In this document: positions 1-64,000 of the stretch, in pieces
Layout of the letters: every line of letters begins with the position of its first letter
How positions within the stretch are numbered: position 1 is the stretch's first letter
Assembly: GCF_000270185.1 (NCBI RefSeq)
Contig: NC_015516.1
Span: forward strand, 62,001-126,000
From: Melissococcus plutonius ATCC 35311
GTDB lineage: Bacteria > Bacillota > Bacilli > Lactobacillales > Enterococcaceae
Direction: 5' to 3'
DNA length: 64,000 nt
Translations under genes and position numbers: made by a program
The notes under the pieces: generated by a model
The model's input: only the letters and a program-made list of their open reading frames with translations
Database searches by the model: none
What the model was told of the DNA's origin: nothing

Positions 1-747
1 TATGTACATGTTGATATAACAAGTAATGCAGTTTTGTCGAAGGGAATTACACGTTTGGATTTTGCCCGCTCTATCGTCCATCATCCACAGAATATTCTAT
101 TATTAAACCCAGCTGCTGAAGAAGGCGAGTATGACATTTATACTGGCTTAAAAATGATTCGCGGAGAGGAAAAAGTAAATCAATATCTTTCAAAAGCAAA
201 TAACCAAAAAATGAAAGAAGAAATTAAATGGATTGATTTCTCAGATATTACAATGTTAAAAGAATTAACTCCTCTTGAAATTTCTGAATTATTATATTTT
301 GGTCATGTTAAAACAAGTTTGCATTCACCTTTCTTTTATAAACTACAAAATAACTTTGTGTTTTTTGAATTTGTGGATACTATGACTCGAATTTATTACC
401 GATATATTGATGAATTCTTTAGAATTTTAGCAGATAAAATTACTCATGCTACTTTGAAAAGAGTAAATGATCGAAAAACCTTTTTTAGACGAAATACAAC
501 TATTAAAAAATTAAACTTTGATCTATTGAAAGATATGAAAATTGTTTTACAAGAAGGAATTATATTCTGCTTTAGCTCAATGAAGATTAGTAATGATGAA
601 TATCGTATTCCCATTTATTTGGTGGAAGATGCTATCTGGAAAACAAAGAATATTAGGTATCAGAATGATGCGATTATTGCTACACTTGTTTACGATATTT
701 CTAAAAAAGATTGGCATATTGAACAAGACGTTAATTTTGAATCTTAA
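1..747 (+). CDS. Unidentified protein, 5' end outside window
   Basis: The reading frame is open from base 1 and stops at 745-747, so only the last 248 residues are visible; the TTG at 34 is simply the first possible start inside the window and there is no ribosome binding site in front of it. I do not recognise the family. The visible part is soluble-looking, rich in Lys, Ile, Phe and Tyr, has no membrane segment or signal, and ends in a charged tail. It reads in the same direction as rplM but is separated from it by about 370 bases and a strong promoter, so it is probably not part of the ribosomal-protein operon. Confidence 0.7.
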   Translation, partial: YVHVDITSNAVLSKGITRLDFARSIVHHPQNILLLNPAAEEGEYDIYTGLKMIRGEEKVNQYLSKANNQKMKEEIKWIDFSDITMLKELTPLEISELLYFGHVKTSLHSPFFYKLQNNFVFFEFVDTMTRIYYRYIDEFFRILADKITHATLKRVNDRKTFFRRNTTIKKLNFDLLKDMKIVLQEGIIFCFSSMKISNDEYRIPIYLVEDAIWKTKNIRYQNDAIIATLVYDISKKDWHIEQDVNFES

Positions 748-1010
748 AATTAATCATTAAAAAAGAAATTATGAGGTTGGCTATTGGCTATTTTAATAAG
801 CAAATGGTCAATTTTTTTATAGAAATGAAAATAATAAAATAGAAAAAATCCAATTGTTAAACTATTATTTATAATTAAATAGCAGTAATTATTATTTTGA
901 TTTAAATCTAATGAGATAAATAAAGTGTCATTACTTTTAACAATTTTTTGTTTACAGTTAGACAACTGAACTCTTTTATAATTAATTCTTCTGAAATATA
1001 AAGAATATCA
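748..1010. other. AT-rich gap before the rplM promoter
   Basis: I see no gene here. A minus-strand open frame (750-965) lacks a ribosome binding site and has biased, low-complexity composition. Confidence 0.5.
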
Positions 1011-1039
1011 TTGACTTTGGCTATTATTCAAGGTATTAT
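1011..1039 (+). promoter_or_regulatory. rplM-rpsI promoter
   Basis: A -35 box TTGACT (1011-1016) and a -10 box TATTAT (1034-1039) are separated by exactly 17 bases, close to the sigma-A consensus. Transcription would start near 1046, leaving a leader of about 75 bases before the rplM start codon. The in-frame TTG at 1011 is therefore part of the promoter and cannot be the rplM start. Confidence 0.8.
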
Positions 1040-1045
1040 GATAAA

Positions 1046-1121
1046 TGGTATTGTTTGCCCCAAGAGAGCCCCGGAAACTCAAGTGTATGTCAAACATCGA
1101 AAAGAAATTGGAGGAAAAAAC
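1046..1121 (+). promoter_or_regulatory. rplM 5' leader, possible L13 leader
   Basis: This untranslated stretch between the predicted transcription start and the GTG start is noticeably less AT-rich than its surroundings (a C/G block around 1059-1078) and could fold. Bacilli are known to carry a structured L13 leader ahead of rplM that is thought to bind L13. Position and length fit, but I cannot confirm the fold by eye. Confidence 0.3.
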
Positions 1122-1565
1122 GTGCGTACAACATATATGGCTCAGGCCGGTAAAGTAGAACGTAAATGGTATGTAGTTGATGCAACTGATATTTCTTTAG
1201 GTCGTCTTTCAACAGTCGTTGCATCTATTTTGCGTGGAAAAAATAAACCAACATTCACACCACATGTGGATACAGGTGATTTTGTAATTATAATTAACGC
1301 AGATAAAGTGAAATTAACTGGTAAAAAAGCAACAGATAAGATTTATTATCGTCATAGCCAATATCCTGGTGGATTGAAGTCTGTTACTGCTGGTGAATTA
1401 CGCGCTAAAAATTCTCGCCGCTTAATTGAAACTTCAGTAAAAGGAATGCTTCCTAAAAATACTTTAGGACGTCAACAATTTAAGAAACTAAATGTATACG
1501 GTGGCGCAGAGCATCCGCACGCTGCTCAAAAGCCAGAAGTATTAGATATTACAAACTTAATTTAA
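1122..1565 (+). CDS. rplM: 50S ribosomal protein L13
   Basis: L13 is an early-assembly protein of the large ribosomal subunit. Starting at GTG 1122 the protein is 147 residues, the usual length for Lactobacillales L13. The start is fixed by GGAGG at 1110-1114, seven bases upstream; longer in-frame extensions would run into the promoter. Family blocks are clear: [15 protein letters not shown] near residue 16, the [11 protein letters not shown] block near 50 and [11 protein letters not shown] near 110. rpsI follows after 13 bases with its own AAGGAGG, the standard rplM-rpsI operon. Confidence 0.97.
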
Positions 1566-1578
1566 GGAGGGAATTTCA

Positions 1579-1971
1579 TTGGCACAAATCCAATATTTGG
1601 GCACAGGCCGTCGTAAAAAATCTGTTGCACGTGTACGTTTAGTACCTGGAACTGGTAAAATTACTGTAAATAAAAAAGATCTTGCAGACTATATTCCACA
1701 TGCTGAATTGCATGAAGTGATCAATCAACCATTTGATGTCACCGAAACAAAAGGCGCATATGACGTTATGGTAAACGTAAAAGGTGGAGGCTATTCTGGT
1801 CAATCAGGTGCTATCCGTCATGGTATTGCACGTGCATTACTAGAAGTAGACCCTGACTTTCGTTCTGCATTAAAACGTGCTGGCTTACTAACACGTGACG
1901 CACGTATGGTTGAACGTAAAAAACCAGGTCTTAAAAAAGCTCGTAAAGCTTCACAATTCTCAAAACGTTAA
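1579..1971 (+). CDS. rpsI: 30S ribosomal protein S9
   Basis: S9 is a small-subunit protein whose basic C-terminal tail reaches into the P site and contacts tRNA. The protein is 130 residues, begins with TTG and is preceded by AAGGAGG (1564-1570). Recognisable parts are the N-terminal [16 protein letters not shown], the [14 protein letters not shown] block near residue 80, and the invariant basic end [12 protein letters not shown]. It forms an operon with rplM and ends in the hairpin at 2063-2098. An integrase relic lies just past its stop codon (see 2146-2418). Confidence 0.97.
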
Positions 1972-2062
1972 TTGCTGGAGTCGTTACGAATTTATTCGCT
2001 TACGAATACAGGATGGGACGGAGATTTTTAAGGAAATCGAGTACCATTCCATTGAAATGTTC

Positions 2063-2098
2063 AAGACACTTTCCAATTTTTGGATGGTGTCTTTTTTT
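2063..2098 (+). terminator. Terminator of rplM-rpsI
   Basis: Inverted repeat AAGACACTTTCCA / TGGATGGTGTCTT around a short T-rich loop, followed by a run of T residues. It lies about 90 bases past the rpsI stop, so it is the natural Rho-independent end of the operon. Confidence 0.85.
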
Positions 2099-2145
2099 GT
2101 TTGGTAACGAATTTGGTAATGACTTTTTTCGTATCTCGTAACTAG

Positions 2146-2418
2146 CTATCCATTTTGATGGGCATTTCTGTATTTCTCTAAAAGTTTAGATGTGTCTATT
2201 TTTGTCTGGTCATTAGTAGTGTATCCATAAATGTCTTAAATCATGTTAGAAATTTCTGCATGATCGACAAGAGATTTAATTATTAAGCCATTTATTCCTT
2301 GATTGAGTAAATCTGAAACAAAGGTATGTCTTAAATCATGAGAGATGATATGAGAAAATCCATATTTTTTCTCTTGAAAATATGTAATTTCAGTCTTTAA
2401 TAATTGATGAATGGTTTA
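2146..2418 (-). pseudogene. Relic of tyrosine recombinase (phage/ICE integrase), C-terminal part
   Basis: Translation of the minus strand gives the catalytic C-terminal end of a tyrosine recombinase. The box II motif HDLRHTFVSDLLNQG lies near 2290-2345, followed by LVDHAEISNMI, a TAA stop inside the frame, then a readable tail DIYGYTTNDQTK to a TAG at 2146-2148. HxLRH is the catalytic box; the usual G-H of the next box reads DH, and the Tyr-containing block lies after the internal stop. The N-terminal and core-binding domains are missing, so it cannot be active. It points towards rpsI, about 175 bases from its stop, the position expected for an element inserted at the rpsI 3' end. Confidence 0.8.
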
Positions 2419-2444
2419 AAAAATAAGATAGAGATAATTAAACA

Positions 2445-2477
2445 AGAGAGGAAATCTGATTTTTAGATTTCCTCTCT
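2445..2477. terminator. Strong hairpin between integrase relic and response regulator
   Basis: A perfect 13-base inverted repeat, AGAGAGGAAATCT and its complement, with a 7-base loop. No T run follows on the plus strand, and only a T-rich stretch on the minus strand. It insulates the following operon or is a remnant of the former mobile element. Confidence 0.6.
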
Positions 2478-2562
2478 AAGCTGTATTTACTACCAAAAAA
2501 TATAATTAATTTCTATCTTTTTGGAAAAACTGGTGTTAATATGAAACATGGGAGATGATGAA

Positions 2563-3291
2563 ATGTATAAAATTGCTATATGTGATGATGATGTATTTCA
2601 AAATACCTATCTAGAACAGTTAATTGAGAATTTTTTCATCAATAGAGGTATCAAATTTGAGTTGGATATCTATCAAAATGGCTATTCATTGATAGATGCT
2701 ATTACAAAGCAAAAGCTTATTTATCAAATTTTATTTTTAGATATAGAAATGGCTGAATTAAATGGCATTGATACAGCAAGGAAAATAAGAAAATATGATA
2801 AAAAAATGTTGCTTTCATACATAACTAGTTATGATAAATATACAATAGAGAGTTTTGAAGTATTTCCCTTTAGATATTTGTTGAAGCCAGTGAATGAAGA
2901 AAAAATAGATAAACTGTTAGATTTAGCGATTGAAGAAATCAACATTAACAATAATTATTTATTTTTTAAATCGGGTAGCGAAGAACACCAGATGATCTAT
3001 GATAAAATTATAACTATTTCTTCAGAAAGAGGAAGGCAAATAAGAGTTGAAAACACAATGGGTAAAGATATCTTATTTTATGGAAAAATAAAAGAATTAG
3101 AATTAAAGTTAGATTTATTGCGTTTTGTGAAAGTAAATTCTGGGACAATTGTAAATATGAACTATATTGATTATATAGCAGATAAAGTGATATATTTAAC
3201 TAATGGCAATAGGATTATTTTGAGTCGTGGACAAAGTAAGATGTTTAAAGAGTGTTACAATCGCTTTATTGAAAGGGCGATTGGTATATGA
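2563..3291 (+). CDS. LytTR-family response regulator (AgrA/ComE type)
   Basis: A cytoplasmic transcription regulator of 242 residues. Residues 1-120 are a receiver domain with the acidic pocket D8-D9, phosphate-accepting D60 in LFLDIEM and the conserved Lys in LLKPV (about 108). Residues 135-240 form a LytTR DNA-binding domain (TISSERGRQI, FVKVNSGTIVNMNYI). ATG 2563 is preferred over ATG 2548 because GGAG at 2551-2554 is correctly spaced only for the later codon. It overlaps the kinase gene by four bases (ATGA at 3288), so the two are translationally coupled. Regulators of this kind control peptide-pheromone and bacteriocin regulons; the adjacent ABC genes are the likely target. Confidence 0.93.
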   Translation: MYKIAICDDDVFQNTYLEQLIENFFINRGIKFELDIYQNGYSLIDAITKQKLIYQILFLDIEMAELNGIDTARKIRKYDKKMLLSYITSYDKYTIESFEVFPFRYLLKPVNEEKIDKLLDLAIEEININNNYLFFKSGSEEHQMIYDKIITISSERGRQIRVENTMGKDILFYGKIKELELKLDLLRFVKVNSGTIVNMNYIDYIADKVIYLTNGNRIILSRGQSKMFKECYNRFIERAIGI

Positions 3292-4545
3292 AGATAGTTG
3301 GGATATTGTTGGTAGCTATTTTTTTAATTTTTTTACAAAGTTTCTCTATCTCAATTTATTTAATCGGTTTTTTAGAATTAAAGATAAAGCGAAGACAATT
3401 TTTTATTATCTGTTTTATTTTAGTATTGTTAACCAAGATATCCATTACAAATGGTGATATTTTTCCTAATATAGATTTAAGATATATTATATTCATTGTG
3501 ATTGGCTCGCTAATCTATTTTTGTTTTTATGGTAGTATTCAAAAAAAAAATTTTCCATTATTTATTTATTGTCTTTCTACTTTTGTTCCAAAACAATTTA
3601 TTATTTATATTTCCTAACTATAAAAATGCCAACCTAATGAAATTAACTTTTATTCTTTTATTCACATTGGTTTCAATTCTTGCGATTATTCTAGTTCGAT
3701 TTTTATACTATTTCAGAGCAAGTAATGATATTGGACTAGAGGAAAAAGAGTATTACATTCTTTCTGTTACACCTTTTCTGTCTATCCTCCTGTTTTTCTA
3801 TTTTTACCATTTTGACCCTATTGTATTTTTAATTGTGAATGTATGCATGATGATTATTAACATATCTGTTGTTGCTTTATCTAATCATTTAGCAGAAAAA
3901 AACTATGTACTACAACAACAAATTTTAACGGGTGTTCAAAACCAGTATTATAAAGAGTCTCTGAAAAGTCAGAAGGAAGTTAGGATTATGAGACATGATT
4001 TGAAAAATTTATTACTTAGTCTAAATTATCACATCGAAAATAGAGATTTTAATCAGGCAAAGTCTTTATTACTAGAGATTACCCAGGGTTCAGATTATCT
4101 TTATAAAAAGTATACTGAATGTTGGCCGATTGATGTAGTTTTGAGTAATAAAGTAAATCAAATGGAAAAGGAAAATATTTTGTATTGTTTAGATTTAAAA
4201 ATACCTAAGGATATCTTATTGGAAGAGAAAGTTGTTGATATATGTGCAATATTGGGAAATATATTAGACAATGCAATTGAGGAGTATATCAGAATTAAAA
4301 GCAGTGGAATTATCAAGATTTGTATTCATTACCATCAAAATAAATTAGTATTTAAGATTACTAATCCTGCTCAAAAAAAGGATTTAGATTTTACTAAGAA
4401 AATAATTAAGTCTGAGAAAAAATATAGTAGATATGGTTTAGGTATAAATAGTGTTATAGAGAGGGTGAACAAATTAAATGGGTATTCAGACTTTTCATGG
4501 AGTAATGATTATTTTAAAGTACTGATCATAATTTCTATAGTATAA
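3288..4545 (+). pseudogene. AgrC/ComD-like sensor kinase, frameshifted in an A10 tract
   Basis: Two overlapping frames together encode one sensor kinase. 3288-3617 gives the first transmembrane helices; 3529-4545 gives the remaining helices, the phospho-acceptor block IMRHDLKNLL (His codon 3994-3996), the N box NILDNAIEEY and the G box YGLGINSVIERV of a GHKL ATPase. The frames switch at a run of ten A residues, 3541-3550. With nine A residues the frame would be continuous, 418 residues, a normal length for this family. As written the product is cut before its catalytic domain. Slippage in the A tract could restore the frame in some cells or transcripts, and a sequencing error is equally possible. 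It pairs with the regulator at 2563. Confidence 0.85.
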
Positions 4546-4555
4546 ATAGTTTAAC

Positions 4556-4588
4556 GAGGTAGCTCATTTTGAGAAACCTCCTTTTTTT
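4556..4588 (+). terminator. Terminator after the kinase gene
   Basis: GAGGT / ACCTC and inner CTCA / TGAG form a stem that is followed by seven T residues. It separates the two-component genes from the downstream transporter operon, implying that the latter has its own promoter. Confidence 0.8.
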
Positions 4589-4614
4589 ATTGCAATATAC
4601 TACTAAAAATATGC

Positions 4615-4660
4615 AAGTTACAACATAGGACATTAAAAGTTGTTTTTTATAGTATATTAT
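4615..4660 (+). promoter_or_regulatory. Candidate LytTR-regulated promoter
   Basis: Two direct repeats, AAGTTA (4615-4620) and AAGTTG (4637-4642), are 22 bases apart, the spacing of LytTR-regulator half sites on one face of the helix. A TATATT/TATTAT -10-like sequence follows at about 4653-4660. This is what one expects for a promoter activated by the response regulator at 2563; the repeats are short, so it is an inference. Confidence 0.35.
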
Positions 4661-4737
4661 GATGGTATCAATTGGTTATCTATTTTCAAATACAAAGTAT
4701 ATATCATACTTATTTGGAAAATTGATAAATTAAATTT

Positions 4738-4845
4738 ATGTATTTGATGTGGATTTATATGCTATTGTTTTCTTCTAAAAAAGTTAATAAAGTAGGTTGT
4801 GTATCGGTAGGACATTGCATCAAAGAAATTAAAAGTACTGTATAA
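4738..4845 (+). CDS. Candidate 35-residue Cys-containing peptide
   Basis: A short frame between the candidate LytTR promoter and the transporter genes encodes a peptide with a hydrophobic start (MYLMWIYMLLFSS) and a polar end with two cysteines (KVGCVSVGHCIKEI). Its place is right for a pheromone, bacteriocin or lantibiotic precursor. Against it, none of the possible starts (4738, 4747, 4759) has a convincing ribosome binding site, there is no double-Gly leader motif, and a frame this short can occur by chance. Listed because of its context only. Confidence 0.2.
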   Translation: MYLMWIYMLLFSSKKVNKVGCVSVGHCIKEIKSTV

Positions 4846-4932
4846 GATATTCACAGAAATATTTTTTAATTGGTAGCAGGAAAGTAACTTATTTTAATTT
4901 TCTACTACTATTTTGATTGAGGATGAAAAATT

Positions 4933-5163
4933 ATGAACCATGTAAAAAAGAAGACATTTAATAAAAAATATAAAACATTACTTATTGCCTGTGGAATATC
5001 TGTATTATCTGGAGTGTGTCTTTTAACAACTATTTTGATAATGACTGTAATCCCAATGACTGAAGGAATTTTTTTTAGAATGACTATACCAACTCTTTTT
5101 TCTCTAGTCGTTCTTCCAATTTTTTTGGCTAAGTTATTTCGCTTTGATAGTAAATATATATGA
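4933..5163 (+). CDS. Small membrane protein, first gene of transporter operon
   Basis: 76 residues with two predicted membrane helices (about 16-41 and 46-68) between a Lys-rich N-terminus and a short basic end. GAGGA at about 4919 serves the ATG. It precedes the ABC ATPase by about 50 bases in the same direction. No family is recognised. Small two-helix proteins in this position are often immunity or accessory subunits of peptide exporters, so a role in self-protection or transport is possible, but this rests on neighbourhood alone. Confidence 0.7.
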   Translation: MNHVKKKTFNKKYKTLLIACGISVLSGVCLLTTILIMTVIPMTEGIFFRMTIPTLFSLVVLPIFLAKLFRFDSKYI

Positions 5164-5216
5164 AATGGAAGCAAAAGGAAGTACTTTGAGTAAATCTGTA
5201 TAGTTAGGAGAGAGTA

Positions 5217-6089
5217 ATGGAAAAACTATTAGAAATAAAAAATTTAAAAAAGACATATGATCATAAAGAAGTTTTAAAAGATATTTCAATTGTCTTGAAT
5301 CAAGGTGAAATTATTGGGTTAATTGGGAAAAATGGTGCTGGTAAAACAACGCTTATGAAAATTTTATTGGGATTGACCTCATTTGACTATGGCAGTATTG
5401 AATATAAAGGTGATCGTTCGTATTTACAAAAGTATGAAGTTATGAGTCAGTTTGGTTATTTATTAGAGTGTAAACTTTTTGAGTATCTAAATGGGTTCGA
5501 TAATTTGTATGTTAGTGAAAAATATGCTAATTCCCCAAAAAATAAAAATGAATTAAAAGGAAAAATTCTTGAGTTACTAAATTTTGTAGATTTACCAAAT
5601 AATCACAAAATGGTAAAGGGCTATTCGTTTGGTATGAAACAGAGACTAGGATTAGTATTAGCGCTAATGGGGAATCCCAAAGTTCTTATTTTGGATGAGC
5701 CATTTGTAGGACTAGATTCAATGGGAGTAGAACATTTTAAAAGATATATATTTGAAATGAAAGAAAAAAGAGGCATCACGATTCTGATTTCATCACATCA
5801 ATTATCTGAAATTGAACAGATATGTGATCGTTATCTGTTTATCAGAGATAAAAAAGTAAAAGAAATAGTAAAAATAAATAATGAAAAAATAAAAATTATA
5901 TTACATAATCCAACGTCTAAATTAATAAAAAAATTAAAATCGATCGTTTATGTAAATCAAAATGAAATTTCATTTTCTAAAAATATGCAGTTATTGGATA
6001 CAGTTTTAAAACTTATTTATTTAGAAAAAGGAAAGATACAAGACATTGATATTGAAAACACAGGCTTAGAAAATCTTTTTAAGGAGTGA
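5217..6089 (+). CDS. ABC transporter ATP-binding protein (BcrA/LanF-like)
   Basis: A 290-residue ATPase that would energise the permease encoded next. The Walker A motif GKNGAGKTT is near residue 38, the signature SFGMKQR near 139 (the first Ser-Gly pair of the usual LSGGQ reads SFG, as is common in the antibiotic-resistance branch), Walker B VLILDEP near 160 and the switch His in SSHQLSEIEQ near 193. The C-terminal 80 residues form a variable domain. RBS GGAGAG precedes ATG 5217. Family members remove bacitracin or lantibiotics from the membrane or export peptides. Four bases separate it from the permease gene. Confidence 0.9.
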   Translation: MEKLLEIKNLKKTYDHKEVLKDISIVLNQGEIIGLIGKNGAGKTTLMKILLGLTSFDYGSIEYKGDRSYLQKYEVMSQFGYLLECKLFEYLNGFDNLYVSEKYANSPKNKNELKGKILELLNFVDLPNNHKMVKGYSFGMKQRLGLVLALMGNPKVLILDEPFVGLDSMGVEHFKRYIFEMKEKRGITILISSHQLSEIEQICDRYLFIRDKKVKEIVKINNEKIKIILHNPTSKLIKKLKSIVYVNQNEISFSKNMQLLDTVLKLIYLEKGKIQDIDIENTGLENLFKE

Positions 6090-6093
6090 AGCT

Positions 6094-6846
6094 ATGAAAA
6101 ATCTTATTGAGGTAGAACTATTTAAATTTTATAAACGAAAGATATTTATAAGTATTACGCTTCTTAGTAGTTTTTCTCTTATATATGCACTAGGGATCTA
6201 TTTTAAATGGTCGTTTATACTGATTTCAGGTAAGCTCGATTTGATTGCATTTGCAACTACGATGTGGGCATTAATTATGATGCTAGGAATTCCATTGGTT
6301 CTCTTTTCCTTTCTTGGTGCAACAATTTTAGGGGGAGAGATTACGGATGGACAAATTCTTTTAGAAATTACAAGAGTTTATTCACGAAAGAAATTAATCA
6401 TAGGAAAATTTCTTTCTGTATCACTGGTAGTGTTGCTATGTTATTTGCTTAATATTCTTTTATCAAGTTTATTCTATATGTTATTTGTTGCAAATTCTAG
6501 TCATGGTACTGGTGTGAAATTGCATTTTATGGATTACAGTATTCATTTGATGCTTGAAAGTATCACAGGTGTCTTTTTTTTAATATTGATGGTTTCTTTG
6601 TCCATGTTTTTTTCAGCAAGTTGGGGAAGCTTTCGAGCAGTATTGTTTACAATCATCGTTTTTGTGATTTTAAAATTTGTTTCAAACATTCAAGTGATTA
6701 GTATATGGTTACCTGGTTACTATACATTGGTAGATAATGCGAACTACTCTCATCTAACTATTCTTTATCAAATTATATTGATGTGTGGTCTATCTGTATT
6801 GGTACTTTATGTCCTGAATAAACAGATGGTCAATAAAAACTTCTAG
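6094..6846 (+). CDS. ABC-2 type permease of peptide/antibiotic exporter
   Basis: 250 residues with about six hydrophobic segments (about 20-38, 55-80, 107-135, 152-175, 180-200, 222-242), typical of BcrB/LanE-like permeases. The ATPase gene lies directly upstream, with the RBS GGAG inside its last codons. With the AgrA/AgrC-like pair upstream this forms a self-contained sensing and efflux module. A second permease, as in LanFEG systems, is absent, so this one probably acts as a homodimer. Confidence 0.85.
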   Translation: MKNLIEVELFKFYKRKIFISITLLSSFSLIYALGIYFKWSFILISGKLDLIAFATTMWALIMMLGIPLVLFSFLGATILGGEITDGQILLEITRVYSRKKLIIGKFLSVSLVVLLCYLLNILLSSLFYMLFVANSSHGTGVKLHFMDYSIHLMLESITGVFFLILMVSLSMFFSASWGSFRAVLFTIIVFVILKFVSNIQVISIWLPGYYTLVDNANYSHLTILYQIILMCGLSVLVLYVLNKQMVNKNF

Positions 6847-7163
6847 TCTACCCGATTAACTAAATTGTAAAAGGCAATCAATAATAGTTATTTAAATTAG
6901 AAAAACTTATATTACCATGCTAAATGCTAACATGGTTAAACGCTAAAAAGAGGTTTAATAGTTATACTCAAGAAGATATTAAGTGATATCTTAATTTAAT
7001 AACTATCATTTTAAAGAAGATTTTTTAACAAATGCTTATAAAAAATAGAGAATAAAGCATCAATTGAGATATTTCAATCAATGGTACTAGCTTTAATTGA
7101 ATAAAATTATATGCAAAAGATAATGACATGATGCATAATTGGCAGAAAAATAAGGTGATAATT
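6847..7163. other. Gap without gene
   Basis: AT-rich. An imperfect inverted repeat around 6955-7010 (TTTAATAGTTAT / ATAACTAT) could end transcription of the exporter operon. No coding frame of substance. Confidence 0.4.
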
Positions 7164-7700
7164 ATGATAAATGATGAGTTGAAGGGTATTTTGCAAGATA
7201 AAAAGAAAATATTAATAATAGGTCCAAATGGTGCTGGTAAGTCAACGGTAGCTGCAAAATTAGGTGAACAATTCAAAATGAAAGTATATCACCTTGATAA
7301 AATCTATTGGAAAGAGAATTGGAAATCCATTGATGAGCAAGAATTTAATAGGAAGGTTGATGATATTATGCTTTCTGATATTGCTTGTATTATTGATGGT
7401 GATTATTGTTCTAATTTAGAGAGAAGACTGAAATATGCTGATTTGATTATTTGGCTTCAAGTCCCTTTATTTATCTGTATCTTTAATATAATCAAGCGTA
7501 GATTTAAAAATATTAATAGTGTACGCCCTGATATGGCAGATGGCTGTAAAGAAAAATTAAGTTTCTCTTTTTTTATCTATGCTTTGAAGTACAATCAACG
7601 TTCCGGGAGAAAAACAAGACGATTAATCGATAACGCTTATCATAAAGAGGTACTCATCATTAATAAATATAGGATGTTGAGAAAATTGTTAAAATCATAA
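7164..7700 (+). CDS. Topology-modulation/adenylate-kinase-like P-loop protein
   Basis: A cytoplasmic nucleotide-binding protein, 178 residues from ATG 7164. This start has AAGGTG at 7152-7157; the upstream ATG at 7128 has none. Walker A GPNGAGKST is near residue 18. Downstream are the blocks of the so-called DNA topology modulation (FlaR-like) family: LDKIYWKENW, IIDGDY, ADLIIWLQVP, and RPDMADGCKEK near 130. The true substrate of this family is not established; by fold it resembles a small-molecule or adenylate kinase. It stands alone with no operon partners. Confidence 0.8.
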   Translation: MINDELKGILQDKKKILIIGPNGAGKSTVAAKLGEQFKMKVYHLDKIYWKENWKSIDEQEFNRKVDDIMLSDIACIIDGDYCSNLERRLKYADLIIWLQVPLFICIFNIIKRRFKNINSVRPDMADGCKEKLSFSFFIYALKYNQRSGRKTRRLIDNAYHKEVLIINKYRMLRKLLKS

Positions 7701-8068
7701 TTCTGTTAAAACGAAAATCAAGTAGAAATACAGTAACCTATACTAATGTAATAACTTCTAATAGAAAATTAGATGAGTTTTTTAATAGGTACAAAGTAAG
7801 CTTATAATTTGTTCTTCATCTAATTGCTGTACGACTACTAGGATTAAATAACTATACATATATAGTTTAGGATACATTAAAATGAAAGTAATTTATGACC
7901 TACAAGTATTTTTATTGACTATATTTTTAGTATTAAACATTTAAAACATTTTTTAATTTAATGAAATATAATTTTTGGAATCTGCGTATAAAGATTTGTT
8001 ATTTAGGTGTATTGAAAATCATTCTAAGACACATTTTTAATATCAACTAACCTTCATCATAACTTTCT
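7701..8068. other. Gap without gene
   Basis: Very AT-rich sequence with stop codons in all frames; no hairpin with a T run and no recognisable relic. Confidence 0.4.
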
Positions 8069-8416
8069 CTACTGTACAATTGAATAAATGGCCATTCCAG
8101 CAATAAAAAGAATGAGTAGTATCCAAATAATTTTGCCTAGTGGATGGTTAGGATTGATAGTGATTCCTATCCCATACATTTTAGGAATAAAGAATGCTGT
8201 AGAGTACGCTGTTTTTTCATTATTGTAAAAATAATTTCTATAGGCAATATAACTAACAATTAATAAAGGAACTAACAAAAATAATAAGATAGTTGGTAAC
8301 CAACGATTAAAAAAAGATGATCGATTGAAACTAGCAAATACACAAAGAGCAACAAGACAAATTAACAATATTACTATGATAGCACTTATAATAGAATTTT
8401 TATTTTCTTTTTTCAT
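8069..8416 (-). CDS. Small membrane protein with SdpI/DUF5808-like tail
   Basis: 115 residues with a basic N-terminus, two adjacent helices (about 9-30 and 40-58), a polar loop and a last helix (about 94-112). AGGAGG is 10 bases before the ATG at 8416, so the ATG at 8425, which lies almost on the RBS, is rejected. The block FIPKMYGIGITINPNHPLGKIIW matches the C-terminal part of the Xre-family protein at 9930 (IPKAFGIWITINPFNFWGKVIW), so the two are paralogous over about 50 residues. This tail resembles those of SdpI-type immunity proteins (from memory). Function unproven. Confidence 0.75.
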   Translation of the reverse strand: MKKENKNSIISAIIVILLICLVALCVFASFNRSSFFNRWLPTILLFLLVPLLIVSYIAYRNYFYNNEKTAYSTAFFIPKMYGIGITINPNHPLGKIIWILLILFIAGMAIYSIVQ

Positions 8417-8948
8417 GATATTCATTCCTCCTTTTTAATATTTTATCACTGTTTTATACACAAAATAAAAAGCATTCTTTAAAAAACTTGATAATTTTAG
8501 TACAATACTTATATACTGTTAGGTAAATTCAATTGAAAAATTAGCATAGTAACCAATAATGAAATTTATCGATATATGTTTGATAGGAATATACCTAATA
8601 TTCATTGAAAGAAGGAGTTTGTATAAAATTTGGAAATATTTAAAAGCTCATCAGCAAATTATGAAATCGGTATCAAAATTTAATTTGCTATTGTTATAAA
8701 TGTTAAATAAAATAGTGATGACGGTGGATTATTTAATAAAAATCAACATATTAAAATAGGATCCCAGACTAGGATAGAAGATATCCAATGAAAAAGTAGA
8801 AAAATAGGCATGTAGTAACCTTATTTATTTCCATAAAGTAGATTTCTTGTTTTATTTTTATCTAGTTATTCTTATCAAAAAATTATTAGTTAATAAGCTA
8901 AATTTTTTATAAAATTTGTCTTTTTAAACGATACTAGGAGTAGTTTGA
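8417..8948. other. Gap without gene
   Basis: AT-rich with no substantial frame. A well-formed GAAGGAG near 8610 is followed by no usable start codon and a quick stop, which may mark a lost small gene. Confidence 0.4.
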
Positions 8949-9281
8949 ATGAAAAAATACCAGCGAATGATTCGATTTAGTTATATTCTAGAATTTATAT
9001 TTAGTATTTGGTTATATATCAAAGCACCAGCAACCATTGCTGTTCATTTTTCCGGGTCAGGCAAACCGGATGCCTTTGATTCTAAATATTGGCTTTTTTT
9101 ACTACCCGTTTTATTAATTCTTGCAGGTGAAATACTCATCTTTATTGCGAAAAAGAAACGGAAAAAAATCGGATTAGAACAGATACCTACATTTTTGCCG
9201 AATGAATGGACCTATATAACGGTTATGTTTATTTTCTTTATTATTTTTTCATATTTTATTCAACAAGAAATCTTATATTAA
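8949..9281 (+). CDS. DUF1648-type small membrane protein
   Basis: 110 residues, three hydrophobic segments (about 9-25, 50-66, 86-104). The block APATIAVHFSGSGKPDAFDSK followed by a helix starting WLFLLPVLL is the DUF1648 signature found at the start of SdpI-family proteins, where Pro, His and Gly are conserved. Full SdpI proteins are about 200 residues and continue with more helices; this one ends after the first module. A RBS (AGGAG, about 8937) lies before the ATG. It may be a stand-alone DUF1648 protein or the truncated front half of an SdpI homologue. Confidence 0.75.
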   Translation: MKKYQRMIRFSYILEFIFSIWLYIKAPATIAVHFSGSGKPDAFDSKYWLFLLPVLLILAGEILIFIAKKKRKKIGLEQIPTFLPNEWTYITVMFIFFIIFSYFIQQEILY

Positions 9282-9929
9282 ATTAAAAAGTAGGATTACT
9301 TTAAAAATAAAATAGCTGCATTCACCTTAGAAATAATTGAGAATAAATTCTCTTGTCTGATTTTTTCCCAATAAACCTTAAGTAATCGAAATATTTTTTA
9401 TAAAAGCGAAGCTATGTTTATAACAAATTCATTTTTCTGATTAGCTTCTATTAAGATATAGAACTAAAAACATTACAACATGAGTTCATAAAAAGATGAA
9501 AAATGGCGAAGTCATAGTAGCTATTCTTTGTCTTTTTTAGCTATAGTTGATTTTCAGGCAACGCGATAAGTTTCTTGCCAAAATATATAATATAAATGTT
9601 CTACTATAATCATGATTACAAATAGACAATCAAGTAAATATCACTATAAGATATTAGGAATAAAATTTATGTTTCTTTAAATGATCCTAGCAAATAAAAA
9701 CAATTCAAAAATTCACAAAAATAAAATTTTTTGAACAACCATCAGGCTTTTTTATTAAAATTAATAAAGGTAACTTAGAATAAAGAGGAATATTTGTAGC
9801 TTGTAATCAGCAAAATGATTATAAACATTGAGCTAACTATCATTAAATAGTTTGATAGGTTTATAGTGGCATCTGTTAAAAAATTGAAAAAATAATTTCA
9901 GTCCGTTTAAATTTAATATTGCTTTTAAT
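9282..9929. other. Gap without gene
   Basis: AT-rich, frequent stops in all frames, no convincing RNA or relic seen. A T-rich stretch near 9535 and another near 9745 could terminate transcripts but lack clear stems. Confidence 0.4.
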
Positions 9930-10511
9930 TTAAATAGGGGTCAAAATCATTTTTATCACTAGTACAACTAAAAAAGCAATTAAAGAAAGCCAAATAACTT
10001 TTCCCCAAAAATTAAAAGGATTGATGGTGATCCAAATTCCGAATGCTTTGGGAATAAACAGAGGACCATTTTTGTCAGCTACATCTTTATAGTATGTTTG
10101 TACCAGTTTTAAACTGAAATAGAGTAAACAAATAGACATCAGCACAACGAAAATGCCAATATATTTTACAACCATAACGTGTTTACCAAATAATGGAATA
10201 AATAAAATAGGAATGAACATGAGTAGTAAAATAACCATTAAATACAATTGATATTTTTTATTCTCTTTTTCTTTATGGATAAATTCATAATCTTTCTTTA
10301 TTTTTTTCATAAGATCGTCATCTCCTTTTAAGACGTCCAATGAAAAATCAAAATATTGGCTTAACTCTATCAAGGTTGGAACATCTGGATAACTTTTATT
10401 GTTTTCCCAGTTGGAAATACTTTGTCTAGAAATATGAAGCATATCTGCCACTTGTTGTTGTGTCTCTCCCCTTTCCTGCCTTTTTTTCTTTAATACCTTA
10501 GATAACAACAT
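9930..10511 (-). CDS. Xre-family regulator fused to membrane domain
   Basis: 193 residues from the ATG at 10511, which has AAGGAG eight bases upstream; the ATG at 10529 overlaps that RBS. Residues 1-60 are a helix-turn-helix of the Xre/Cro type (QQQVADMLHISRQSISNWENNKSYPDVPTL). After a charged linker come two helices (about 89-106, 112-133) and a final one (about 168-190), with the SdpI-like block IPKAFGIWITINP shared with the protein at 8069. A DNA-binding domain tied to a membrane anchor suggests a one-component membrane sensor. The palindrome at 10608-10626 is a possible autoregulatory site. Confidence 0.85.
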   Translation of the reverse strand: MLLSKVLKKKRQERGETQQQVADMLHISRQSISNWENNKSYPDVPTLIELSQYFDFSLDVLKGDDDLMKKIKKDYEFIHKEKENKKYQLYLMVILLLMFIPILFIPLFGKHVMVVKYIGIFVVLMSICLLYFSLKLVQTYYKDVADKNGPLFIPKAFGIWITINPFNFWGKVIWLSLIAFLVVLVIKMILTPI

Positions 10512-10607
10512 AACCTTTACTCCTTTCATTCATTTTAGCTACTAATAAAATTATACAAATAAAATTTAATTTTAATAGCAAATTATGAAGACATTACTAA
10601 ATTTACG

Positions 10608-10626
10608 ATGCAAATATAATTTGCAT
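10608..10626. promoter_or_regulatory. Palindrome upstream of Xre regulator
   Basis: ATGCAAAT and ATTTGCAT flank three bases, a perfect 8-base dyad about 100 bases upstream of the Xre-membrane gene. A related half site (AGCAAATTATG) lies nearer the gene at about 10577. This is a plausible operator for the Xre protein, from position and symmetry only. Confidence 0.35.
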
Positions 10627-11128
10627 TGCTGTAAAATCAGTGTTTGTAATTTCTTATCTTTTCTATGATATGAATGGTTAATTAGGAGATTATGTCTTAT
10701 ATTGTTCAATATATAGTAATAATTAACAAATAGAGAACACATTATTCATGCTTTCTAAGGAGAGACAATATTTTTTGCAAGTTAGCATGCTCTTATCATC
10801 AATTTTTTAATTTTACTATTTATATAATGAATGTTTTTTGCCTTTTTTCAAAGTTAGGTTGAAAATTTTATCTGTTCAATTTAATTAATTTTTTAAATGA
10901 AAAGGATTTATCTAGAATAGATGGAAAGAAAGACAGGGAATTTAGAAGTTGATATAATGAGTAATTGAAAATTTTAAAATTGATTCAAAAATAGAATTAT
11001 TTATTTGTACTTAAAATATAGTTTATATAGGGATCAATAATGACAAATTAGAAAATAGAAAACTATTTTTAGCATAAATTTGAACTGTAGAAATAGTTAT
11101 TAGATAGAAAGGTCTTTATTTCTATACC
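10627..11128. other. Gap without gene
   Basis: AT-rich intergenic sequence between divergent genes; no coding frame or relic recognised before the promoter at 11129. Confidence 0.4.
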
Positions 11129-11157
11129 TTGACTTTAAAAAGATAAATTTGTATAAT
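11129..11157 (+). promoter_or_regulatory. Consensus promoter of acetyltransferase leader
   Basis: TTGACT (11129-11134) and TATAAT (11152-11157) with 17 bases between them, almost perfect sigma-A consensus. Transcription should start near 11164, giving a leader of about 120 bases that contains a short ORF and a hairpin. Confidence 0.85.
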
Positions 11158-11192
11158 CAGGCATATTCCGTTTTATTACTGGAGTGAATAAA

Positions 11193-11246
11193 ATGAATCG
11201 TCGTTTAAGACTATTAAAAAATGTTATAGTGGCAACAAGCTTCTAA
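11193..11246 (+). CDS. 17-residue leader peptide of acetyltransferase gene
   Basis: The frame MNRRLRLLKNVIVATSF is preceded by GGAG at 11181-11184, eight bases before its ATG. Its final codons and stop form the left arm of the hairpin at 11239-11272. This is the layout of drug-inducible cat and erm leaders, in which a ribosome stalled on the leader opens a stem ahead of the resistance gene. The Ala-Thr-Ser near the end is notable because chloramphenicol arrests ribosomes preferentially after Ala, Ser or Thr. The inducing drug is not known from sequence. Confidence 0.65.
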   Translation: MNRRLRLLKNVIVATSF

Positions 11247-11272
11247 GTCAAACAAGCATTAAACTTAGAAGC
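11239..11272 (+). promoter_or_regulatory. Attenuator hairpin abutting the acetyltransferase RBS
   Basis: GCTTCTAAGT (11239-11248) pairs perfectly with ACTTAGAAGC (11263-11272) across a 14-base loop. The right arm touches the GAGG Shine-Dalgarno (11273-11276), so the stem would block ribosome loading. There is no T run, so the control would be translational. Confidence 0.65.
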
Positions 11273-11284
11273 GAGGAAGAAAGA

Positions 11285-11944
11285 ATGAATAATAAACAAA
11301 ATTTTGAAAAATGGTCAGATATTCTATATTTAAAGGATTTGGTGACAAATCCATTGATAGAAGTAGGAGATTTTTCTTATTACTCTGGCTATTATAGTGA
11401 TCAACCTTTTGAAAATGGTTGTGTACGTTATTTATGGGGAGACCCATTGACAAAGGCTGCCTTTAATCCAACAGTAGAGTTTGGCTGGCAGTTAGATAAA
11501 TTAATCATTGGTAATTATGTTTGTATTGCCAGTGGCGTTACTATTTTAATGGGAGGTAATCATAATCATCATCCAGACTGGATTACTGTTTATCCTTTCA
11601 CAAGTCATATAAAAAATTCTTATGAACCTAAAGGAAATACTGTGATAAAAAGTGACGCTTGGATTGGGATGAATGCAATGATCATGCCAGGTGTGACCAT
11701 TGGAGAAGGTGCAATTGTTGCAGCAGGTTCAATGGTCGTCAAAGATGTAGCACCCTATACAATTGTTGGTGGGAATCCAGCTAAAGTAATCAAACAACGC
11801 TTCACTGATGATGAAATTCATATGCTTTTGGAGTTAAGGTGGTTTGACTGGACTGAAGCTCAAATTGATGCGGCTAAAGACATCTTGATGGGTGGCACTA
11901 TTGATGATTTGTATCATTACTATAAAAGAAATATCTTAAATTAA
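11285..11944 (+). CDS. Vat/CatB-type xenobiotic O-acetyltransferase
   Basis: 219 residues of the hexapeptide-repeat (left-handed beta-helix) acetyltransferase family that uses acetyl-CoA to inactivate streptogramin A (Vat) or chloramphenicol (CatB). N-terminal block VGDFSYYSGYYSDQPFENGCVRYL near residue 27, repeats from about 72 (LIIGNYVCIASGVTILMGG), the catalytic His region GGNHNHHPDW (91-99), the loop YPF, further repeats (IKSDAWIGMNAMIMPGVTIGEG) and the VGGNPAKVIKQRF block near 170. GAGG precedes ATG 11285 by eight bases. Full-length family members are about 210-220 residues. Housekeeping sugar acetyltransferases share the fold, but the N-terminal block and the attenuator-like leader favour a drug-modifying role. 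Confidence 0.88.
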   Translation: MNNKQNFEKWSDILYLKDLVTNPLIEVGDFSYYSGYYSDQPFENGCVRYLWGDPLTKAAFNPTVEFGWQLDKLIIGNYVCIASGVTILMGGNHNHHPDWITVYPFTSHIKNSYEPKGNTVIKSDAWIGMNAMIMPGVTIGEGAIVAAGSMVVKDVAPYTIVGGNPAKVIKQRFTDDEIHMLLELRWFDWTEAQIDAAKDILMGGTIDDLYHYYKRNILN

Positions 11945-11950
11945 ATAAAA

Positions 11951-12003
11951 AAGCATCTCTGGTTGAATTCAAGAAGAATGAATTCAACTGGAGATGTTTT
12001 TTT
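11951..12003 (+). terminator. Terminator of acetyltransferase gene
   Basis: A 17-base stem (11954-11970 with 11980-11996, only two G-U pairs) followed by seven T residues; it starts 10 bases past the stop codon. Confidence 0.9.
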
Positions 12004-12805
12004 ATTTTTTTATCATTACTATTTCGAATACATTCTAATGATAAAAATATTTATTTTATTATCATTTCATTTTACGATTCTATTCTCTGAATTTCCTTAG
12101 TTGTTTAAACAATATTGTTTTCAAACTTCTTAGTAATTTCTTATAGCTTCATTTATATATTGTTATTTCAATATCTATGAAATTTATAGTGAGTGATCAT
12201 CAATGTAGAAATTTCTTATTTGTTCATTCAATCCTTGCTACATGAATGATCAAATTTCTTTTTTGTAGCTTTATAAAATCCAAGTATTGTTTCCTGTTAT
12301 CCTTGCTAGTAAACTGTCCATTTTCTTCTTAAAAGACAGTATATTGATTAATCATTAGTTTATAAAAAATAATGTGACTGAAAAGAGATATAAAAAATAG
12401 ATTTTAGAAAAAAATGAGAATATAAGACGTATCTATTAATGAACCGACTATTGACTATGTTTTGTAAGTCTAAAAATAAAAGCTGATTTGTTAAATGAAT
12501 GGTATCAGAATTAGAAAAAAGCAAATAACTTTGAGAATTGAAATCAAGTATTGAATAAATTAACATTTGAATAAAAATATAGTAAAATAATAAATATATA
12601 ATACGATTAAATAATAATTATTAACTTTAAAATATATTTTTTGTCATATAAGCATAAAATGAAACGCATTAGAGTGAAACCTATGAAAGGGAATCATAAT
12701 CGTTCAGAGAACTGACAATTGGCTAAAAATTTAAGAATATCTGCTATTTAGTTCTATTGAATAAGAAATACATATTGCAGTATTAACAGTAATAAAAAAT
12801 AAAAA
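12004..12805. other. AT-rich region, possible gene debris
   Basis: No intact gene. The minus strand at about 12240-12330 reads as a short protein-like stretch (GQFTSKDNRKQYLDFIKLQK) before stopping, which may be debris of a lost gene. A minus-strand frame at 12360-12566 has no ribosome binding site and is not called. Confidence 0.35.
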
Positions 12806-12967
12806 ATGCTAGAAAATCATAAAACTCGTGGATTAGCTTATTCTAAGTTAGCGTCGTATTATTCTTGTTTTATAGGTGATAGAAATAAATATTTAGATCC
12901 AATTAATCTTACCTACATAGAAACGTTAATAGAAGAACTAAATACAAAGAAAATCATATTTCGATAG
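12806..12967 (+). pseudogene. 53-residue ORF, possible gene fragment
   Basis: Frame beginning MLENHKTRGLAYSKLASYYS and ending in a charged LIEELNTKKIIFR. The composition looks like real protein rather than random AT-rich translation, but there is no ribosome binding site before the ATG and no family is recognised. It may be the remnant of a gene that belonged with the unidentified ORF at 13088. Confidence 0.3.
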
Positions 12968-13087
12968 GTAGTATTTGTTTCAGCTATCATCTATTCAAAT
13001 ATAAAAACGAAAACTAAAAAGTGATTTATAAATTGAATTATTAAATTTAAAAATTTTTTAATAGATAAATTATCGAGGTGACTTACA

Positions 13088-13696
13088 ATAAAAAAAACTG
13101 AACCCTTAGCTAAAAGATGTGTTTTGAACAGGCTATTTTCAATTCAATTCATTGACAAAGAAATAATTGAATGGGTGAATAGAATTGCTCTAAAACAAAA
13201 TAATATTGGACAAATAATAATTTGTAAGCGGTTGTTTAAAGAGGATGTTATTTCATTAAGTTTATCAAGTTTCTATAAAAGATTAAAAAAACAAGATTTT
13301 TTAAAGAAAATTTGGATGAATGGGTTGATACCTAGCAATTTATCTAAAGATAAGATAAAAAAAATAACTAAAGATAAATACAGATGGACTTTATCATTAG
13401 AAAATTGGCAAAAAGAAAAAATCTCTTCAAAAAATTTAATGAATAATAGATCGTTCATTCAATCTACCTGTCCGAATATAGACGAAATATTTTCTTATGA
13501 TGAATTTACTAATAATCATTCAAAAAATGATTGGAATTATAAGTTTAAAACAGTTATTAAAGAAATTGAACAGATAAGGGTCTGTCTCGTTTTAAAAAAC
13601 TATGATTCTAATTTTACTATACGATTAAGTATTATTTATCTTCACATAATTCGTAAAAATGGGAAAAAGATAGAGGATGTATTTTTATTGTTTTGA
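13088..13696 (+). CDS. Unidentified protein, apparent ATA start
   Basis: The open frame has no ATG at its start. A strong GAGGTGA (13075-13081) sits seven bases before an in-frame ATA at 13088, followed by Lys-Lys-Thr-Glu-Pro, exactly where ATG would be expected; the alternative TTG at 13124 has no RBS. Either the gene uses ATA poorly or its start codon was lost by a G-to-A change. The product is about 200 residues, soluble, Lys/Ile/Asn-rich, with Trp residues spread through it. I do not recognise a family. The 53-residue fragment upstream suggests that this was a small accessory locus. Confidence 0.5.
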   Translation: MKKTEPLAKRCVLNRLFSIQFIDKEIIEWVNRIALKQNNIGQIIICKRLFKEDVISLSLSSFYKRLKKQDFLKKIWMNGLIPSNLSKDKIKKITKDKYRWTLSLENWQKEKISSKNLMNNRSFIQSTCPNIDEIFSYDEFTNNHSKNDWNYKFKTVIKEIEQIRVCLVLKNYDSNFTIRLSIIYLHIIRKNGKKIEDVFLLF

Positions 13697-13858
13697 TGAG
13701 CTATAAATGAAACATCTGTTCAAAATTTGTAATTTTACAAAGTTATATTTAATCCTGAATTTTAGTGAAACTAAAGAAAAATTCTTATAGTTGTTTCATT
13801 AATGATGGGAATAGAAGAAATTATTTTACTATTTTATAAAATTTTTGGAGGGAAATAG

Positions 13859-15334
13859 ATGAAGAAGTTATATAAAATTGGTCTCTTTTTTTCAATTCTT
13901 TTCTTTTGTTTGTTAGGAATAGCTGTCAGAGGTGAAGGAACATCAAAACAAATTATTAATGTACCTCAATTATCTGGCGATTATGATACTTTATTGGCAG
14001 ATAATTCTGATCGTGGCTTAAGATTGGAATTAAATATGGATGTTCGCACAGGAAAAAGCTTATGGGGAGATTCAAACATTACGGCTGCACAACAATTAGA
14101 AAATGCAATGAAAAAATACAACACAGATAAACCACAGTTAGCTCAAGTATATCTTTATTTAACCGGTTATAAAGATAAACCTCTAGATGATGCAGCAATT
14201 GAAAATATGAATAAGTATTTTGATCTTTTAGCGAAAAAAGGTATAAAAGCAGTTTTACGATTTGCCTATATTTGGGATGATAGCAATGTTTTAGCACAAG
14301 AACCAAAAACAAACCAGGTTGTCAGTCATATTGATCAATTGGCACCTTGGATTAGTAAACATCGGAATCAGATTACAGTACTACAAGCAGGATTTATTGG
14401 TACTTGGGGAGAATGGGATTCAGGTGCCAGAAGTCGTATGAATGAAAAGCAAATACTAACTACCTTATTAGATAAAACACCAAAAGATCTACAAATTCAA
14501 GTCAGATATTTGAATATTAAAAATAATAATATTGAAAAAAATAGTGAGAATTGGAATCGTGCCGGGTACCATGATGATTTCTTGATTGGTGTTCCCCATG
14601 GTTGGAATACAGCTGGTTCAAATCCTAATAGTGCGGATTGGAAGCAAATGACAGAAGAGTCAAAAAATCTTCTCATCGATGGTGAAATGATTTGGGGATC
14701 GGCCAATGCAACCTATGTTTCAGGAGATGGCATTAATGGATTGTTGATGGCTAAAAGATTGGCAGAACAACATTTTACTTCATTAAGCATTACACATAAT
14801 TATACAGAAGGTGGCAAGGATAAACCTTATTCAATGGTTAATTGGCAATCTGAGTTTGTAAATCAACGAGTATTAGAAAAAAACGGACTACCTTACCAGC
14901 CAGAATGGTTTATCGATCAAAATGGAAATAATATTCCTAGGTCTCTTTTTGAATATATCAAACAATATTTAGGCTATAGAATAGCAGTTGAATCAGGTTC
15001 CTATAATATTAAAAATAATCAATTAAATGTTTCTCTAAAAATGAAGAATTATGGCTTTGCAGCCCCACTCGCTTTAGATGGTGTCTATGTCGTATTGCTG
15101 GATGAAAACAATCATCAAACTGCTCAGAAAGAATTCGTAAGTAAAGACAAGCTCCAATCGATGCAAGATGTGGAACAAACTATAAGTTTTTCTTCAAGTG
15201 AATTGAAGAAAGCGAGTAAAATAGCTGTACATTTGAAGAATAGGCAGAAAGATAAATTGGGAAATCGTTTAAGTAATGATATAACATTTGAAAATGGTTT
15301 TAACATATTGGTAAATAATATTAAAGGTTTATAG
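13859..15334 (+). CDS. Secreted DUF4874/DUF4832-like protein
   Basis: 491 residues. The N-terminus is a signal peptide (MKKLYKIGLFFSILFFCLLGIAV, cleavage near residue 25). The body resembles the DUF4874-DUF4832 pair: RGLRLELNMD near 52, an (alpha/beta)-barrel-like stretch with LAQVYLYLTGY, GIKAVLRFAYIWDD, VLQAGFIGTWGEWDSG (the most conserved block, near 180), and a C-terminal beta-sandwich from about 380. Such proteins look like inactive or uncharacterised glycoside-hydrolase relatives acting outside the cell. GGAGG lies before the ATG. The next gene starts 11 bases later and is also secreted, so they were probably expressed and used together. Confidence 0.8.
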   Translation: MKKLYKIGLFFSILFFCLLGIAVRGEGTSKQIINVPQLSGDYDTLLADNSDRGLRLELNMDVRTGKSLWGDSNITAAQQLENAMKKYNTDKPQLAQVYLYLTGYKDKPLDDAAIENMNKYFDLLAKKGIKAVLRFAYIWDDSNVLAQEPKTNQVVSHIDQLAPWISKHRNQITVLQAGFIGTWGEWDSGARSRMNEKQILTTLLDKTPKDLQIQVRYLNIKNNNIEKNSENWNRAGYHDDFLIGVPHGWNTAGSNPNSADWKQMTEESKNLLIDGEMIWGSANATYVSGDGINGLLMAKRLAEQHFTSLSITHNYTEGGKDKPYSMVNWQSEFVNQRVLEKNGLPYQPEWFIDQNGNNIPRSLFEYIKQYLGYRIAVESGSYNIKNNQLNVSLKMKNYGFAAPLALDGVYVVLLDENNHQTAQKEFVSKDKLQSMQDVEQTISFSSSELKKASKIAVHLKNRQKDKLGNRLSNDITFENGFNILVNNIKGL

Positions 15335-15344
15335 GAGGAAAACG

Positions 15345-16854
15345 ATGAAAAAACTAAGAATACTATTATTTGCGAGTTTAATGACTTGTTTGTTTTTTAT
15401 AGGCGAGCAGGTTTTTGCAGATGAATTGCAACCTTCAATTACTTACCATAATATCCGCTTATTTTCAATTTGATTATGCTAGGTCAGTAGATATGGTAGG
15501 TGTGAAGCTAACAGGTTGGTGGCCGAACCAACAAGGAATTTTTGAGTATAAGATTCAATATCTAGCAGGTGAAGAATGGAAAGATGCAGAGCATTCCTAT
15601 CAGGTAGATTGGTTAGAACAACACAAAGGGCCTGAAACTTTAAATTTGGGTATTTCTGAACCTATACAGGCAAAGAGTTTTAGACTTGTTATAGTAAAAG
15701 CTAATCATGCTTGGAGTGATAAGATCTGTATGCATGAATTTTCACCAACCATTTTGCAAAAGAATAATGATCCAATCCCAAGTTCAATAGATCTGACCAA
15801 TTTGAATTTAATGAATGGAAAACTCAATTATTTAGTAGAGAATCCTAATTCAGCAGATATAGATTTTATGCCAAAAAAGAATTATGATGAAGCTGATACC
15901 TTTATTCAATATAATTATGATGGTCTTGTTTATTTAAATAAAATTCGGTTGATTGGCTGGTTTCCTAAAAATCAAGCCATCAAAAATTTATCGGTAGAAT
16001 ACTATGAAAATGGAAAATGGAAATCCGCCTTACCAGCAACAGAATTACCATGGAAAACGCAATCTGGCTTGCAAAAAGAAGAAGAACTATTTGTTCAATT
16101 AAAACAGGTAGTAATTACTAAAAAATTCCGTATTAAAATCAATAGTGCCTATAAAACTTGGAGTAATAAATTAAATATGCGATTGGTATGCCCCATGGGA
16201 AAAGTGATTAATTCCCAAGCTGAACTATTAAAACGAGTTAAAAATATCGAAACAATTAAAAATTATGGTTTGATTGGAAATAACTATGGTGAATTTCAGC
16301 AGGCAGACGTTGATCAACTAGCAGCATTAGGAGAAAAATTAAAAGGAAAGTTAGATGAAAACCTAACAGCAAACGAATTAGATGTGCTAGTGAAATCAAC
16401 AGATGAACAATTGCTTGCGTTTTATCAGAAAAGAAATCCATTAAATCCAGAAACAACACCACAAGTTTCATTGCAAAATTTATCTACTACATTTGGACAA
16501 AAAGAAAATTTAATTGATCATCAGTTAGCAACAACAAGTGAATTTACTAAAGTTAATGATAACTCAAATGGGATGATTGAGTTTGATTTCAAAAATAAGC
16601 AAATTGATTTACAAGGTATCTTATTAAATTGTGATGCTAATTATCAACCGATGAAAGAAATTGAATTTCAGGCTTATCAAAATGGACAATGGCAAACCAT
16701 TTATCAAGGAAAAGGTACTTGGAGAGACACAGAAGATGTATTTGCTGGAATGAATTTACCAATAGATAAAATTGAAACATCAAAAATTCGCATGATTGTT
16801 AAACAAAAATCTGTTGCAATCAATGAAGTTAGCTTTATTGGAAAAATAAAATAA
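15345..16854 (+). pseudogene. Secreted beta-sandwich (discoidin-like) protein, frameshifted
   Basis: ATG 15345 (RBS AGGAGG) encodes a signal peptide ending VFADELQPS, but the frame stops at 15472. The rest continues in the next frame to 16854, with no start of its own. The second frame has three repeats resembling F5/8-type C (discoidin) domains: MVGVKLTGWWPN...QAKSFRLVIVKANHAWSDK, LNKIRLIGWFPKN...KKFRIKINSAYKTWSNK, and a C-terminal unit ending ETSKIRMIVKQKSVAINEVSFIG. A helical linker lies between units two and three. Sequence is probably missing at the break, since the first repeat lacks its beginning. A secreted carbohydrate-binding partner of the preceding protein is likely. Confidence 0.75.
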
Positions 16855-17300
16855 TTTATTAATTAAACAATAACTATTAATTTCAATTAAAGACAGAAAT
16901 TTATTCATGGAGAACTAGAAAAATAGACGATCTGTTTGAATACTATTCAGTCTAATTTTCTTTATACTTGCTTTTTGGAAAATTCTAAGTAAGAATCCCG
17001 CAAATTTTAATGAACAATTATCTATTAAATACCTGAAACTATAGTTTAGATTAAACGTGGCATTAAAAAAGACCTATCTTGTAAAAATTATTTTATACTT
17101 GTTATTTGGATTTGCTTGATTGGTGAAGTAAGATCGAATTAAGTAAAAGTTTTGCTGATGCAAGATATATCAATCGTTGAAGTAATGTAAAAAGCATTTT
17201 CCAATTTTTTGGAGAATGTTTTTTTGAATTTATTTATGAATAGAATATGAATAATCAAAATTAGATAATTTAAGAAAATAACAGTATTCAACTGGCTTAT
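16855..17300. other. Gap with bidirectional terminator
   Basis: No gene. The hairpin at 17190-17226 lies near the end of the gap; the rest is AT-rich without features. Confidence 0.5.
17190..17226. terminator. Bidirectional terminator between convergent genes
   Basis: CATTTTCCAA / TTGGAGAATG stem with A residues on one side and seven T residues on the other. It serves the convergent transcripts from 15345 (plus) and 17906 (minus). Confidence 0.75.
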
Positions 17301-17906
17301 TTAAATCCAACCTTGTTCATTTGCTAGATTGATTGCTTCAATACGTGATTTTGTACCTGTTTTGTTTAAAATAGCAGAAATATAATTACGTACAGTACCA
17401 TTACTTAAGAATAAATTTTCAGCTATTTGCTTTGTATTCGCCCCTTTTTTTAATAGATTTAAAATTTCAATTTCCCTATCAGTTAGTGGATTTTTACAAG
17501 TGACAAAAGATTGTGATACCAATTCATGAGAAAAAATCGTATCTCCAGCCAGAATAGAGTAAAGAGAACGGATCAATTCATCGCTTGGACTATCTTTTAA
17601 CATATAGCCGTTGACCTGACTTTGAATAGCTTGCTTAAAATAACTTTCTTGTGCAAAAGTTGTCAAAATAACAATCTTAATATCTAAATTCATAAGCTGA
17701 ATTTGACGAGCAATTTCCAAACCAGTCATCTCAGGCGTCTCAATATCAAGTAAAACGATATCGGGTTTTAATCGAATAATATCGACAAAAGCTGTCTTTC
17801 CATCCGTTGCTGAGCCAATAACTTCAAAATCTTCTTCTAAATTTAAAATCATTTTTAACGCTGTATTTAATAATTCTTGATCTTCTGCTAAATATATTCG
17901 AACCAT
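17301..17906 (-). CDS. LuxR-family response regulator (YvfU/DesR-like)
   Basis: 201 residues. Receiver domain 1-120 with acidic residues E8-D9, phospho-acceptor D54 in VLLDIETPEM, Thr near 82 and Lys near 104 (GYMLKDSP). Residues 135-200 form a LuxR-type helix-turn-helix (LTDREIEILNLLKKGANTKQIAENLFLSNGTVRNYISAILNKTG). GGAGTAAG precedes the ATG. It is the last gene of an ATPase-permease-kinase-regulator set in the same order as the B. subtilis yvfRSTU genes. Its kinase is broken, so it may be unphosphorylated or served by another donor. Confidence 0.93.
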   Translation of the reverse strand: MVRIYLAEDQELLNTALKMILNLEEDFEVIGSATDGKTAFVDIIRLKPDIVLLDIETPEMTGLEIARQIQLMNLDIKIVILTTFAQESYFKQAIQSQVNGYMLKDSPSDELIRSLYSILAGDTIFSHELVSQSFVTCKNPLTDREIEILNLLKKGANTKQIAENLFLSNGTVRNYISAILNKTGTKSRIEAINLANEQGWI

Positions 17907-17912
17907 TTCATC

Positions 17913-19017
17913 TTACTCCTTAGAAAAAGTTATTGTAATCATTGTCCCTTGTCTAGAATTGATTTGGATTGTTCCTTTTTTAGCTGTTACCCTTGTTCTC
18001 ATTCCAGAAAGACCATAGGTACCTTCCTTAATTACATGAAATCCCTTACCATTATCTTTAATCATTGTTAGGTAATTAATGTGACTCTCCGAAAAATGAA
18101 TCTCAGTTAACGTTGCCTGACTATGACGAATGATATTTGTTACTGCTTCTTTGATTACAGCTGATAATGTGTTTTGAATGTCGATTGGCCAAATTTCTGT
18201 TTCCAACTCACCTGATGATAGTAACAAAATATTAGCAATTTGAAGATTCTTTTCTTCTTCTAGCATTGTTTCAGCAAGTGTTCTTTCTTGTAAATTTGCA
18301 ACAATACTACGAACAAGTGTCAAATTTTTTCTAGAAGTATCGGCAATATCTTTTAACTCATTTTTAGTCTGTTTTAAGTCATGATCTAATAACTTTTCAG
18401 CTAATTCTGATTTTAAAGTAATGATTGAGAAAGCCTGCCCTAGGGTTATCATGTAAATCTCGAGCAATTCGTTCTCTTTCATTTTGCCGTATAATCGTTT
18501 CCAATCGCCTGTTTTGTTTATCCAAACGATATATTTTTCGATTGGATTCACTGAGTGCTTTTGCTGCTAGTGGGGTTGAAAGAGCCATAATGAAAGCGAT
18601 AGAAATCCCTACAAAAAAGGCTCCATCTCTTATTCTTGTTGTTAAAAGAACACTAGCTAAACTAACCGCACTACATAAATAATAGATTGTTAGGTATTTG
18701 TAGAATATTCTTTTTGTAATTGGTAAAAAACCGATTTCCCATGCTGTAAAAATAAATAGGTAACTATTATATTGAAAAATACCGAAAAGACAAGCAACGA
18801 TTGATTGAATTACTATATCAACGGATAAATATTTTTGTACTTCATATCCATCTCGATAAGCCTTTAGAAAAATAACTAGGAGTATGAAGAAAAGCCACTT
18901 AATTGATGTATCAAGTGAGAAAAGTTGAATGACGACTGGGAAAAGAAATACTAACCAAAAATAGGGAATAAAACCAAATCTTGCTGGAAATAAAATATGT
19001 TATTTCAGGAAATTCAT
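17913..19017 (-). pseudogene. DesK/YvfT-like sensor kinase, nonsense plus frameshift
   Basis: A HisKA_3-type kinase can be read from ATG 19017 to 17913 only by crossing two lesions. Codon 6 is TAA (19000-19002), right after MNFLK. A one-base insertion at about 18445-18446 then breaks the phospho-acceptor block: the frames ERIARDLHD and TLGQAFSIITLKSELAEKLL join perfectly if one T is removed. Upstream are four or five membrane helices; downstream is the ATPase region with VIKEAVTNIIRHSQA and GTYGLSGMRTRV. Two independent lesions, one of them a nonsense codon, make a true pseudogene much more likely than a sequencing error. Confidence 0.9.
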
Positions 19018-19021
19018 CAAA

Positions 19022-19774
19022 TTAAGCCTCACTTTTTTCTCGATAAATGGTTAAGATTTTGAGACTGCCAAGCAAAATAATCAACCAAAGTAATAGTATG
19101 CCTAAATTTAGTCCATTGAAATTTTGCTTATGAATGAAAATTTTTAAGCATTCGGCGATATGATAGGTTGGTAAAATCTTACCAATTTTTTGCATCCAGG
19201 TAGGCATCATAGTTAACGGCCACCATAAACCACTTAAAATAGCCATTGGAAAAACAATTAAATTACTGATTAGATTAATAACATTACCTGATCCAATTAA
19301 TGATAGCATAATTCCAATCAAAAATAATGGCAACGATAAAATTGGAATGAAGATCAAAAGAAAAATCAAAGTAGAAAAATCAATCGCTACGTGATTTCCA
19401 AAATTAGCAATGATTTCTAGAACCAATGTTGAAACCATAGTTAGAGAGAGGAAAACAACGATCATTGATGAATAATATTGCAATTTAGAAATTGGACTTA
19501 AAGCAACAAATAAGTCGAAATGATGCTCATGATCATCCAATAAAGTATTCGATACAGTAAAAATTGAACTAATCAACGTACTATAAACAACCATGCTGAT
19601 GAGGTAGTCTGTATTCCAAGTTGTTAAGATAGCAGAAGACATTCCCTTGGTCATTACCTGAGTAAATAATAAATAAAAACCACTAGGCATTGCAATACTA
19701 AACAGCAAAAATCGGATATTTCGGAAGATGATTCTAGTATAGTTAATTTTTATTTGAAATAGAAAATTTCTCAT
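19022..19774 (-). CDS. ABC-2 type permease (YvfS-like)
   Basis: 250 residues with six hydrophobic segments (about 20-40, 52-72, 98-125, 132-160, 168-190, 222-240). The block IFTVSNTLLDDHEHHFDLFVALSPISKLQYYSS near residue 63 is the cytoplasmic coupling region of drug-exporter permeases, and LSGLWWPLTMMPTWMQKIGKILPTYH near 190 is the family's conserved C-terminal block. It overlaps the ATPase gene by four bases (ATGA), so both are coupled. The substrate is unknown. Confidence 0.88.
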   Translation of the reverse strand: MRNFLFQIKINYTRIIFRNIRFLLFSIAMPSGFYLLFTQVMTKGMSSAILTTWNTDYLISMVVYSTLISSIFTVSNTLLDDHEHHFDLFVALSPISKLQYYSSMIVVFLSLTMVSTLVLEIIANFGNHVAIDFSTLIFLLIFIPILSLPLFLIGIMLSLIGSGNVINLISNLIVFPMAILSGLWWPLTMMPTWMQKIGKILPTYHIAECLKIFIHKQNFNGLNLGILLLWLIILLGSLKILTIYREKSEA

Positions 19775-20658
19775 TTGTTAGTCTCCTTGTTGATTTCATA
19801 AATGAACGATTCTAATGAACTTAGTTCAACGGTCAGCTCGTTTAAACTTTTGACATAGGGATTTAAGTCTGCAAACAAAATATTTGGTTCCTCTGTTATC
19901 AGTTGATAGTGATCTTGATTTAACCAAATTTTTTTCACAGCAGAAAAATCTTCAAAAATTGCTCTTGGTAATTTTGTAGTAAATTTAATTATAAAATTAC
20001 CCTTTTGTTGTCTTAATTCTTGTAAACTACCATCGTAGACTAATTTAGTGTTTTTTAAGATCAGAACATGATCAGAAATACTATCTAATTCTTCTAAATA
20101 ATGACTGGTAACAAAAAAAGTTTTACCGGCTTGTTTGAATTCCTCGATGGTTTGCCAGAACAATTTCCTACTATAACTGTCCATCCCAGCAGTTGGTTCA
20201 TCTAAAAATATCAACTGTGGATCTCCTGCCATAGCTATAGCAAAATTTAATCGTCTTCTCTGGCCACCTGATAAGTGAGTCATATAGCTATTCTCTTCTT
20301 CTTGTAAATTTGCTAATTGTAATAATGTTTGATAAGCAAGTGGTGTTTTATAATAACTTCTAACTAGTCTCAATAATTCGTTAACTTTGATTTTATTTAA
20401 GGAAAAATCATGTTGAAGCATCACACCAATTTTTTCACGACTTTCTTTAATGATACGTTTACCAAAAAGCGAGATGGTTCCTTCATTTTTAACTATCAAT
20501 TGATTTAGAATATTAATTAGTGTGGATTTTCCAGATCCATTTACTCCCAATAAGGCAATAATTTCTCCCTTTTTTATTTTAAAAGAGATATGATCTAAAA
20601 TTTTTTTATCTTTATAGCTTTTAGAAAGATTTTCTACTTCTAAGATGACTTGATTCAT
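19771..20658 (-). CDS. ABC transporter ATP-binding protein (YvfR-like)
   Basis: 295 residues. Walker A GVNGSGKST near 38, Q loop MLQHDFSLNK near 80, signature LSGGQRRRL near 129, Walker B LIFLDEP near 149, switch His FVTSHYLEELD near 181, plus a 90-residue C-terminal extension usual in drug exporters. AGGAGGG precedes the ATG. It is the first gene of the exporter and two-component set, with the dyad at 20716-20742 just upstream, which suggests control by the LuxR-type regulator of the same set. Confidence 0.92.
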   Translation of the reverse strand: MNQVILEVENLSKSYKDKKILDHISFKIKKGEIIALLGVNGSGKSTLINILNQLIVKNEGTISLFGKRIIKESREKIGVMLQHDFSLNKIKVNELLRLVRSYYKTPLAYQTLLQLANLQEEENSYMTHLSGGQRRRLNFAIAMAGDPQLIFLDEPTAGMDSYSRKLFWQTIEEFKQAGKTFFVTSHYLEELDSISDHVLILKNTKLVYDGSLQELRQQKGNFIIKFTTKLPRAIFEDFSAVKKIWLNQDHYQLITEEPNILFADLNPYVKSLNELTVELSSLESFIYEINKETNK

Positions 20659-20715
20659 TTTTCTTCCCTCCTATTTAACCAATCATAGTATAAATAATAA
20701 AGGTGAAACAGTCAC

Positions 20716-20742
20716 AATTGTCATTATCTTGATATGACAATT
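20716..20742. promoter_or_regulatory. Dyad upstream of the YvfRSTU-like set
   Basis: AATTGTCAT (20716-20724) and ATGACAATT (20734-20742) are perfect complements with 9 bases between them, about 60 bases upstream of the ATPase start and just upstream of a minus-strand TATACT-like -10. LuxR-type regulators bind dyads of this size, so this is the likely operator. Confidence 0.5.
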
Positions 20743-22074
20743 ATCACTTATTTTTATATTGATAATCATTATAATTATTAGAATCTTTCATAAACTCTCA
20801 TCTAAAAATTAAGGTATTGATATTTTATTAATAATTATTAATAGTAAAAAATTATCTAAACATAAAGGATTCATTGCTCTAGAAAAATCATATGAAAATT
20901 TTCATTAATTATACATTACTATATATATTATATAGATTTTTAATATATAAAATTTTTACTAGAGAATATTAACAAAATCTTGATAAATAATAATAATCCT
21001 ATGTTGATTTCTATATTACATTTACAATATGACGTAATAACATTAAAAAATAAGTAAAATAAGTAAAATAAATATATTAGATAAAAATAGTTAGAAGTTT
21101 TGAATTTGAACAAAACAATATTATTCCTTATGATAAATTTTGGTTATTTTGCTACTGCAATTACCCCTAGAATCTTTTTTATTAATATAAATATAGCTTG
21201 TTTATATTCACTAAACTAGGCAAAAATATTAAATTTAAAATAAACAGAATTTATATAAATCTTTTCTAAATAAGGATTTTTTATAACAATTTTTATCTAA
21301 TTTTACTAAAAGTATAGGTTTTAAAATAATAGATATATTTAAAAAGTATTGCTAACAAATTATAAATATAATTTGTTTTTTTATGTTGCAAGTGTATATT
21401 AACTGATATATACTATTTATAGAAATTAATAATATTATTTAAATTAGATAATAATAACAAATTAAAAATTACTTATTTGATTTTTGATTAATTGATTCGT
21501 TCACTTAACTTAAAACAAAAATAATTAATTATTATATATAATTTATTTTTTAATTAATCAAAAAAGATAGGGTTTACATTGTGAATAATCAAAAGATAAC
21601 TAATCAATATACCTGAAGATTGAATTTTGATTTTAAAAAATTTTAAAGACATATTACATTTTATTTAAAATTGTTTGGCAATAATTTCAATAGGTGAAAT
21701 AACATAGAGATTAAAAAAACTAACATTAAATAATAATTTATGTTTATTGAAGAATCAATTAAAGATAGAATGAATTTTATTTTTGTTGAATAAATATTTT
21801 TACTACTTAGTTAAATAAATAAAATAACTAACTCTGATGGTGACTAATTTATTAATTTTAACGAATTGGTTTTTATTTTTAATTACTATAAATTTGTTGA
21901 ATGAATGGAACAAAATTTTAATCAGAAAGGTATTATTTATGCAAGATAGACGCGATAGTTATCTTTTTGGGACGGATATAAGTCCACTTTTGATTGTGAT
22001 GTATTACACATATCTACTAGATAATCTAAAAATAAATCGTTATAAATTATGCTCAAAAAGAAAGGAAAATTAAG
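20743..22074. other. 1.3 kb AT-rich desert
   Basis: No gene seen. The sequence is extremely A+T-rich with stops in all frames. A frame at 21837-22073 has a hydrophobic start but no RBS and ends directly at the next gene's RBS, so it is not called. The region should contain the promoter of the surface-protein gene at 22075. Confidence 0.4.
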
Positions 22075-23796
22075 ATGTTAGATAAAAAGAGAGAACAAGG
22101 TAGAAAAATAATTACAAATGCAACAAAAAATGTTAAAAGATCAACACACGTATTAATGTGTGGACTTGTTTTAGCAGGAGTTGCCGGACCAGCAATTACG
22201 GCATTTGCGGTAAGCAATGGTACAGATATAAAGACTTCAGAAGCAACTCAAAATAGTACTACAACAACTTCTGCTGCTTCAAGTAGTAATACTCCAGCTA
22301 CCTAAGTTGCTCAAAACGATAATGCTAAAGCTACTCAAGGTAGCACTGCAGCTACTCGAGCTGATTCAGCTGCTTCGACTAAACAAAATAGCACTATAGC
22401 TTCTTCACCAGTACCAAGTAAACAATCTGAAGCACAACAAGCAACAACTGATGTTCAAACATAAACTAGTACAGTTACCATTCAATATGTAGATACAACG
22501 ACTGGACAAGTGTTTGCAAGTAAACCAATTGAAGGTAAAGTTGGAGAAGCTGTGACTTACAGTATTCCTCAAGAAAGTAAAAAATTAACCCTAGATGCAA
22601 AACGCTTACCAAAAGGAACAGAACAAAATGGGGATAACTTTGTTTGGAATGGTGTATGTACAGCAGAAAAACAAACGATTACTTTTTATTATGGTGAGGT
22701 AAAAGAAGGAACGATTACTTTTAATTTAGTAGATAATGCTACAGGAAAAATTATTCGTACAACAGAAAAAACGCCTAAAATTGGTGAAGATGTTTCTTAT
22801 GCAGCACCAGACTCATTCAAACATTTTAAAATAAATGCAAAACGTTTACCAATAGGTGCTGCACAAGAAGGTGAAAATTTCATCTGGAGAGGTGTCGGTA
22901 AATTAGATGATCAAACTGTAAACTTCTATTATGATGAAGCTGAACAAGGAACAATTACTTTTAACTTAGTGGATAATATTACAGGAAAAATTATTCGTTC
23001 AATTGAAAAGACACCAAAAATTGGTGAAGATATTTCCTATACTATTCCTGAAGCATTCAAGAATTTCAAATTGAATACAAGACGTTTACAAGAAGGAACT
23101 ACCCAGGAAGGTAACAAATATGTTTGGACAGGTATTGGTAAATTAGATGACCAAATTGTAAACTTTTATTATGATGAAACAATACCAGGCGTAACAAACA
23201 CTGAAACTAAGGATATTACTCGTACAATTGATTTAGTCAAAGATGGTAAGGTATTTAAGGAAGAAATCCAAACAGTTCACTTTACCCGAACTGCTACCAC
23301 TGATCAAATGACTGGAAAAACAACCTATACAGATTGGGAAACTACACATGCTAAATTTGATGATTTTAAATTATCTGATATAGAAGGTTATACTCATAAA
23401 AATAAAATGATCAAGGCAATGCCTGTTAAGGTAACCGATAAAGATGTAGTAGTAACAGAACTATATACAAAAGTAACTGATGGAAAAGAAAATAATGGTA
23501 ACAATAACCAAGGAACAACCAATAACGGTGGCAACAACCAAGGAACAACCAACGGTGGAAAGAGCAACAAAGGAATAAATACCAATAAAAATAATAATCA
23601 AAAACATGCCAATCTAGGATATCATAAAGCAGGTGATCCTAAGAAAAATCATTTTGCTAACAAAGGAAATACTGCTACTAAAAAATTACCTATGACTGGT
23701 GAAAAAATTTCTAAAATTGTTGCTTCAAGTGGTTTTGGTGTATTAATGCTTACAGCAGCTGCATGGGTTATTTCAAAAAGAAAAAGGACTAATTAA
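22075..23796 (+). pseudogene. LPMTG-anchored MucBP-type surface protein with two nonsense codons
   Basis: One uninterrupted frame of 573 codons carries two TAA codons, at 22303-22305 and 22462-22464, each where a CAA would suffice. The order is a long signal peptide (to about residue 45, ending AITAFA), a Ser/Thr/Ala/Gln-rich stretch, three 65-residue MucBP-like repeats (each starting TITFNLVD or TIQYVD and ending NFYYDE or TFYYGE), a Mub-B2-like unit (VHFTRTATTDQMTGKTTYTDW), an Asn/Gly/Gln/Thr-rich spacer and the sorting signal LPMTGE plus hydrophobic helix and basic tail. The ATG has AAAGGA upstream. The intact ancestor was a sortase-anchored adhesin for mucus or glycans. Confidence 0.88.
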
Positions 23797-24291
23797 AAGT
23801 CATCATTTTTTCTTCGATTTAAAAGAAGTTAAAAACAAGATATCTTAATACAAATTTTTGATAAAAATTAATCCTTGTTCTTGTTTCCTTACCGAGTACT
23901 ATTTTCCATAGTTAAATTAAAAATGATTTAGTTATCCATAATCTTTTCACTCCCTCATCAACTAGGTTGTTGATTCTTTTTAATTCTACCTGAATAGTTT
24001 TAACAGTAGCACCCATCTTCTTCAATATTTTTCTAATATTCATTCAGAATATTTTTATAAATAGGTTAATTATTGAACTTTTTTTATGTTGAATATAATC
24101 ACTTGAGAAAGACATTAAACGATATAAGGAAGATTAAAATTTTAATAAGATCCTTCCTGCCCCTCTGTTTTATTCATAAATAATGATTAAAATAAAAGTT
24201 AAAAAGCTAGGATGATTTATTTGAATTAACTTTTTGACATTCTTAGTAAATAAATCAAATCTATTATAATAGGCGATGAAAGAAGGTTAGT
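23797..24291. other. Gap without gene
   Basis: No gene. A GTTGTTGAT-containing dyad near 23959 is the only structured element, and no certain terminator for the surface protein was found. Confidence 0.4.
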
Positions 24292-24777
24292 ATGATGAAA
24301 AAAATACCTCCTATTATTACACCGGTGGCTATTGTTTCTATAGGATTAGTGCTAGGTACTACGACGACAATTGTAAATAGCAGTCCTACCTATGGATTGA
24401 AAAAAGAAAATATATCAACACCGTCAACTTCATCTGTAATAAATAGTAAAGATGAGGAAAAAGGCAAAGATCAAACAGAAACAACAGAATCTATCAACAA
24501 TTCTGCTACCTCAACTACTTCATCCATAGATGAAACAATGGATGAAAATACAAGTAATACGTCAAATCTAGAATCAAAAGATCAAACAGAATCAACGTCC
24601 AGTACAGATAACAGAAACAGGGAAGAACAAAGCGCAGAAAATAAGGGCAATGATGAACCAAGTGTAAATGATAGAAATCAGGAAGAACCAACAACAGCAC
24701 CTTATCCAGCTGCTGATAATACGGATAAACAACCTACTCAAAGGGCAAACACTACTATTCAAAGTGGACAAAATTAG
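24292..24777 (+). CDS. Secreted or anchored Ser/Thr/Asn/Glu-rich protein
   Basis: 161 residues. A basic start and one hydrophobic segment (about 8-27) are followed by about 130 residues of low complexity rich in Ser, Thr, Asn, Glu and Gln (repeated DQTE and NRNxEE units). There is no LPXTG motif or wall-binding domain, so it is either secreted or held by its uncleaved N-terminal helix. ATG 24292 or 24295 follows GAAAGAAGG. The membrane-protein gene at 24805 follows closely, so they may form an operon. Fast-evolving stalk proteins like this cannot be assigned by sequence. Confidence 0.6.
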   Translation: MMKKIPPIITPVAIVSIGLVLGTTTTIVNSSPTYGLKKENISTPSTSSVINSKDEEKGKDQTETTESINNSATSTTSSIDETMDENTSNTSNLESKDQTESTSSTDNRNREEQSAENKGNDEPSVNDRNQEEPTTAPYPAADNTDKQPTQRANTTIQSGQN

Positions 24778-24804
24778 CATAAAAGGCAGGTGAATATTAG
24801 TCAG

Positions 24805-25635
24805 ATGTTTACATTATTAGATGGACTAAATCATTTTTTAAGTTATTTTAACTTAAAAATAAAAGTAAAAAGTCGACTACATATCATTTTAGGTATTTTT
24901 ACGACCGGTTATATTGGGTATTTAACACTTAAATTTTTCCGATACCATGCTCTAGGGAGAGGTATTATATATTTATTGATTTTTTTAATTTTACTTTACT
25001 TTTTAATTTTAAATATCTTTTATTATTTCTTTGATAAAAATGTTAAATGGGATATCACGCCATTTTTTGAAAAATTTGCACAGGTAGAAAATCCAGATGA
25101 ACAGAACAAAAAGGCAATAAAAAATAAAAATGGCGTGTATGCAGATCGAATGGTTATTTATGATGAGACCAAGCAGAATTTAGATGATTATCAAGCATTT
25201 GATACAACTTTGGATTATTTAGTAAATAGTCAGGAAGATCTAGGACAATTAGTGGAATTTATGCTAGATAACCATTTGGCAGAAAAAAATACAAAGGCAG
25301 TAAAAAAACAAATTGGCCAAAGGCGAACAGCGGAAAAAATAGCTTATGAGATTGGTTCTGGTATTGAGATTCCTTCATTTACCATTAGAGCTGATCGACA
25401 TGATTTAATTTTATCCATTGGGTTAAATGCAACCGAGCGAGTAGAGATTGCCCGATTGAAAGAAATTGGTAATGTTCCGGCTGATAAAATGGGAGAAACC
25501 TATGATATTGTTGCAAAATCGGCAACTATTGTAGGAGGAAAATACAAGAAATATAAAAATGATGGTATTGAATCAGGCGAAGAACCCTATACAGTTCAAT
25601 TACAAGTCGCTTATTTTGCCAAATTACCTGTATAA
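24805..25635 (+). CDS. Conserved Lactobacillales membrane protein (DUF6681-like)
   Basis: 276 residues from ATG 24805 (AGGTGA 11 bases upstream); GTG at 24790 is possible but has poorer spacing. Two membrane helices (about 27-46 and 55-77) are followed by a cytoplasmic domain of about 190 residues with conserved-looking blocks GVYADRMVIYDETKQNLDDY, EFMLDNHLAE and TRADRHDLILSIGLNATERVE (quoted in part). I associate this layout with the DUF6681 family of lactic acid bacteria, from memory. No function is known. No sign of damage, in contrast to its neighbours. Confidence 0.7.
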   Translation: MFTLLDGLNHFLSYFNLKIKVKSRLHIILGIFTTGYIGYLTLKFFRYHALGRGIIYLLIFLILLYFLILNIFYYFFDKNVKWDITPFFEKFAQVENPDEQNKKAIKNKNGVYADRMVIYDETKQNLDDYQAFDTTLDYLVNSQEDLGQLVEFMLDNHLAEKNTKAVKKQIGQRRTAEKIAYEIGSGIEIPSFTIRADRHDLILSIGLNATERVEIARLKEIGNVPADKMGETYDIVAKSATIVGGKYKKYKNDGIESGEEPYTVQLQVAYFAKLPV

Positions 25636-27053
25636 TTGAGAGAACAATCAAATAATTGAAAAACTGATTCTTCATTTTAATGGAGGATCGGTTTTAATTT
25701 TACAAGGCAGATCAGATTAAAAATAATTGCAGTAACTATAACTTTTTAATTTTTTTAATAATAAATAAAATTATTATAACTGATAAGTTATATCGTCAAC
25801 AAAATTTTTGGTTTTTTCTGATATAAATTTTGAATTCTAGCTATCAGTAATTTTCTAATAAATTATTCGAGTTTTTTTATTTATGAATAAATCTTTATTT
25901 TTAATTATTTATAACGACTTTTTATAAAAAGATTTAATTTATATAACTATATTTAATTTATTTTTTAAATCTTTGATTATCTTTGAATCCTCTTAAGCAT
26001 TCTTTTAATAAATTGATTAAAAAATATAATTCTTTATTTTTAAATTTTTGAAAAATGATTCATTGTATTAATTCTTATATTTAATGACAAAATTGATTGT
26101 ATAGATTTTTTATTCATTTTTGCTTTAGGGTATAGTTTTTTGATAATATAAATCCCTAGGTGACTGAATAGAAGAAAAAGGATCAAAAACAGAATTGGTT
26201 ACAAACGGCCTATATGATTCGTATAATTGATTTATTATTGGATTTAGATATTAATATTTTTATTTCTATTAAAAAGTACAATACACTCAGTTCTGCTAAA
26301 AGAAAAATTATCACAAATGTAGTTAATAAAACTAAATTTAATAGGTCACTATTTATTTTGAGATTGGCACCTTTTGAATAAAAAACCAATTGATTTAGCA
26401 ATAAGTATAATTTATTTTATTGTTAATAGTATTTCTGTTTTGAAATTCATATTCAATAAATTGTAGAAGTGAGATTAGAAACCTCTTTAGGTTAATTCTA
26501 GAAACCATTTCTAATAGGATGTTAATTTTTTGTAACAATCATGGTAGAGCAATATGCTAGGATGCTCATTCTAAATGACAATGATTAAATGCTAGACGCA
26601 TAAAGTAGAAAATATGGTTGGTATTAACAATCTAGGTGGTGATTAAGATCTTTATTGGTAAATTAATTTATGAAATTTAAACGATTGATTTCAACGTATT
26701 AGCTGATAGTAGTATACAATTAATCTACTTTATTCCACGTACAATAAAGGAGCATTTGTTCAACTGCTAATCCTGTTTACTGAAATTGTATCTAGTATCC
26801 TGAATAATGAATATATAGATGCTTTGAAAGATCAATTTGTACTAAATTCAATTCGACCATTTTAAATTTACGAATTACCAATTAGTAATAAAAATATGAA
26901 AAACTTAATGAAAAAAGATATAGTTCTCAATTGATTAACAAAATGACAAATAAAACAAATTTTAGATGTTATGAAAAAATCAATAGTTATAGAAAGATTC
27001 TTGAAAATTTCATTTTGATGCAAATTCAAAATTTTTAAGGAGGAACAAATAAT
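25636..27053. other. 1.4 kb AT-rich region with possible coding debris
   Basis: No intact gene. Plus-strand stretches at about 26150-26215 (KKKDQKQNWLQTAYMI) and 26733-26862 (YNKGAFVQLLILFTEIVSSI then to a stop) look more protein-like than chance and may be remnants of one gene ahead of glycerate kinase. An inverted repeat at about 25660-25700 (AACTGATTCTTC / GGATCGGTT) is a possible terminator of the preceding gene. Confidence 0.35.
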
Positions 27054-28217
27054 ATGAAAATGAATAAGATACTCATTGCCATGGACTCTTTCAAAGGCAG
27101 TGCAACTAGTAAGGAAGTAGGAGAATGGGTAAAAACTGGTATGATGAATGTCACACAAAACTTAGATATCTCTGTGCTTTCAGTTGCAGATGGCGGTGAA
27201 GGAACGCTTGATTCATTAATTAAGGGAAATAAAGGTAACATATATAGGCAAATTGTTCAGGACCCACTTGGCCGAAAGATCTCTGCAAGGTTTGGTATGT
27301 TAGATAAATCTACAGCTGTAATTGAAATGGCTGAAGCTAGTGGAATTACCTTAATAGAGCAGAACGAATCAAATGCATTACGTGCTTCAACATTTGGTGT
27401 AGGTGAATTGCTTTTAGCGGCTATAGAAAAGGGAGCTGAAGTAGTCTATATTGGTATTGGAGGCAGTGCAACCACAGATGGTGGAGCTGGAATGGCGCAA
27501 GCTTTAGGAGTTAAAATGTTAGACGCAACAGGAAATTCAATCAAACCCGGCGTACAGGGATTAGAAACACTAGCACATATTTCTCTAAACGAGATGGATA
27601 AAAGAATACCGACAATTAAAATAAAAATCTTGTCAGATGTCACAAATCCCTTAACAGGAAATACTGGTGCTGCAGCAGTTTACGGGCTACAAAAAGGCAT
27701 ACCAGAAAATATGATTGCTGAAGTTGATAAATGGTTAGAAAATTATAGTACTATTTTGAAAAAAGATTTAGGTATAGATATTGAACAAACTTCCGGTTCA
27801 GGAGCAGATGGTGGATTAGGTGCAGGGCTATTAGCATTTACAAATGCAACCATGACACATGGAATAGATGAAATATTATGTCTGCTTAATTTTGAAAAAA
27901 GAATTTTAGACGTAGATTAGATTATCACAGGTGAAGGAAAAATGGATAATCAATCTGTACATGGCAAAGCACCCATTGGAATTGCCAAGATAGCAAAAGC
28001 TAAGAATATTCCTGTTATTGCAATTGTAGCTAACAGAGATTCAGATTTAACAATGGTCTACCAAGCAGGAATTGATCTGGTTTTATCAATTATCGATTCT
28101 CCAATGACACTAGATAACGCGATTGAAAATGTTAAACAACATACAATAACAACGGGCGAAACAGCAATACGAGCTTTTTTATTGGGTGGAAAAAGAAATA
28201 AAGTGGAAAAAGAATGA
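27054..28217 (+). pseudogene. glxK: Glycerate kinase interrupted by TAG
   Basis: Glycerate kinases of the GlxK/GarK family phosphorylate D-glycerate with ATP. A single frame of 387 codons, the normal family length, covers the protein: MDSFKGSATSKEVGEWV at the start, SVADGGEGTLDSL near 43, IGIGGSATTDGGAGMAQALG near 137, SGADGGLGAGLLAF near 248 and ITGEGKMDNQSVHGKAP near 291. Codon 289 is TAG (27918-27920) in the sequence VD-stop-IITGEG, where a Leu (TTG) or Trp (TGG) codon would need a single change. The lesion removes about 100 C-terminal residues including conserved active-site parts. AAGGAGG lies before the ATG. No other glycerate or sugar-acid genes are nearby. Confidence 0.92.
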
Positions 28218-29503
28218 ATGTAGAATTGGTTAAATGAGGTATCAAAAAAGACAATGGCAAAAATTTATTAGAGATCCAGTTTAAAATAATTTGTTAGATT
28301 TTTAATAATTAATATATGAAAAAACTTAATTAATGATATATAAGAATCTTATGAGCATGACATAATTGAAAAAAAAGAATTTATTATTACTATATTGCTA
28401 AATTTATCCTTTATTTAATTTATCTCAATTGATGAAATAATCGTAAGTTTACTAGTTAAAAAATAATTATCGATATAAATTTGATCTTATTGAAGATTTA
28501 CCCAATTGAATAAGAGTGATTGTTAATATTTAGGTAACTTCAGAAGTGAGTTGTTTAAAAAAGAATAAGAATTTCATCAAAATTGAACAAGAGGTAATTT
28601 TCATAGAATAGTAAGACATACAGGTATAGATCAAAGTTAGGTAAAATTCTTATAAATAACTGGAATCTGGATTTCGGAATCGAATTAAATATTAAGAAAT
28701 TATGAAATATAGTGAGTTATTTACATAAATTAAATAGTGCATCATTTCCGGAAATTGGTAGGAAATGGTGCACTATTTAAAATTAAATGATCTTGAAAAA
28801 TAGGATGAGAAGATAATTAATTGCGTGTTTTTATGAAAAATTCAGTACTCTACTACGACGAGAAAACTAATCTTACTACCTAGCATGAAAAGCATTAGAA
28901 TAATTAATTCAAATTAATTTTGATGTAAATCTATTTTTTGAAAAATTCTATTTTATAAATGAGATGTCAATATATACCTATAATAGTTATTAACAAATCT
29001 AGTATGAGCAGATTATAATTGGTGATTAATCAATTTATATAAATCAAAACAACAAAGAAAACGATCTCTAGGTAAAAATCATAGTAAAAAATTTAATATA
29101 AATAAAATTATATATTTTGCATGTAATAAATAATTTATACAAATTACATATAAAACAATAAAATTTATTTTTTAGTTAGATAATCCCTTAAATAGCCTTA
29201 ATATTGAAATCGAATACACAAAAATTAGACAAAAAATTAATTTTATCTACTGAAATAATTTAAAAAAAATATTATTTTAAGGAAATAAATAAAAATAAAA
29301 TACCCTTAGTTATATTATTTATCTTTTATAATTATGGAAAATTCATGCTAAATAAAAATACATATTGACAATATGTTTATTATTTCATAATATTTAATTG
29401 TATAGTAAAAAAAATGAAAATATTTTGGTAAAAATAATTCAACAAGAATTCTTTTGAACAATATTTTTAATAATCGATAAGGAGCGTTTAAGAAAAGAAT
29501 AAA
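28218..29503. other. 1.3 kb AT-rich desert with one large hairpin
   Basis: No gene seen. Apart from the hairpin at 28732-28778, it is A+T-rich sequence with stops in all frames. It must hold the promoter of the WxL cluster; RBS AAGGAG at 29479-29484 is 19 bases before the ATG, farther than usual. Confidence 0.4.
28732..28778. repeat. 18-base inverted repeat
   Basis: Arms 28732-28749 and 28761-28778 (AAATAGTGCATCATTTCC and its complement, one G-U pair) around an 11-base loop. No T run follows and no gene end is near, so it is not a simple terminator. It may be what remains of a small mobile element or regulatory RNA. Confidence 0.6.
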
Positions 29504-30526
29504 ATGAAAAAATTAAAAATAATGATGACTGGTTTATTCATTAGTATGTTCTTTATTGGATTTAATCCAAGAATAAGCCAAGCAGCAGATATGAATTTTT
29601 CAGTTCATGCCAATCTACCAGAAAACCAACAAGATAAGCAGGTAACCTATTTTGATTTATTAATGAAACCAGAGCAAAAACAGACAATTACAATAACTGT
29701 TAAGAACTCAGCAAACAAAGAAGAAACCTTACTTGCAACAGTTAATAATGCTCAAACCAATCAAAATGGCGTAATTGATTATACACAACATGCGAAAAAG
29801 AAAGATCCCAGTTTAAAAATTGGCATCGAAGATATTGTAAAGAACAATAAACAAGAGATCCATCTTGCACCAAATGAACAAAAAGAAGTGGCCTTTCAAC
29901 TTGATATGCCGGTGAAACCAATTAAGGGAACAATACTAGGTGGGATTCATTTAGCAAAAAAAGAGCAAAAACAAGAACAAAAAAATAACAATGTGATGAT
30001 TAAAAATCAATATTCCTATGTTATCGGATTGATGGTAAGAGAAAAAACGACTAACGTAGCTCCGCGTCTTCAATTACGTTCGGTACAACCAGAATTAATG
30101 AATTATAGGCAAGTTGTAACTGCTCATTTACAAAACGATCAACCAACCATTTTACGTAATCTAAAGGTGAAAGCAACCATCACTAAAGCAGGCGAGAAAA
30201 AGTCCTATAAAACTGCAGAACGTTCAGAAATGAATATGGCACCAAACTCTTCCTTTCGATTTCCAATTCCTTTGGAGGAAACGATCAAACCAGGAAAATA
30301 CACGTTACATTTAAAAGCAGAAGCGGAACAAGGAAAATATACCTGGACATTTTCCAAAAAATTTACCATAAAAGATAAAAAGGTCAATCAATTAAATAAA
30401 GAAGCCATTCATGAGGAAAAAGAATCGTTTCCTGTATGGGGCTATCTATTAATTGGATTCAGTTTATTCTTATTAATTGTCATTATTTATCTAGTTTACC
30501 GATTAAAGAAAAAACAACACTCTTAA
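29504..30526 (+). CDS. WxL-interacting protein (DUF916/DUF3324)
   Basis: 340 residues with signal peptide (to about 28, SQAADMNFSV), an extracellular DUF916 domain (about 30-160; FDLLMKPEQKQTITITVKN, PIKGTILGGIHL), a DUF3324 domain (about 170-300; QLRSVQPELMNYRQVVTAHL) and a C-terminal helix (about 314-334) with basic tail. Family members sit in the membrane and bind both WxL proteins and peptidoglycan or host ligands. It starts the WxL cluster; a small wall-anchored protein and two WxL proteins follow. Confidence 0.92.
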   Translation: MKKLKIMMTGLFISMFFIGFNPRISQAADMNFSVHANLPENQQDKQVTYFDLLMKPEQKQTITITVKNSANKEETLLATVNNAQTNQNGVIDYTQHAKKKDPSLKIGIEDIVKNNKQEIHLAPNEQKEVAFQLDMPVKPIKGTILGGIHLAKKEQKQEQKNNNVMIKNQYSYVIGLMVREKTTNVAPRLQLRSVQPELMNYRQVVTAHLQNDQPTILRNLKVKATITKAGEKKSYKTAERSEMNMAPNSSFRFPIPLEETIKPGKYTLHLKAEAEQGKYTWTFSKKFTIKDKKVNQLNKEAIHEEKESFPVWGYLLIGFSLFLLIVIIYLVYRLKKKQHS

Positions 30527-30598
30527 TTAATATAGGTAAGCAACAAGTATTGACCGATAGAGCTGGCAATAACATTGAAAGGGGGTGAAAAAGGTAAG

Positions 30599-30934
30599 AT
30601 GAAAAGATTTGCTCGACATTTTTTATGGCTAATACTTCTTCTTGGAATAATGAGTATGATGAGAGGAGAAAATGTACGAGCCGAAGACAATTATACTAGC
30701 CATGTAGGAATCATATTTAAAGAATCACAAGATAAACCAGATAAAGATACACAAAAGAAAGAAATAAAAAAAGAAAATGCAGAGAAAAAAGATAGTGAAA
30801 AAATGAGGCAAGGAAGATTGCCAAAAACAAATGAACAGTTAAGTAAAGGAAATTTATCATTTGTTTTAAGTCTCATTGTCATTTCTATGCTACTGTTATT
30901 CTTAAAAAAGAAAGGAAATAATCGTCTATTATGA
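30599..30934 (+). CDS. Small LPxT-type anchored protein of WxL cluster
   Basis: 111 residues from ATG 30599; AGGGGGTG lies upstream, and the in-frame TTG at 30575 overlaps that region. Signal peptide to about residue 25, a Lys/Glu/Asp-rich charged stretch (about 45-70), then LPKTNEQ, a hydrophobic helix and a basic tail. This is a sorting signal with Asn in place of the usual Gly, so it is either a weak sortase substrate or simply membrane-held. Small proteins of this kind are constant members of WxL gene clusters. It overlaps the next gene by four bases (ATGA). Confidence 0.82.
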   Translation: MKRFARHFLWLILLLGIMSMMRGENVRAEDNYTSHVGIIFKESQDKPDKDTQKKEIKKENAEKKDSEKMRQGRLPKTNEQLSKGNLSFVLSLIVISMLLLFLKKKGNNRLL

Positions 30935-31647
30935 ATAAAAAAATCTCTTTATTGATCGTTGGAATTATCTTGCTAAATATAAATTTAGCAATTAGTAAAC
31001 AGGTCTTTGCGGATGACACTCATCCATTGAGCAAAACAGATACTAATGCACATGTTCAATTTATTCCTAGAAATGGTCCAACTAAGCCGGTTGATCCAGA
31101 AGATCCCTCTAAGCCAGTGGATCCGGCTAATCCAACGGATCCAGCAGATCCAGATAATCCTGGAACAGGAAACAATGGTCCCTTGTCGTTAGACTTTATT
31201 TCAAATATTCATTTTGGTGAACAAGCTATTTCAGGCAAGGAACAAACCTATAATGCAATCAATAAAAACCCTTATATTCAGGTAACTGATAATCGTGGTA
31301 CAGGAGCTGGATGGGCCCTAACTGCTCAAATCAGTGAATTTACAGGTAAAAACGCTAAAACAAATCAAACAGAAATATTAAAAGGTACTGTCCTTTCTAT
31401 TAAAAATGCTGTTCTACGAACAGAATCAACGAATACTTCAAAGGAACCAACAAGTAAAAATATTGTATTCAATAATAACGATGCACAATTGGTCATTAAT
31501 GCAGCAGAGAATACCGGACAAGGAACGTGGATAAATGTCTATGAAAAACCAGAAGACATTACTTTAACCGTACCTGGTAGTGTCGCTAAATCAAATGTAG
31601 CGTATAAGGCAAAAGTGAATTGGGTACTATCTGATACACCAAAATAA
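30931..31647 (+). CDS. WxL-domain surface protein 1
   Basis: 238 residues. Signal peptide ending VFADD (about 28), a Pro/Asp/Lys linker (KPVDPEDPSKPVDPANP) and a WxL domain from about 85. The first WxL motif is in TGAGWALTAQ (about 130) and the second in KVNWVLSDTP at the very end, as usual. WxL domains bind peptidoglycan non-covalently. The coupling with the genes before and after shows one operon; such proteins act in adhesion or host interaction together with the DUF916 protein. Confidence 0.92.
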   Translation: MNKKISLLIVGIILLNINLAISKQVFADDTHPLSKTDTNAHVQFIPRNGPTKPVDPEDPSKPVDPANPTDPADPDNPGTGNNGPLSLDFISNIHFGEQAISGKEQTYNAINKNPYIQVTDNRGTGAGWALTAQISEFTGKNAKTNQTEILKGTVLSIKNAVLRTESTNTSKEPTSKNIVFNNNDAQLVINAAENTGQGTWINVYEKPEDITLTVPGSVAKSNVAYKAKVNWVLSDTPK

Positions 31648-31668
31648 AACATGGGAAGAGATGAAAAA

Positions 31669-32349
31669 ATGAAAAAACAATTTGCAGTTAGTATGGTAGG
31701 ATTAACCCTTTTGGGAATGAGTATAGGTACGAAAAATGTTCAAGCAGAAAACACGACGGCAACTGTTGCGAATAGTAAATCAACCGTTACTTTGAAAGCA
31801 CCAACTGAACCAAGTGGTCCTAATCCCCCTATTGTTGATCCGACTGATCCAACAGATCCAACTGGTCAAAAAGGCATATTAACCTTGGATGCTGTTTCAA
31901 GCTTTGACTTTGGAACGATTGCACTAGATGGAAAAGCCGTTCCTACTTCTTCTATTGTTAAGAAAAATGACAAAGATGTTCCTTATAAACAAGGACTTCA
32001 GGTAACAGATAAACGTGGTACTGGCGCAGGGTGGAAAGTTACTGTCGGCTTGTCTGACTTTAAGGGAGAAAATAACCATTTATTAAAAGGTGCAACTGTT
32101 GAATTCCCTGTAGGAAAGTTACATACAAATAATGGAAATGATGACCATTCACCTACCTCATCAGCGATTACTTTGCAGGTTAATGGTGGCGCTCAAACTA
32201 TTTTAACGGCAAACAAAGATACTGGAATGGGCAGTTGGTACGATGAATTTGAAGACCCTACAACAGTAAAATTAAATGTACCAGGTGGGCAATATGCCGA
32301 CAACTATACGGCTAATTTAAATTGGACGCTTACAGATACGCCTGCTTAA
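31669..32349 (+). CDS. WxL-domain surface protein 2
   Basis: 226 residues from ATG 31669; ATG 31651 is rejected because GGAAGAG just after it serves the second ATG. Signal peptide to about 27 (NVQAENT), a Pro/Asp/Thr linker and a WxL domain. The first motif reads GWKV rather than WxL; the second is canonical, NLNWTLTDTPA. It shares the YxQGLQVTDKRGTGAGW arrangement with the first WxL protein, so it looks like a tandem duplication followed by divergence. It is 21 bases past the previous stop. Confidence 0.9.
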   Translation: MKKQFAVSMVGLTLLGMSIGTKNVQAENTTATVANSKSTVTLKAPTEPSGPNPPIVDPTDPTDPTGQKGILTLDAVSSFDFGTIALDGKAVPTSSIVKKNDKDVPYKQGLQVTDKRGTGAGWKVTVGLSDFKGENNHLLKGATVEFPVGKLHTNNGNDDHSPTSSAITLQVNGGAQTILTANKDTGMGSWYDEFEDPTTVKLNVPGGQYADNYTANLNWTLTDTPA

Positions 32350-32596
32350 TAATTAAATAAGAAAATATATGTCTTTTCTCATTTAGAAAATGACCTCTTT
32401 ATCAAATACAGTTAGTGAGGAAAAATAAGAAATTTTAATTTTGATTCAGAGAGGACTTCTCTGAATTTTTTATTTGGTTGATAGAATTTTCTTCTAATTT
32501 TATAGAATTAAGAATGTTTAATTCAAGCTTATATAAATTCCTAAAGAAAAGTAGCTATTATTGATAAAAATATAAAAAATAAATGGAGTAAATTTT

Positions 32597-34066
32597 ATGA
32601 ACAATAATTTAAGAAAAGGAATATGGAGTTTAGGATTAGGGATACTGCTTCTATTCTTATTGCCCGCTTCTGTAGAAGCAGAAAAATTATTTGATGTACC
32701 TGACCCACCCACCTGAGCAGGGGTTGAATTTAGAAGATATATTTGGCAATCCAATTACTGGTAATAATGTAGGTATTAAATATAATGATGAAAAGAACGT
32801 TTTACAAATGAGTAATGCGAAAACTCAATATGGTGCCATTTGGGGGAAAAATCAGATAGATTTAAATTATCCATTTAGGACTAGTTTCTGGGTATATTTA
32901 GGTAATCAGCAAGGTGTAGCTGCAGATGGAATGACATTTATGATGCAAACTATTGGAAGCAATCATTTAGGATTTAATGGAGGAGATTTAGGTGCCTTAA
33001 AACCTGATATAACTAGTCCAAGTAATGGTTCAGGTTATCTCATCTTGGAATTTGATACTTATTACAATGGTAATGGACGTGATTCTAAAAATCCAGATCA
33101 AAAAATCATATTGCCTTCATGGGACCTGGAGATGATACTCACTTTAATTATAAATCATTTTATGAAAACCTATCAAATGGGAAATGGCGAAAAATGGCAC
33201 TTGATTATGTACCTAATGGTGGATCTAAAGGAACACTAAGCTATAAATTATTTGATGAATCACTCAATTTAGTTAATTCTGAAAGTATTATTTTTAGATA
33301 TGATAATGTAAAAAAAGGGGGTCCAAATGAAGATCATAGTTTTTTCCCGACAAATAAGGTCTATTGGGGATTTACGGCATCAACGGGAGCACAATATGAA
33401 GTGAATGCATTATCTTTTAATGAAATACCACAAAAAGCAGCCATTAAAACAAAGGATACTACTATTTATAGAGTACACAACTGGGATCCAAAAGAAAATT
33501 TTGTGTCAGCCACTGATGAAGAAAAAAACCCTGTTTCATTTGATGATCCACGTATATCATATGAACATAACATCGATACAAATAAGCCGGGAGTATATAA
33601 AGTCACTTATACCTACAAAGGAAAAACTGACAAGGTCGATAAAGATGCTACAGTTACAGTAGTAGATGATTTAAGTTTTAAATATGTTCCTCCTACAATC
33701 GACTTTAATGACACAGATATTCATTCTGGCATTCAGTTAATCAATAGAAAAGATAAAGACTGGGAGATTACCATCAATAATACGGTTAAGAAAAAGTGGA
33801 AACTATTGGCACAAGCATCCTCTACAAAAGATAACCAACAAACAGAATATCCAAATGCTTTAACGTTTAAGCAAAATGAAAATGATTCAACTGGAATAAG
33901 TTTAGCAGCTCAACAACAAATTGCTTCAGGCGATGGAAATGAAACACAACCAACAATATCGTGGACAGAAAACAAGGGAGTATTATTTTGCTTTGATCCA
34001 GGATTAATGAAAGCAAATACGTATACTTCAACGATTACATGGACATTGGAAGAAGTGCCAGGTTAA
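32597..34066 (+). pseudogene. Lectin-WxL surface protein with two frameshifts
   Basis: Three frames must be joined. 32597-32710 gives RBS GGAG, ATG and signal peptide (LLPASVEAEKLFDVPDPP). 32700-33105 gives the start of an L-type lectin-like domain (GLNLEDIFGNPITG, TSFWVYLGNQQGVAADGMTFMMQ, YLILEFDTYYNGNG). After an A6 run at 33100-33105 the third frame carries the rest (HIAFMGPGDDTHFNYKS, KVYWGFTASTGAQYE), a bacterial Ig-like unit (PGVYKVTYTYKG) and a C-terminal WxL domain (WKLLAQ, TWTLEEVPG). The breaks are at about 32700-32712 and 33100-33105. The ancestor of about 488 residues combined glycan binding with wall anchoring. Confidence 0.88.
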
Positions 34067-35163
34067 CTTTATTGGTATTATTTCATATCTAAATAGTCTA
34101 TTATCTGTTGATTAACAGATAATAGACTATTTATTTTTTGATTTTATTTATCAATTAAAATGGCATAGATTTTTTAATCGATATTTTCAAAATCTACTAG
34201 CATGATATAAATTGTTGAATATATTTCTAGTATTTTTATAAATTTATTAATATATTTTTTTGAAATAAAAGACTTTCCAAAATACATGAGCGCAATTTTT
34301 TGATAATTCTAGAATTAATTATTTGTGGTATAGCTTTAACGGCTTAGTAATACATGATATTAACTATGAAATAAAATGTTATTGTATAGTTTGTTTAATA
34401 ATGATACCTCAATAAATCTATTTTAAATAAAACATTTATAGTTATAAATATAAATAAATCCATTTGTTTAAAATAATTAAAAAATATAAAAATAATATAG
34501 ACTATTATGAACAAAAAGCAGTAAAATGGGTTCATAAATGTAATGAATAAAAAGAGTAAATTATTGATAAAATAGTAAAATAAATGATCTAAAACTGGAA
34601 CTAAGAAATTAATAGCAGAAAACTTGTATAATTAAATCTAATTGACAACTTGATTTAATGGAACTACCTTATTTTTGGTCTGCAAAGACTACTTTGTTTT
34701 TTAATTTTCCTTATTAGTAGGAAAAACTAATATTTTTATCCCTATAATTAGTATGGATGTTCTGGATATTAACCAAATAAGAAAAAGATGAACCAAAAAT
34801 GGCATCTAGATATAAGTTTTTTAAATGGTCAATAAATTGCTTATTTTATTTTTATGCATTTATGTTGTATAATAATCAATAGTCAACTCATTTTTTATAC
34901 CAATAGAAAGAGCTACTTTGATTATGTTTACAAACTCTTATCATGAATCAATCATTTAAAAAGCAAGCAGATAGAAGTATACAATACATTAATGATCTCA
35001 AATAACTCATTTATTTTCTTGTTCTATTGAATGATTATCATAATGAATGACATTTAAAATATATGACTGTTTCTTTTTATCTTAAATCAGTATGTATTTG
35101 TAGAATAGGAAGATAAAGATATAGAACAATCTTAAATATATAATAAAAGAGAGGAAATTTTTT
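34067..35163. other. 1.1 kb gap after WxL cluster
   Basis: Contains the terminator at 34091-34139. The rest is AT-rich, without a gene or recognisable relic. The promoter of the gene at 35164 must lie in the last few hundred bases, and GAGAGG precedes its start. Confidence 0.4.
34091..34139 (+). terminator. Terminator of WxL cluster
   Basis: Perfect 19-base arms (34091-34109 and 34114-34132) with a 4-base loop, followed by a T-rich run; 25 bases past the last stop codon. Confidence 0.92.
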
Positions 35164-36303
35164 ATGAAAAATAAAGGAATAGCATTATTTACTGTGTTGT
35201 TATTATTCTTCATGCAGGTTACATCAGTAAGTGCAGCAGGATCCCATACTTCGGTGGGTTCATCGTCGTTTTTTGGTAAAAGCGTTGCTCGGATAGGAGG
35301 TAGTCGTGGAGGAGGTTATCATGGTGGCTTTCATGGTGGTGGTAGTACAGGCGGTTTTCATCGAAGTCCTTCTACAACAAGAGTGACACCAAATCGGAGT
35401 GGCTATCATGGCAGCTTTCATGGTAATGGAGGAAGTCGTAAGAGCCCTTCAACTACAAATAATAATGGCTACAAAGGAAACAGACGTACATATAATCCTC
35501 ATGCAAGTGATCGAATCAAAAATAAAACCAAACAAAAACATGAACAGGAAAACCGTACTGTCAGAAGAAATAAAGGTTCACATAGCCAACGTAACCGTTC
35601 TTACCGCAGAAATTCTAGGAATTATTATCCAAGAAATTCATTTTTCTATCGCCATCCCTTTGTTTCTAGTATGATTGCTGGAGGTATTGGAAGTTGGATT
35701 GGTGGTCACCTCTTTGGATATGGCGGTGGCTATGGTTATGGAGATTACGGTGATGGTGGTTATGGTAGTGGATTCACACAAGCACCTTTCACTTTCATTT
35801 TTGCTTCTATTGTTCAAATTGGATTTCTTTTGCTTATCTTATATGGTATTTACCGTCTAATTCGTTTCTTATCAAAACATAGACAGTATAGAACCTACCC
35901 AGGAGAAATGCCTTTTGATCCATATGAAGATTATGATGAAGATGTTTTTGATGATCCTTTTGTAACAATGGAATATGACGAGGATGACAGTGAGGAACCT
36001 ATTGTGACAACTCAAAAAGAAACATTAACGGAAGAAGAATTATCAAATGCTGCCCTTTACTATGGCATTAATGCTCTTCATCTCTCTCAAGATGAATGTG
36101 GTGGCGAGGTAACATTTACCGATGATGGAATAGCCGGATTTGATCTTTATAAGGGAGATAGTTTCTTCCGTTCGCTTGATCAAACCACCCTGAATGAAGC
36201 GATTAGAATGTGGCTCAAAGAAGAAGCCGAGGCAATACTTGTTGGAACACCGGTTTATAGATTAGATGAAACAGGTCTGGTTGCTGAAATTAATATTCAA
36301 TAG
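35164..36303 (+). CDS. Gly/His-rich membrane protein with Tim44-like layout
   Basis: 379 residues. Signal peptide (to about 24, VSAAGSHTS), then a Gly/His/Ser region with repeated GYHGGFHGG and GYHGSFHGN units (about 40-85), a strongly basic Arg/Lys/Asn region (about 100-160), a Gly/Tyr-rich hydrophobic hairpin (SSMIAGGIGSWIGGHLFGYGGG, quoted in parts, about 170-200), a helix (about 209-232), a very acidic linker (about 245-280) and a folded C-terminal domain of about 95 residues (EELSNAALYYGINALHLS, GEVTFTDDGIAGFDLY). The Gly-rich hairpin, helix and C-terminal domain order resembles bacterial Tim44-like proteins. The His/Gly repeats could bind metal. It stands alone, and function is not known to me. 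Confidence 0.75.
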   Translation: MKNKGIALFTVLLLFFMQVTSVSAAGSHTSVGSSSFFGKSVARIGGSRGGGYHGGFHGGGSTGGFHRSPSTTRVTPNRSGYHGSFHGNGGSRKSPSTTNNNGYKGNRRTYNPHASDRIKNKTKQKHEQENRTVRRNKGSHSQRNRSYRRNSRNYYPRNSFFYRHPFVSSMIAGGIGSWIGGHLFGYGGGYGYGDYGDGGYGSGFTQAPFTFIFASIVQIGFLLLILYGIYRLIRFLSKHRQYRTYPGEMPFDPYEDYDEDVFDDPFVTMEYDEDDSEEPIVTTQKETLTEEELSNAALYYGINALHLSQDECGGEVTFTDDGIAGFDLYKGDSFFRSLDQTTLNEAIRMWLKEEAEAILVGTPVYRLDETGLVAEINIQ

Positions 36304-36756
36304 TAGTCTATCTAGTAGATTGTATGATGATGAACATATTCAATCGATGTGATAGAGATGAATCGCACTATAAAAAATGACTTTTTTCTTCCAATCGATC
36401 TGATAGCTGTCTTTAATAACATACAGTTTAAAAAATAATAAAAATAAATAACCAATTAATTCTAGTGGGTTAGTTGGTTATTTTTTAATGCTCTTTTATA
36501 GCTATCTGCTTGAATCGCTTTGTATTGAAAGGTATCTCCATTTTTGCTTTTTTAGATGATTACTAGTATATAACATTTTGTAAATACGTTTACAGTTATC
36601 CTGAATATTGTACTATTTTTGTTAATTACTTCAGTTTTGATTAATGATAGCTAGATAAGTAGTTATCTGGTTCACGGATTATCGTCTTAATGAAGAAGAC
36701 GAACCATTTTATAAGTAATTATTTTTATTCATTTAAAAGTAAAAAATTTTTATTTT
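36304..36756. other. Gap with terminator
   Basis: Holds the terminator at 36449-36488. Around 36674-36700 a further short dyad (GTCTT AATG AAGAC) is seen. No gene. Confidence 0.45.
36449..36488 (+). terminator. Terminator of Gly/His-rich gene
   Basis: AATAACCAA (36449-36457) pairs with TTGGTTATT (36476-36484) followed by T residues. It lies about 145 bases past the stop codon. Confidence 0.7.
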
Positions 36757-37013
36757 TCAAACGACTAACCTTTTTGCTTCTATTAAGCTTCTTTCAGCGC
36801 TAATGTCCTTCTCAACGATGCTTAGTCTTTCTCTTCTCTAATATAATTAGATATACTGATGATTAAGGAAAACACACAAAGCACAAAAATAAACTGTACA
36901 AACAATTTAACAGGTTGTCGCATAGACCCAAATTGAGTCATAATAATAAATCCGGATAGGATAAAAATCATTACTTGAAAAAAAATATTGGTTAAGGTAA
37001 ATTTTGGTTTCAT
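36757..37013 (-). pseudogene. Small membrane protein of bacteriocin-type ABC locus, likely frameshifted
   Basis: The frame from ATG 37013 gives two membrane helices (about 10-28 and 35-56) and stops at 36822 after NYIREEKD. Adding one A to the AAA at 36828-36830 would continue it as REEKRLSIVEKDISAERSLI to a stop at 36757, giving about 85 residues. The extension is protein-like, so a one-base deletion is probable but not proven; a 63-residue protein could also be real. It starts one base after the ATPase stop, so it belongs to that operon. No family is recognised. Confidence 0.55.
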
Positions 37014-37014
37014 T

Positions 37015-37662
37015 TTACTCTCCTTTGTATTCTTCTACATTGATAATTTCGTCTAACATTTGATAAACATTTGGATTATGCGTAGAGATAATAATGATTT
37101 TTTCTTTAGTTTGAAGTTTTAGAATTAATTCCATGATTTCCTGACTGTTCGTTTCATCTAAAGAGGCAGTGGGCTCATCCGCTAAAATAATGGGTGAATC
37201 TTTTAAGATAATCTTAGCAATAGCAACTCGCTGAGATTCTCCACCAGATAAGGTGAAAATTTTTCTACTCAAATCTAAAGTTAGATTTACTTGTCGCAGC
37301 GCTTCTTTCATTTTTTCTATTTTACTGGTTTTGATTAATTTTTGACCAATAAATGCTAAATCTAAGTTTTCTTTTATCGATTTATTTTCAATCAAGCCAT
37401 AATTTTGAAACAAATAACCAATATAATTTTTAAAATAATCTTTTTCTTTTATTTTTTTTAATGGAGTTCCTTCAACAATGACTTCTCCTTTGGTTGCTGT
37501 TTCTAGTTTGCCGATTATATTTAGTAAAGTCGTTTTTCCAGAACCAGAAGCACCGATCAGAGCATAGGTTTTTCCATTTAAAAATTGATAACTAAGCTGA
37601 TTAAAAATGACATTATCATCGAAACATTTATTTACATTTTTTAGTTCAATCATATCATTCAC
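37015..37662 (-). CDS. ABC ATPase of bacteriocin-associated exporter
   Basis: 215 residues of the MacB/LolD-like class. Walker A GASGSGKTT near 37, Q loop LFQNYGLI near 83, signature LSGGESQRV near 137, Walker B IILADEPTASLD near 158 and switch His STHNPNV near 193. It overlaps the end of the upstream membrane-protein gene by eight bases. With the large DUF1430-like membrane protein it forms the transporter typically found next to lactococcin-972-type bacteriocins. It appears intact while its partner is broken. Confidence 0.9.
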   Translation of the reverse strand: MNDMIELKNVNKCFDDNVIFNQLSYQFLNGKTYALIGASGSGKTTLLNIIGKLETATKGEVIVEGTPLKKIKEKDYFKNYIGYLFQNYGLIENKSIKENLDLAFIGQKLIKTSKIEKMKEALRQVNLTLDLSRKIFTLSGGESQRVAIAKIILKDSPIILADEPTASLDETNSQEIMELILKLQTKEKIIIISTHNPNVYQMLDEIINVEEYKGE

Positions 37663-38705
37663 CCTTTAGATATAAAATATTTAGTTGCTTTTCTCTTTTT
37701 AATTGAATTGAGAATATACTTAAAATCAATAATAGGTAGATTATTGGTGTGAGTGTTACTAAAAGATAGGCACGTAAAAATAGACAAATTAGGGTAATAA
37801 AGACATTAATAGCAACCACTACGATTAAATAATTTTTATGTATAGCAAGCATTGATTTTCCTGCTAACCTTTCAATAAAAAATTTTTTTCTCCCTTGATA
37901 AAAATAAATTGTATTGATTAACATCAATAATAAAATGGAACTGACAATACTAATAATCGTTGAAATAAGCAATATTTCTTTTTTATTTTTAACTGAATTA
38001 AATTTTTCATTGATCGAGAATAAACCATTTGTTAATGATCCCATATACGAAGTTAAATTATTTTTTTTAATAAATTCGGTGACTTTTGTCGGCTGTGTGA
38101 TTCGAACATTCCAACCATCTGGATACATGGCTAGGTTAGAATAGGGCGTTCCTACAACAATAATTGGATGATGCACAAAACATTCATTAGATGTCAATTG
38201 TCCACCATTGCTAAATACAGGATAAACAAAGACATTAGCGCTATTCTCATACAATCCAGCTGTTGTTTTTATGTTTGCATTGACAACTTTATTATCTTTA
38301 GCAGATGATTTTGCTTCGTTTTCTATATTGTTTATCCATTTTTTCTTTAAAAAAGAGTAATTATTCTTCTGAGTTTCTGGTATTAATATGAAGTTTTCAA
38401 AAGGGGAAAGATTATTAATCTTGTTTCTTAATTGTTTAGATAGTTTAATAGGACTATATTTGATAAACGTATTGCTAACATATAAAACATTTGAAGTCTG
38501 ATCTGGATTAGTTGATGATGTAATACTATCTAAATTGTTCTGTATGATCATCATATCTATAGAATGATATAATTGTTTATAGGCTTCTCTTTTTTTTCTC
38601 TTTTGTAACGGATTCACCATCTTCAAGTTGGGTTATTTGAAATAATTGAGGATACTTTTCCCAAGCATGTTTACCTGCTTGTAGGAGAGACAGCTCATTA
38701 TTCAT
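37655..38705 (-). pseudogene. Bacteriocin-associated integral membrane protein, C-terminal half, frameshifted
   Basis: The frame that begins at ATG 38705 (MNNELSLLQAGKHAWEKYPQ) leaves register at an eight-base T run on the plus strand (A run in the gene) at 38590-38597. With seven A residues it would run on as TKEKKREAYKQLYHSIDMM to the stop at 37655. It contains an extracellular part (NVFVYPVFSNGGQ, NVRITQPTKVTEFIKKNN) and three or four C-terminal helices. ATG 38705 overlaps the stop of the N-terminal half (ATGA). Single family members (DUF1430, bacteriocin-associated 7-TM proteins) are about 650-700 residues, the sum of the two halves, so they probably derive from one gene. Confidence 0.75.
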
Positions 38706-39619
38706 TTCATGGCCCCATAAACACAATACATGAGTGAAGCTAACGTAAAGATTTGCATGACAAAAACCATTAAATAAATCAACTTCATAGGTGCTTTTCC
38801 TTTAATCGATAGATTAATCGGTTGATTTTGAAGAATATAATAGAATAAATTAGAAAGAAAAAAATTTATTATAAGGAGTAAGAAAAGCCAACACAGAATT
38901 GGAAAAGTAATGACTAGAAAGCATTCAATAGATAAAAAATTAAAAATTTTCAAGACAATAATTATGCTAAAGAGTATGACAAGAGTATATACGATGAGGA
39001 ATAAACTATCTTTATATGTACTTTGAAGTGCAATTGTGTGTTTGCCCTCACCTGACAATCGTCGAATCCCTATTGATCTAATATTCGAAATATACTCTGC
39101 TAGTATTAAAGAAGAAAAAGCAATGAGTAAGACTAGGATGATCATTAAAACTTGGGGAATAGAACTGAGCAACTTTAATAGGATAAGTCGATAATTCGTT
39201 GGAAAAACTATTGCTTGATTGTTTAGGGCATTTAATTTTTTGGCAAGTTCTTTAACTGTTAATCTACCTTTAACAATAATATATAGCGTATTAACTGGAC
39301 TATTCTTGATCAGCTTTTTATTTTTTTGCAAGGGTAAATTAGAAGGTAGTTCTCCTTTACCAATTGGAACATAGGTATTTTCTACTTCTCCACTAAAATT
39401 ATTCTTTGCCTCTACAATTCTTTGAGCGATAAGGTTATCATTATCTTCTGCTATTTTTTTAATGTCTTTCTTAAAGTTAACAGTAGACTTCTCAACAGAT
39501 ACGACTTCTTTTTGACCACCAAACAATTGATTTTGATAATTTTTTAGAAAAAGTAATCCTAATAAAGCTATAAATAAAATAGTAATCATAGCTAGTAATT
39601 TTTTTAGTTTATTATACAT
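38702..39619 (-). pseudogene. Bacteriocin-associated integral membrane protein, N-terminal half
   Basis: 305 residues: one helix at the start (about 8-25), an extracellular domain of about 120 residues (NTYVPIGKGELPSN, VNTLYIIVKGRLTVKELAKKLN), then four helices (about 155-175, 205-228, 230-255, 283-303) with the cytoplasmic motif EYISNIRSIGIRRLSGEGKHTI between them. That motif is a family mark of bacteriocin-associated 7-TM/DUF1430 proteins. AGGAGG (39631-39636) precedes the ATG. The stop follows AMK; inserting one A would fuse it to the next frame as AMKMNNELS. It is either a coupled two-gene arrangement or, more likely by length, one gene split by an indel. Confidence 0.72.
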
Positions 39620-39636
39620 ACTGATAATTACCTCCT

Positions 39637-39668
39637 AAAAAAGAAGAGAGCATTTCTGCTCCTTCTTT
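39637..39668 (-). terminator. Terminator just upstream of bacteriocin-exporter genes
   Basis: On the minus strand AGAAGGAGCA / TGCTCTCTTCT form a stem with GAAA loop and one bulge, followed by six T residues and then directly by the AGGAGG of the next gene. A terminator in this place often follows a bacteriocin structural gene and lets partial read-through reach the immunity genes; no such gene is visible upstream. Confidence 0.65.
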
Positions 39669-40307
39669 TTCATGGTTAAAAATACAATTTAATAAAAGCT
39701 TGTTGGATTGTAATAAAGTGAAGCCAGATCTCAGATATTACACCTATAGTAGCTTAGCCATTAATTTCATTAATATAAAAGCGGGTACATTTACCTGATT
39801 TACAATTTTTGAACTCTGGTTAATATGAATAGAATAATAATTGGTATACACAATTATTAGATACAGTATGTTTATAACACTATATCCAGCTATTCGCATT
39901 AAAATTTGTTGTATAGATTGTAATTTCATCAATAGAATCGTGACAGTTATAATAGTTTCGAAAAAATTATGAAAGAGTTTTTTATAATAAAATAATAGAT
40001 AATTTAATAATCACATATCATATATAATAGACTTTTTATTAATTAAAATCAACCATAGATTATATATATATTTAAAATTAATAGTTATATATTTATTATT
40101 TTTAACAATCAAGCCTAGGAGATTAAATAGGATTAATTTTATAATTTCTATATGGCTAGTTACTATTACCAACTATCTTTATAGGTAGATATAATTGAAA
40201 TAATCTATTAAGTCTAGAATTATACTTATTTGAAACAACCATAAAAGTAAAAAATATAGAAAGTCAGGCATTCATAAAAAAATTATATAAGAAAAAATCA
40301 TTGGTAG

Positions 40308-40338
40308 AGATCTAATTAGAAATAATCTAATCAGATCT
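40308..40338. repeat. 13-base inverted repeat
   Basis: AGATCTAATTAGA (40308-40320) and TCTAATCAGATCT (40326-40338), one G-U pair, 5-base loop; no T run. It sits in a gene-free stretch. Confidence 0.5.
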
Positions 40339-40749
40339 ATGAATAATTTGGTTATATGTAAAATCAATCAAAACTTAGAGTAGTTTAGAATATAAAGGTT
40401 TAAAGTCGAATTGGTAGTATAAATTAATAGTGTTAGCTTATTTTATTATTGTCAAAATTGTAAAAAATTTTTTCCATTTTTCTTTTAGGATTATTTAAAT
40501 TATTGTATTATATTTATTATAAATTAAAATATATAATTATCTCATTTCAATAATCTAAAATATATCCATATGTATTATTATCAAAAATAATGATTACTCA
40601 GAATTTTCATAATCGGAAAATACTCTGATCGATTTTTCAGTCTAGAATACTATTTGTTATAAAATTTATTAGAAATAGAATTGACACTGTTTATTTTTAA
40701 ATAAAATTTTTAAAATTAAGTGAGATAGAACAAGAAAGATGGTGATTTT

Positions 40750-41559
40750 ATGAAAAAAATTTTTGTATTGGTCTCATTGGGCTGGCTAACCATTTCTCTA
40801 ACTGCTTGTGAAGAAGCTGAAGGGAATCATGCAGTTTCAGAAAATAAAAATAACATTATGATTCAGCAAAATAAAGATGAAAAAAGTAATAAGAAGCTCG
40901 AAAATAAAAACAAGCAAGACACCAAGAATAAATTGACAAAAAATGATAATCAGAATTTTGATTCTAATACCAAAAATGAAGTGGTAAAAAACAACAATCA
41001 AAATGCTAACTCTAATGTTGACACAAAAAATGAACACGCTTCAATTATAAAAAATTCAAATACTTCAATAAAATATCCACAATTTTCAAGCTATGATAAT
41101 AATCAAGTGATCAATTCAAGTATTCAAGCTTATATACAAGAATTGAAAGATATTTATGGAGAAGATTTGATAGCAGATTATCAAATAACACTGCAAAATA
41201 GTAATTATGTTTCACTTGTTTATTCTGGTAACATTGAGAAAGCCGCCTATCCACGTCAATTTAAGTCAGGAATAACTATTGATTTAAAGAATGGAAATAG
41301 AGTGCCATTGAATGCTATTTTGAATTTAAATGATACAGTTAAACATACTATTGAAGATAAATTAATGAATACTTTTAAGGCAAAAGACATTGATTTTAAA
41401 GCAATATTTCCAAATGGAATAGATAACTTGCTATCAAATAAAGAGATGACTCCTGCTACTTCTGATTTACAATACTATCTAACAAATAATGAAGTTGTCT
41501 TAATTTTTTCCGTTCCACATGCTATTGGTGATTATGTCGAATGTACATTACCTTATTAA
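40750..41559 (+). CDS. Lipoprotein with DUF3298-like domain
   Basis: 269 residues. Lipoprotein signal with lipobox LTAC (Cys20), then a Lys/Asn/Asp/Gln-rich linker (about 25-105) with repeated KNDNQN and KNNNQN units, and a folded C-terminal domain (about 110-269) with YPQFSSYDNNQVINSSIQAYI, YVSLVYSG, GITIDLKNGNRVPLNAIL and YYLTNNEVVLIFSVPHAIG. The domain resembles DUF4163/DUF3298 modules of RsiV or PdaC-type extracytoplasmic proteins, which bind lysozyme or act on the wall. It is a single gene ended by the hairpin at 41576. Confidence 0.8.
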   Translation: MKKIFVLVSLGWLTISLTACEEAEGNHAVSENKNNIMIQQNKDEKSNKKLENKNKQDTKNKLTKNDNQNFDSNTKNEVVKNNNQNANSNVDTKNEHASIIKNSNTSIKYPQFSSYDNNQVINSSIQAYIQELKDIYGEDLIADYQITLQNSNYVSLVYSGNIEKAAYPRQFKSGITIDLKNGNRVPLNAILNLNDTVKHTIEDKLMNTFKAKDIDFKAIFPNGIDNLLSNKEMTPATSDLQYYLTNNEVVLIFSVPHAIGDYVECTLPY

Positions 41560-41862
41560 TTACGTTACTTGTTAAAATATAAGGAATCATTATTGGTAAT
41601 AATAATGATTCCTTATATTTATATGTCTATAAAAGATAGAGCAAATGATTCAGTTTGCAGGCAATTTATAATATTATCTATAAACGTACATGATATTGAT
41701 AAATAGTTGGGTAGTTATTGGTTTGTATAAATAACTATAGAAGTCTCACTAAAAATTGCAAACAGATGCGAATTTCTAAAAAAATTTTGTTCATCACATT
41801 TCAATCGTAACTAATCTTAAAATCATGTAGACAGCTTTTTCATCAGTATACAAATGAATAGG
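41560..41862. other. Gap with terminator
   Basis: Contains the hairpin at 41576-41619. No gene in the remainder. Confidence 0.5.
41576..41619. terminator. Terminator of lipoprotein gene
   Basis: Perfect 19-base arms (41576-41594, 41601-41619) with a 6-base loop, 17 bases past the stop codon. The T run is short, but the stem is strong on either strand. Confidence 0.8.
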
Positions 41863-43677
41863 TCAATATTTAAAATGACTAAACAATGATTTTATATACA
41901 TTGTATAAGTAATTAAAAAATAAAAAATATAGACCATTAAAAATATTAAAATTGGAAAAATAATCGTTTGATAGGGATTAAGGAGCAAAGATCTAAATAG
42001 TTGCAATCCAAATAAAACATCAATAACGCCAAGAATAGCTGGTAGTAAAAAGGTAGCTAGTAGTTCTTTGAAAACAACATGTTTAATTTCCTTTTTCGAT
42101 GCACCTAATTTACTTAAAATGAGGTACCTGCTTTTATCAACTGTGACACCAGATAAAACTTTGAATAATAGGCAGCTAATAAGCATAACCAAAAAAGAAA
42201 AACTAAGGAAAAAGCCCATATATTCAAAGCCAACCATTATAGCTCGAATTTCTTGATACTTTGAATACTTTTGATTGGTTTCAGCAGATAAATTATCTTT
42301 GGAGCTATTTGATTTTTTTGGCTGCATATATTGAATAAGTTGTTTAATTTTTGGTAGGTTCTTTTTAAGGTTCGTTGTTTTAATCAAAGTAACTGTTTTG
42401 GAAGGTGCTTTGATTTTATTAAGGGATTGTCTAGGTAAAAAGAGAATTTCCTTTGCTTGTTGTTTATTTGTAAGTAAACTTCGTAAAGACATCATGGCAT
42501 AGGGATTTTTTTCCAGAGTAGTTGCTGAAAATTTTTGTTGGTTTATTTTTCCATCAAAAGCTACCTGATTTACAATGAATGGGTGGCTCTTAAAATCCTC
42601 TTTAAGAAAGTAAATGCTTTTTGCGTCTTCTTTTATTGAATAATTCGTTTGATTTTGAATTGAAAGTATCGATAATTTTTCAGAAGACAATGATTTTGCA
42701 TTGTTGATGACCATATCATAATAATAGGTTCCATCTGCTATTTCGTAAGCTTCATTTTTAAAACCAACACCAACTGTTAATGCTCCAAGTGCTAAGGCAA
42801 AAAGTAAGGAAACAATCGATAAAACTTGAGTGTAGTTACTGATTCGGTAGGTTAATTGTGCAATAAAAACAGAATTCAATCGATTAAAATAAAAATAATT
42901 ATTTTTTTGTAAAATTCCTAGTAACAAAATGGTCAGTGAATGAATCGTAAAATAGGTTCCCAGTAGAATGATTATTAATATACCAATGAGAGCCATAAAT
43001 TTAAATTGCATAAAGTGTATCATAAGATAATAAGCGATACTTAGAAAGAATAATCCAGCAATAGATTGAGTTAGGATAAGCCAGTAATTAAATGGTTTAT
43101 ATTCAGGCTTTTCTTGTTTTTTAAGTAAGGAAATCAAGCTATTTTTTGATAAGGCGATCACATTCATGATAGCCATAAATAAAAAACACAAACTAAAAAA
43201 TAAACAAGTTGAAAGAACAGAAGAAAAATCAGCATATAAGATAAAGCTTTTGTGGATAGCTAATGTTTTAATGAGTAATTGATTGACAAGAACAGTTAGA
43301 CCCATACCTATTAAAAGTCCAACTGGGATGGTAAGGATACCAATGCTTATTGTTTCGGTAAAAATGAGCAAACTTATCTTGCTTTTATTTGCACCCAACA
43401 TCATATATACGGCATATAATTTACGTTTCAAGTTTAATAAAAATGTATTGGCATAAATAAAATAAACAAGCGTAATAATGATCAATAGAATTGTTCCTAG
43501 GTGAAAAATTAAGGTAAAAACAGAACCGAGTTGTGTACTTTTATTTAAAGATGCATTATGGGCTAAAGATTGGAACATATAAAAGACACCTATTGAAATA
43601 ATTAAACCAGAAAAAAGAATAAGATAATCTTTCAATTTACCTTTTAAGCCTAAAAAAGCTAGTTTTAAAGATATCAA
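41863..43677 (-). CDS. BceB-type permease of peptide-antibiotic detoxification transporter
   Basis: 604 residues of the FtsX-like BceB/VraG class: helices near 16-36, 50-75, 105-135, 150-175, then 200-300, a large extracellular domain (about 310-495) and the last three helices (about 505-590). The block FLLNLKRKLYAVYMMLGANKSKISLL near 78 is the FtsX coupling region. It starts with TTG 43677, overlapping the ATPase stop (TTGA), with GGAGG about 12 bases upstream. Family members protect against bacitracin or lantibiotics and also signal to a BceS-type kinase, which is not found next to it here. Confidence 0.92.
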   Translation of the reverse strand: MISLKLAFLGLKGKLKDYLILFSGLIISIGVFYMFQSLAHNASLNKSTQLGSVFTLIFHLGTILLIIITLVYFIYANTFLLNLKRKLYAVYMMLGANKSKISLLIFTETISIGILTIPVGLLIGMGLTVLVNQLLIKTLAIHKSFILYADFSSVLSTCLFFSLCFLFMAIMNVIALSKNSLISLLKKQEKPEYKPFNYWLILTQSIAGLFFLSIAYYLMIHFMQFKFMALIGILIIILLGTYFTIHSLTILLLGILQKNNYFYFNRLNSVFIAQLTYRISNYTQVLSIVSLLFALALGALTVGVGFKNEAYEIADGTYYYDMVINNAKSLSSEKLSILSIQNQTNYSIKEDAKSIYFLKEDFKSHPFIVNQVAFDGKINQQKFSATTLEKNPYAMMSLRSLLTNKQQAKEILFLPRQSLNKIKAPSKTVTLIKTTNLKKNLPKIKQLIQYMQPKKSNSSKDNLSAETNQKYSKYQEIRAIMVGFEYMGFFLSFSFLVMLISCLLFKVLSGVTVDKSRYLILSKLGASKKEIKHVVFKELLATFLLPAILGVIDVLFGLQLFRSLLLNPYQTIIFPILIFLMVYIFYFLITYTMYIKSLFSHFKY

Positions 43678-44444
43678 TTTTTTTCATCCTCCAATTTACC
43701 AAGTTGATTCAATAATTCTTCATAAAATTTTTGTCTATTTGTTTTCTTATTGATTTCTTTATATAATTTGCCATCTTTGATAAATAAAATTCGTGTACAA
43801 AAACTAGCTGAAAATGGATCATGTGTCACCATGAGAATAGACACACCGAACTCTTGATTGATTGTTTTCATTCTATTTAATAAATCATACGCACTTTTTG
43901 AATCTAGGGATCCAGTTGGTTCATCTCCTAATAGAATACTAGGTTTTGTTACCAAGGCTCTTGCAGAAGCTACTCGTTGTTTTTGTCCACCGGACAATTG
44001 AGATGGGAATTTTTTTAGAATGTCCTGGATATTAAGTATTTTTGCTACTTTTTCAATCGCTTCAGTTATGTATCGATGGTGCTTTCTTTGTAGAGAAAGG
44101 GGAATTGCGATATTTTCAAAAGCGGTTAAATTTTCTAGTAAATTAAAGTCTTGAAAAATAAAACCGATTTGTTTACTACGAAAATTAGCTAATTTATTGC
44201 CGTGCAATTGAGTTAGATCTTCACCATTAATTTGAACAGTTCCTGAAGTTGGAGAATCCAATGTGGATAAAAGATTTAGTAAGGTTGTTTTGCCTGAACC
44301 TGAAGCTCCCATAATACCTACAAATTCACCTTCATATATATCAAAAGACAGATGATTAAGTGCTTTTGTTTCTTCTTGTTTTGTTCTTCCATAGATTTTT
44401 GTCACATTTTCTACCTGTACTATTTTTTTTACTGATCCTTTCAT
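43674..44444 (-). CDS. BceA-type ATPase of peptide-antibiotic detoxification transporter
   Basis: 256 residues from ATG 44444, which is eight bases after AAGGAG; ATG 44453 lies too close to it. Walker A GASGSGKTT near 45, signature LSGGQKQRV near 145, Walker B ILLGDEPTGSLDSK near 164, switch His MVTHDP near 202. This is the MacB/BceA class, which works with the permease encoded next. The upstream region (44445-45128) should hold its promoter, but no regulator genes are linked. Confidence 0.93.
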   Translation of the reverse strand: MKGSVKKIVQVENVTKIYGRTKQEETKALNHLSFDIYEGEFVGIMGASGSGKTTLLNLLSTLDSPTSGTVQINGEDLTQLHGNKLANFRSKQIGFIFQDFNLLENLTAFENIAIPLSLQRKHHRYITEAIEKVAKILNIQDILKKFPSQLSGGQKQRVASARALVTKPSILLGDEPTGSLDSKSAYDLLNRMKTINQEFGVSILMVTHDPFSASFCTRILFIKDGKLYKEINKKTNRQKFYEELLNQLGKLEDEKN

Positions 44445-45027
44445 TACATTCACTCCTTTATTTTGTTTAAAATAGAATTTTAATATCTTTTGTTTGGTTT
44501 TTTTCTCTTATTTGATGGGTTAGTTCCTCAAACTTAATTTTTGAGGAATATATGGCTTTTTAATTTTTCTCTAAGAAGCTTTAAATAATTGGTTTATTTC
44601 TTGTTTTTCCTAGAGAAATTATTAACAAGAGAAGCAAAAACTAGCGTAATTGTCTTATTCTACTGATAGTATTCTTTTAGTATTTATTTGTTTTTCAAAG
44701 TGAGCCACATACCTTTTCGGTTTAGATAAAAGAGAGGTAGAAATGAAAATAATTTCATTCGTATTATTCGAAAAAGAAAAAGTAATTTGAGAATATTTAT
44801 AGACTTTATAGTTTTCTATCATAAATACATCTCTCACTATTAATTTAACTACCAATTTTGAAGAAATTATAAAGATAAAAATTTAATTTTTTTGAACAAA
44901 TGTAACTATAATCTTAAAGAATTAACCAATAAAAGGTATTCATTGATCAAAGAATTAAACTGGCAAACCAAAGGTAAATTGCAATGGATCCAACTTAATA
45001 TAGATGAAAATAAAAAAAATTTTAAAT
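44445..45027. other. Gap between bceAB-like genes and adhP
   Basis: Divergent promoter region. A minus-strand frame of 55-66 residues (44655-44855; MIENYKVYKYSQITFSFS at its inner ATG) looks faintly protein-like but has a weak RBS and no recognised family; I do not call it. An imperfect dyad near 44478-44550 (GTTTAAAATAG / AATTTTTGAGG) is not convincing. Confidence 0.35.
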
Positions 45028-45045
45028 TTGTAAACAATTATACAA
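45028..45045. promoter_or_regulatory. Possible Rex operator upstream of adhP
   Basis: TTGTAAACAATTATACAA has matching TTGTA and TACAA ends and differs at three positions from the Rex consensus TTGTGAANNNNTTCACAA. Rex represses alcohol dehydrogenase genes in many low-GC Gram-positives when NADH is low. It lies 84 bases before the adhP start. Confidence 0.4.
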
Positions 45046-45128
45046 ATTGACCTAGAAAAGTTTTACAAAAGTGATATATTAATAGGGTGAGGTATTCACA
45101 TTGACAATATAAATAGGGAGGTTTATTT

Positions 45129-46145
45129 ATGAAAGCAGCAGTAGTACGTCAAAATCCAGATGGATATGCAGATTTAGTTGAAAAAGAACTTCGTCCGATT
45201 AAAGAAAATGAAGCACTTCTTGATATGGAGTATTGTGGTGTTTGTCATACGGATTTACACGTAGCAGCCGGTGATTATGGAAATCAGGCAGGAACAGTTT
45301 TAGGACATGAAGGAATTGGTATTGTTAGAGAAATTGGTAGCGATGTAACATCTCTGAAGGTAGGGGACCGGGTATCAGTTGCATGGTTCTTTGAAGGATG
45401 CGGACATTGTGAATATTGTGTAAGTGGTAATGAAACATTTTGTCATGAAGCAAAAAATGCTGGTTATAGTGTTGATGGTGGTATGGCGGAACAAGCCATT
45501 GTTACAGCGGATTATGCAGTCAAAGTACCAGATGAATTAGATCCTGTCCAAGCAAGTTCACTGACTTGTGCAGGTGTAACTACCTACAAGGCAATCAAAA
45601 TTAGTGGCATTAAACCAGGGCAATGGATTACCATTTATGGAGCTGGGGGACTTGGAAATCTAGCCATTCAATTTGCAAAAAATGTTTTTAATGCAAATGT
45701 TATTGTTATTGATATCAATGATGACAAATTAAATTTAGCAAAAAAAATTGGTGCAGATATGATCATTAATTCACTTAATGAAAATGCTCCAGCAATCATT
45801 CAAGAAAAAGTAGGTGGAGCTTCGGCAGCTATTGTTTGTGCTGTGGCTCGTTCGGCGTTTGAAGCTGCAATGAACAGTTTGAAACCAATGGGTAAAATGG
45901 TCGCTGTTGCTTTACCAAATGATAAAATGGAAATCTCAATTCCTCAGACAGTATTTTATGGAATCAAGGTGAGTGGATCACTTGTAGGTACACGACAAGA
46001 TTTAGCAGAAGCATTCCAATTTGGTGCAGCAGGGAAGGTCAAACCAATTGTAACAACTCGCAGACTTGAAGAGATCAATGATATTATTGATGAAATGAAA
46101 GCAGGTAATATTGAAGGTCGTATGGTTATTGATTTTACAAAATAA
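45129..46145 (+). CDS. adhP: Zinc-dependent alcohol dehydrogenase AdhP
   Basis: 338 residues, the usual length. It interconverts ethanol and acetaldehyde with NAD, regenerating NAD in fermentation. Catalytic zinc ligands C36 (CGVCHTD), H60 and the Cys in [10 protein letters not shown]; structural zinc site C91, C94, C97, C105; Rossmann motif [11 protein letters not shown] near 172 followed by the acidic D residues of VIVIDIND that select NAD. GGGAGG lies before the ATG. Single gene, with a candidate Rex site upstream and a strong terminator downstream. Confidence 0.96.
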
Positions 46146-46179
46146 GAACAAAAATAAAAGTTATTAGAGATTTATTAGA

Positions 46180-46216
46180 AAATAGACCAAGTACATATTG
46201 AGTACTTGGTCTATTT
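46180..46216. terminator. Terminator of adhP
   Basis: Perfect 15-base arms (46180-46194, 46202-46216), 7-base loop, T run; 34 bases past the stop. Confidence 0.93.
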
Positions 46217-46767
46217 TTCAATTCAAATAAAAAGGAAAAGTGTAGATCAATAAAAGCTAGCTAGAAAAGCTTAATTTTTTTATTGTATAAAGGAATTCGT
46301 CAACTGATTCTTAATGTACTATAAATCAATAATTTGATTTATAGATGAAGTAAAGATGAATTCAAAACAATATAATAGCAATCAGATTACCATTTACCAT
46401 TATATTGTTTTGAATTCATTTCACCATTTATTCAGTTTCAATAGAATAAATGTATTTGAATAATTAATCAACGATATTCAAGTCACCTATCTTTGTTAAA
46501 GATCACTTTATAGTATTGGTAGTATATATAACCATTATTATTTTTTAGTTCATTTCATCTATTGTTTTGTTCTGTTGCTCTTCTTGCTCATTGTTCAATA
46601 ATCTTTATTTAAGTATTCTAATCATTTTCAATGAGCTATCCTAGAAAAGTATTTTTTAAATAGGCATTCGATTGGGTAGGAAAAATGATTAAAATTAGAG
46701 AAATAGTTAAAACAAAAGAAGTAAATACAAGTTCGGAAAGTATTAAATCAATCTAAAAAAACAAAAT
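46217..46767. other. Gap with two inverted repeats
   Basis: No gene. Contains a small dyad (ATAAATCA / TGATTTAT, about 46321-46342) and the long one at 46356-46419. Confidence 0.5.
46356..46419. repeat. 21-base perfect inverted repeat
   Basis: Arms 46356-46376 and 46399-46419 are perfect complements; the 22-base spacer is too long for a classical terminator and no T run follows. It lies 350 bases beyond the end of the kinase gene and 210 bases after adhP. Its size is compatible with the ends of a small non-autonomous mobile element or with a structured RNA. Confidence 0.6.
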
Positions 46768-48126
46768 TTATAAAGAGGTAGGAATAGTAATCTTTACTGA
46801 AGCACCATTCAAAATTTTTGAACGACCAAGTACTAAGTGACCATTTAGATGTTTACTATTATTTTTAGCAGTAGCTAATCCCATACCAAAATGATTGATT
46901 CCTGAGCGACTAGAATCTCCCATATATAATTCATCCGTTGCATGTACAAGAACTTCAGGAGTAAATCCCACGCCACTGTCTTCAATTTGAATAGAAAAGT
47001 TAGTATGATTACTAGTAATCGTTAACCAGATGTTTCCATTTATTGGTGTAAAGTCAACTGCATTAGAAAGAATATTAAACACAGCTTGGTGTAGGAGTTG
47101 ATAATCAAAGTTTACTATAGGATTGTCAATCTTCTCAATCGACTGAATAGAAATACTTTTTACCATTGCTAGATCGGTTATCTCTGTTTTCAACGCATAA
47201 GCAAAATTTTTTAAGTGATAAGATTGAATACTTTGTTCCATTTTTTTACTATCAAGCGTTAGTTCCATTAATGAGTTGACTAACTGCTCAATGGAAGCTT
47301 GATTGTTCTGTAATTTTTGGATGTATGCTGCTTGTTCCGTTGTAAGCACTGTTTCATTCAAAAGTTCTGACCAACCTATTGCACCAGTTAAAGGTGTCTT
47401 GATATCATGAATAAGTGCTGTAAGTTGTTGACGTTGTTTTTGTTCACTTTGCCATTTCTTTTCTAAAGCTTGCTGCAAAGAATTTTTCATTTCTTCAAAG
47501 CTTTCTAAAATTTGATTTAATTCTTTAATGTTTGAATGGCCAACTTGAAAATCTAAATCGTTATTTTCGATTTTTTTAACAGCAAGACCAATGGGCAAAA
47601 GTTCTTCCTTTATTTTTTTGGAAAGACTTCTAACCAATATAGTTACAATGAGAATAGCGTTGATGATACTTAATATTAGAATAAATTCTGGTGAAATAAA
47701 ATACTTGTTTAAAAAAGAATTTGTATACATCGCTTTAATTTTAAACGATAAAACGATTGTCTGGTTACCCATAGTTATACATGTAAAATGGGTATTTTTT
47801 TGTTTATTTGATTTCGCAAACTGGATGGCTTTTGTTTGTAAATTTTTTGGCATGTTGGTATCTTTTATTGTAAAGTTTTTTGATACTATAAGATACCTAT
47901 TTAAAGATGAAACATCTTTTTTATTAAATGTTTGTTCACTTGCTATTTTATTTATTAATGTTTGTGCGTCTTTTTCTCCCTGGTTTGCTGGAGTAATATA
48001 ACCAAGATTTAAGGAAATAAGAAATAGAGCAATAGGAATCAGTATTCCCATGGTTAGAAAAATACTTAATGAGAAAAGAAAGTTTATGAATAAGCGATTT
48101 AGTGAATAATTGCTTTTTATTTCCAT
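46768..48126 (-). CDS. HAMP-containing sensor histidine kinase, partner regulator truncated
   Basis: 452 residues from ATG 48126 (the GGTTACCTATG context overlaps the regulator's last codons; ATG 48144 lies inside the regulator). Helix at about 18-40, extracellular sensor of about 100 residues, helix at about 145-168, HAMP-like linker, HisKA with phospho-acceptor in LTALIHDIKTPLTGAIGWSE (His near 239), N box AVFNILSNAVDFTP, G1 IEDSGVGF and G2 FGMGLATAKN. All catalytic motifs are present. It overlaps the stop of the regulator relic (ATGGAAATAA), the usual order in such operons, but the regulator and its promoter region have been lost. Confidence 0.9.
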   Translation of the reverse strand: MEIKSNYSLNRLFINFLFSLSIFLTMGILIPIALFLISLNLGYITPANQGEKDAQTLINKIASEQTFNKKDVSSLNRYLIVSKNFTIKDTNMPKNLQTKAIQFAKSNKQKNTHFTCITMGNQTIVLSFKIKAMYTNSFLNKYFISPEFILILSIINAILIVTILVRSLSKKIKEELLPIGLAVKKIENNDLDFQVGHSNIKELNQILESFEEMKNSLQQALEKKWQSEQKQRQQLTALIHDIKTPLTGAIGWSELLNETVLTTEQAAYIQKLQNNQASIEQLVNSLMELTLDSKKMEQSIQSYHLKNFAYALKTEITDLAMVKSISIQSIEKIDNPIVNFDYQLLHQAVFNILSNAVDFTPINGNIWLTITSNHTNFSIQIEDSGVGFTPEVLVHATDELYMGDSSRSGINHFGMGLATAKNNSKHLNGHLVLGRSKILNGASVKITIPTSL

Positions 48127-48410
48127 AGGTAACCAATACCCCAATGTGTGTCTAAAGGAATCTTCTCTGAATGATTAAATTTACTTCTAATATTTTTAAC
48201 ATGAGTTGAAATCGATTGACTATCTCCTTTTGCATCATAACCAAAAATAGCTTCATAAATTTGATCTTTTGTAAATACCTGTCCATGATTTCGTGCTAAA
48301 AATTCACAAATTTCATACTCACTTTTTGTTAAATCTATGGGGAATTCTCGATAATATAAGATTTTTTGTGAAAGATTAAATCGTCTGATTCTAAAATATC
48401 CATTGATAGT
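48117..48410 (-). pseudogene. OmpR-type response regulator, receiver domain deleted
   Basis: The minus strand from about 48410 to the TAA at 48117-48119 encodes a complete winged-helix output domain (FRIRRFNLSQKILYY, IDLTKSEYEICEFLARNHGQ, VFTKDQIYEAIFGYDAKGD, ISTHVKNIRSKF, DTHWGIGYLWK). No start codon or RBS precedes it, and the roughly 120-residue receiver domain is absent. At 48410-48435 the sequence passes directly into the beheaded gene on the other strand. The kinase next to it has therefore lost its regulator. Confidence 0.88.
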
Positions 48411-48434
48411 TCAAAATTATTTCAAACACCTACA

Positions 48435-49289
48435 TTGGCATTTGGTGGTGGCTTAAATGAAACTCAGGAAAAAGCCGTTGGAGATGTTTTAAAAATCAAA
48501 GAACAAAATTATAAAACTTTAAAAGTGGAAGGCAGCGACGTAGATCATTACTTACATATCATTGGAGCAAAGACATCTGGACTATTTTCTTCTGTTTACA
48601 TAACACGTACAGTTAGAGAGGGACAAAATGTTGTCAAGGTGTTAACACCTAAGAATATTGTTTTAGTTACAGAAGCAGGATATACAACACCTCTAACTAC
48701 TGCTGGTGTCTCGAATTTAGAAATTCGGGTGGCTTCATTGGATTCTGTGGGTCCAGTATCAGGAGAATCTGCATTGGCTGGCCTTTATAAAGCACTGGAA
48801 GACCAGGGAGTGACCTTAAACCCGGATAAAGTTTATACAGCACAAGAAGAGCTGCAAACAACAGCATCCATTATAGATAATACAGGAATGAAAGATAAAT
48901 CTTATGAAGATAAAGCCAAAATGGATACTCAATTATCTGCTATCTTAACTGAAATTAAGACCCAATTAGCAGAAATTAAGGATAAACAAGTCACTGATCA
49001 ACAGATTGAGGAAATTGTAAATCATGCAATAAAAAATGCAAGATTGGAAGATAAATTGAATAAGGAAGATATTCAAAGATTGGTCTCTCTGTCCAAGGTA
49101 TATATTCAAAATAAAAATTCAATTTTAGATAAGGAAAGTATTTCTCGTTATAAAAAATTAGCACATAATATCACAAAAGACCTACAAGATAAATACGGTG
49201 TACAGATGGAACAAGCAAAAGGTTTTCTTGCAACAGCTTTTGAAAGTATAAAAGCCTTTTTCGGTGGCTTGTTTGGTAACCATTTATAA
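48435..49289 (+). pseudogene. DUF1002 protein missing its signal peptide
   Basis: The frame contains the DUF1002 body: TLAFGGGLNETQEKAVGDVL near the start, YLHIIGAKTSGLFSSVYITR, NIVLVTEAGYTTPLTTAGVSNLEI, ASLDSVGPVSGESALAGLYKALE, then a long helical C-terminal part ending in an amphipathic GFLATAFESIKAFFGGLFGN segment. Homology seems to begin at about 48423 with no start, RBS or signal peptide; the TTG at 48435 is only a possible start. Family members are secreted proteins of about 300 residues and unknown role. The deletion that removed the neighbouring regulator's front also removed this gene's promoter and signal sequence. Confidence 0.85.
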
Positions 49290-49376
49290 TACAATTTATT
49301 TTTGCTTAAATTTCTTTATCGTTTATATTTGTAAATAAATCCCTAATAGGTCATCAATGATAAATGGATAGTTTGT

Positions 49377-49958
49377 TTAACCTATTTTTTGTTCAAAGAT
49401 GACTTTTTTGAGTATTGGATATTTTCTTAACGAACAAATTAAATAAACTAAATTAGAAATAGAATAAATTGCCCAAGTATACCATGTATTATTGGCTCTA
49501 AAGATATGATAAGGCTCTAAGATATCGCTGAGAATTTCTTTCGTGATCTCCTCAAATGTACCATGGAAAGAAATGGGAACAGCATCGATTAAAACACCAA
49601 TGATAATCTGAAAGATAAACAATAATAACCATCCAACTAGATAGCTTGTGCCACCCTTAGAAAAAATAATCTTTTCATAAATTTGTTTCTCCTCACCTAC
49701 ATCATTTGTATAAAAATATTTTTGAATATTTTTTTCATAGACCTAAGTGTTCAGTGTCTGAAAAATCCCAATTCCAGTGGCAACTATGAAAATAGTCAAT
49801 AAAATAAAAAAATTACGATTTGAAAAATAAAACGAACGATAAAAAAGAACAAATGTAATGATTGGTAATGTCAAAAGACTAAATCTTGAAACCTTTGAAA
49901 ATTCAAATTGTTCATAAATAAAATATAAAATGGCTCCTATGATTAAAATAAACTGCAT
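49377..49958 (-). pseudogene. Multi-pass membrane protein interrupted by TAG
   Basis: ATG 49958 follows a strong GGAGG. The frame runs through three or four helices to a TAG at 49743-49745 (after FQTLNT), continues in the same frame with VYEKNIQKYFYTNDVGEEKQ and GGTSYLVGW, then a helix (LLLFIFQIIIGVLIDAV) and a C-terminal part to 49377. The joined protein is 193 codons. The continuous frame on both sides of the stop and the hydrophilic, protein-like bridge make a nonsense mutation the best reading. No family is recognised. Confidence 0.75.
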
Positions 49959-50465
49959 TTTTCCTCCGATAAATAGATTTAAAAATAAAAATATCAAATT
50001 AAAATTTATTTATTTTTCAAGAGTATTATACAAAATAAATAAAACTATTTGATATTTATTTGGTTGTTGTATTTTTTAGTTAGCCATATCAAGCTGAGAT
50101 TTAATTTTTATATGGCTGTTATTTTACACTTCATTTGTAGATTAAGCAATATTACTATTAATGATAATTATTGATTTTTATTCATCTTATTCTGAGTAGT
50201 GAATAAAGTTTAATATTTTTCAATTTTATGAAAAGTTTAAAATTATTTTTAGAATGGAAAATAGGATCTGAAATTCTTCAACTCATTATTAAAATAACTA
50301 TTAGCTAAAAAAGAGAAGTTTGTTAGTAGAATGCTGAAACGATTCATAAATTTATATTATAAATAATGATAATAATATATATAAATAGGTATTAGGTGAA
50401 AACAATTAATAATTATATTAATTTTTAATCGTTTTTTTATTTAACAAAATATAATTTATATCTTA
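49959..50465. other. Gap upstream of arabinoside operon
   Basis: AT-rich, no gene. Holds the regulatory region that ends in the promoter at 50466. Confidence 0.4.
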
Positions 50466-50495
50466 TTGACAACGCTTACTACAAAAATATATAAT
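50466..50495 (+). promoter_or_regulatory. Promoter with overlapping cre-like site
   Basis: TTGACA (50466-50471) and TATAAT (50490-50495), 18 bases apart. The stretch TGACAACGCTTACT (50467-50480) matches the CcpA cre consensus TGWAANCGNTNWCA at all but two specified positions and covers the -35 box, so CcpA binding would block transcription when preferred sugars are present. It lies about 200 bases ahead of the arabinoside operon. Confidence 0.6.
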
Positions 50496-50699
50496 GAGGA
50501 TATATTAATGTTTATATTTATAAAAAAGAGCATATATATATTGAAATTTAGTAGTTTCTTTTTTATTTTGATATTGCTAGAAAATTTTTATCTTTACTTA
50601 ATAGATATGTTAAAAATATGAGATTACTTCAAAGTTTGCTTCTAGAATTTACTTCTATTGAATAGATAGAAAGATTAAATGATAAAGGAGAGGAAGAGA

Positions 50700-51930
50700 A
50701 TGAAGAAAAAAGTGGTTTACAGTATTATGATAGTTGGTTTTTTCTTATTATTAACTGCCTGTAGTCAGCAAAAAGAATCTAAAACGATTACATTTTGGAA
50801 TCCTCTTGTAGGAGACGACGGTACATATATGAATAGTATGGTAAAAGCATACAATAAAACAAAGCCAGAATATCCAATTTATGCAGTTGTAAGTTCAGAT
50901 ATGTATACTAAAATTTATTCTGTTATGGCGTCTAAAAAAGATATTCCTGATCTAGCTATTATTCATGCAGATCGAGTACCCGGATTTGCTAAAGCAAATA
51001 TGTTAGATAATATGGACAATGTTATGAAATGGCAGCCGAATATTAAAAAATCAAATTATATTCCGCAGGCATGGAAAGCGGGAACCTATAAAAATGTCCA
51101 GTATACAGTTCCTTTAGATATCCATTCTAGTGCAATGTATTATAACAAGGATTTATTAAAAAAGTATGGCATTACACACTTTTTAGATGACGGGGTAGTG
51201 ACATTTGATGAAATGCTTTCTTTACAAGGAAAAATGAAACCTGGAGATTTTGTTGTAAATAACGCTTTGCTTTCTTGGGTAATTCTATCCAATCTAGTCA
51301 ATTATGGAGGAGATATCAAAGATTCAAAAGGAAACCCAACATTAGATACGCCAGGGATGAAAAAAAACGCTTGAATCAATTAAGCAGTTAGCAGATGAAA
51401 AGTTAATGACACCAAATGGAGAAGATGGTTATCTTATGTTTCAGTCTGGACATGTTTTGTTTTCTAAAGATGGCATATGGACATCTACCGCTCATGATAA
51501 GGTCAAAGGGTTAAATTATGGTGTAACTAATGTTTATTCGCCAAGTCCTAATAAGATAAACAATCGAGGCTCTTCACATATGTTTGCATTATTAAAAAAT
51601 AAAGCGAGAACAAAAGAAAAAGAAAAAGGAATTGCAAAATTTTTAGAATATATACGAAATAATTCAATGGAATGGGCAAAAGCTGGGCAAGTTGTTGCAA
51701 GTAAAAAGGTTTATGAAGCACCAGAATTTAAAAAATACCCACAATCTTTTTTCACTTCCAGTAAAAAAGAACTTGATTCTTTACATGTCTTTACGTATGT
51801 CTATTATCCATATGTTCAAAAAGCGATTGATACATATTGTTTTGATATTGTGTACAACAATATTAGTATCGATGAAGGAATGAAAAAAATGCAACAATTT
51901 GTAACAGACCAGGTGAATGCAATTAAGTAA
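50700..51930 (+). pseudogene. Arabinoside-binding lipoprotein of ABC importer, frameshifted
   Basis: A family-1 extracellular solute-binding protein of about 409 residues split at an A8 run, 51360-51367. The first frame (ATG 50700, RBS GGAG) has the lipobox LTAC near residue 20, TITFWNPLVGDDG and PDLAIIHADRVPGFAK. After removal of one A it continues MKKTLESIKQLADEKLMTPN to the stop at 51930, with GYLMFQSGHVLFSKDGIWTS. TTG/ATG 51406 is not a real start. Without the second lobe no substrate would be delivered to the permeases, so the importer is dead unless slippage or a sequencing error explains the extra A. Confidence 0.88.
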
Positions 51931-51949
51931 AAGAAAGGAGTAGATAAAA

Positions 51950-52828
51950 ATGAAAGATCATAAGACAACAGTCAAATTCTGGACTTTTATTGGGCCTCAT
52001 TTGTTATTATTTATTACGTTTATTCTTATTACTACCATTTATGGTATCTTTGCTTCGTTTACCCAGTGGAATTTGATGTCTAGTCCAAAATGGATTGATT
52101 TAGATAATTATAAAGCTATTTTTAATCATGATTCAATTTTTAATGCACAATTTACTATTGGAATGAAAAATACATTGTTATTTGTATTGTTTATGGTACC
52201 TTTATTAATTCTTATTCCCTTACTTTGTGCAGCTGCTTTAGAAAACAAAAAAATAAAACTTAAAGGTATTTTTCAAGGTATTCTTTATTTACCAGGCTTG
52301 ATTTCTATTTCTGCAGCAGCGTTGATTTGGTCGTTGATTTTTAATTCACAATTAGGGATGTTAAGCAATTTATTTGGCATTAATATTACATGGGCAGCAG
52401 AGCAACCTTATGCTTGGATTTTAATTATTATTGTAAGTTTATGGGGTGGTATTGGCGGAAATATGATTATTTATCGAGCAGCCATTGCAGGGATCAGTGA
52501 AGACTTGTATGAATCTGCAAACATTGATGGTGCTAGTTCCTTTCAAAAATTAATTCATATTACATTACCCGGCATCCGCTTTCCATTAATTTATACAGTC
52601 GTAATGACAACTGCTGGTTGTTTTAATGTTTTTGCACAACCTTTGATGTTAACAAAAGGTGGACCAAATCAGACGACTAGTGTGTTAATGATGTATATCC
52701 GTAGCTTGGCGTTCGGAGATGGGGAACCGATTGCAGGGATCGCTTCTGCCATGGCTGTTTTATTAGGATTGGTTATTTTAGTTGTTTCAGCAATTCAATA
52801 TTATATTATGAATAGAAATGCGGATTAG
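51950..52828 (+). CDS. Sugar ABC importer permease, MalF type (AraP-like)
   Basis: 292 residues with six helices and the cytoplasmic EAA loop (EDLYESANIDGASSFQKLIHITLPGI, near 188-213) that docks the ATPase. AAAGGAG precedes ATG 51950. It pairs with the next permease. As is common in Firmicutes, no ATPase is encoded in the operon; a shared MsmX-type ATPase elsewhere would serve it. The glycosidases downstream suggest arabino-oligosaccharides as substrate. Confidence 0.92.
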   Translation: MKDHKTTVKFWTFIGPHLLLFITFILITTIYGIFASFTQWNLMSSPKWIDLDNYKAIFNHDSIFNAQFTIGMKNTLLFVLFMVPLLILIPLLCAAALENKKIKLKGIFQGILYLPGLISISAAALIWSLIFNSQLGMLSNLFGINITWAAEQPYAWILIIIVSLWGGIGGNMIIYRAAIAGISEDLYESANIDGASSFQKLIHITLPGIRFPLIYTVVMTTAGCFNVFAQPLMLTKGGPNQTTSVLMMYIRSLAFGDGEPIAGIASAMAVLLGLVILVVSAIQYYIMNRNAD

Positions 52829-52840
52829 GAGGAAAAACCC

Positions 52841-53686
52841 ATGGAAAAACATTTTTCAATTTCTAAATGGATCGCCTATCTTTTTTTAACCGTTTTATCC
52901 ATTATATGGGTAGTTCCAATTATATTTGGTTTGACAACGTCTTTTCGCTCACAAACAGAAGTCGTATCAGATGGCTTTCGATTATTACCTGTACATTGGG
53001 TAATTGAAAACTATATTGAAATTTTAAACAACACTTCAACTGCTCCTATTGTTAGATGGTTAGGTAATTCTTTATTTATTGCCACCACACATACTATTTT
53101 AGTTGTTTTTGTTATTTCTTTCACTGCTTATGGCTACACAAGAATTTCTTATAAATATAAAGACCAAATTTTCTTTTTATTGTTAGGTATTTCAATGTTT
53201 CCAGGAATTGTAAATATTATCCCATCTTATAAAATTGTACAAATGTTTGGTTGGGTAAATACACCAGCTGCAATGATTATTCCTGGATTAGCCGGAATGG
53301 GAAATATTTTTTTGGTTCGTCAATTTATGCGTGGTATTCCAAAAGAATTTGATGAATCTGCTCGAATTGATGGAGCTGGCGAATTTGCAATTTATTCAAA
53401 AATTATGTTGCCGATGATTCGTCCTGTGTTAATTGTTTGTGGATTATTTTCTTTTTCAGCATCATGGAATGATTTTTTATGGCCAGTAATTGTTTATAAT
53501 GATGTAAACAAAATGCCGGTTACAGCTGGACTATTGTTGTTACAAGACATCTATGGAAACTATCGTCTGATTGGTCAATTAATGGGTTCAGCTTTTCTAG
53601 CGATTATTCCCACCTTACTTTTATTCGTTTTCGCTCAAAAGTATTTTGTTCAATCAATGAATTTAAATTCAGGTGTAAAAGGATAG
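52841..53686 (+). CDS. Sugar ABC importer permease, MalG type (AraQ-like)
   Basis: 281 residues, six helices, EAA loop GIPKEFDESARIDGAGEFAIYSKIMLPM near 166-193. GGAGG precedes the ATG, and the gene begins 12 bases after the first permease. The C-terminus ends FVQSMNLNSGVKG, as in AraQ/LplC relatives, where the final residues reach the outside of the binding-protein dock. It overlaps or abuts the next small gene. Confidence 0.92.
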   Translation: MEKHFSISKWIAYLFLTVLSIIWVVPIIFGLTTSFRSQTEVVSDGFRLLPVHWVIENYIEILNNTSTAPIVRWLGNSLFIATTHTILVVFVISFTAYGYTRISYKYKDQIFFLLLGISMFPGIVNIIPSYKIVQMFGWVNTPAAMIIPGLAGMGNIFLVRQFMRGIPKEFDESARIDGAGEFAIYSKIMLPMIRPVLIVCGLFSFSASWNDFLWPVIVYNDVNKMPVTAGLLLLQDIYGNYRLIGQLMGSAFLAIIPTLLLFVFAQKYFVQSMNLNSGVKG

Positions 53687-53694
53687 TGAAAATA

Positions 53695-54129
53695 ATGAAT
53701 AGAAAAACAGAAAAAAGATTTTTGATTGCCGCAGCAATCTGGAATATTCTGACTTCATTGTTGACTATTTTTGGTTATTCTAATTGGTTAGAAGAAAAAG
53801 GCAGTAATCTTTTTAATCAAAATCAACAGACTTCCTATTTTTCATCAAGTTTCTTAGACAATGTCATTCATGTAGTTATGATTTATGGATTATTTATTTT
53901 CTGTATTGGATTAATTAGTCTAGTTATGGCACATACAATAAATAGATCTCCAATTGATAAAAAGATGATTTGTTGGTTAAGTTTTTGTCTCGTTCTTTCT
54001 TTTATATCTGTTGATATCATTGGTATTCTTCTTTATTTAATTACTTTAACGCTTTATATGGCTAGAAATAAAGCGATGCGAAGAAAACAATTTACAATAA
54101 ATAAAATATTCACTGATAAAGAGAAATGA
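53695..54129 (+). CDS. Four-helix membrane protein in arabinoside operon
   Basis: 144 residues from ATG 53695 (or 147 from GTG 53686, which overlaps the preceding stop). Four hydrophobic segments at about 10-27, 58-80, 92-110 and 112-130, and a basic tail. It resembles small DUF4064-type membrane proteins found in Firmicute operons. Its place between transport and hydrolase genes suggests co-transcription, but nothing in the sequence shows a role in sugar use. Confidence 0.75.
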   Translation: MNRKTEKRFLIAAAIWNILTSLLTIFGYSNWLEEKGSNLFNQNQQTSYFSSSFLDNVIHVVMIYGLFIFCIGLISLVMAHTINRSPIDKKMICWLSFCLVLSFISVDIIGILLYLITLTLYMARNKAMRRKQFTINKIFTDKEK

Positions 54130-54302
54130 AAACGAATAGTCATATTCAATAAAAGAGAAAATTAAAAATAGGAAATAGTTGGCTGATGTCTATTAAGGGA
54201 TTTAATAAATACCTATAGAAAGAGATAAATCATTAAGATTCTAGATAAGCAATAGAAATGAACAAGATAAAATAGCAATTTTAGAAAACAAGGAGAAATT
54301 TG

Positions 54303-55280
54303 ATGGAAACGATATTGGCAAAAAGTAAGCAACCAAATGTTAAAGAAAGAGCAGATCCCTGGGTATATAAACATACAGATAATTATTATTATTTTACTGG
54401 GAGTGTACCTGGCTATAAAAGTATTGAACTAAGACGGGCAAGGTCACTAGATCATTTAGAGAATGCCGAAAGGGTAACAGTTTGGCAGGCACCAGAAACT
54501 GGCATACAAAGTCAGCTGATTTGGGCACCAGAGATTCATTATTTAAACAACAAGTGGTACATTTATTTTGCAGCAAGTGATCATAGTAAATTACGTAACG
54601 AAAAACATCATCATCGGATGTTTGTAATTGAAAACGCTCAGGAAAACTCAATGAACAATCAATGGCAAGAAAAAGGTCAGATTACGACCCAATTTGATAG
54701 TTTTAGTTTAGATGCAACAATATTTACACATAAAGAACAATTGTATTACGTTTGGGCTCAATTAGACCCAAGAATTCCAAGTAACTCAAATTTATATATT
54801 TCTAAAATGAGAAATCCTCGGACACTTAAAGGAAAACAAACCTTATTATCGATTCCTGAATATAATTGGGAAAAAATTGGATTTAAAGTAAATGAGGGAC
54901 CAGCTGTTATTCAGCATAAAGATAAAGTTTTTATTACGTATTCAGCAAGTGCTACAGATGAAAATTACGCTATGGGATTATTATGGGCATTTAAGGATAG
55001 TGATTTATTAGATGGCTTTTCTTGGTATAAATTACAAGATCCTATCTTTAAAACTTGTGAAGAAACTCAATTCTATGGTCCAGGACATAACTCATTTACT
55101 AAAGGGGAAAATGATCAAACTGATATTCTCATTTTTCATGCCAGACCTAAGAAAAATGATTTTACAGACCCACTTTCAAATCCAAATCGTCATACCTATG
55201 CACAAACATTTACATGGGATAAACAGGGATTTCCTATTTTTGGTAAGCCGGGAATAGAGATGAATTTTAAAGGAGAATAA
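54303..55280 (+). CDS. GH43 alpha-L-arabinofuranosidase, cytoplasmic
   Basis: 325 residues from ATG 54303 (AAGGAG upstream); no signal peptide, so it acts inside the cell on imported oligosaccharides. A five-bladed beta-propeller of family GH43: general base D18 in RADPW, transition-state Asp in SFSLDATIF near 135, and general acid Glu in VNEGPAVI near 198, all present. [21 protein letters not shown] near 77 is the family's second blade. It removes arabinofuranosyl units; xylosidase activity is possible for the family, but the GH51 neighbour points to arabinosides. Confidence 0.92.
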
Positions 55281-55282
55281 AA

Positions 55283-56725
55283 ATGATAAAATTATTAGAT
55301 CAAAAAAAGGGAGCAACAATTAGCAAGTATATCTATGGTCAATTTGCAGAGCATTTAGGTCGCTGTATCTATGAAGGAATTTATGTAGGTGAAGAGTCAA
55401 ATATTCCAAATACAAATGGGATACGTAACGATGTCGTTGAAGCATTGAAAAATATTCAGGTTCCTGTTGTACGCTGGCCGGGTGGTTGCTTTGCAGATGA
55501 GTATCATTGGAAAGATGGTATTGGTCCAAAGGAAAAACGAAAAAAAATGGTGAATACACATTGGGGTGGCATTACTGAAAACAATCACTTTGGCACACAT
55601 GAATTTTTTGAACTGATTAAGCAACTGGGCTGTGAAGCCTATGTGAATGGCAATGTTGGAAGTGGTACAGTCCAAGAGATGTCTGAGTGGGTTGAATATA
55701 TCACGATGGATGGCATTTCACCAATGGCTGATTTAAGAAAAGAAAATGGACAAGAAAAAGCTTGGGAAATGAAGTTCTTTGGTGTTGGTAACGAAAATTG
55801 GGGCTGTGGTGGAAATATGCGTCCAGAGTATTATGCTGATTTATACCGTCGTTACCAGACTTATGTCCGTCAATATGGTGATAAAAAAATCTATAAAGTT
55901 GCTGGTGGAGCGAACGTTGCTGATTATCACTGGACAGAAGTTTTAATGAAAAATGCTCATTGGTTGATGGATGGGTTAAGTCTACACTATTATGTACATC
56001 CAAAAGGCTGGGAAGAAAAAGGAAGTGCAATTGACTTTGATCAACCGGAATGGTTTGTTACCTGTCAAAAAGCAGCATATATGGAAGAACTTATAAAAAA
56101 ACACGCAGCAATTATGGATGTTTATGATCCAGAAAAACGTGTTGGTCTAATCATTGATGAATGGGGCACTTGGTTTTCTGTTGAGCCTGGAACCAATCCA
56201 GGATTTTTATATCAACAAAATACAGTACGTGATGCTATGGTAGCAGCCATTACTTTAAATATTTTTCATAAATATGCCGATCGTATTCATATGGCAAATA
56301 TTGCTCAAATGGTTAATGTTTTACAAGCAATGATTTTAACAGATGGTGATAAAATGATTAAAACACCAACCTACCATGTCTTTGACCTATATAAAATCCA
56401 TCAAGAAGCAGCACATGTTGAAATGTATGGAGATTTACCAAAAAATATGACAATGACAGCTTCCAAAAAAAATAACATGCTTAATCTCTCACTTTGTAAT
56501 TATAACCTTGATGAAAACCAAGCCATTACTTTTGATTTTGAAAGTAATTGGTCTAAAATTATTTCTAGTCGCTATTTAACTGGTGAAAAAATGAATAGCT
56601 ATAATGATTTTGATCATCCAGAAGATGTAATTATTCAAGATTTTAATGATTGTCAGCTAGAAAATGGGAAATTAACGATAATGGTTCCAGCTAAGTCGGT
56701 AGTAACAATCCAACTAGGCGAATGA
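55283..56725 (+). CDS. abfA: GH51 alpha-L-arabinofuranosidase
   Basis: 480 residues, cytoplasmic, (beta/alpha)8 barrel plus C-terminal beta-sandwich. Acid/base E171 in [10 protein letters not shown] and nucleophile E293 in IIDEWGTW are both present, as is the [21 protein letters not shown] block near 61. It hydrolyses alpha-1,2-, 1,3- and 1,5-linked arabinofuranosides. AAGGAG lies before the ATG, two bases after the GH43 stop, and its end overlaps the next gene by four bases. No araA, araB or araD is in the window, so further use of L-arabinose must rely on genes elsewhere or be absent. Confidence 0.95.
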
Positions 56726-56991
56726 CAAAAATAGGTTGTAAAAATTGTGATCGACTTCAATCATTCGATCAGAAAGTGGTTGATGCATTAATTGATGAGC
56801 AGTTGAGTCTTGAGATAGATTTAGCTAACCAAGAAATTGTCAAGCAGCGCTTAACAATTTGCAATCAATGTTCTTTTAAAGTGGAAAATACCTGCACAAA
56901 ATGTGGTTGTTATTGTCGATTTCGTGCTAGTCTAAAACATAAGAAATGTCCAATGGATTATTGGTATAAAGATAAAACATTTTATAACTAG
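56722..56991 (+). CDS. Small Cys-rich zinc-binding protein (DUF6171-like)
   Basis: 89 residues with four Cys pairs: CKNC near residue 6, CNQC near 48, CTKCGCYC near 58 and a final CP. The pattern CxxC-CxxC with CGC suggests one or two zinc ribbons. I associate it with the DUF6171 family of Bacilli (from memory). The ATG overlaps the GH51 stop (ATGA), so it is translated with the operon, but its role there is unknown. A strong terminator follows. Confidence 0.78.
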
Positions 56992-57045
56992 ATATTCCGT
57001 TTGGAACAATATTAAAGCAGTAATTCTTAAGCAAAGCAAATATTA

Positions 57046-57087
57046 AATATTCCAGTCTATTATGCAAATGATAGACTGGAATGTTTT
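57046..57087 (+). terminator. Terminator of arabinoside operon
   Basis: AATATTCCAGTCTAT and ATAGACTGGAATGTT pair, with a short loop and five T residues; 55 bases past the last stop. Confidence 0.92.
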
Positions 57088-57352
57088 TCTGTATTAATTA
57101 ATTCATTAGGTTAAATGCCGTCTAGCCGAACTAGTAATTTCTAAAAAAACAAATCAATAATCATCAAATAAACAAAAGAAGAGATAGATAGAAAGTTATA
57201 TTTATAAATAAAGATAGACATAGAGAATAAAAATTTAAAATCAAAAATTCAAATTTGTAATTATTTTTGAAATGATATTATACATTTAATTTTTTATTTA
57301 ACCCTAGAAATTCCAAGTATATAGTTGCCTTTTATCTATAGGTATATAGTTA

Positions 57353-57368
57353 AGTTAGGCATATAGTT
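57353..57368. repeat. 16-base direct repeat, copy 1
   Basis: AGTTAGGCATATAGTT; the second copy at 58506-58521 differs by one base (C to T). The two copies flank the nitroreductase gene. Confidence 0.6.
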
Positions 57369-57500
57369 GATTATATAAAAGATGAGGAAATTTTATTCCA
57401 TTGATTGCTTCCTCTGTTTTGGCTACAATAAAAATCTTCTTGATTTTAAAGAAAAAAAGGTTGATCATGATAAAATAGAATAAAAATTAGGAGGGATCTT

Positions 57501-58136
57501 ATGGAAAAACCAGTGACAAATGATTTTGCAAAAATTGTATTTGAAAGAAGATCGATTCGTGAATTTGACAAAAATGTCAAAATTGACAAACAGGAATTAC
57601 TTGAAATTATTCAAAAAGCAACGGCAGCACCCTCTTCTGTTAATATGCAATCTTGGCGTTTTGTTGTTGTCGAAAGTGATGCAGGAAAAGAGAAATTAAG
57701 ACCGTTGATTGGCCCAAATATCAAACAAAATGATACTTCTTCAGCTATGATTTTAATTTTCGGTGATATGGAATGTTATAAGTACGGTGAAAGAATTTGT
57801 GATCAAGCCTATAAAGAAGGAAAGATGTCAAAAGAAGAAAAGAATAAGGGATTAGAAACATTTATTCCTTATTATGAAAATCTTTCAAAACAAGAGATGA
57901 ATGATATTGTAAAAATTGATAGTAGTTTGGCAGCTATGCAGTTAATGTTGGTTGCTCGGTCTTATGGATATGATACAAATCCAATCGGCTATTTTCAAGC
58001 TGACCAATTGGCGGAAACATTCGACCTAAATAAAGATCGTTATATGCCAGTTCTTATTCTTGCTATAGGAAAAGCAGTGGAAGAAGGTCACCCATCTTTT
58101 CGTCTGCCTGCAGAAGAAATTACTTATTTTAAATAA
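57501..58136 (+). CDS. Nitroreductase-family NAD(P)H:FMN oxidoreductase
   Basis: 211 residues. FMN-binding family with the N-terminal ERRSIREFDKN block (about 14-24), AAPSSVNMQSWRFVVVES near 42, LAAMQLMLVARSYGYDTNPIG near 143 and the C-terminal PVLILAIGKAVEEGHPSFR. The enzymes work as dimers and reduce nitro groups, quinones or flavin; the natural substrate is rarely known. GGAGGG precedes the ATG. It is a single gene with terminator 58375-58420 downstream and a pair of direct repeats around it. Confidence 0.93.
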   Translation: MEKPVTNDFAKIVFERRSIREFDKNVKIDKQELLEIIQKATAAPSSVNMQSWRFVVVESDAGKEKLRPLIGPNIKQNDTSSAMILIFGDMECYKYGERICDQAYKEGKMSKEEKNKGLETFIPYYENLSKQEMNDIVKIDSSLAAMQLMLVARSYGYDTNPIGYFQADQLAETFDLNKDRYMPVLILAIGKAVEEGHPSFRLPAEEITYFK

Positions 58137-58374
58137 AAATTTAAATTATTTATTTAAAAATTAAAATATATCTGTTAAAGGATATGATTCACAATTATTA
58201 GCAATAAAAGAGAATTCTGATAACATGATCTTTTGTAATTAAAATAAGTGATGAAAATAAGATATTAAAAGAAGTACCCAATTACTTTACTACTTTTTAA
58301 GTAAGAGATGAGTAGATTACGAATGTAGCATAAAGCTATTATTTTTCTTAACCATTTAAGTGATAAATCAAATA

Positions 58375-58420
58375 AAAATATTCAAAATATCAACCTATAT
58401 TGATATTTTGAATATTTTTT
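58375..58420. terminator. Terminator between nitroreductase and fabI
   Basis: Perfect 19-base arms (58375-58393, 58400-58418), 6-base loop, T residues on both strands. It can end both convergent transcripts. Confidence 0.9.
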
Positions 58421-58505
58421 AATTAGTTTATATTTTACTGAATGATTATTTATTTTTATCATAAACAGATGAATAGTTAAAAACAAAACCATTCTAATAT
58501 TTGTA

Positions 58506-58521
58506 AGTTAGGTATATAGTT
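58506..58521. repeat. 16-base direct repeat, copy 2
   Basis: AGTTAGGTATATAGTT; see copy 1 at 57353-57368. Confidence 0.6.
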
Positions 58522-58594
58522 AAAAATAATTAACAAAATTAAAATTTAATAAAAATTTGAAAAATGTCTATCATATAAATAAATAATAATAAAA

Positions 58595-59347
58595 TTAAAT
58601 GAGATGTACACCCTTATCTACATAAATGGTATCACCGATCATACCACTAGCAAGATTGCTGACTAGAAAGGCACAAGTATTACCTATTTCTTCAATTGTG
58701 ACACCTACATTATCAGCTGCACGTTCGTTAGACACTCTAATTAATTGATCATAATCTTTAACACCTGTTACAGCTAACGTTTTAATAGCACCGGCAGATA
58801 TTGCATTAACATGGACTTGATTAACAGCGAATTCATAAGCTAGGTATCTTACTGCAGCTTCCAAAGAAGCTTTGGCAACGCCCATTACATTATAATTTGG
58901 AACAGCTCTCTCTGAACCGAAATACGTTAATGCAACTATACCAGAACCTGGATTCAATAAAGGTTTAGCGTAATGCGCGACAGCTAAAAGGGAATAACTG
59001 CTGATGTCCTGTGCTAAAGCGTAACCAGAACGAGAGACATCACTAATATTGCCTGATAATTCTTCTTTATTGGCAAAAGCAATGGCATGAACAAGACCAT
59101 CAATTTTTCCGACAGATTCCTGAATAAAAGTAAATGCTTTTTCAATGGATTCATCGGAAGCAGCATCGCATTCAATTAAAATGTCTGTTTCATCTGCTAA
59201 TTTGGCCACTTGTTTTTTCATACGCTCATTTTGGTATGTATAAATTACTTGTGCGCCTTGTTCTCTTAAGGCTTTTGCACATCCCCAAGCGATACTTTTT
59301 TTATTGGCTACACCCATCACTACAATTTTTTTGTCTTTTAAAAACAT
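58595..59347 (-). CDS. fabI: Enoyl-[acyl-carrier-protein] reductase (NADH)
   Basis: 250 residues, last step of each fatty-acid elongation cycle and target of triclosan-type drugs. Short-chain dehydrogenase fold with MGVANKKSIAWG near 11, HAIAFANKEEL near 87, Y142, and the catalytic Y152-x6-K159 (YNVMGVAK) that marks FabI rather than other SDRs. AAGGAG precedes the ATG. It is divergent from fabF-fabZ, the arrangement I know from the enterococcal fabI-fabO-fabN locus. Confidence 0.96.
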   Translation of the reverse strand: MFLKDKKIVVMGVANKKSIAWGCAKALREQGAQVIYTYQNERMKKQVAKLADETDILIECDAASDESIEKAFTFIQESVGKIDGLVHAIAFANKEELSGNISDVSRSGYALAQDISSYSLLAVAHYAKPLLNPGSGIVALTYFGSERAVPNYNVMGVAKASLEAAVRYLAYEFAVNQVHVNAISAGAIKTLAVTGVKDYDQLIRVSNERAADNVGVTIEEIGNTCAFLVSNLASGMIGDTIYVDKGVHLI

Positions 59348-59429
59348 AGAGAAACTCCTTTATTTTATTCATTTAATTTGAAAAACGCCTACCTATCAGT
59401 TCTTGTTTAAAATTAATTTTATTATTAAG

Positions 59430-59458
59430 TTGACGGATAAAAATGCAACTGGTATCAT
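59430..59458 (+). promoter_or_regulatory. Promoter of fabF-fabZ
   Basis: TTGACG (59430-59435) and TATCAT (59453-59458), 17 bases apart, about 180 bases before fabF. Confidence 0.65.
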
Positions 59459-59538
59459 CTGTGTAAGAATAAGAATGCTTAACTAAACAATTCTGTGAGG
59501 TATGCATTTTTCTTGATGTCTGAATTATTAACTAAAAT

Positions 59539-59555
59539 ACTTTGAAAGTCAAACT
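59539..59555. promoter_or_regulatory. FabT-like operator
   Basis: ACTTTGAAAGTCAAACT; its complement AGTTTGACTTTCAAAGT fits the streptococcal/enterococcal FabT box (AGTTTGANNNTCAAA type). It lies between the fabF promoter and its start codon, where FabT bound with acyl-ACP would repress transcription. Confidence 0.6.
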
Positions 59556-59635
59556 ATTTTTACTTAATTTTAAAAAATTATTGGTAAGAATGATATATTT
59601 ATTCTAAAAATTGCATTATAAGTACGGAGGAAATC

Positions 59636-60874
59636 ATGAAAAGAGTCGTCGTTACTGGAATGGGAGCTATTACTCCAATAGGCAATACTGTTGAAGAATA
59701 TTGGGAAAACCTGATAAAAGGAAAAGTAGGGTTTAATCCAATTACTAAATTTGATTCTAAGGAAACTGGAATTACTTTAGCTGGTGAGGTAAAAGAGTTT
59801 AATCCTCAAGAAGTATTGGATAGAAAGGAATATAAACGAATGGATCTATTTTCCCAATATGGCTTGGTTGCAGCTTTACAAGCTTTGGAAGATAGTGGAT
59901 TATCAGAACAAGAAATAGACCCTAAAAGATTGGGAGTTATTGTTGGCAGTGGAATCGGTGGCATGACAACTTTACAAGACCAAGTAAGAGTGATGGATAA
60001 AAAGGGTCCAAAACGGGTGACACCTTTCTTTGTTCCAATGGTTATTGCCAATATGGTTGCTGGTAACATTTCTATTCGTCTTGGTGCAAAGGGACCTTCA
60101 CAAACGGTTGTAACAGCATGTGCATCTGCTACAAATGCTATTGGTGAAGCTTTTGAAGCAATTAAAAATGGTAAGATGGATATGATGGTCACTGGTGGTG
60201 CAGAAGCTGCGGTTTGTGAAATAGGTATTTCAGGATTCGCTGCTTTAAGTGCTTTAAGTACTTCGACAGATCCAAATCGGGCATCGATTCCCTTTGACGC
60301 TGAACGTACAGGGTTTGTTATGGGTGAAGGTGCTGGAATGTTGATACTAGAAGAATTAGAACATGCACAAAGAAGAGGAGCTAAGATCCTTGGTGAAATT
60401 GTCGGATATGGTAATAATTGCGATGCAAGTCATATGACGGCTCCTTTAAAAGATGGTAGTGGTGCAGCTGGCGCAATTGAACAAGCATTAACTGAAGCGA
60501 CAATCAAACCTGAACAAGTAAATTACATAAATGCACATGGTACATCCACTGCAGCAAATGATGCAGCTGAAACAACAGCTATTCATCGTGTTTTTGGTGA
60601 TAATGCTGCTAAGATACCTGTCTCAAGTACAAAAAGTATGATTGGACATTTGTTAGGTGCTGGAGGCGGTGTTGAAGCGATTGCATGTATAAAAACCTTG
60701 CAAGAAGGAGTTGCCCATCCAACTGCTGGATACCAAGTTGTTGACCCAGCTTGTGATCTTGATTATATTAGCGAGGGTGCTAGAGAAATTAATGCAAAAT
60801 ATGCTATCAGCAATTCTTTTGGATTTGGTGGGCATAATGCAGTCATTTGTATGAAGAAATGGGAGGAAAAATAA
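59636..60874 (+). CDS. fabF: Beta-ketoacyl-ACP synthase II (FabF/FabO type)
   Basis: 412 residues; condenses malonyl-ACP with acyl-ACP. Catalytic triad C162 (TACASATNAIG), H301 (NAHGTSTAAND) and H338 (KSMIGHLLGAGG). GGAGG precedes the ATG. The dehydratase gene follows with no gap. In E. faecalis the fabF-type gene in this position (fabO) elongates the cis-unsaturated intermediate made by its neighbour FabN; the same role is likely here by gene order. Confidence 0.96.
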   Translation: MKRVVVTGMGAITPIGNTVEEYWENLIKGKVGFNPITKFDSKETGITLAGEVKEFNPQEVLDRKEYKRMDLFSQYGLVAALQALEDSGLSEQEIDPKRLGVIVGSGIGGMTTLQDQVRVMDKKGPKRVTPFFVPMVIANMVAGNISIRLGAKGPSQTVVTACASATNAIGEAFEAIKNGKMDMMVTGGAEAAVCEIGISGFAALSALSTSTDPNRASIPFDAERTGFVMGEGAGMLILEELEHAQRRGAKILGEIVGYGNNCDASHMTAPLKDGSGAAGAIEQALTEATIKPEQVNYINAHGTSTAANDAAETTAIHRVFGDNAAKIPVSSTKSMIGHLLGAGGGVEAIACIKTLQEGVAHPTAGYQVVDPACDLDYISEGAREINAKYAISNSFGFGGHNAVICMKKWEEK

Positions 60875-61318
60875 ATGGAAAAAGTACTAACAGCTGAAGA
60901 GGTTATGGCGTTAATCCCAAATAGATATCCAATTTGTTATATTGATTATGTGGATGAGTTAACACCAAATAAAAAAATTATTGCAACAAAAAATGTAACA
61001 ATTAATGAAGAATTTTTCCAAGGACATTTTCCAGGGAATCCAACAATGCCAGGTGTTTTGATTCTTGAATCTTTGGCACAAGCCGGTTCGATTCTAATTT
61101 TAAAGACTGAACAATTTAATGGCAAAACTGCTTATATTGGTGGTATCGATAAAGCAAAATTCCGTCAAAAAGTTGTTCCAGGAGATGTATTAAAATTACA
61201 TTTTGAAATTATTAAACAACGTGAAACAATCGGAACAGCACAAGCAGCAGCATATGTTGAAGGCAAGAAGGTTTGTGAATGTCAATTTACCTTTATTATT
61301 GGTCAGGAAACACGCTAA
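60875..61318 (+). CDS. fabZ: 3-hydroxyacyl-ACP dehydratase (FabZ/FabN type)
   Basis: 147 residues, hot-dog fold, with active-site H51 (GHFPGNPTMPGVL) and E65 (ILESLAQ). GGAGG lies in the end of fabF, and the start codon directly follows its stop. Sequence alone cannot separate FabZ from the bifunctional dehydratase/isomerase FabN; the position behind a fabO-like gene and beside fabI matches enterococcal fabN, which introduces the double bond of unsaturated fatty acids. Confidence 0.93.
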   Translation: MEKVLTAEEVMALIPNRYPICYIDYVDELTPNKKIIATKNVTINEEFFQGHFPGNPTMPGVLILESLAQAGSILILKTEQFNGKTAYIGGIDKAKFRQKVVPGDVLKLHFEIIKQRETIGTAQAAAYVEGKKVCECQFTFIIGQETR

Positions 61319-61337
61319 TTTAAAAACACAATTAAAT

Positions 61338-61390
61338 TTAATATCAAATAAGACATAGAAATTTAATTTCTATGTCTTATTTGATATTAA
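61338..61390. terminator. 25-base perfect hairpin after fabZ
   Basis: Arms 61338-61362 and 61366-61390 with a 3-base loop, 19 bases past the fabZ stop. There is no long T run, but the stem is exceptionally stable. Confidence 0.8.
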
Positions 61391-61614
61391 GAATGAGTTG
61401 AAATATGCAGAAAATATAAAAGAATAAAAATGAGAAAAAACTCTTTATTGATGGGTTCTATTTTTAAAAGTAAATAGAATAGAAAAACCATTTCCTAACT
61501 AGTTTAGTTGAAAAAACGACTAGAGTAAGCTACACTGAAAATTAGAGTTTTATAGGAAAAATGTAAAAAATATATATTAAAAAGAAAATGCAAATAGAAA
61601 CTGGAGTGAAAATA

Positions 61615-62988
61615 ATGGAAAATCGGTATGCAATTATTTTAGCTGCTGGTAAAGGAACACGTATGAAGTCTAATCTATATAAAGTACTACATTCTGTAGC
61701 CGGAAAATCTATGGTAGAGAATGTCTTAGGCCAGGTAGAAAAAGCACATCTACAAAAAATTATTACCATTGTTGGGTATGGTGCACAAGCCATTAAAGAA
61801 GAATTAAATGAACGTTGTGAATATGTTCTTCAAGAAGAACAACTAGGGACAGGGCATGCTGTTTTACAAGCAGAGACATTATTAGGTGATAAGGAAGGAA
61901 TAACTCTGGTTGTTACTGGAGATACGCCTTTATTAACAACCGAGACAATCAATAATCTATTTGACTACCATCAAGAACAAAAAGCAAGTGCAACAATTTT
62001 AACTGCATATACAGAAGAACCAACCGGCTATGGTAGAATTATCCGTGACGCCAAAGGACTTGTTGAAAAAATTGTTGAACAAAAAGATGCGAATGACAAA
62101 GAAAAGTTGATCAAGGAAGTCAATACTGGAATGTTTTGTTTTAACAATAGCGATCTATTTTCTGCCTTATCTCAAATCACTACAGATAATTCACAAGGTG
62201 AATTTTACCTTACAGATGTAATTGAAATCTTAAAAAATAAAGGTAAGGTTGTTACTGCTTTTCAAATGGCTGATTTTGAAGAAGCCTTAGGTGTGAATGA
62301 CAGGGTTGCTTTGGCAGAAGCAAATAAAATCATGCAACGACGTTTAGCTAAAATGCATATGATGAATGGTGTAACCTTTATTGATCCTGAAAGCACGTAT
62401 ATTGAAGGAGAAGTTTCTATAGGACCAGATACAATTATAGAAGCTGGTGTTCAATTAAAGGGAAAAACAAAAATAGGCAAAGAATGTATCATTGGTGCAC
62501 ATTCTGAAATTATCGATAGTATTATTGAAGATAAAGTAGTAGTGAAACATTCTGTGATTCAAGAAAGCAAGGTTCATAGTGAGTCAGATGTAGGTCCCTT
62601 TGCACATTTGCGGCCTAATGCAACAATTGGAAAACATGTCCATATTGGGAATTTTGTTGAAGTCAAGAACTCTTTTATTGATGAAGGAACAAAAGTTGGA
62701 CATCTTACGTATGTAGGTGATGCAAGCTTAGGAAAAAATATTAATGTGGGTTGTGGCGTTGTTTTTGTTAATTATGATGGTAAGAATAAATATCGAACAA
62801 CTGTAGGCGACTATGCATTTATTGGCTCATCAACAAATATTGTTGCACCTGTTCAAATTGCTGAAAAATCTGTTATTGCTGCTGGTTCAATTATTACAAA
62901 AGATGTTAATAAATATGATTTAGCAATTGCGCGTGCAAAACAGATAAACAAATCAGATTATGCGAAAAAATTTCCTTATCTAAACTAA
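61615..62988 (+). CDS. glmU: Bifunctional UDP-GlcNAc pyrophosphorylase/GlcN-1-P acetyltransferase
   Basis: 457 residues from ATG 61615 (GGAGTG upstream; ATG 61588 lacks an RBS). N-terminal uridyltransferase with [11 protein letters not shown] (about 9-19), VVTGDTPLL near 100 and the YGRI block; C-terminal left-handed beta-helix acetyltransferase (from about 250) with [11 protein letters not shown], and the catalytic His region [13 protein letters not shown]. It makes UDP-N-acetylglucosamine for peptidoglycan and teichoic acids. prs follows 98 bases downstream, the usual glmU-prs pair of Bacilli. Confidence 0.97.
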
Positions 62989-63086
62989 ACTTTCTCTGAA
63001 TCACTTGATTTATTTTGTGATGACTACTATTATTTAAAAGGAAATAAAGTTTATGTAATTGCCTGAAAAAGAAAGTGGAGGTTCTA

Positions 63087-64000
63087 ATGTCGAAACATTA
63101 TTTTGATCCGAGGTTGAAAATTTTTTCTCTTAATTCAAATCGTCCATTAGCCGAAAAGATTGCTAATGCCGTAGGTGTAGAACTTGGAAAATCATCAGTT
63201 AATCAGTTTAGTGATGGAGAAATTCAAATTAATATTGAAGAAAGTATTCGTGGGTCACATGTATATCTGGTCCAATCAACAAGTAGCCCGGTAAATGATA
63301 ATTTGATGGAATTACTCATTATGATTGATGCTTTAAAGCGTGCTAGTGCAAAAACAATTAATGTTGTTATGCCTTATTATGGTTATGCACGTCAAGATCG
63401 AAAAGCTCGGTCTCGTGAACCAATTACAGCTAAATTGGTTGCAAACATGCTTGAAAAAGCTGGAACAACCCGTATGTTAACGTTAGATCTCCATGCTGTT
63501 CAAATTCAAGGTTTCTTTGATATTCCTGTGGATCATTTAATGGGCGCACCATTAATTGCCGATTACTTTTTGGAACGTGAGATTCAAGGAGACGATGTTG
63601 TAGTTGTTTCTCCAGACCATGGCGGGGTAACACGTGCCCGCAAATTGGCTGAATATCTTAAATCACCAATTGCTATTATTGATAAACGTCGACCAAAAGC
63701 CAATGTTGCTGAAGTCATGAATATTATTGGACAAGTGGAAGACAAGGTTTGTGTATTGATTGATGATATGATTGACACAGCGGGTACAATTACTTTAGCA
63801 GCAAATGCTCTGAAGGAAGCTGGAGCAAAAGAAGTATATGCCTCTTGTACGCACCCAGTTTTATCCGGACCTGCTTTGCAACGGATTGAAGATTCTGCGA
63901 TTAAACGATTGGTTGTTACAGATTCTATTTATCTATCAGATGATAGAAAAATCGGAAAGATTGATGAAATTAGCGTAAGTGAATTAATCGGGGATGCAAT
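63087..64000 (+). CDS. prs: Ribose-phosphate pyrophosphokinase, 3' end outside window
   Basis: Begins at ATG 63087 with GGAGG upstream and runs off the window after about 304 of an expected 320-325 codons. It makes PRPP from ribose 5-phosphate and ATP for purine, pyrimidine, His, Trp and NAD synthesis. Key blocks are [34 protein letters not shown], the ATP-site region [17 protein letters not shown] (about 96-112), [12 protein letters not shown], and the PRPP loop [13 protein letters not shown] (near 220). All visible parts are intact. Confidence 0.97.

Follow-up and report, generated by a model that had tools for sequence, protein, structure and literature searches.

A probable deletion junction between a response-regulator remnant and a headless DUF1002 gene in Melissococcus plutonius ATCC 35311

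Lantibiotic protection operons and related loci

The closest described counterparts of the locus treated here are the lanFEG-RR-HK lantibiotic protection operons of the Mut/Pcf/Nis/Spa type, which are found in streptococci, enterococci, and clostridia and contain a response regulator (RR) and a sensor histidine kinase (HK). In the usual architecture among relatives, the RR-HK pair closes a five-gene operon, lanF-lanE-lanG-RR-HK; the genes preceding it were recognized as lantibiotic ATPase TIGR03740 (395.5 bits), MutE (302.1 bits), and MutG (256.4 bits). F-E-G are present upstream of RR-HK in 33 of the 41 relatives of the kinase tree, while one has part of G and seven have none of these genes. 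The five-gene module is also found on a conjugative plasmid of E. faecium, as pcfF-pcfE-mutG-RR-HK flanked by IS6-family elements, and is therefore regarded as mobile. When plasmids were searched for DNA similarity, the sole match was a frameshifted, unannotated RR remnant of the same clade as that of M. plutonius on a Lactococcus garvieae plasmid (L223:6935-7587); no kinase of the M. plutonius clade was detected near it in a 14 kb stretch.

The second gene concerned encodes a DUF1002 protein (PF06207), known from secreted proteins of Lactobacillales. In the sampled relatives this gene adjoins other genes, such as those of a CAAX protease or a penicillin-binding protein. Among 54 inspected kinase loci, DUF1002 lies within the stretch read in one (L088), where it is encoded on the strand of the RR, approximately 5.5 kb ahead of it; in none of the relatives' loci read is the RR-HK pair directly beside DUF1002.

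Melissococcus plutonius is a pathogen of the honeybee, and its genomes carry 75-156 pseudogenes each, which have been attributed to frameshifts and premature stops (PMC6116112). The window analyzed is a stretch of 64,000 nucleotides of strain ATCC 35311 (contig NC_015516.1, positions 62,001 to 126,000); the plasmid DNA belonging to this genome matches M. plutonius plasmids at 98.7-100% identity. The kinase encoded in it falls into the RR-HK clade, where it forks with its two nearest relatives, L126 and L127, with support values of 99/98; its terminal branch is long (1.45), and even these relatives are only 33% identical. In both, the gene immediately ahead of the RR encodes a Spa1_C (SpaI/NisI-type) immunity lipoprotein; of the two, only L127 also possesses F-E-G.

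Two truncated genes at one junction

The features of the locus, together with a second lanthipeptide locus of the same genome, are listed below.

Table 1. Features at the junction (window coordinates) and the second lanthipeptide locus
Feature	Position	Strand	Evidence or content
Sensor histidine kinase, intact, 452 aa, whose ATG overlaps the RR frame at its end	46768..48126	-	HisKA + HATPase_c; catalytic motifs aligned with relatives
RR remnant, OmpR/PhoB-type DNA-binding domain only, without start codon	48117..48383	-	Trans_reg_C 1.8e-19, no Response_reg (Pfam)
Probable deletion junction, a stretch that cannot be confidently attributed to one gene or the other	48384..48422	.	RR profile alignment begins at 48383; DUF1002 profile confident only from ~48423
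DUF1002 gene without start, RBS, or signal peptide; domain nearly complete, no internal stop	48423..49289	+	Pfam DUF1002 1.5e-37, profile 2-203/220
Decayed lanthipeptide locus	L125:7673-12477 = chromosome ~1550672-1555476 (1.5505-1.5555 Mb)		LanC C-terminal fragment, RR, HK, divergent lanF-lanE-lanG

The RR remnant retains the C-terminal winged-helix domain typical of the OmpR/PhoB family (Trans_reg_C, 70 bits). In the alignment with a profile built from intact relatives (219 model positions), only the part from position 132 onward is matched, and neither Pfam nor this profile detects upstream of it the N-terminal receiver domain with the phosphoacceptor Asp, which bears out an earlier note on this DNA in that only the DNA-binding part has been kept. 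The frame holds no ATG, GTG, TTG, or CTG, and approximately 129-132 codons of the coding sequence are lost. No orphan receiver domain was found elsewhere in the genome with a full-length RR of a relative as query. The best explanation is that the RR protein could no longer be produced after a deletion.

On the other side of the junction, the DUF1002 domain scores 129.8 bits and is the only one encoded in the genome. The family profile of full-length relatives aligns confidently with the frame only from the point given in Table 1, which is preceded in the relatives by 34-51 residues (in one of them by 78), signal peptide included; relative to most of them, some 41-49 codons have been lost. The first common in-frame start codon is TTG at 48435, and no RBS was seen upstream of it. 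The signal peptide is missing in comparison with the aligned family members, and the absence of signal peptide, start, and RBS, claimed before from the bare frame, is upheld. That the protein can no longer be exported would be the best explanation of this sequence.

The kinase frame is open over 452 amino acids from the ATG at 48126 and includes the H box (HDIKTP), the N box (NILSNA), and the DSGVGF and GMGLA motifs, so that the claim of a full set of catalytic motifs holds in the alignment with relatives. The further claim that this kinase has lost both partner and promoter is to be divided: the loss of the partner is evident from the missing receiver domain of the RR, while that of the promoter would follow from the operon structure. 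Left without its RR, the kinase is now an orphan, and its transcription is probably low.

According to the profile alignments built from intact relatives, the homology edges of the RR and the DUF1002 gene are at most ~40 bp apart, with the minus-strand RR and the plus-strand DUF1002 frame pointing away from each other and both being devoid of their 5' ends. Two headless genes do meet at one junction, as had been proposed. The position given for it earlier, 48410-48435, lies ~20-30 bp too far to the right for the RR edge. The shared promoter region that had been ascribed to the two genes is not supported, the arrangement being present in no sampled relative. A promoter scan returned 24 sites versus 28.2 in shuffles, with no excess. 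The exact junction sequence has no match in viral contigs, and no description of the RR/DUF1002 junction was found in the literature.

Origin of the junction

It is likely, judging from the sequence, that one deletion joined the interior of the RR gene to the interior of the oppositely oriented DUF1002 gene. A single deletion is the simplest reading because the two edges lie within ~40 bp, both frames are open, and no receiver domain is present elsewhere in the genome; the open state of the remaining RR and DUF1002 frames is also consistent with a recent event. Such a deletion would have deprived the RR of its receiver domain and start, and DUF1002 of its promoter, start, and signal peptide, and, by analogy with the relatives, would probably also have taken upstream lantibiotic-protection or immunity genes along with the operon promoter. 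Regarding its size, the half kilobase suggested in the earlier note is a minimum only: the lost codons of the RR and DUF1002 amount to at least ~515-540 nt of coding sequence, and the deletion would have comprised at least ~0.5 kb. Since an operon is usual upstream of RR-HK in relatives and the nearest pair has a Spa1_C gene there, several kilobases may be gone; comparison with the usual operon suggests a loss of 2.6 kb or more if M. plutonius once possessed it. Ancestral operon content is uncertain on account of the long kinase branch, the 33% identity to the nearest relatives, and the seven of 41 relatives without F-E-G, one of the nearest included. The comparison rests on one M. plutonius chromosome, and the state before the deletion is reconstructed from more distant relatives.

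Evidence against a single deletion comes from those relatives, in none of which DUF1002 was found next to RR-HK. The same finding would be accommodated by an inversion or translocation breakpoint, by which the heads of both genes were relocated and possibly disappeared afterwards, and the head-to-head geometry would be expected at an inversion endpoint, too. Yet the genome contains no orphan receiver domain, and its sole lanFEG genes, those at 1.55 Mb, adjoin a different RR-HK pair having its own DNA-binding domain, so that a rearrangement of this kind is considered improbable. Still less probable are two separate truncations whose ends adjoin by chance, as might result from stepwise erosion of a region already silent. 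The surroundings are indeed rich in broken genes, but both frames are open and conserved, their ends lie so close together, and stepwise erosion would usually leave more unassignable sequence between such ends. An artefact of the reference assembly, finally, might be thought of as a single chromosome assembly was examined, but it is hardly credible for a complete genome of two contigs, with a junction that is without a repeat that would explain a collapse. Short direct repeats, as they might have marked the ends of the deletion, were sought in the present junction sequence, from which the ancestral ends are absent, and only chance-like pairs were obtained.

The region around the junction is in general decay. 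A membrane-protein frame of ~206 codons on the minus strand (49377-49997) has one internal stop, and the gene of a sugar ABC transporter solute-binding protein is split into two frames (50679-51927), upstream of which a perfect sigma-70 consensus, TTGACA-18-TATAAT, is located at 50466-50495. Farther away, at 37018-39619, a Lactococcin-972-type export ATPase is encoded beside a bacteriocin-associated membrane protein (TIGR01654), the latter being in two pieces (37658-39619; profile 1-314 and 363-681).

Lantibiotic sensing and comparison with known systems

Because RR-HK pairs of this clade accompany lantibiotic immunity genes, the function lost with the RR would most likely be the sensing of, and response to, lantibiotics. 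At the M. plutonius locus itself, neither lanFEG nor SpaI/NisI immunity genes are found beside RR-HK; Spa1_C was not found in the genome either, in a search made without a positive control. A genome search for lanF and lanG retrieved F-E-G only at 1.55 Mb, where an RR-HK pair and a C-terminal fragment of LanC are encoded opposite to these genes. The pair that they adjoin being another one, they need not be the missing part of the deleted locus.

The locus at 1.55 Mb has suffered lesions of its own, namely, an RR split by a frameshift and a LanF without ~20 residues ahead of the Walker A motif. Both lantibiotic loci recognized in M. plutonius ATCC 35311 are, hence, damaged. Apilactobacillus kunkeei, a symbiont of bees, has a nisin-type lantibiotic, kunkecin A, and this type strain is reported to rank among the bee-related microbes that are most sensitive to it (PMC7525160). 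Independent lesions at both loci might have cost M. plutonius lantibiotic sensing and protection and thereby explain its unusual sensitivity to kunkecin A; this is a tentative idea and rather unlikely to be correct, but if true, it would provide a concrete and testable link between gene decay and lantibiotic susceptibility. The scar matters mainly as a pointer to a trait likely to have been lost by a bee pathogen, lantibiotic sensing.

Summarizing, the M. plutonius RR-HK pair resembles that of the lanFEG-RR-HK operons in its identical gene order and overlap, with 50-57% identity to the DNA-binding domain of intact relatives and ~30% identity in the kinase, but differs by the missing RR head and by having neither FEG nor a SpaI-like gene at the site. 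The DUF1002 protein is nearly complete in its domain and up to 43% identical to members of this family, known from secreted proteins of Lactobacillales, while its gene, unlike theirs, is without start, RBS, and signal peptide. As a deletion the scar is routine, being a further example of the known reductive decay in a shrinking genome; it represents the same kind of gene loss, in the same species, as the described M. plutonius pseudogenes (PMC6116112), from which it is distinguished as a probable deletion striking two genes at once.
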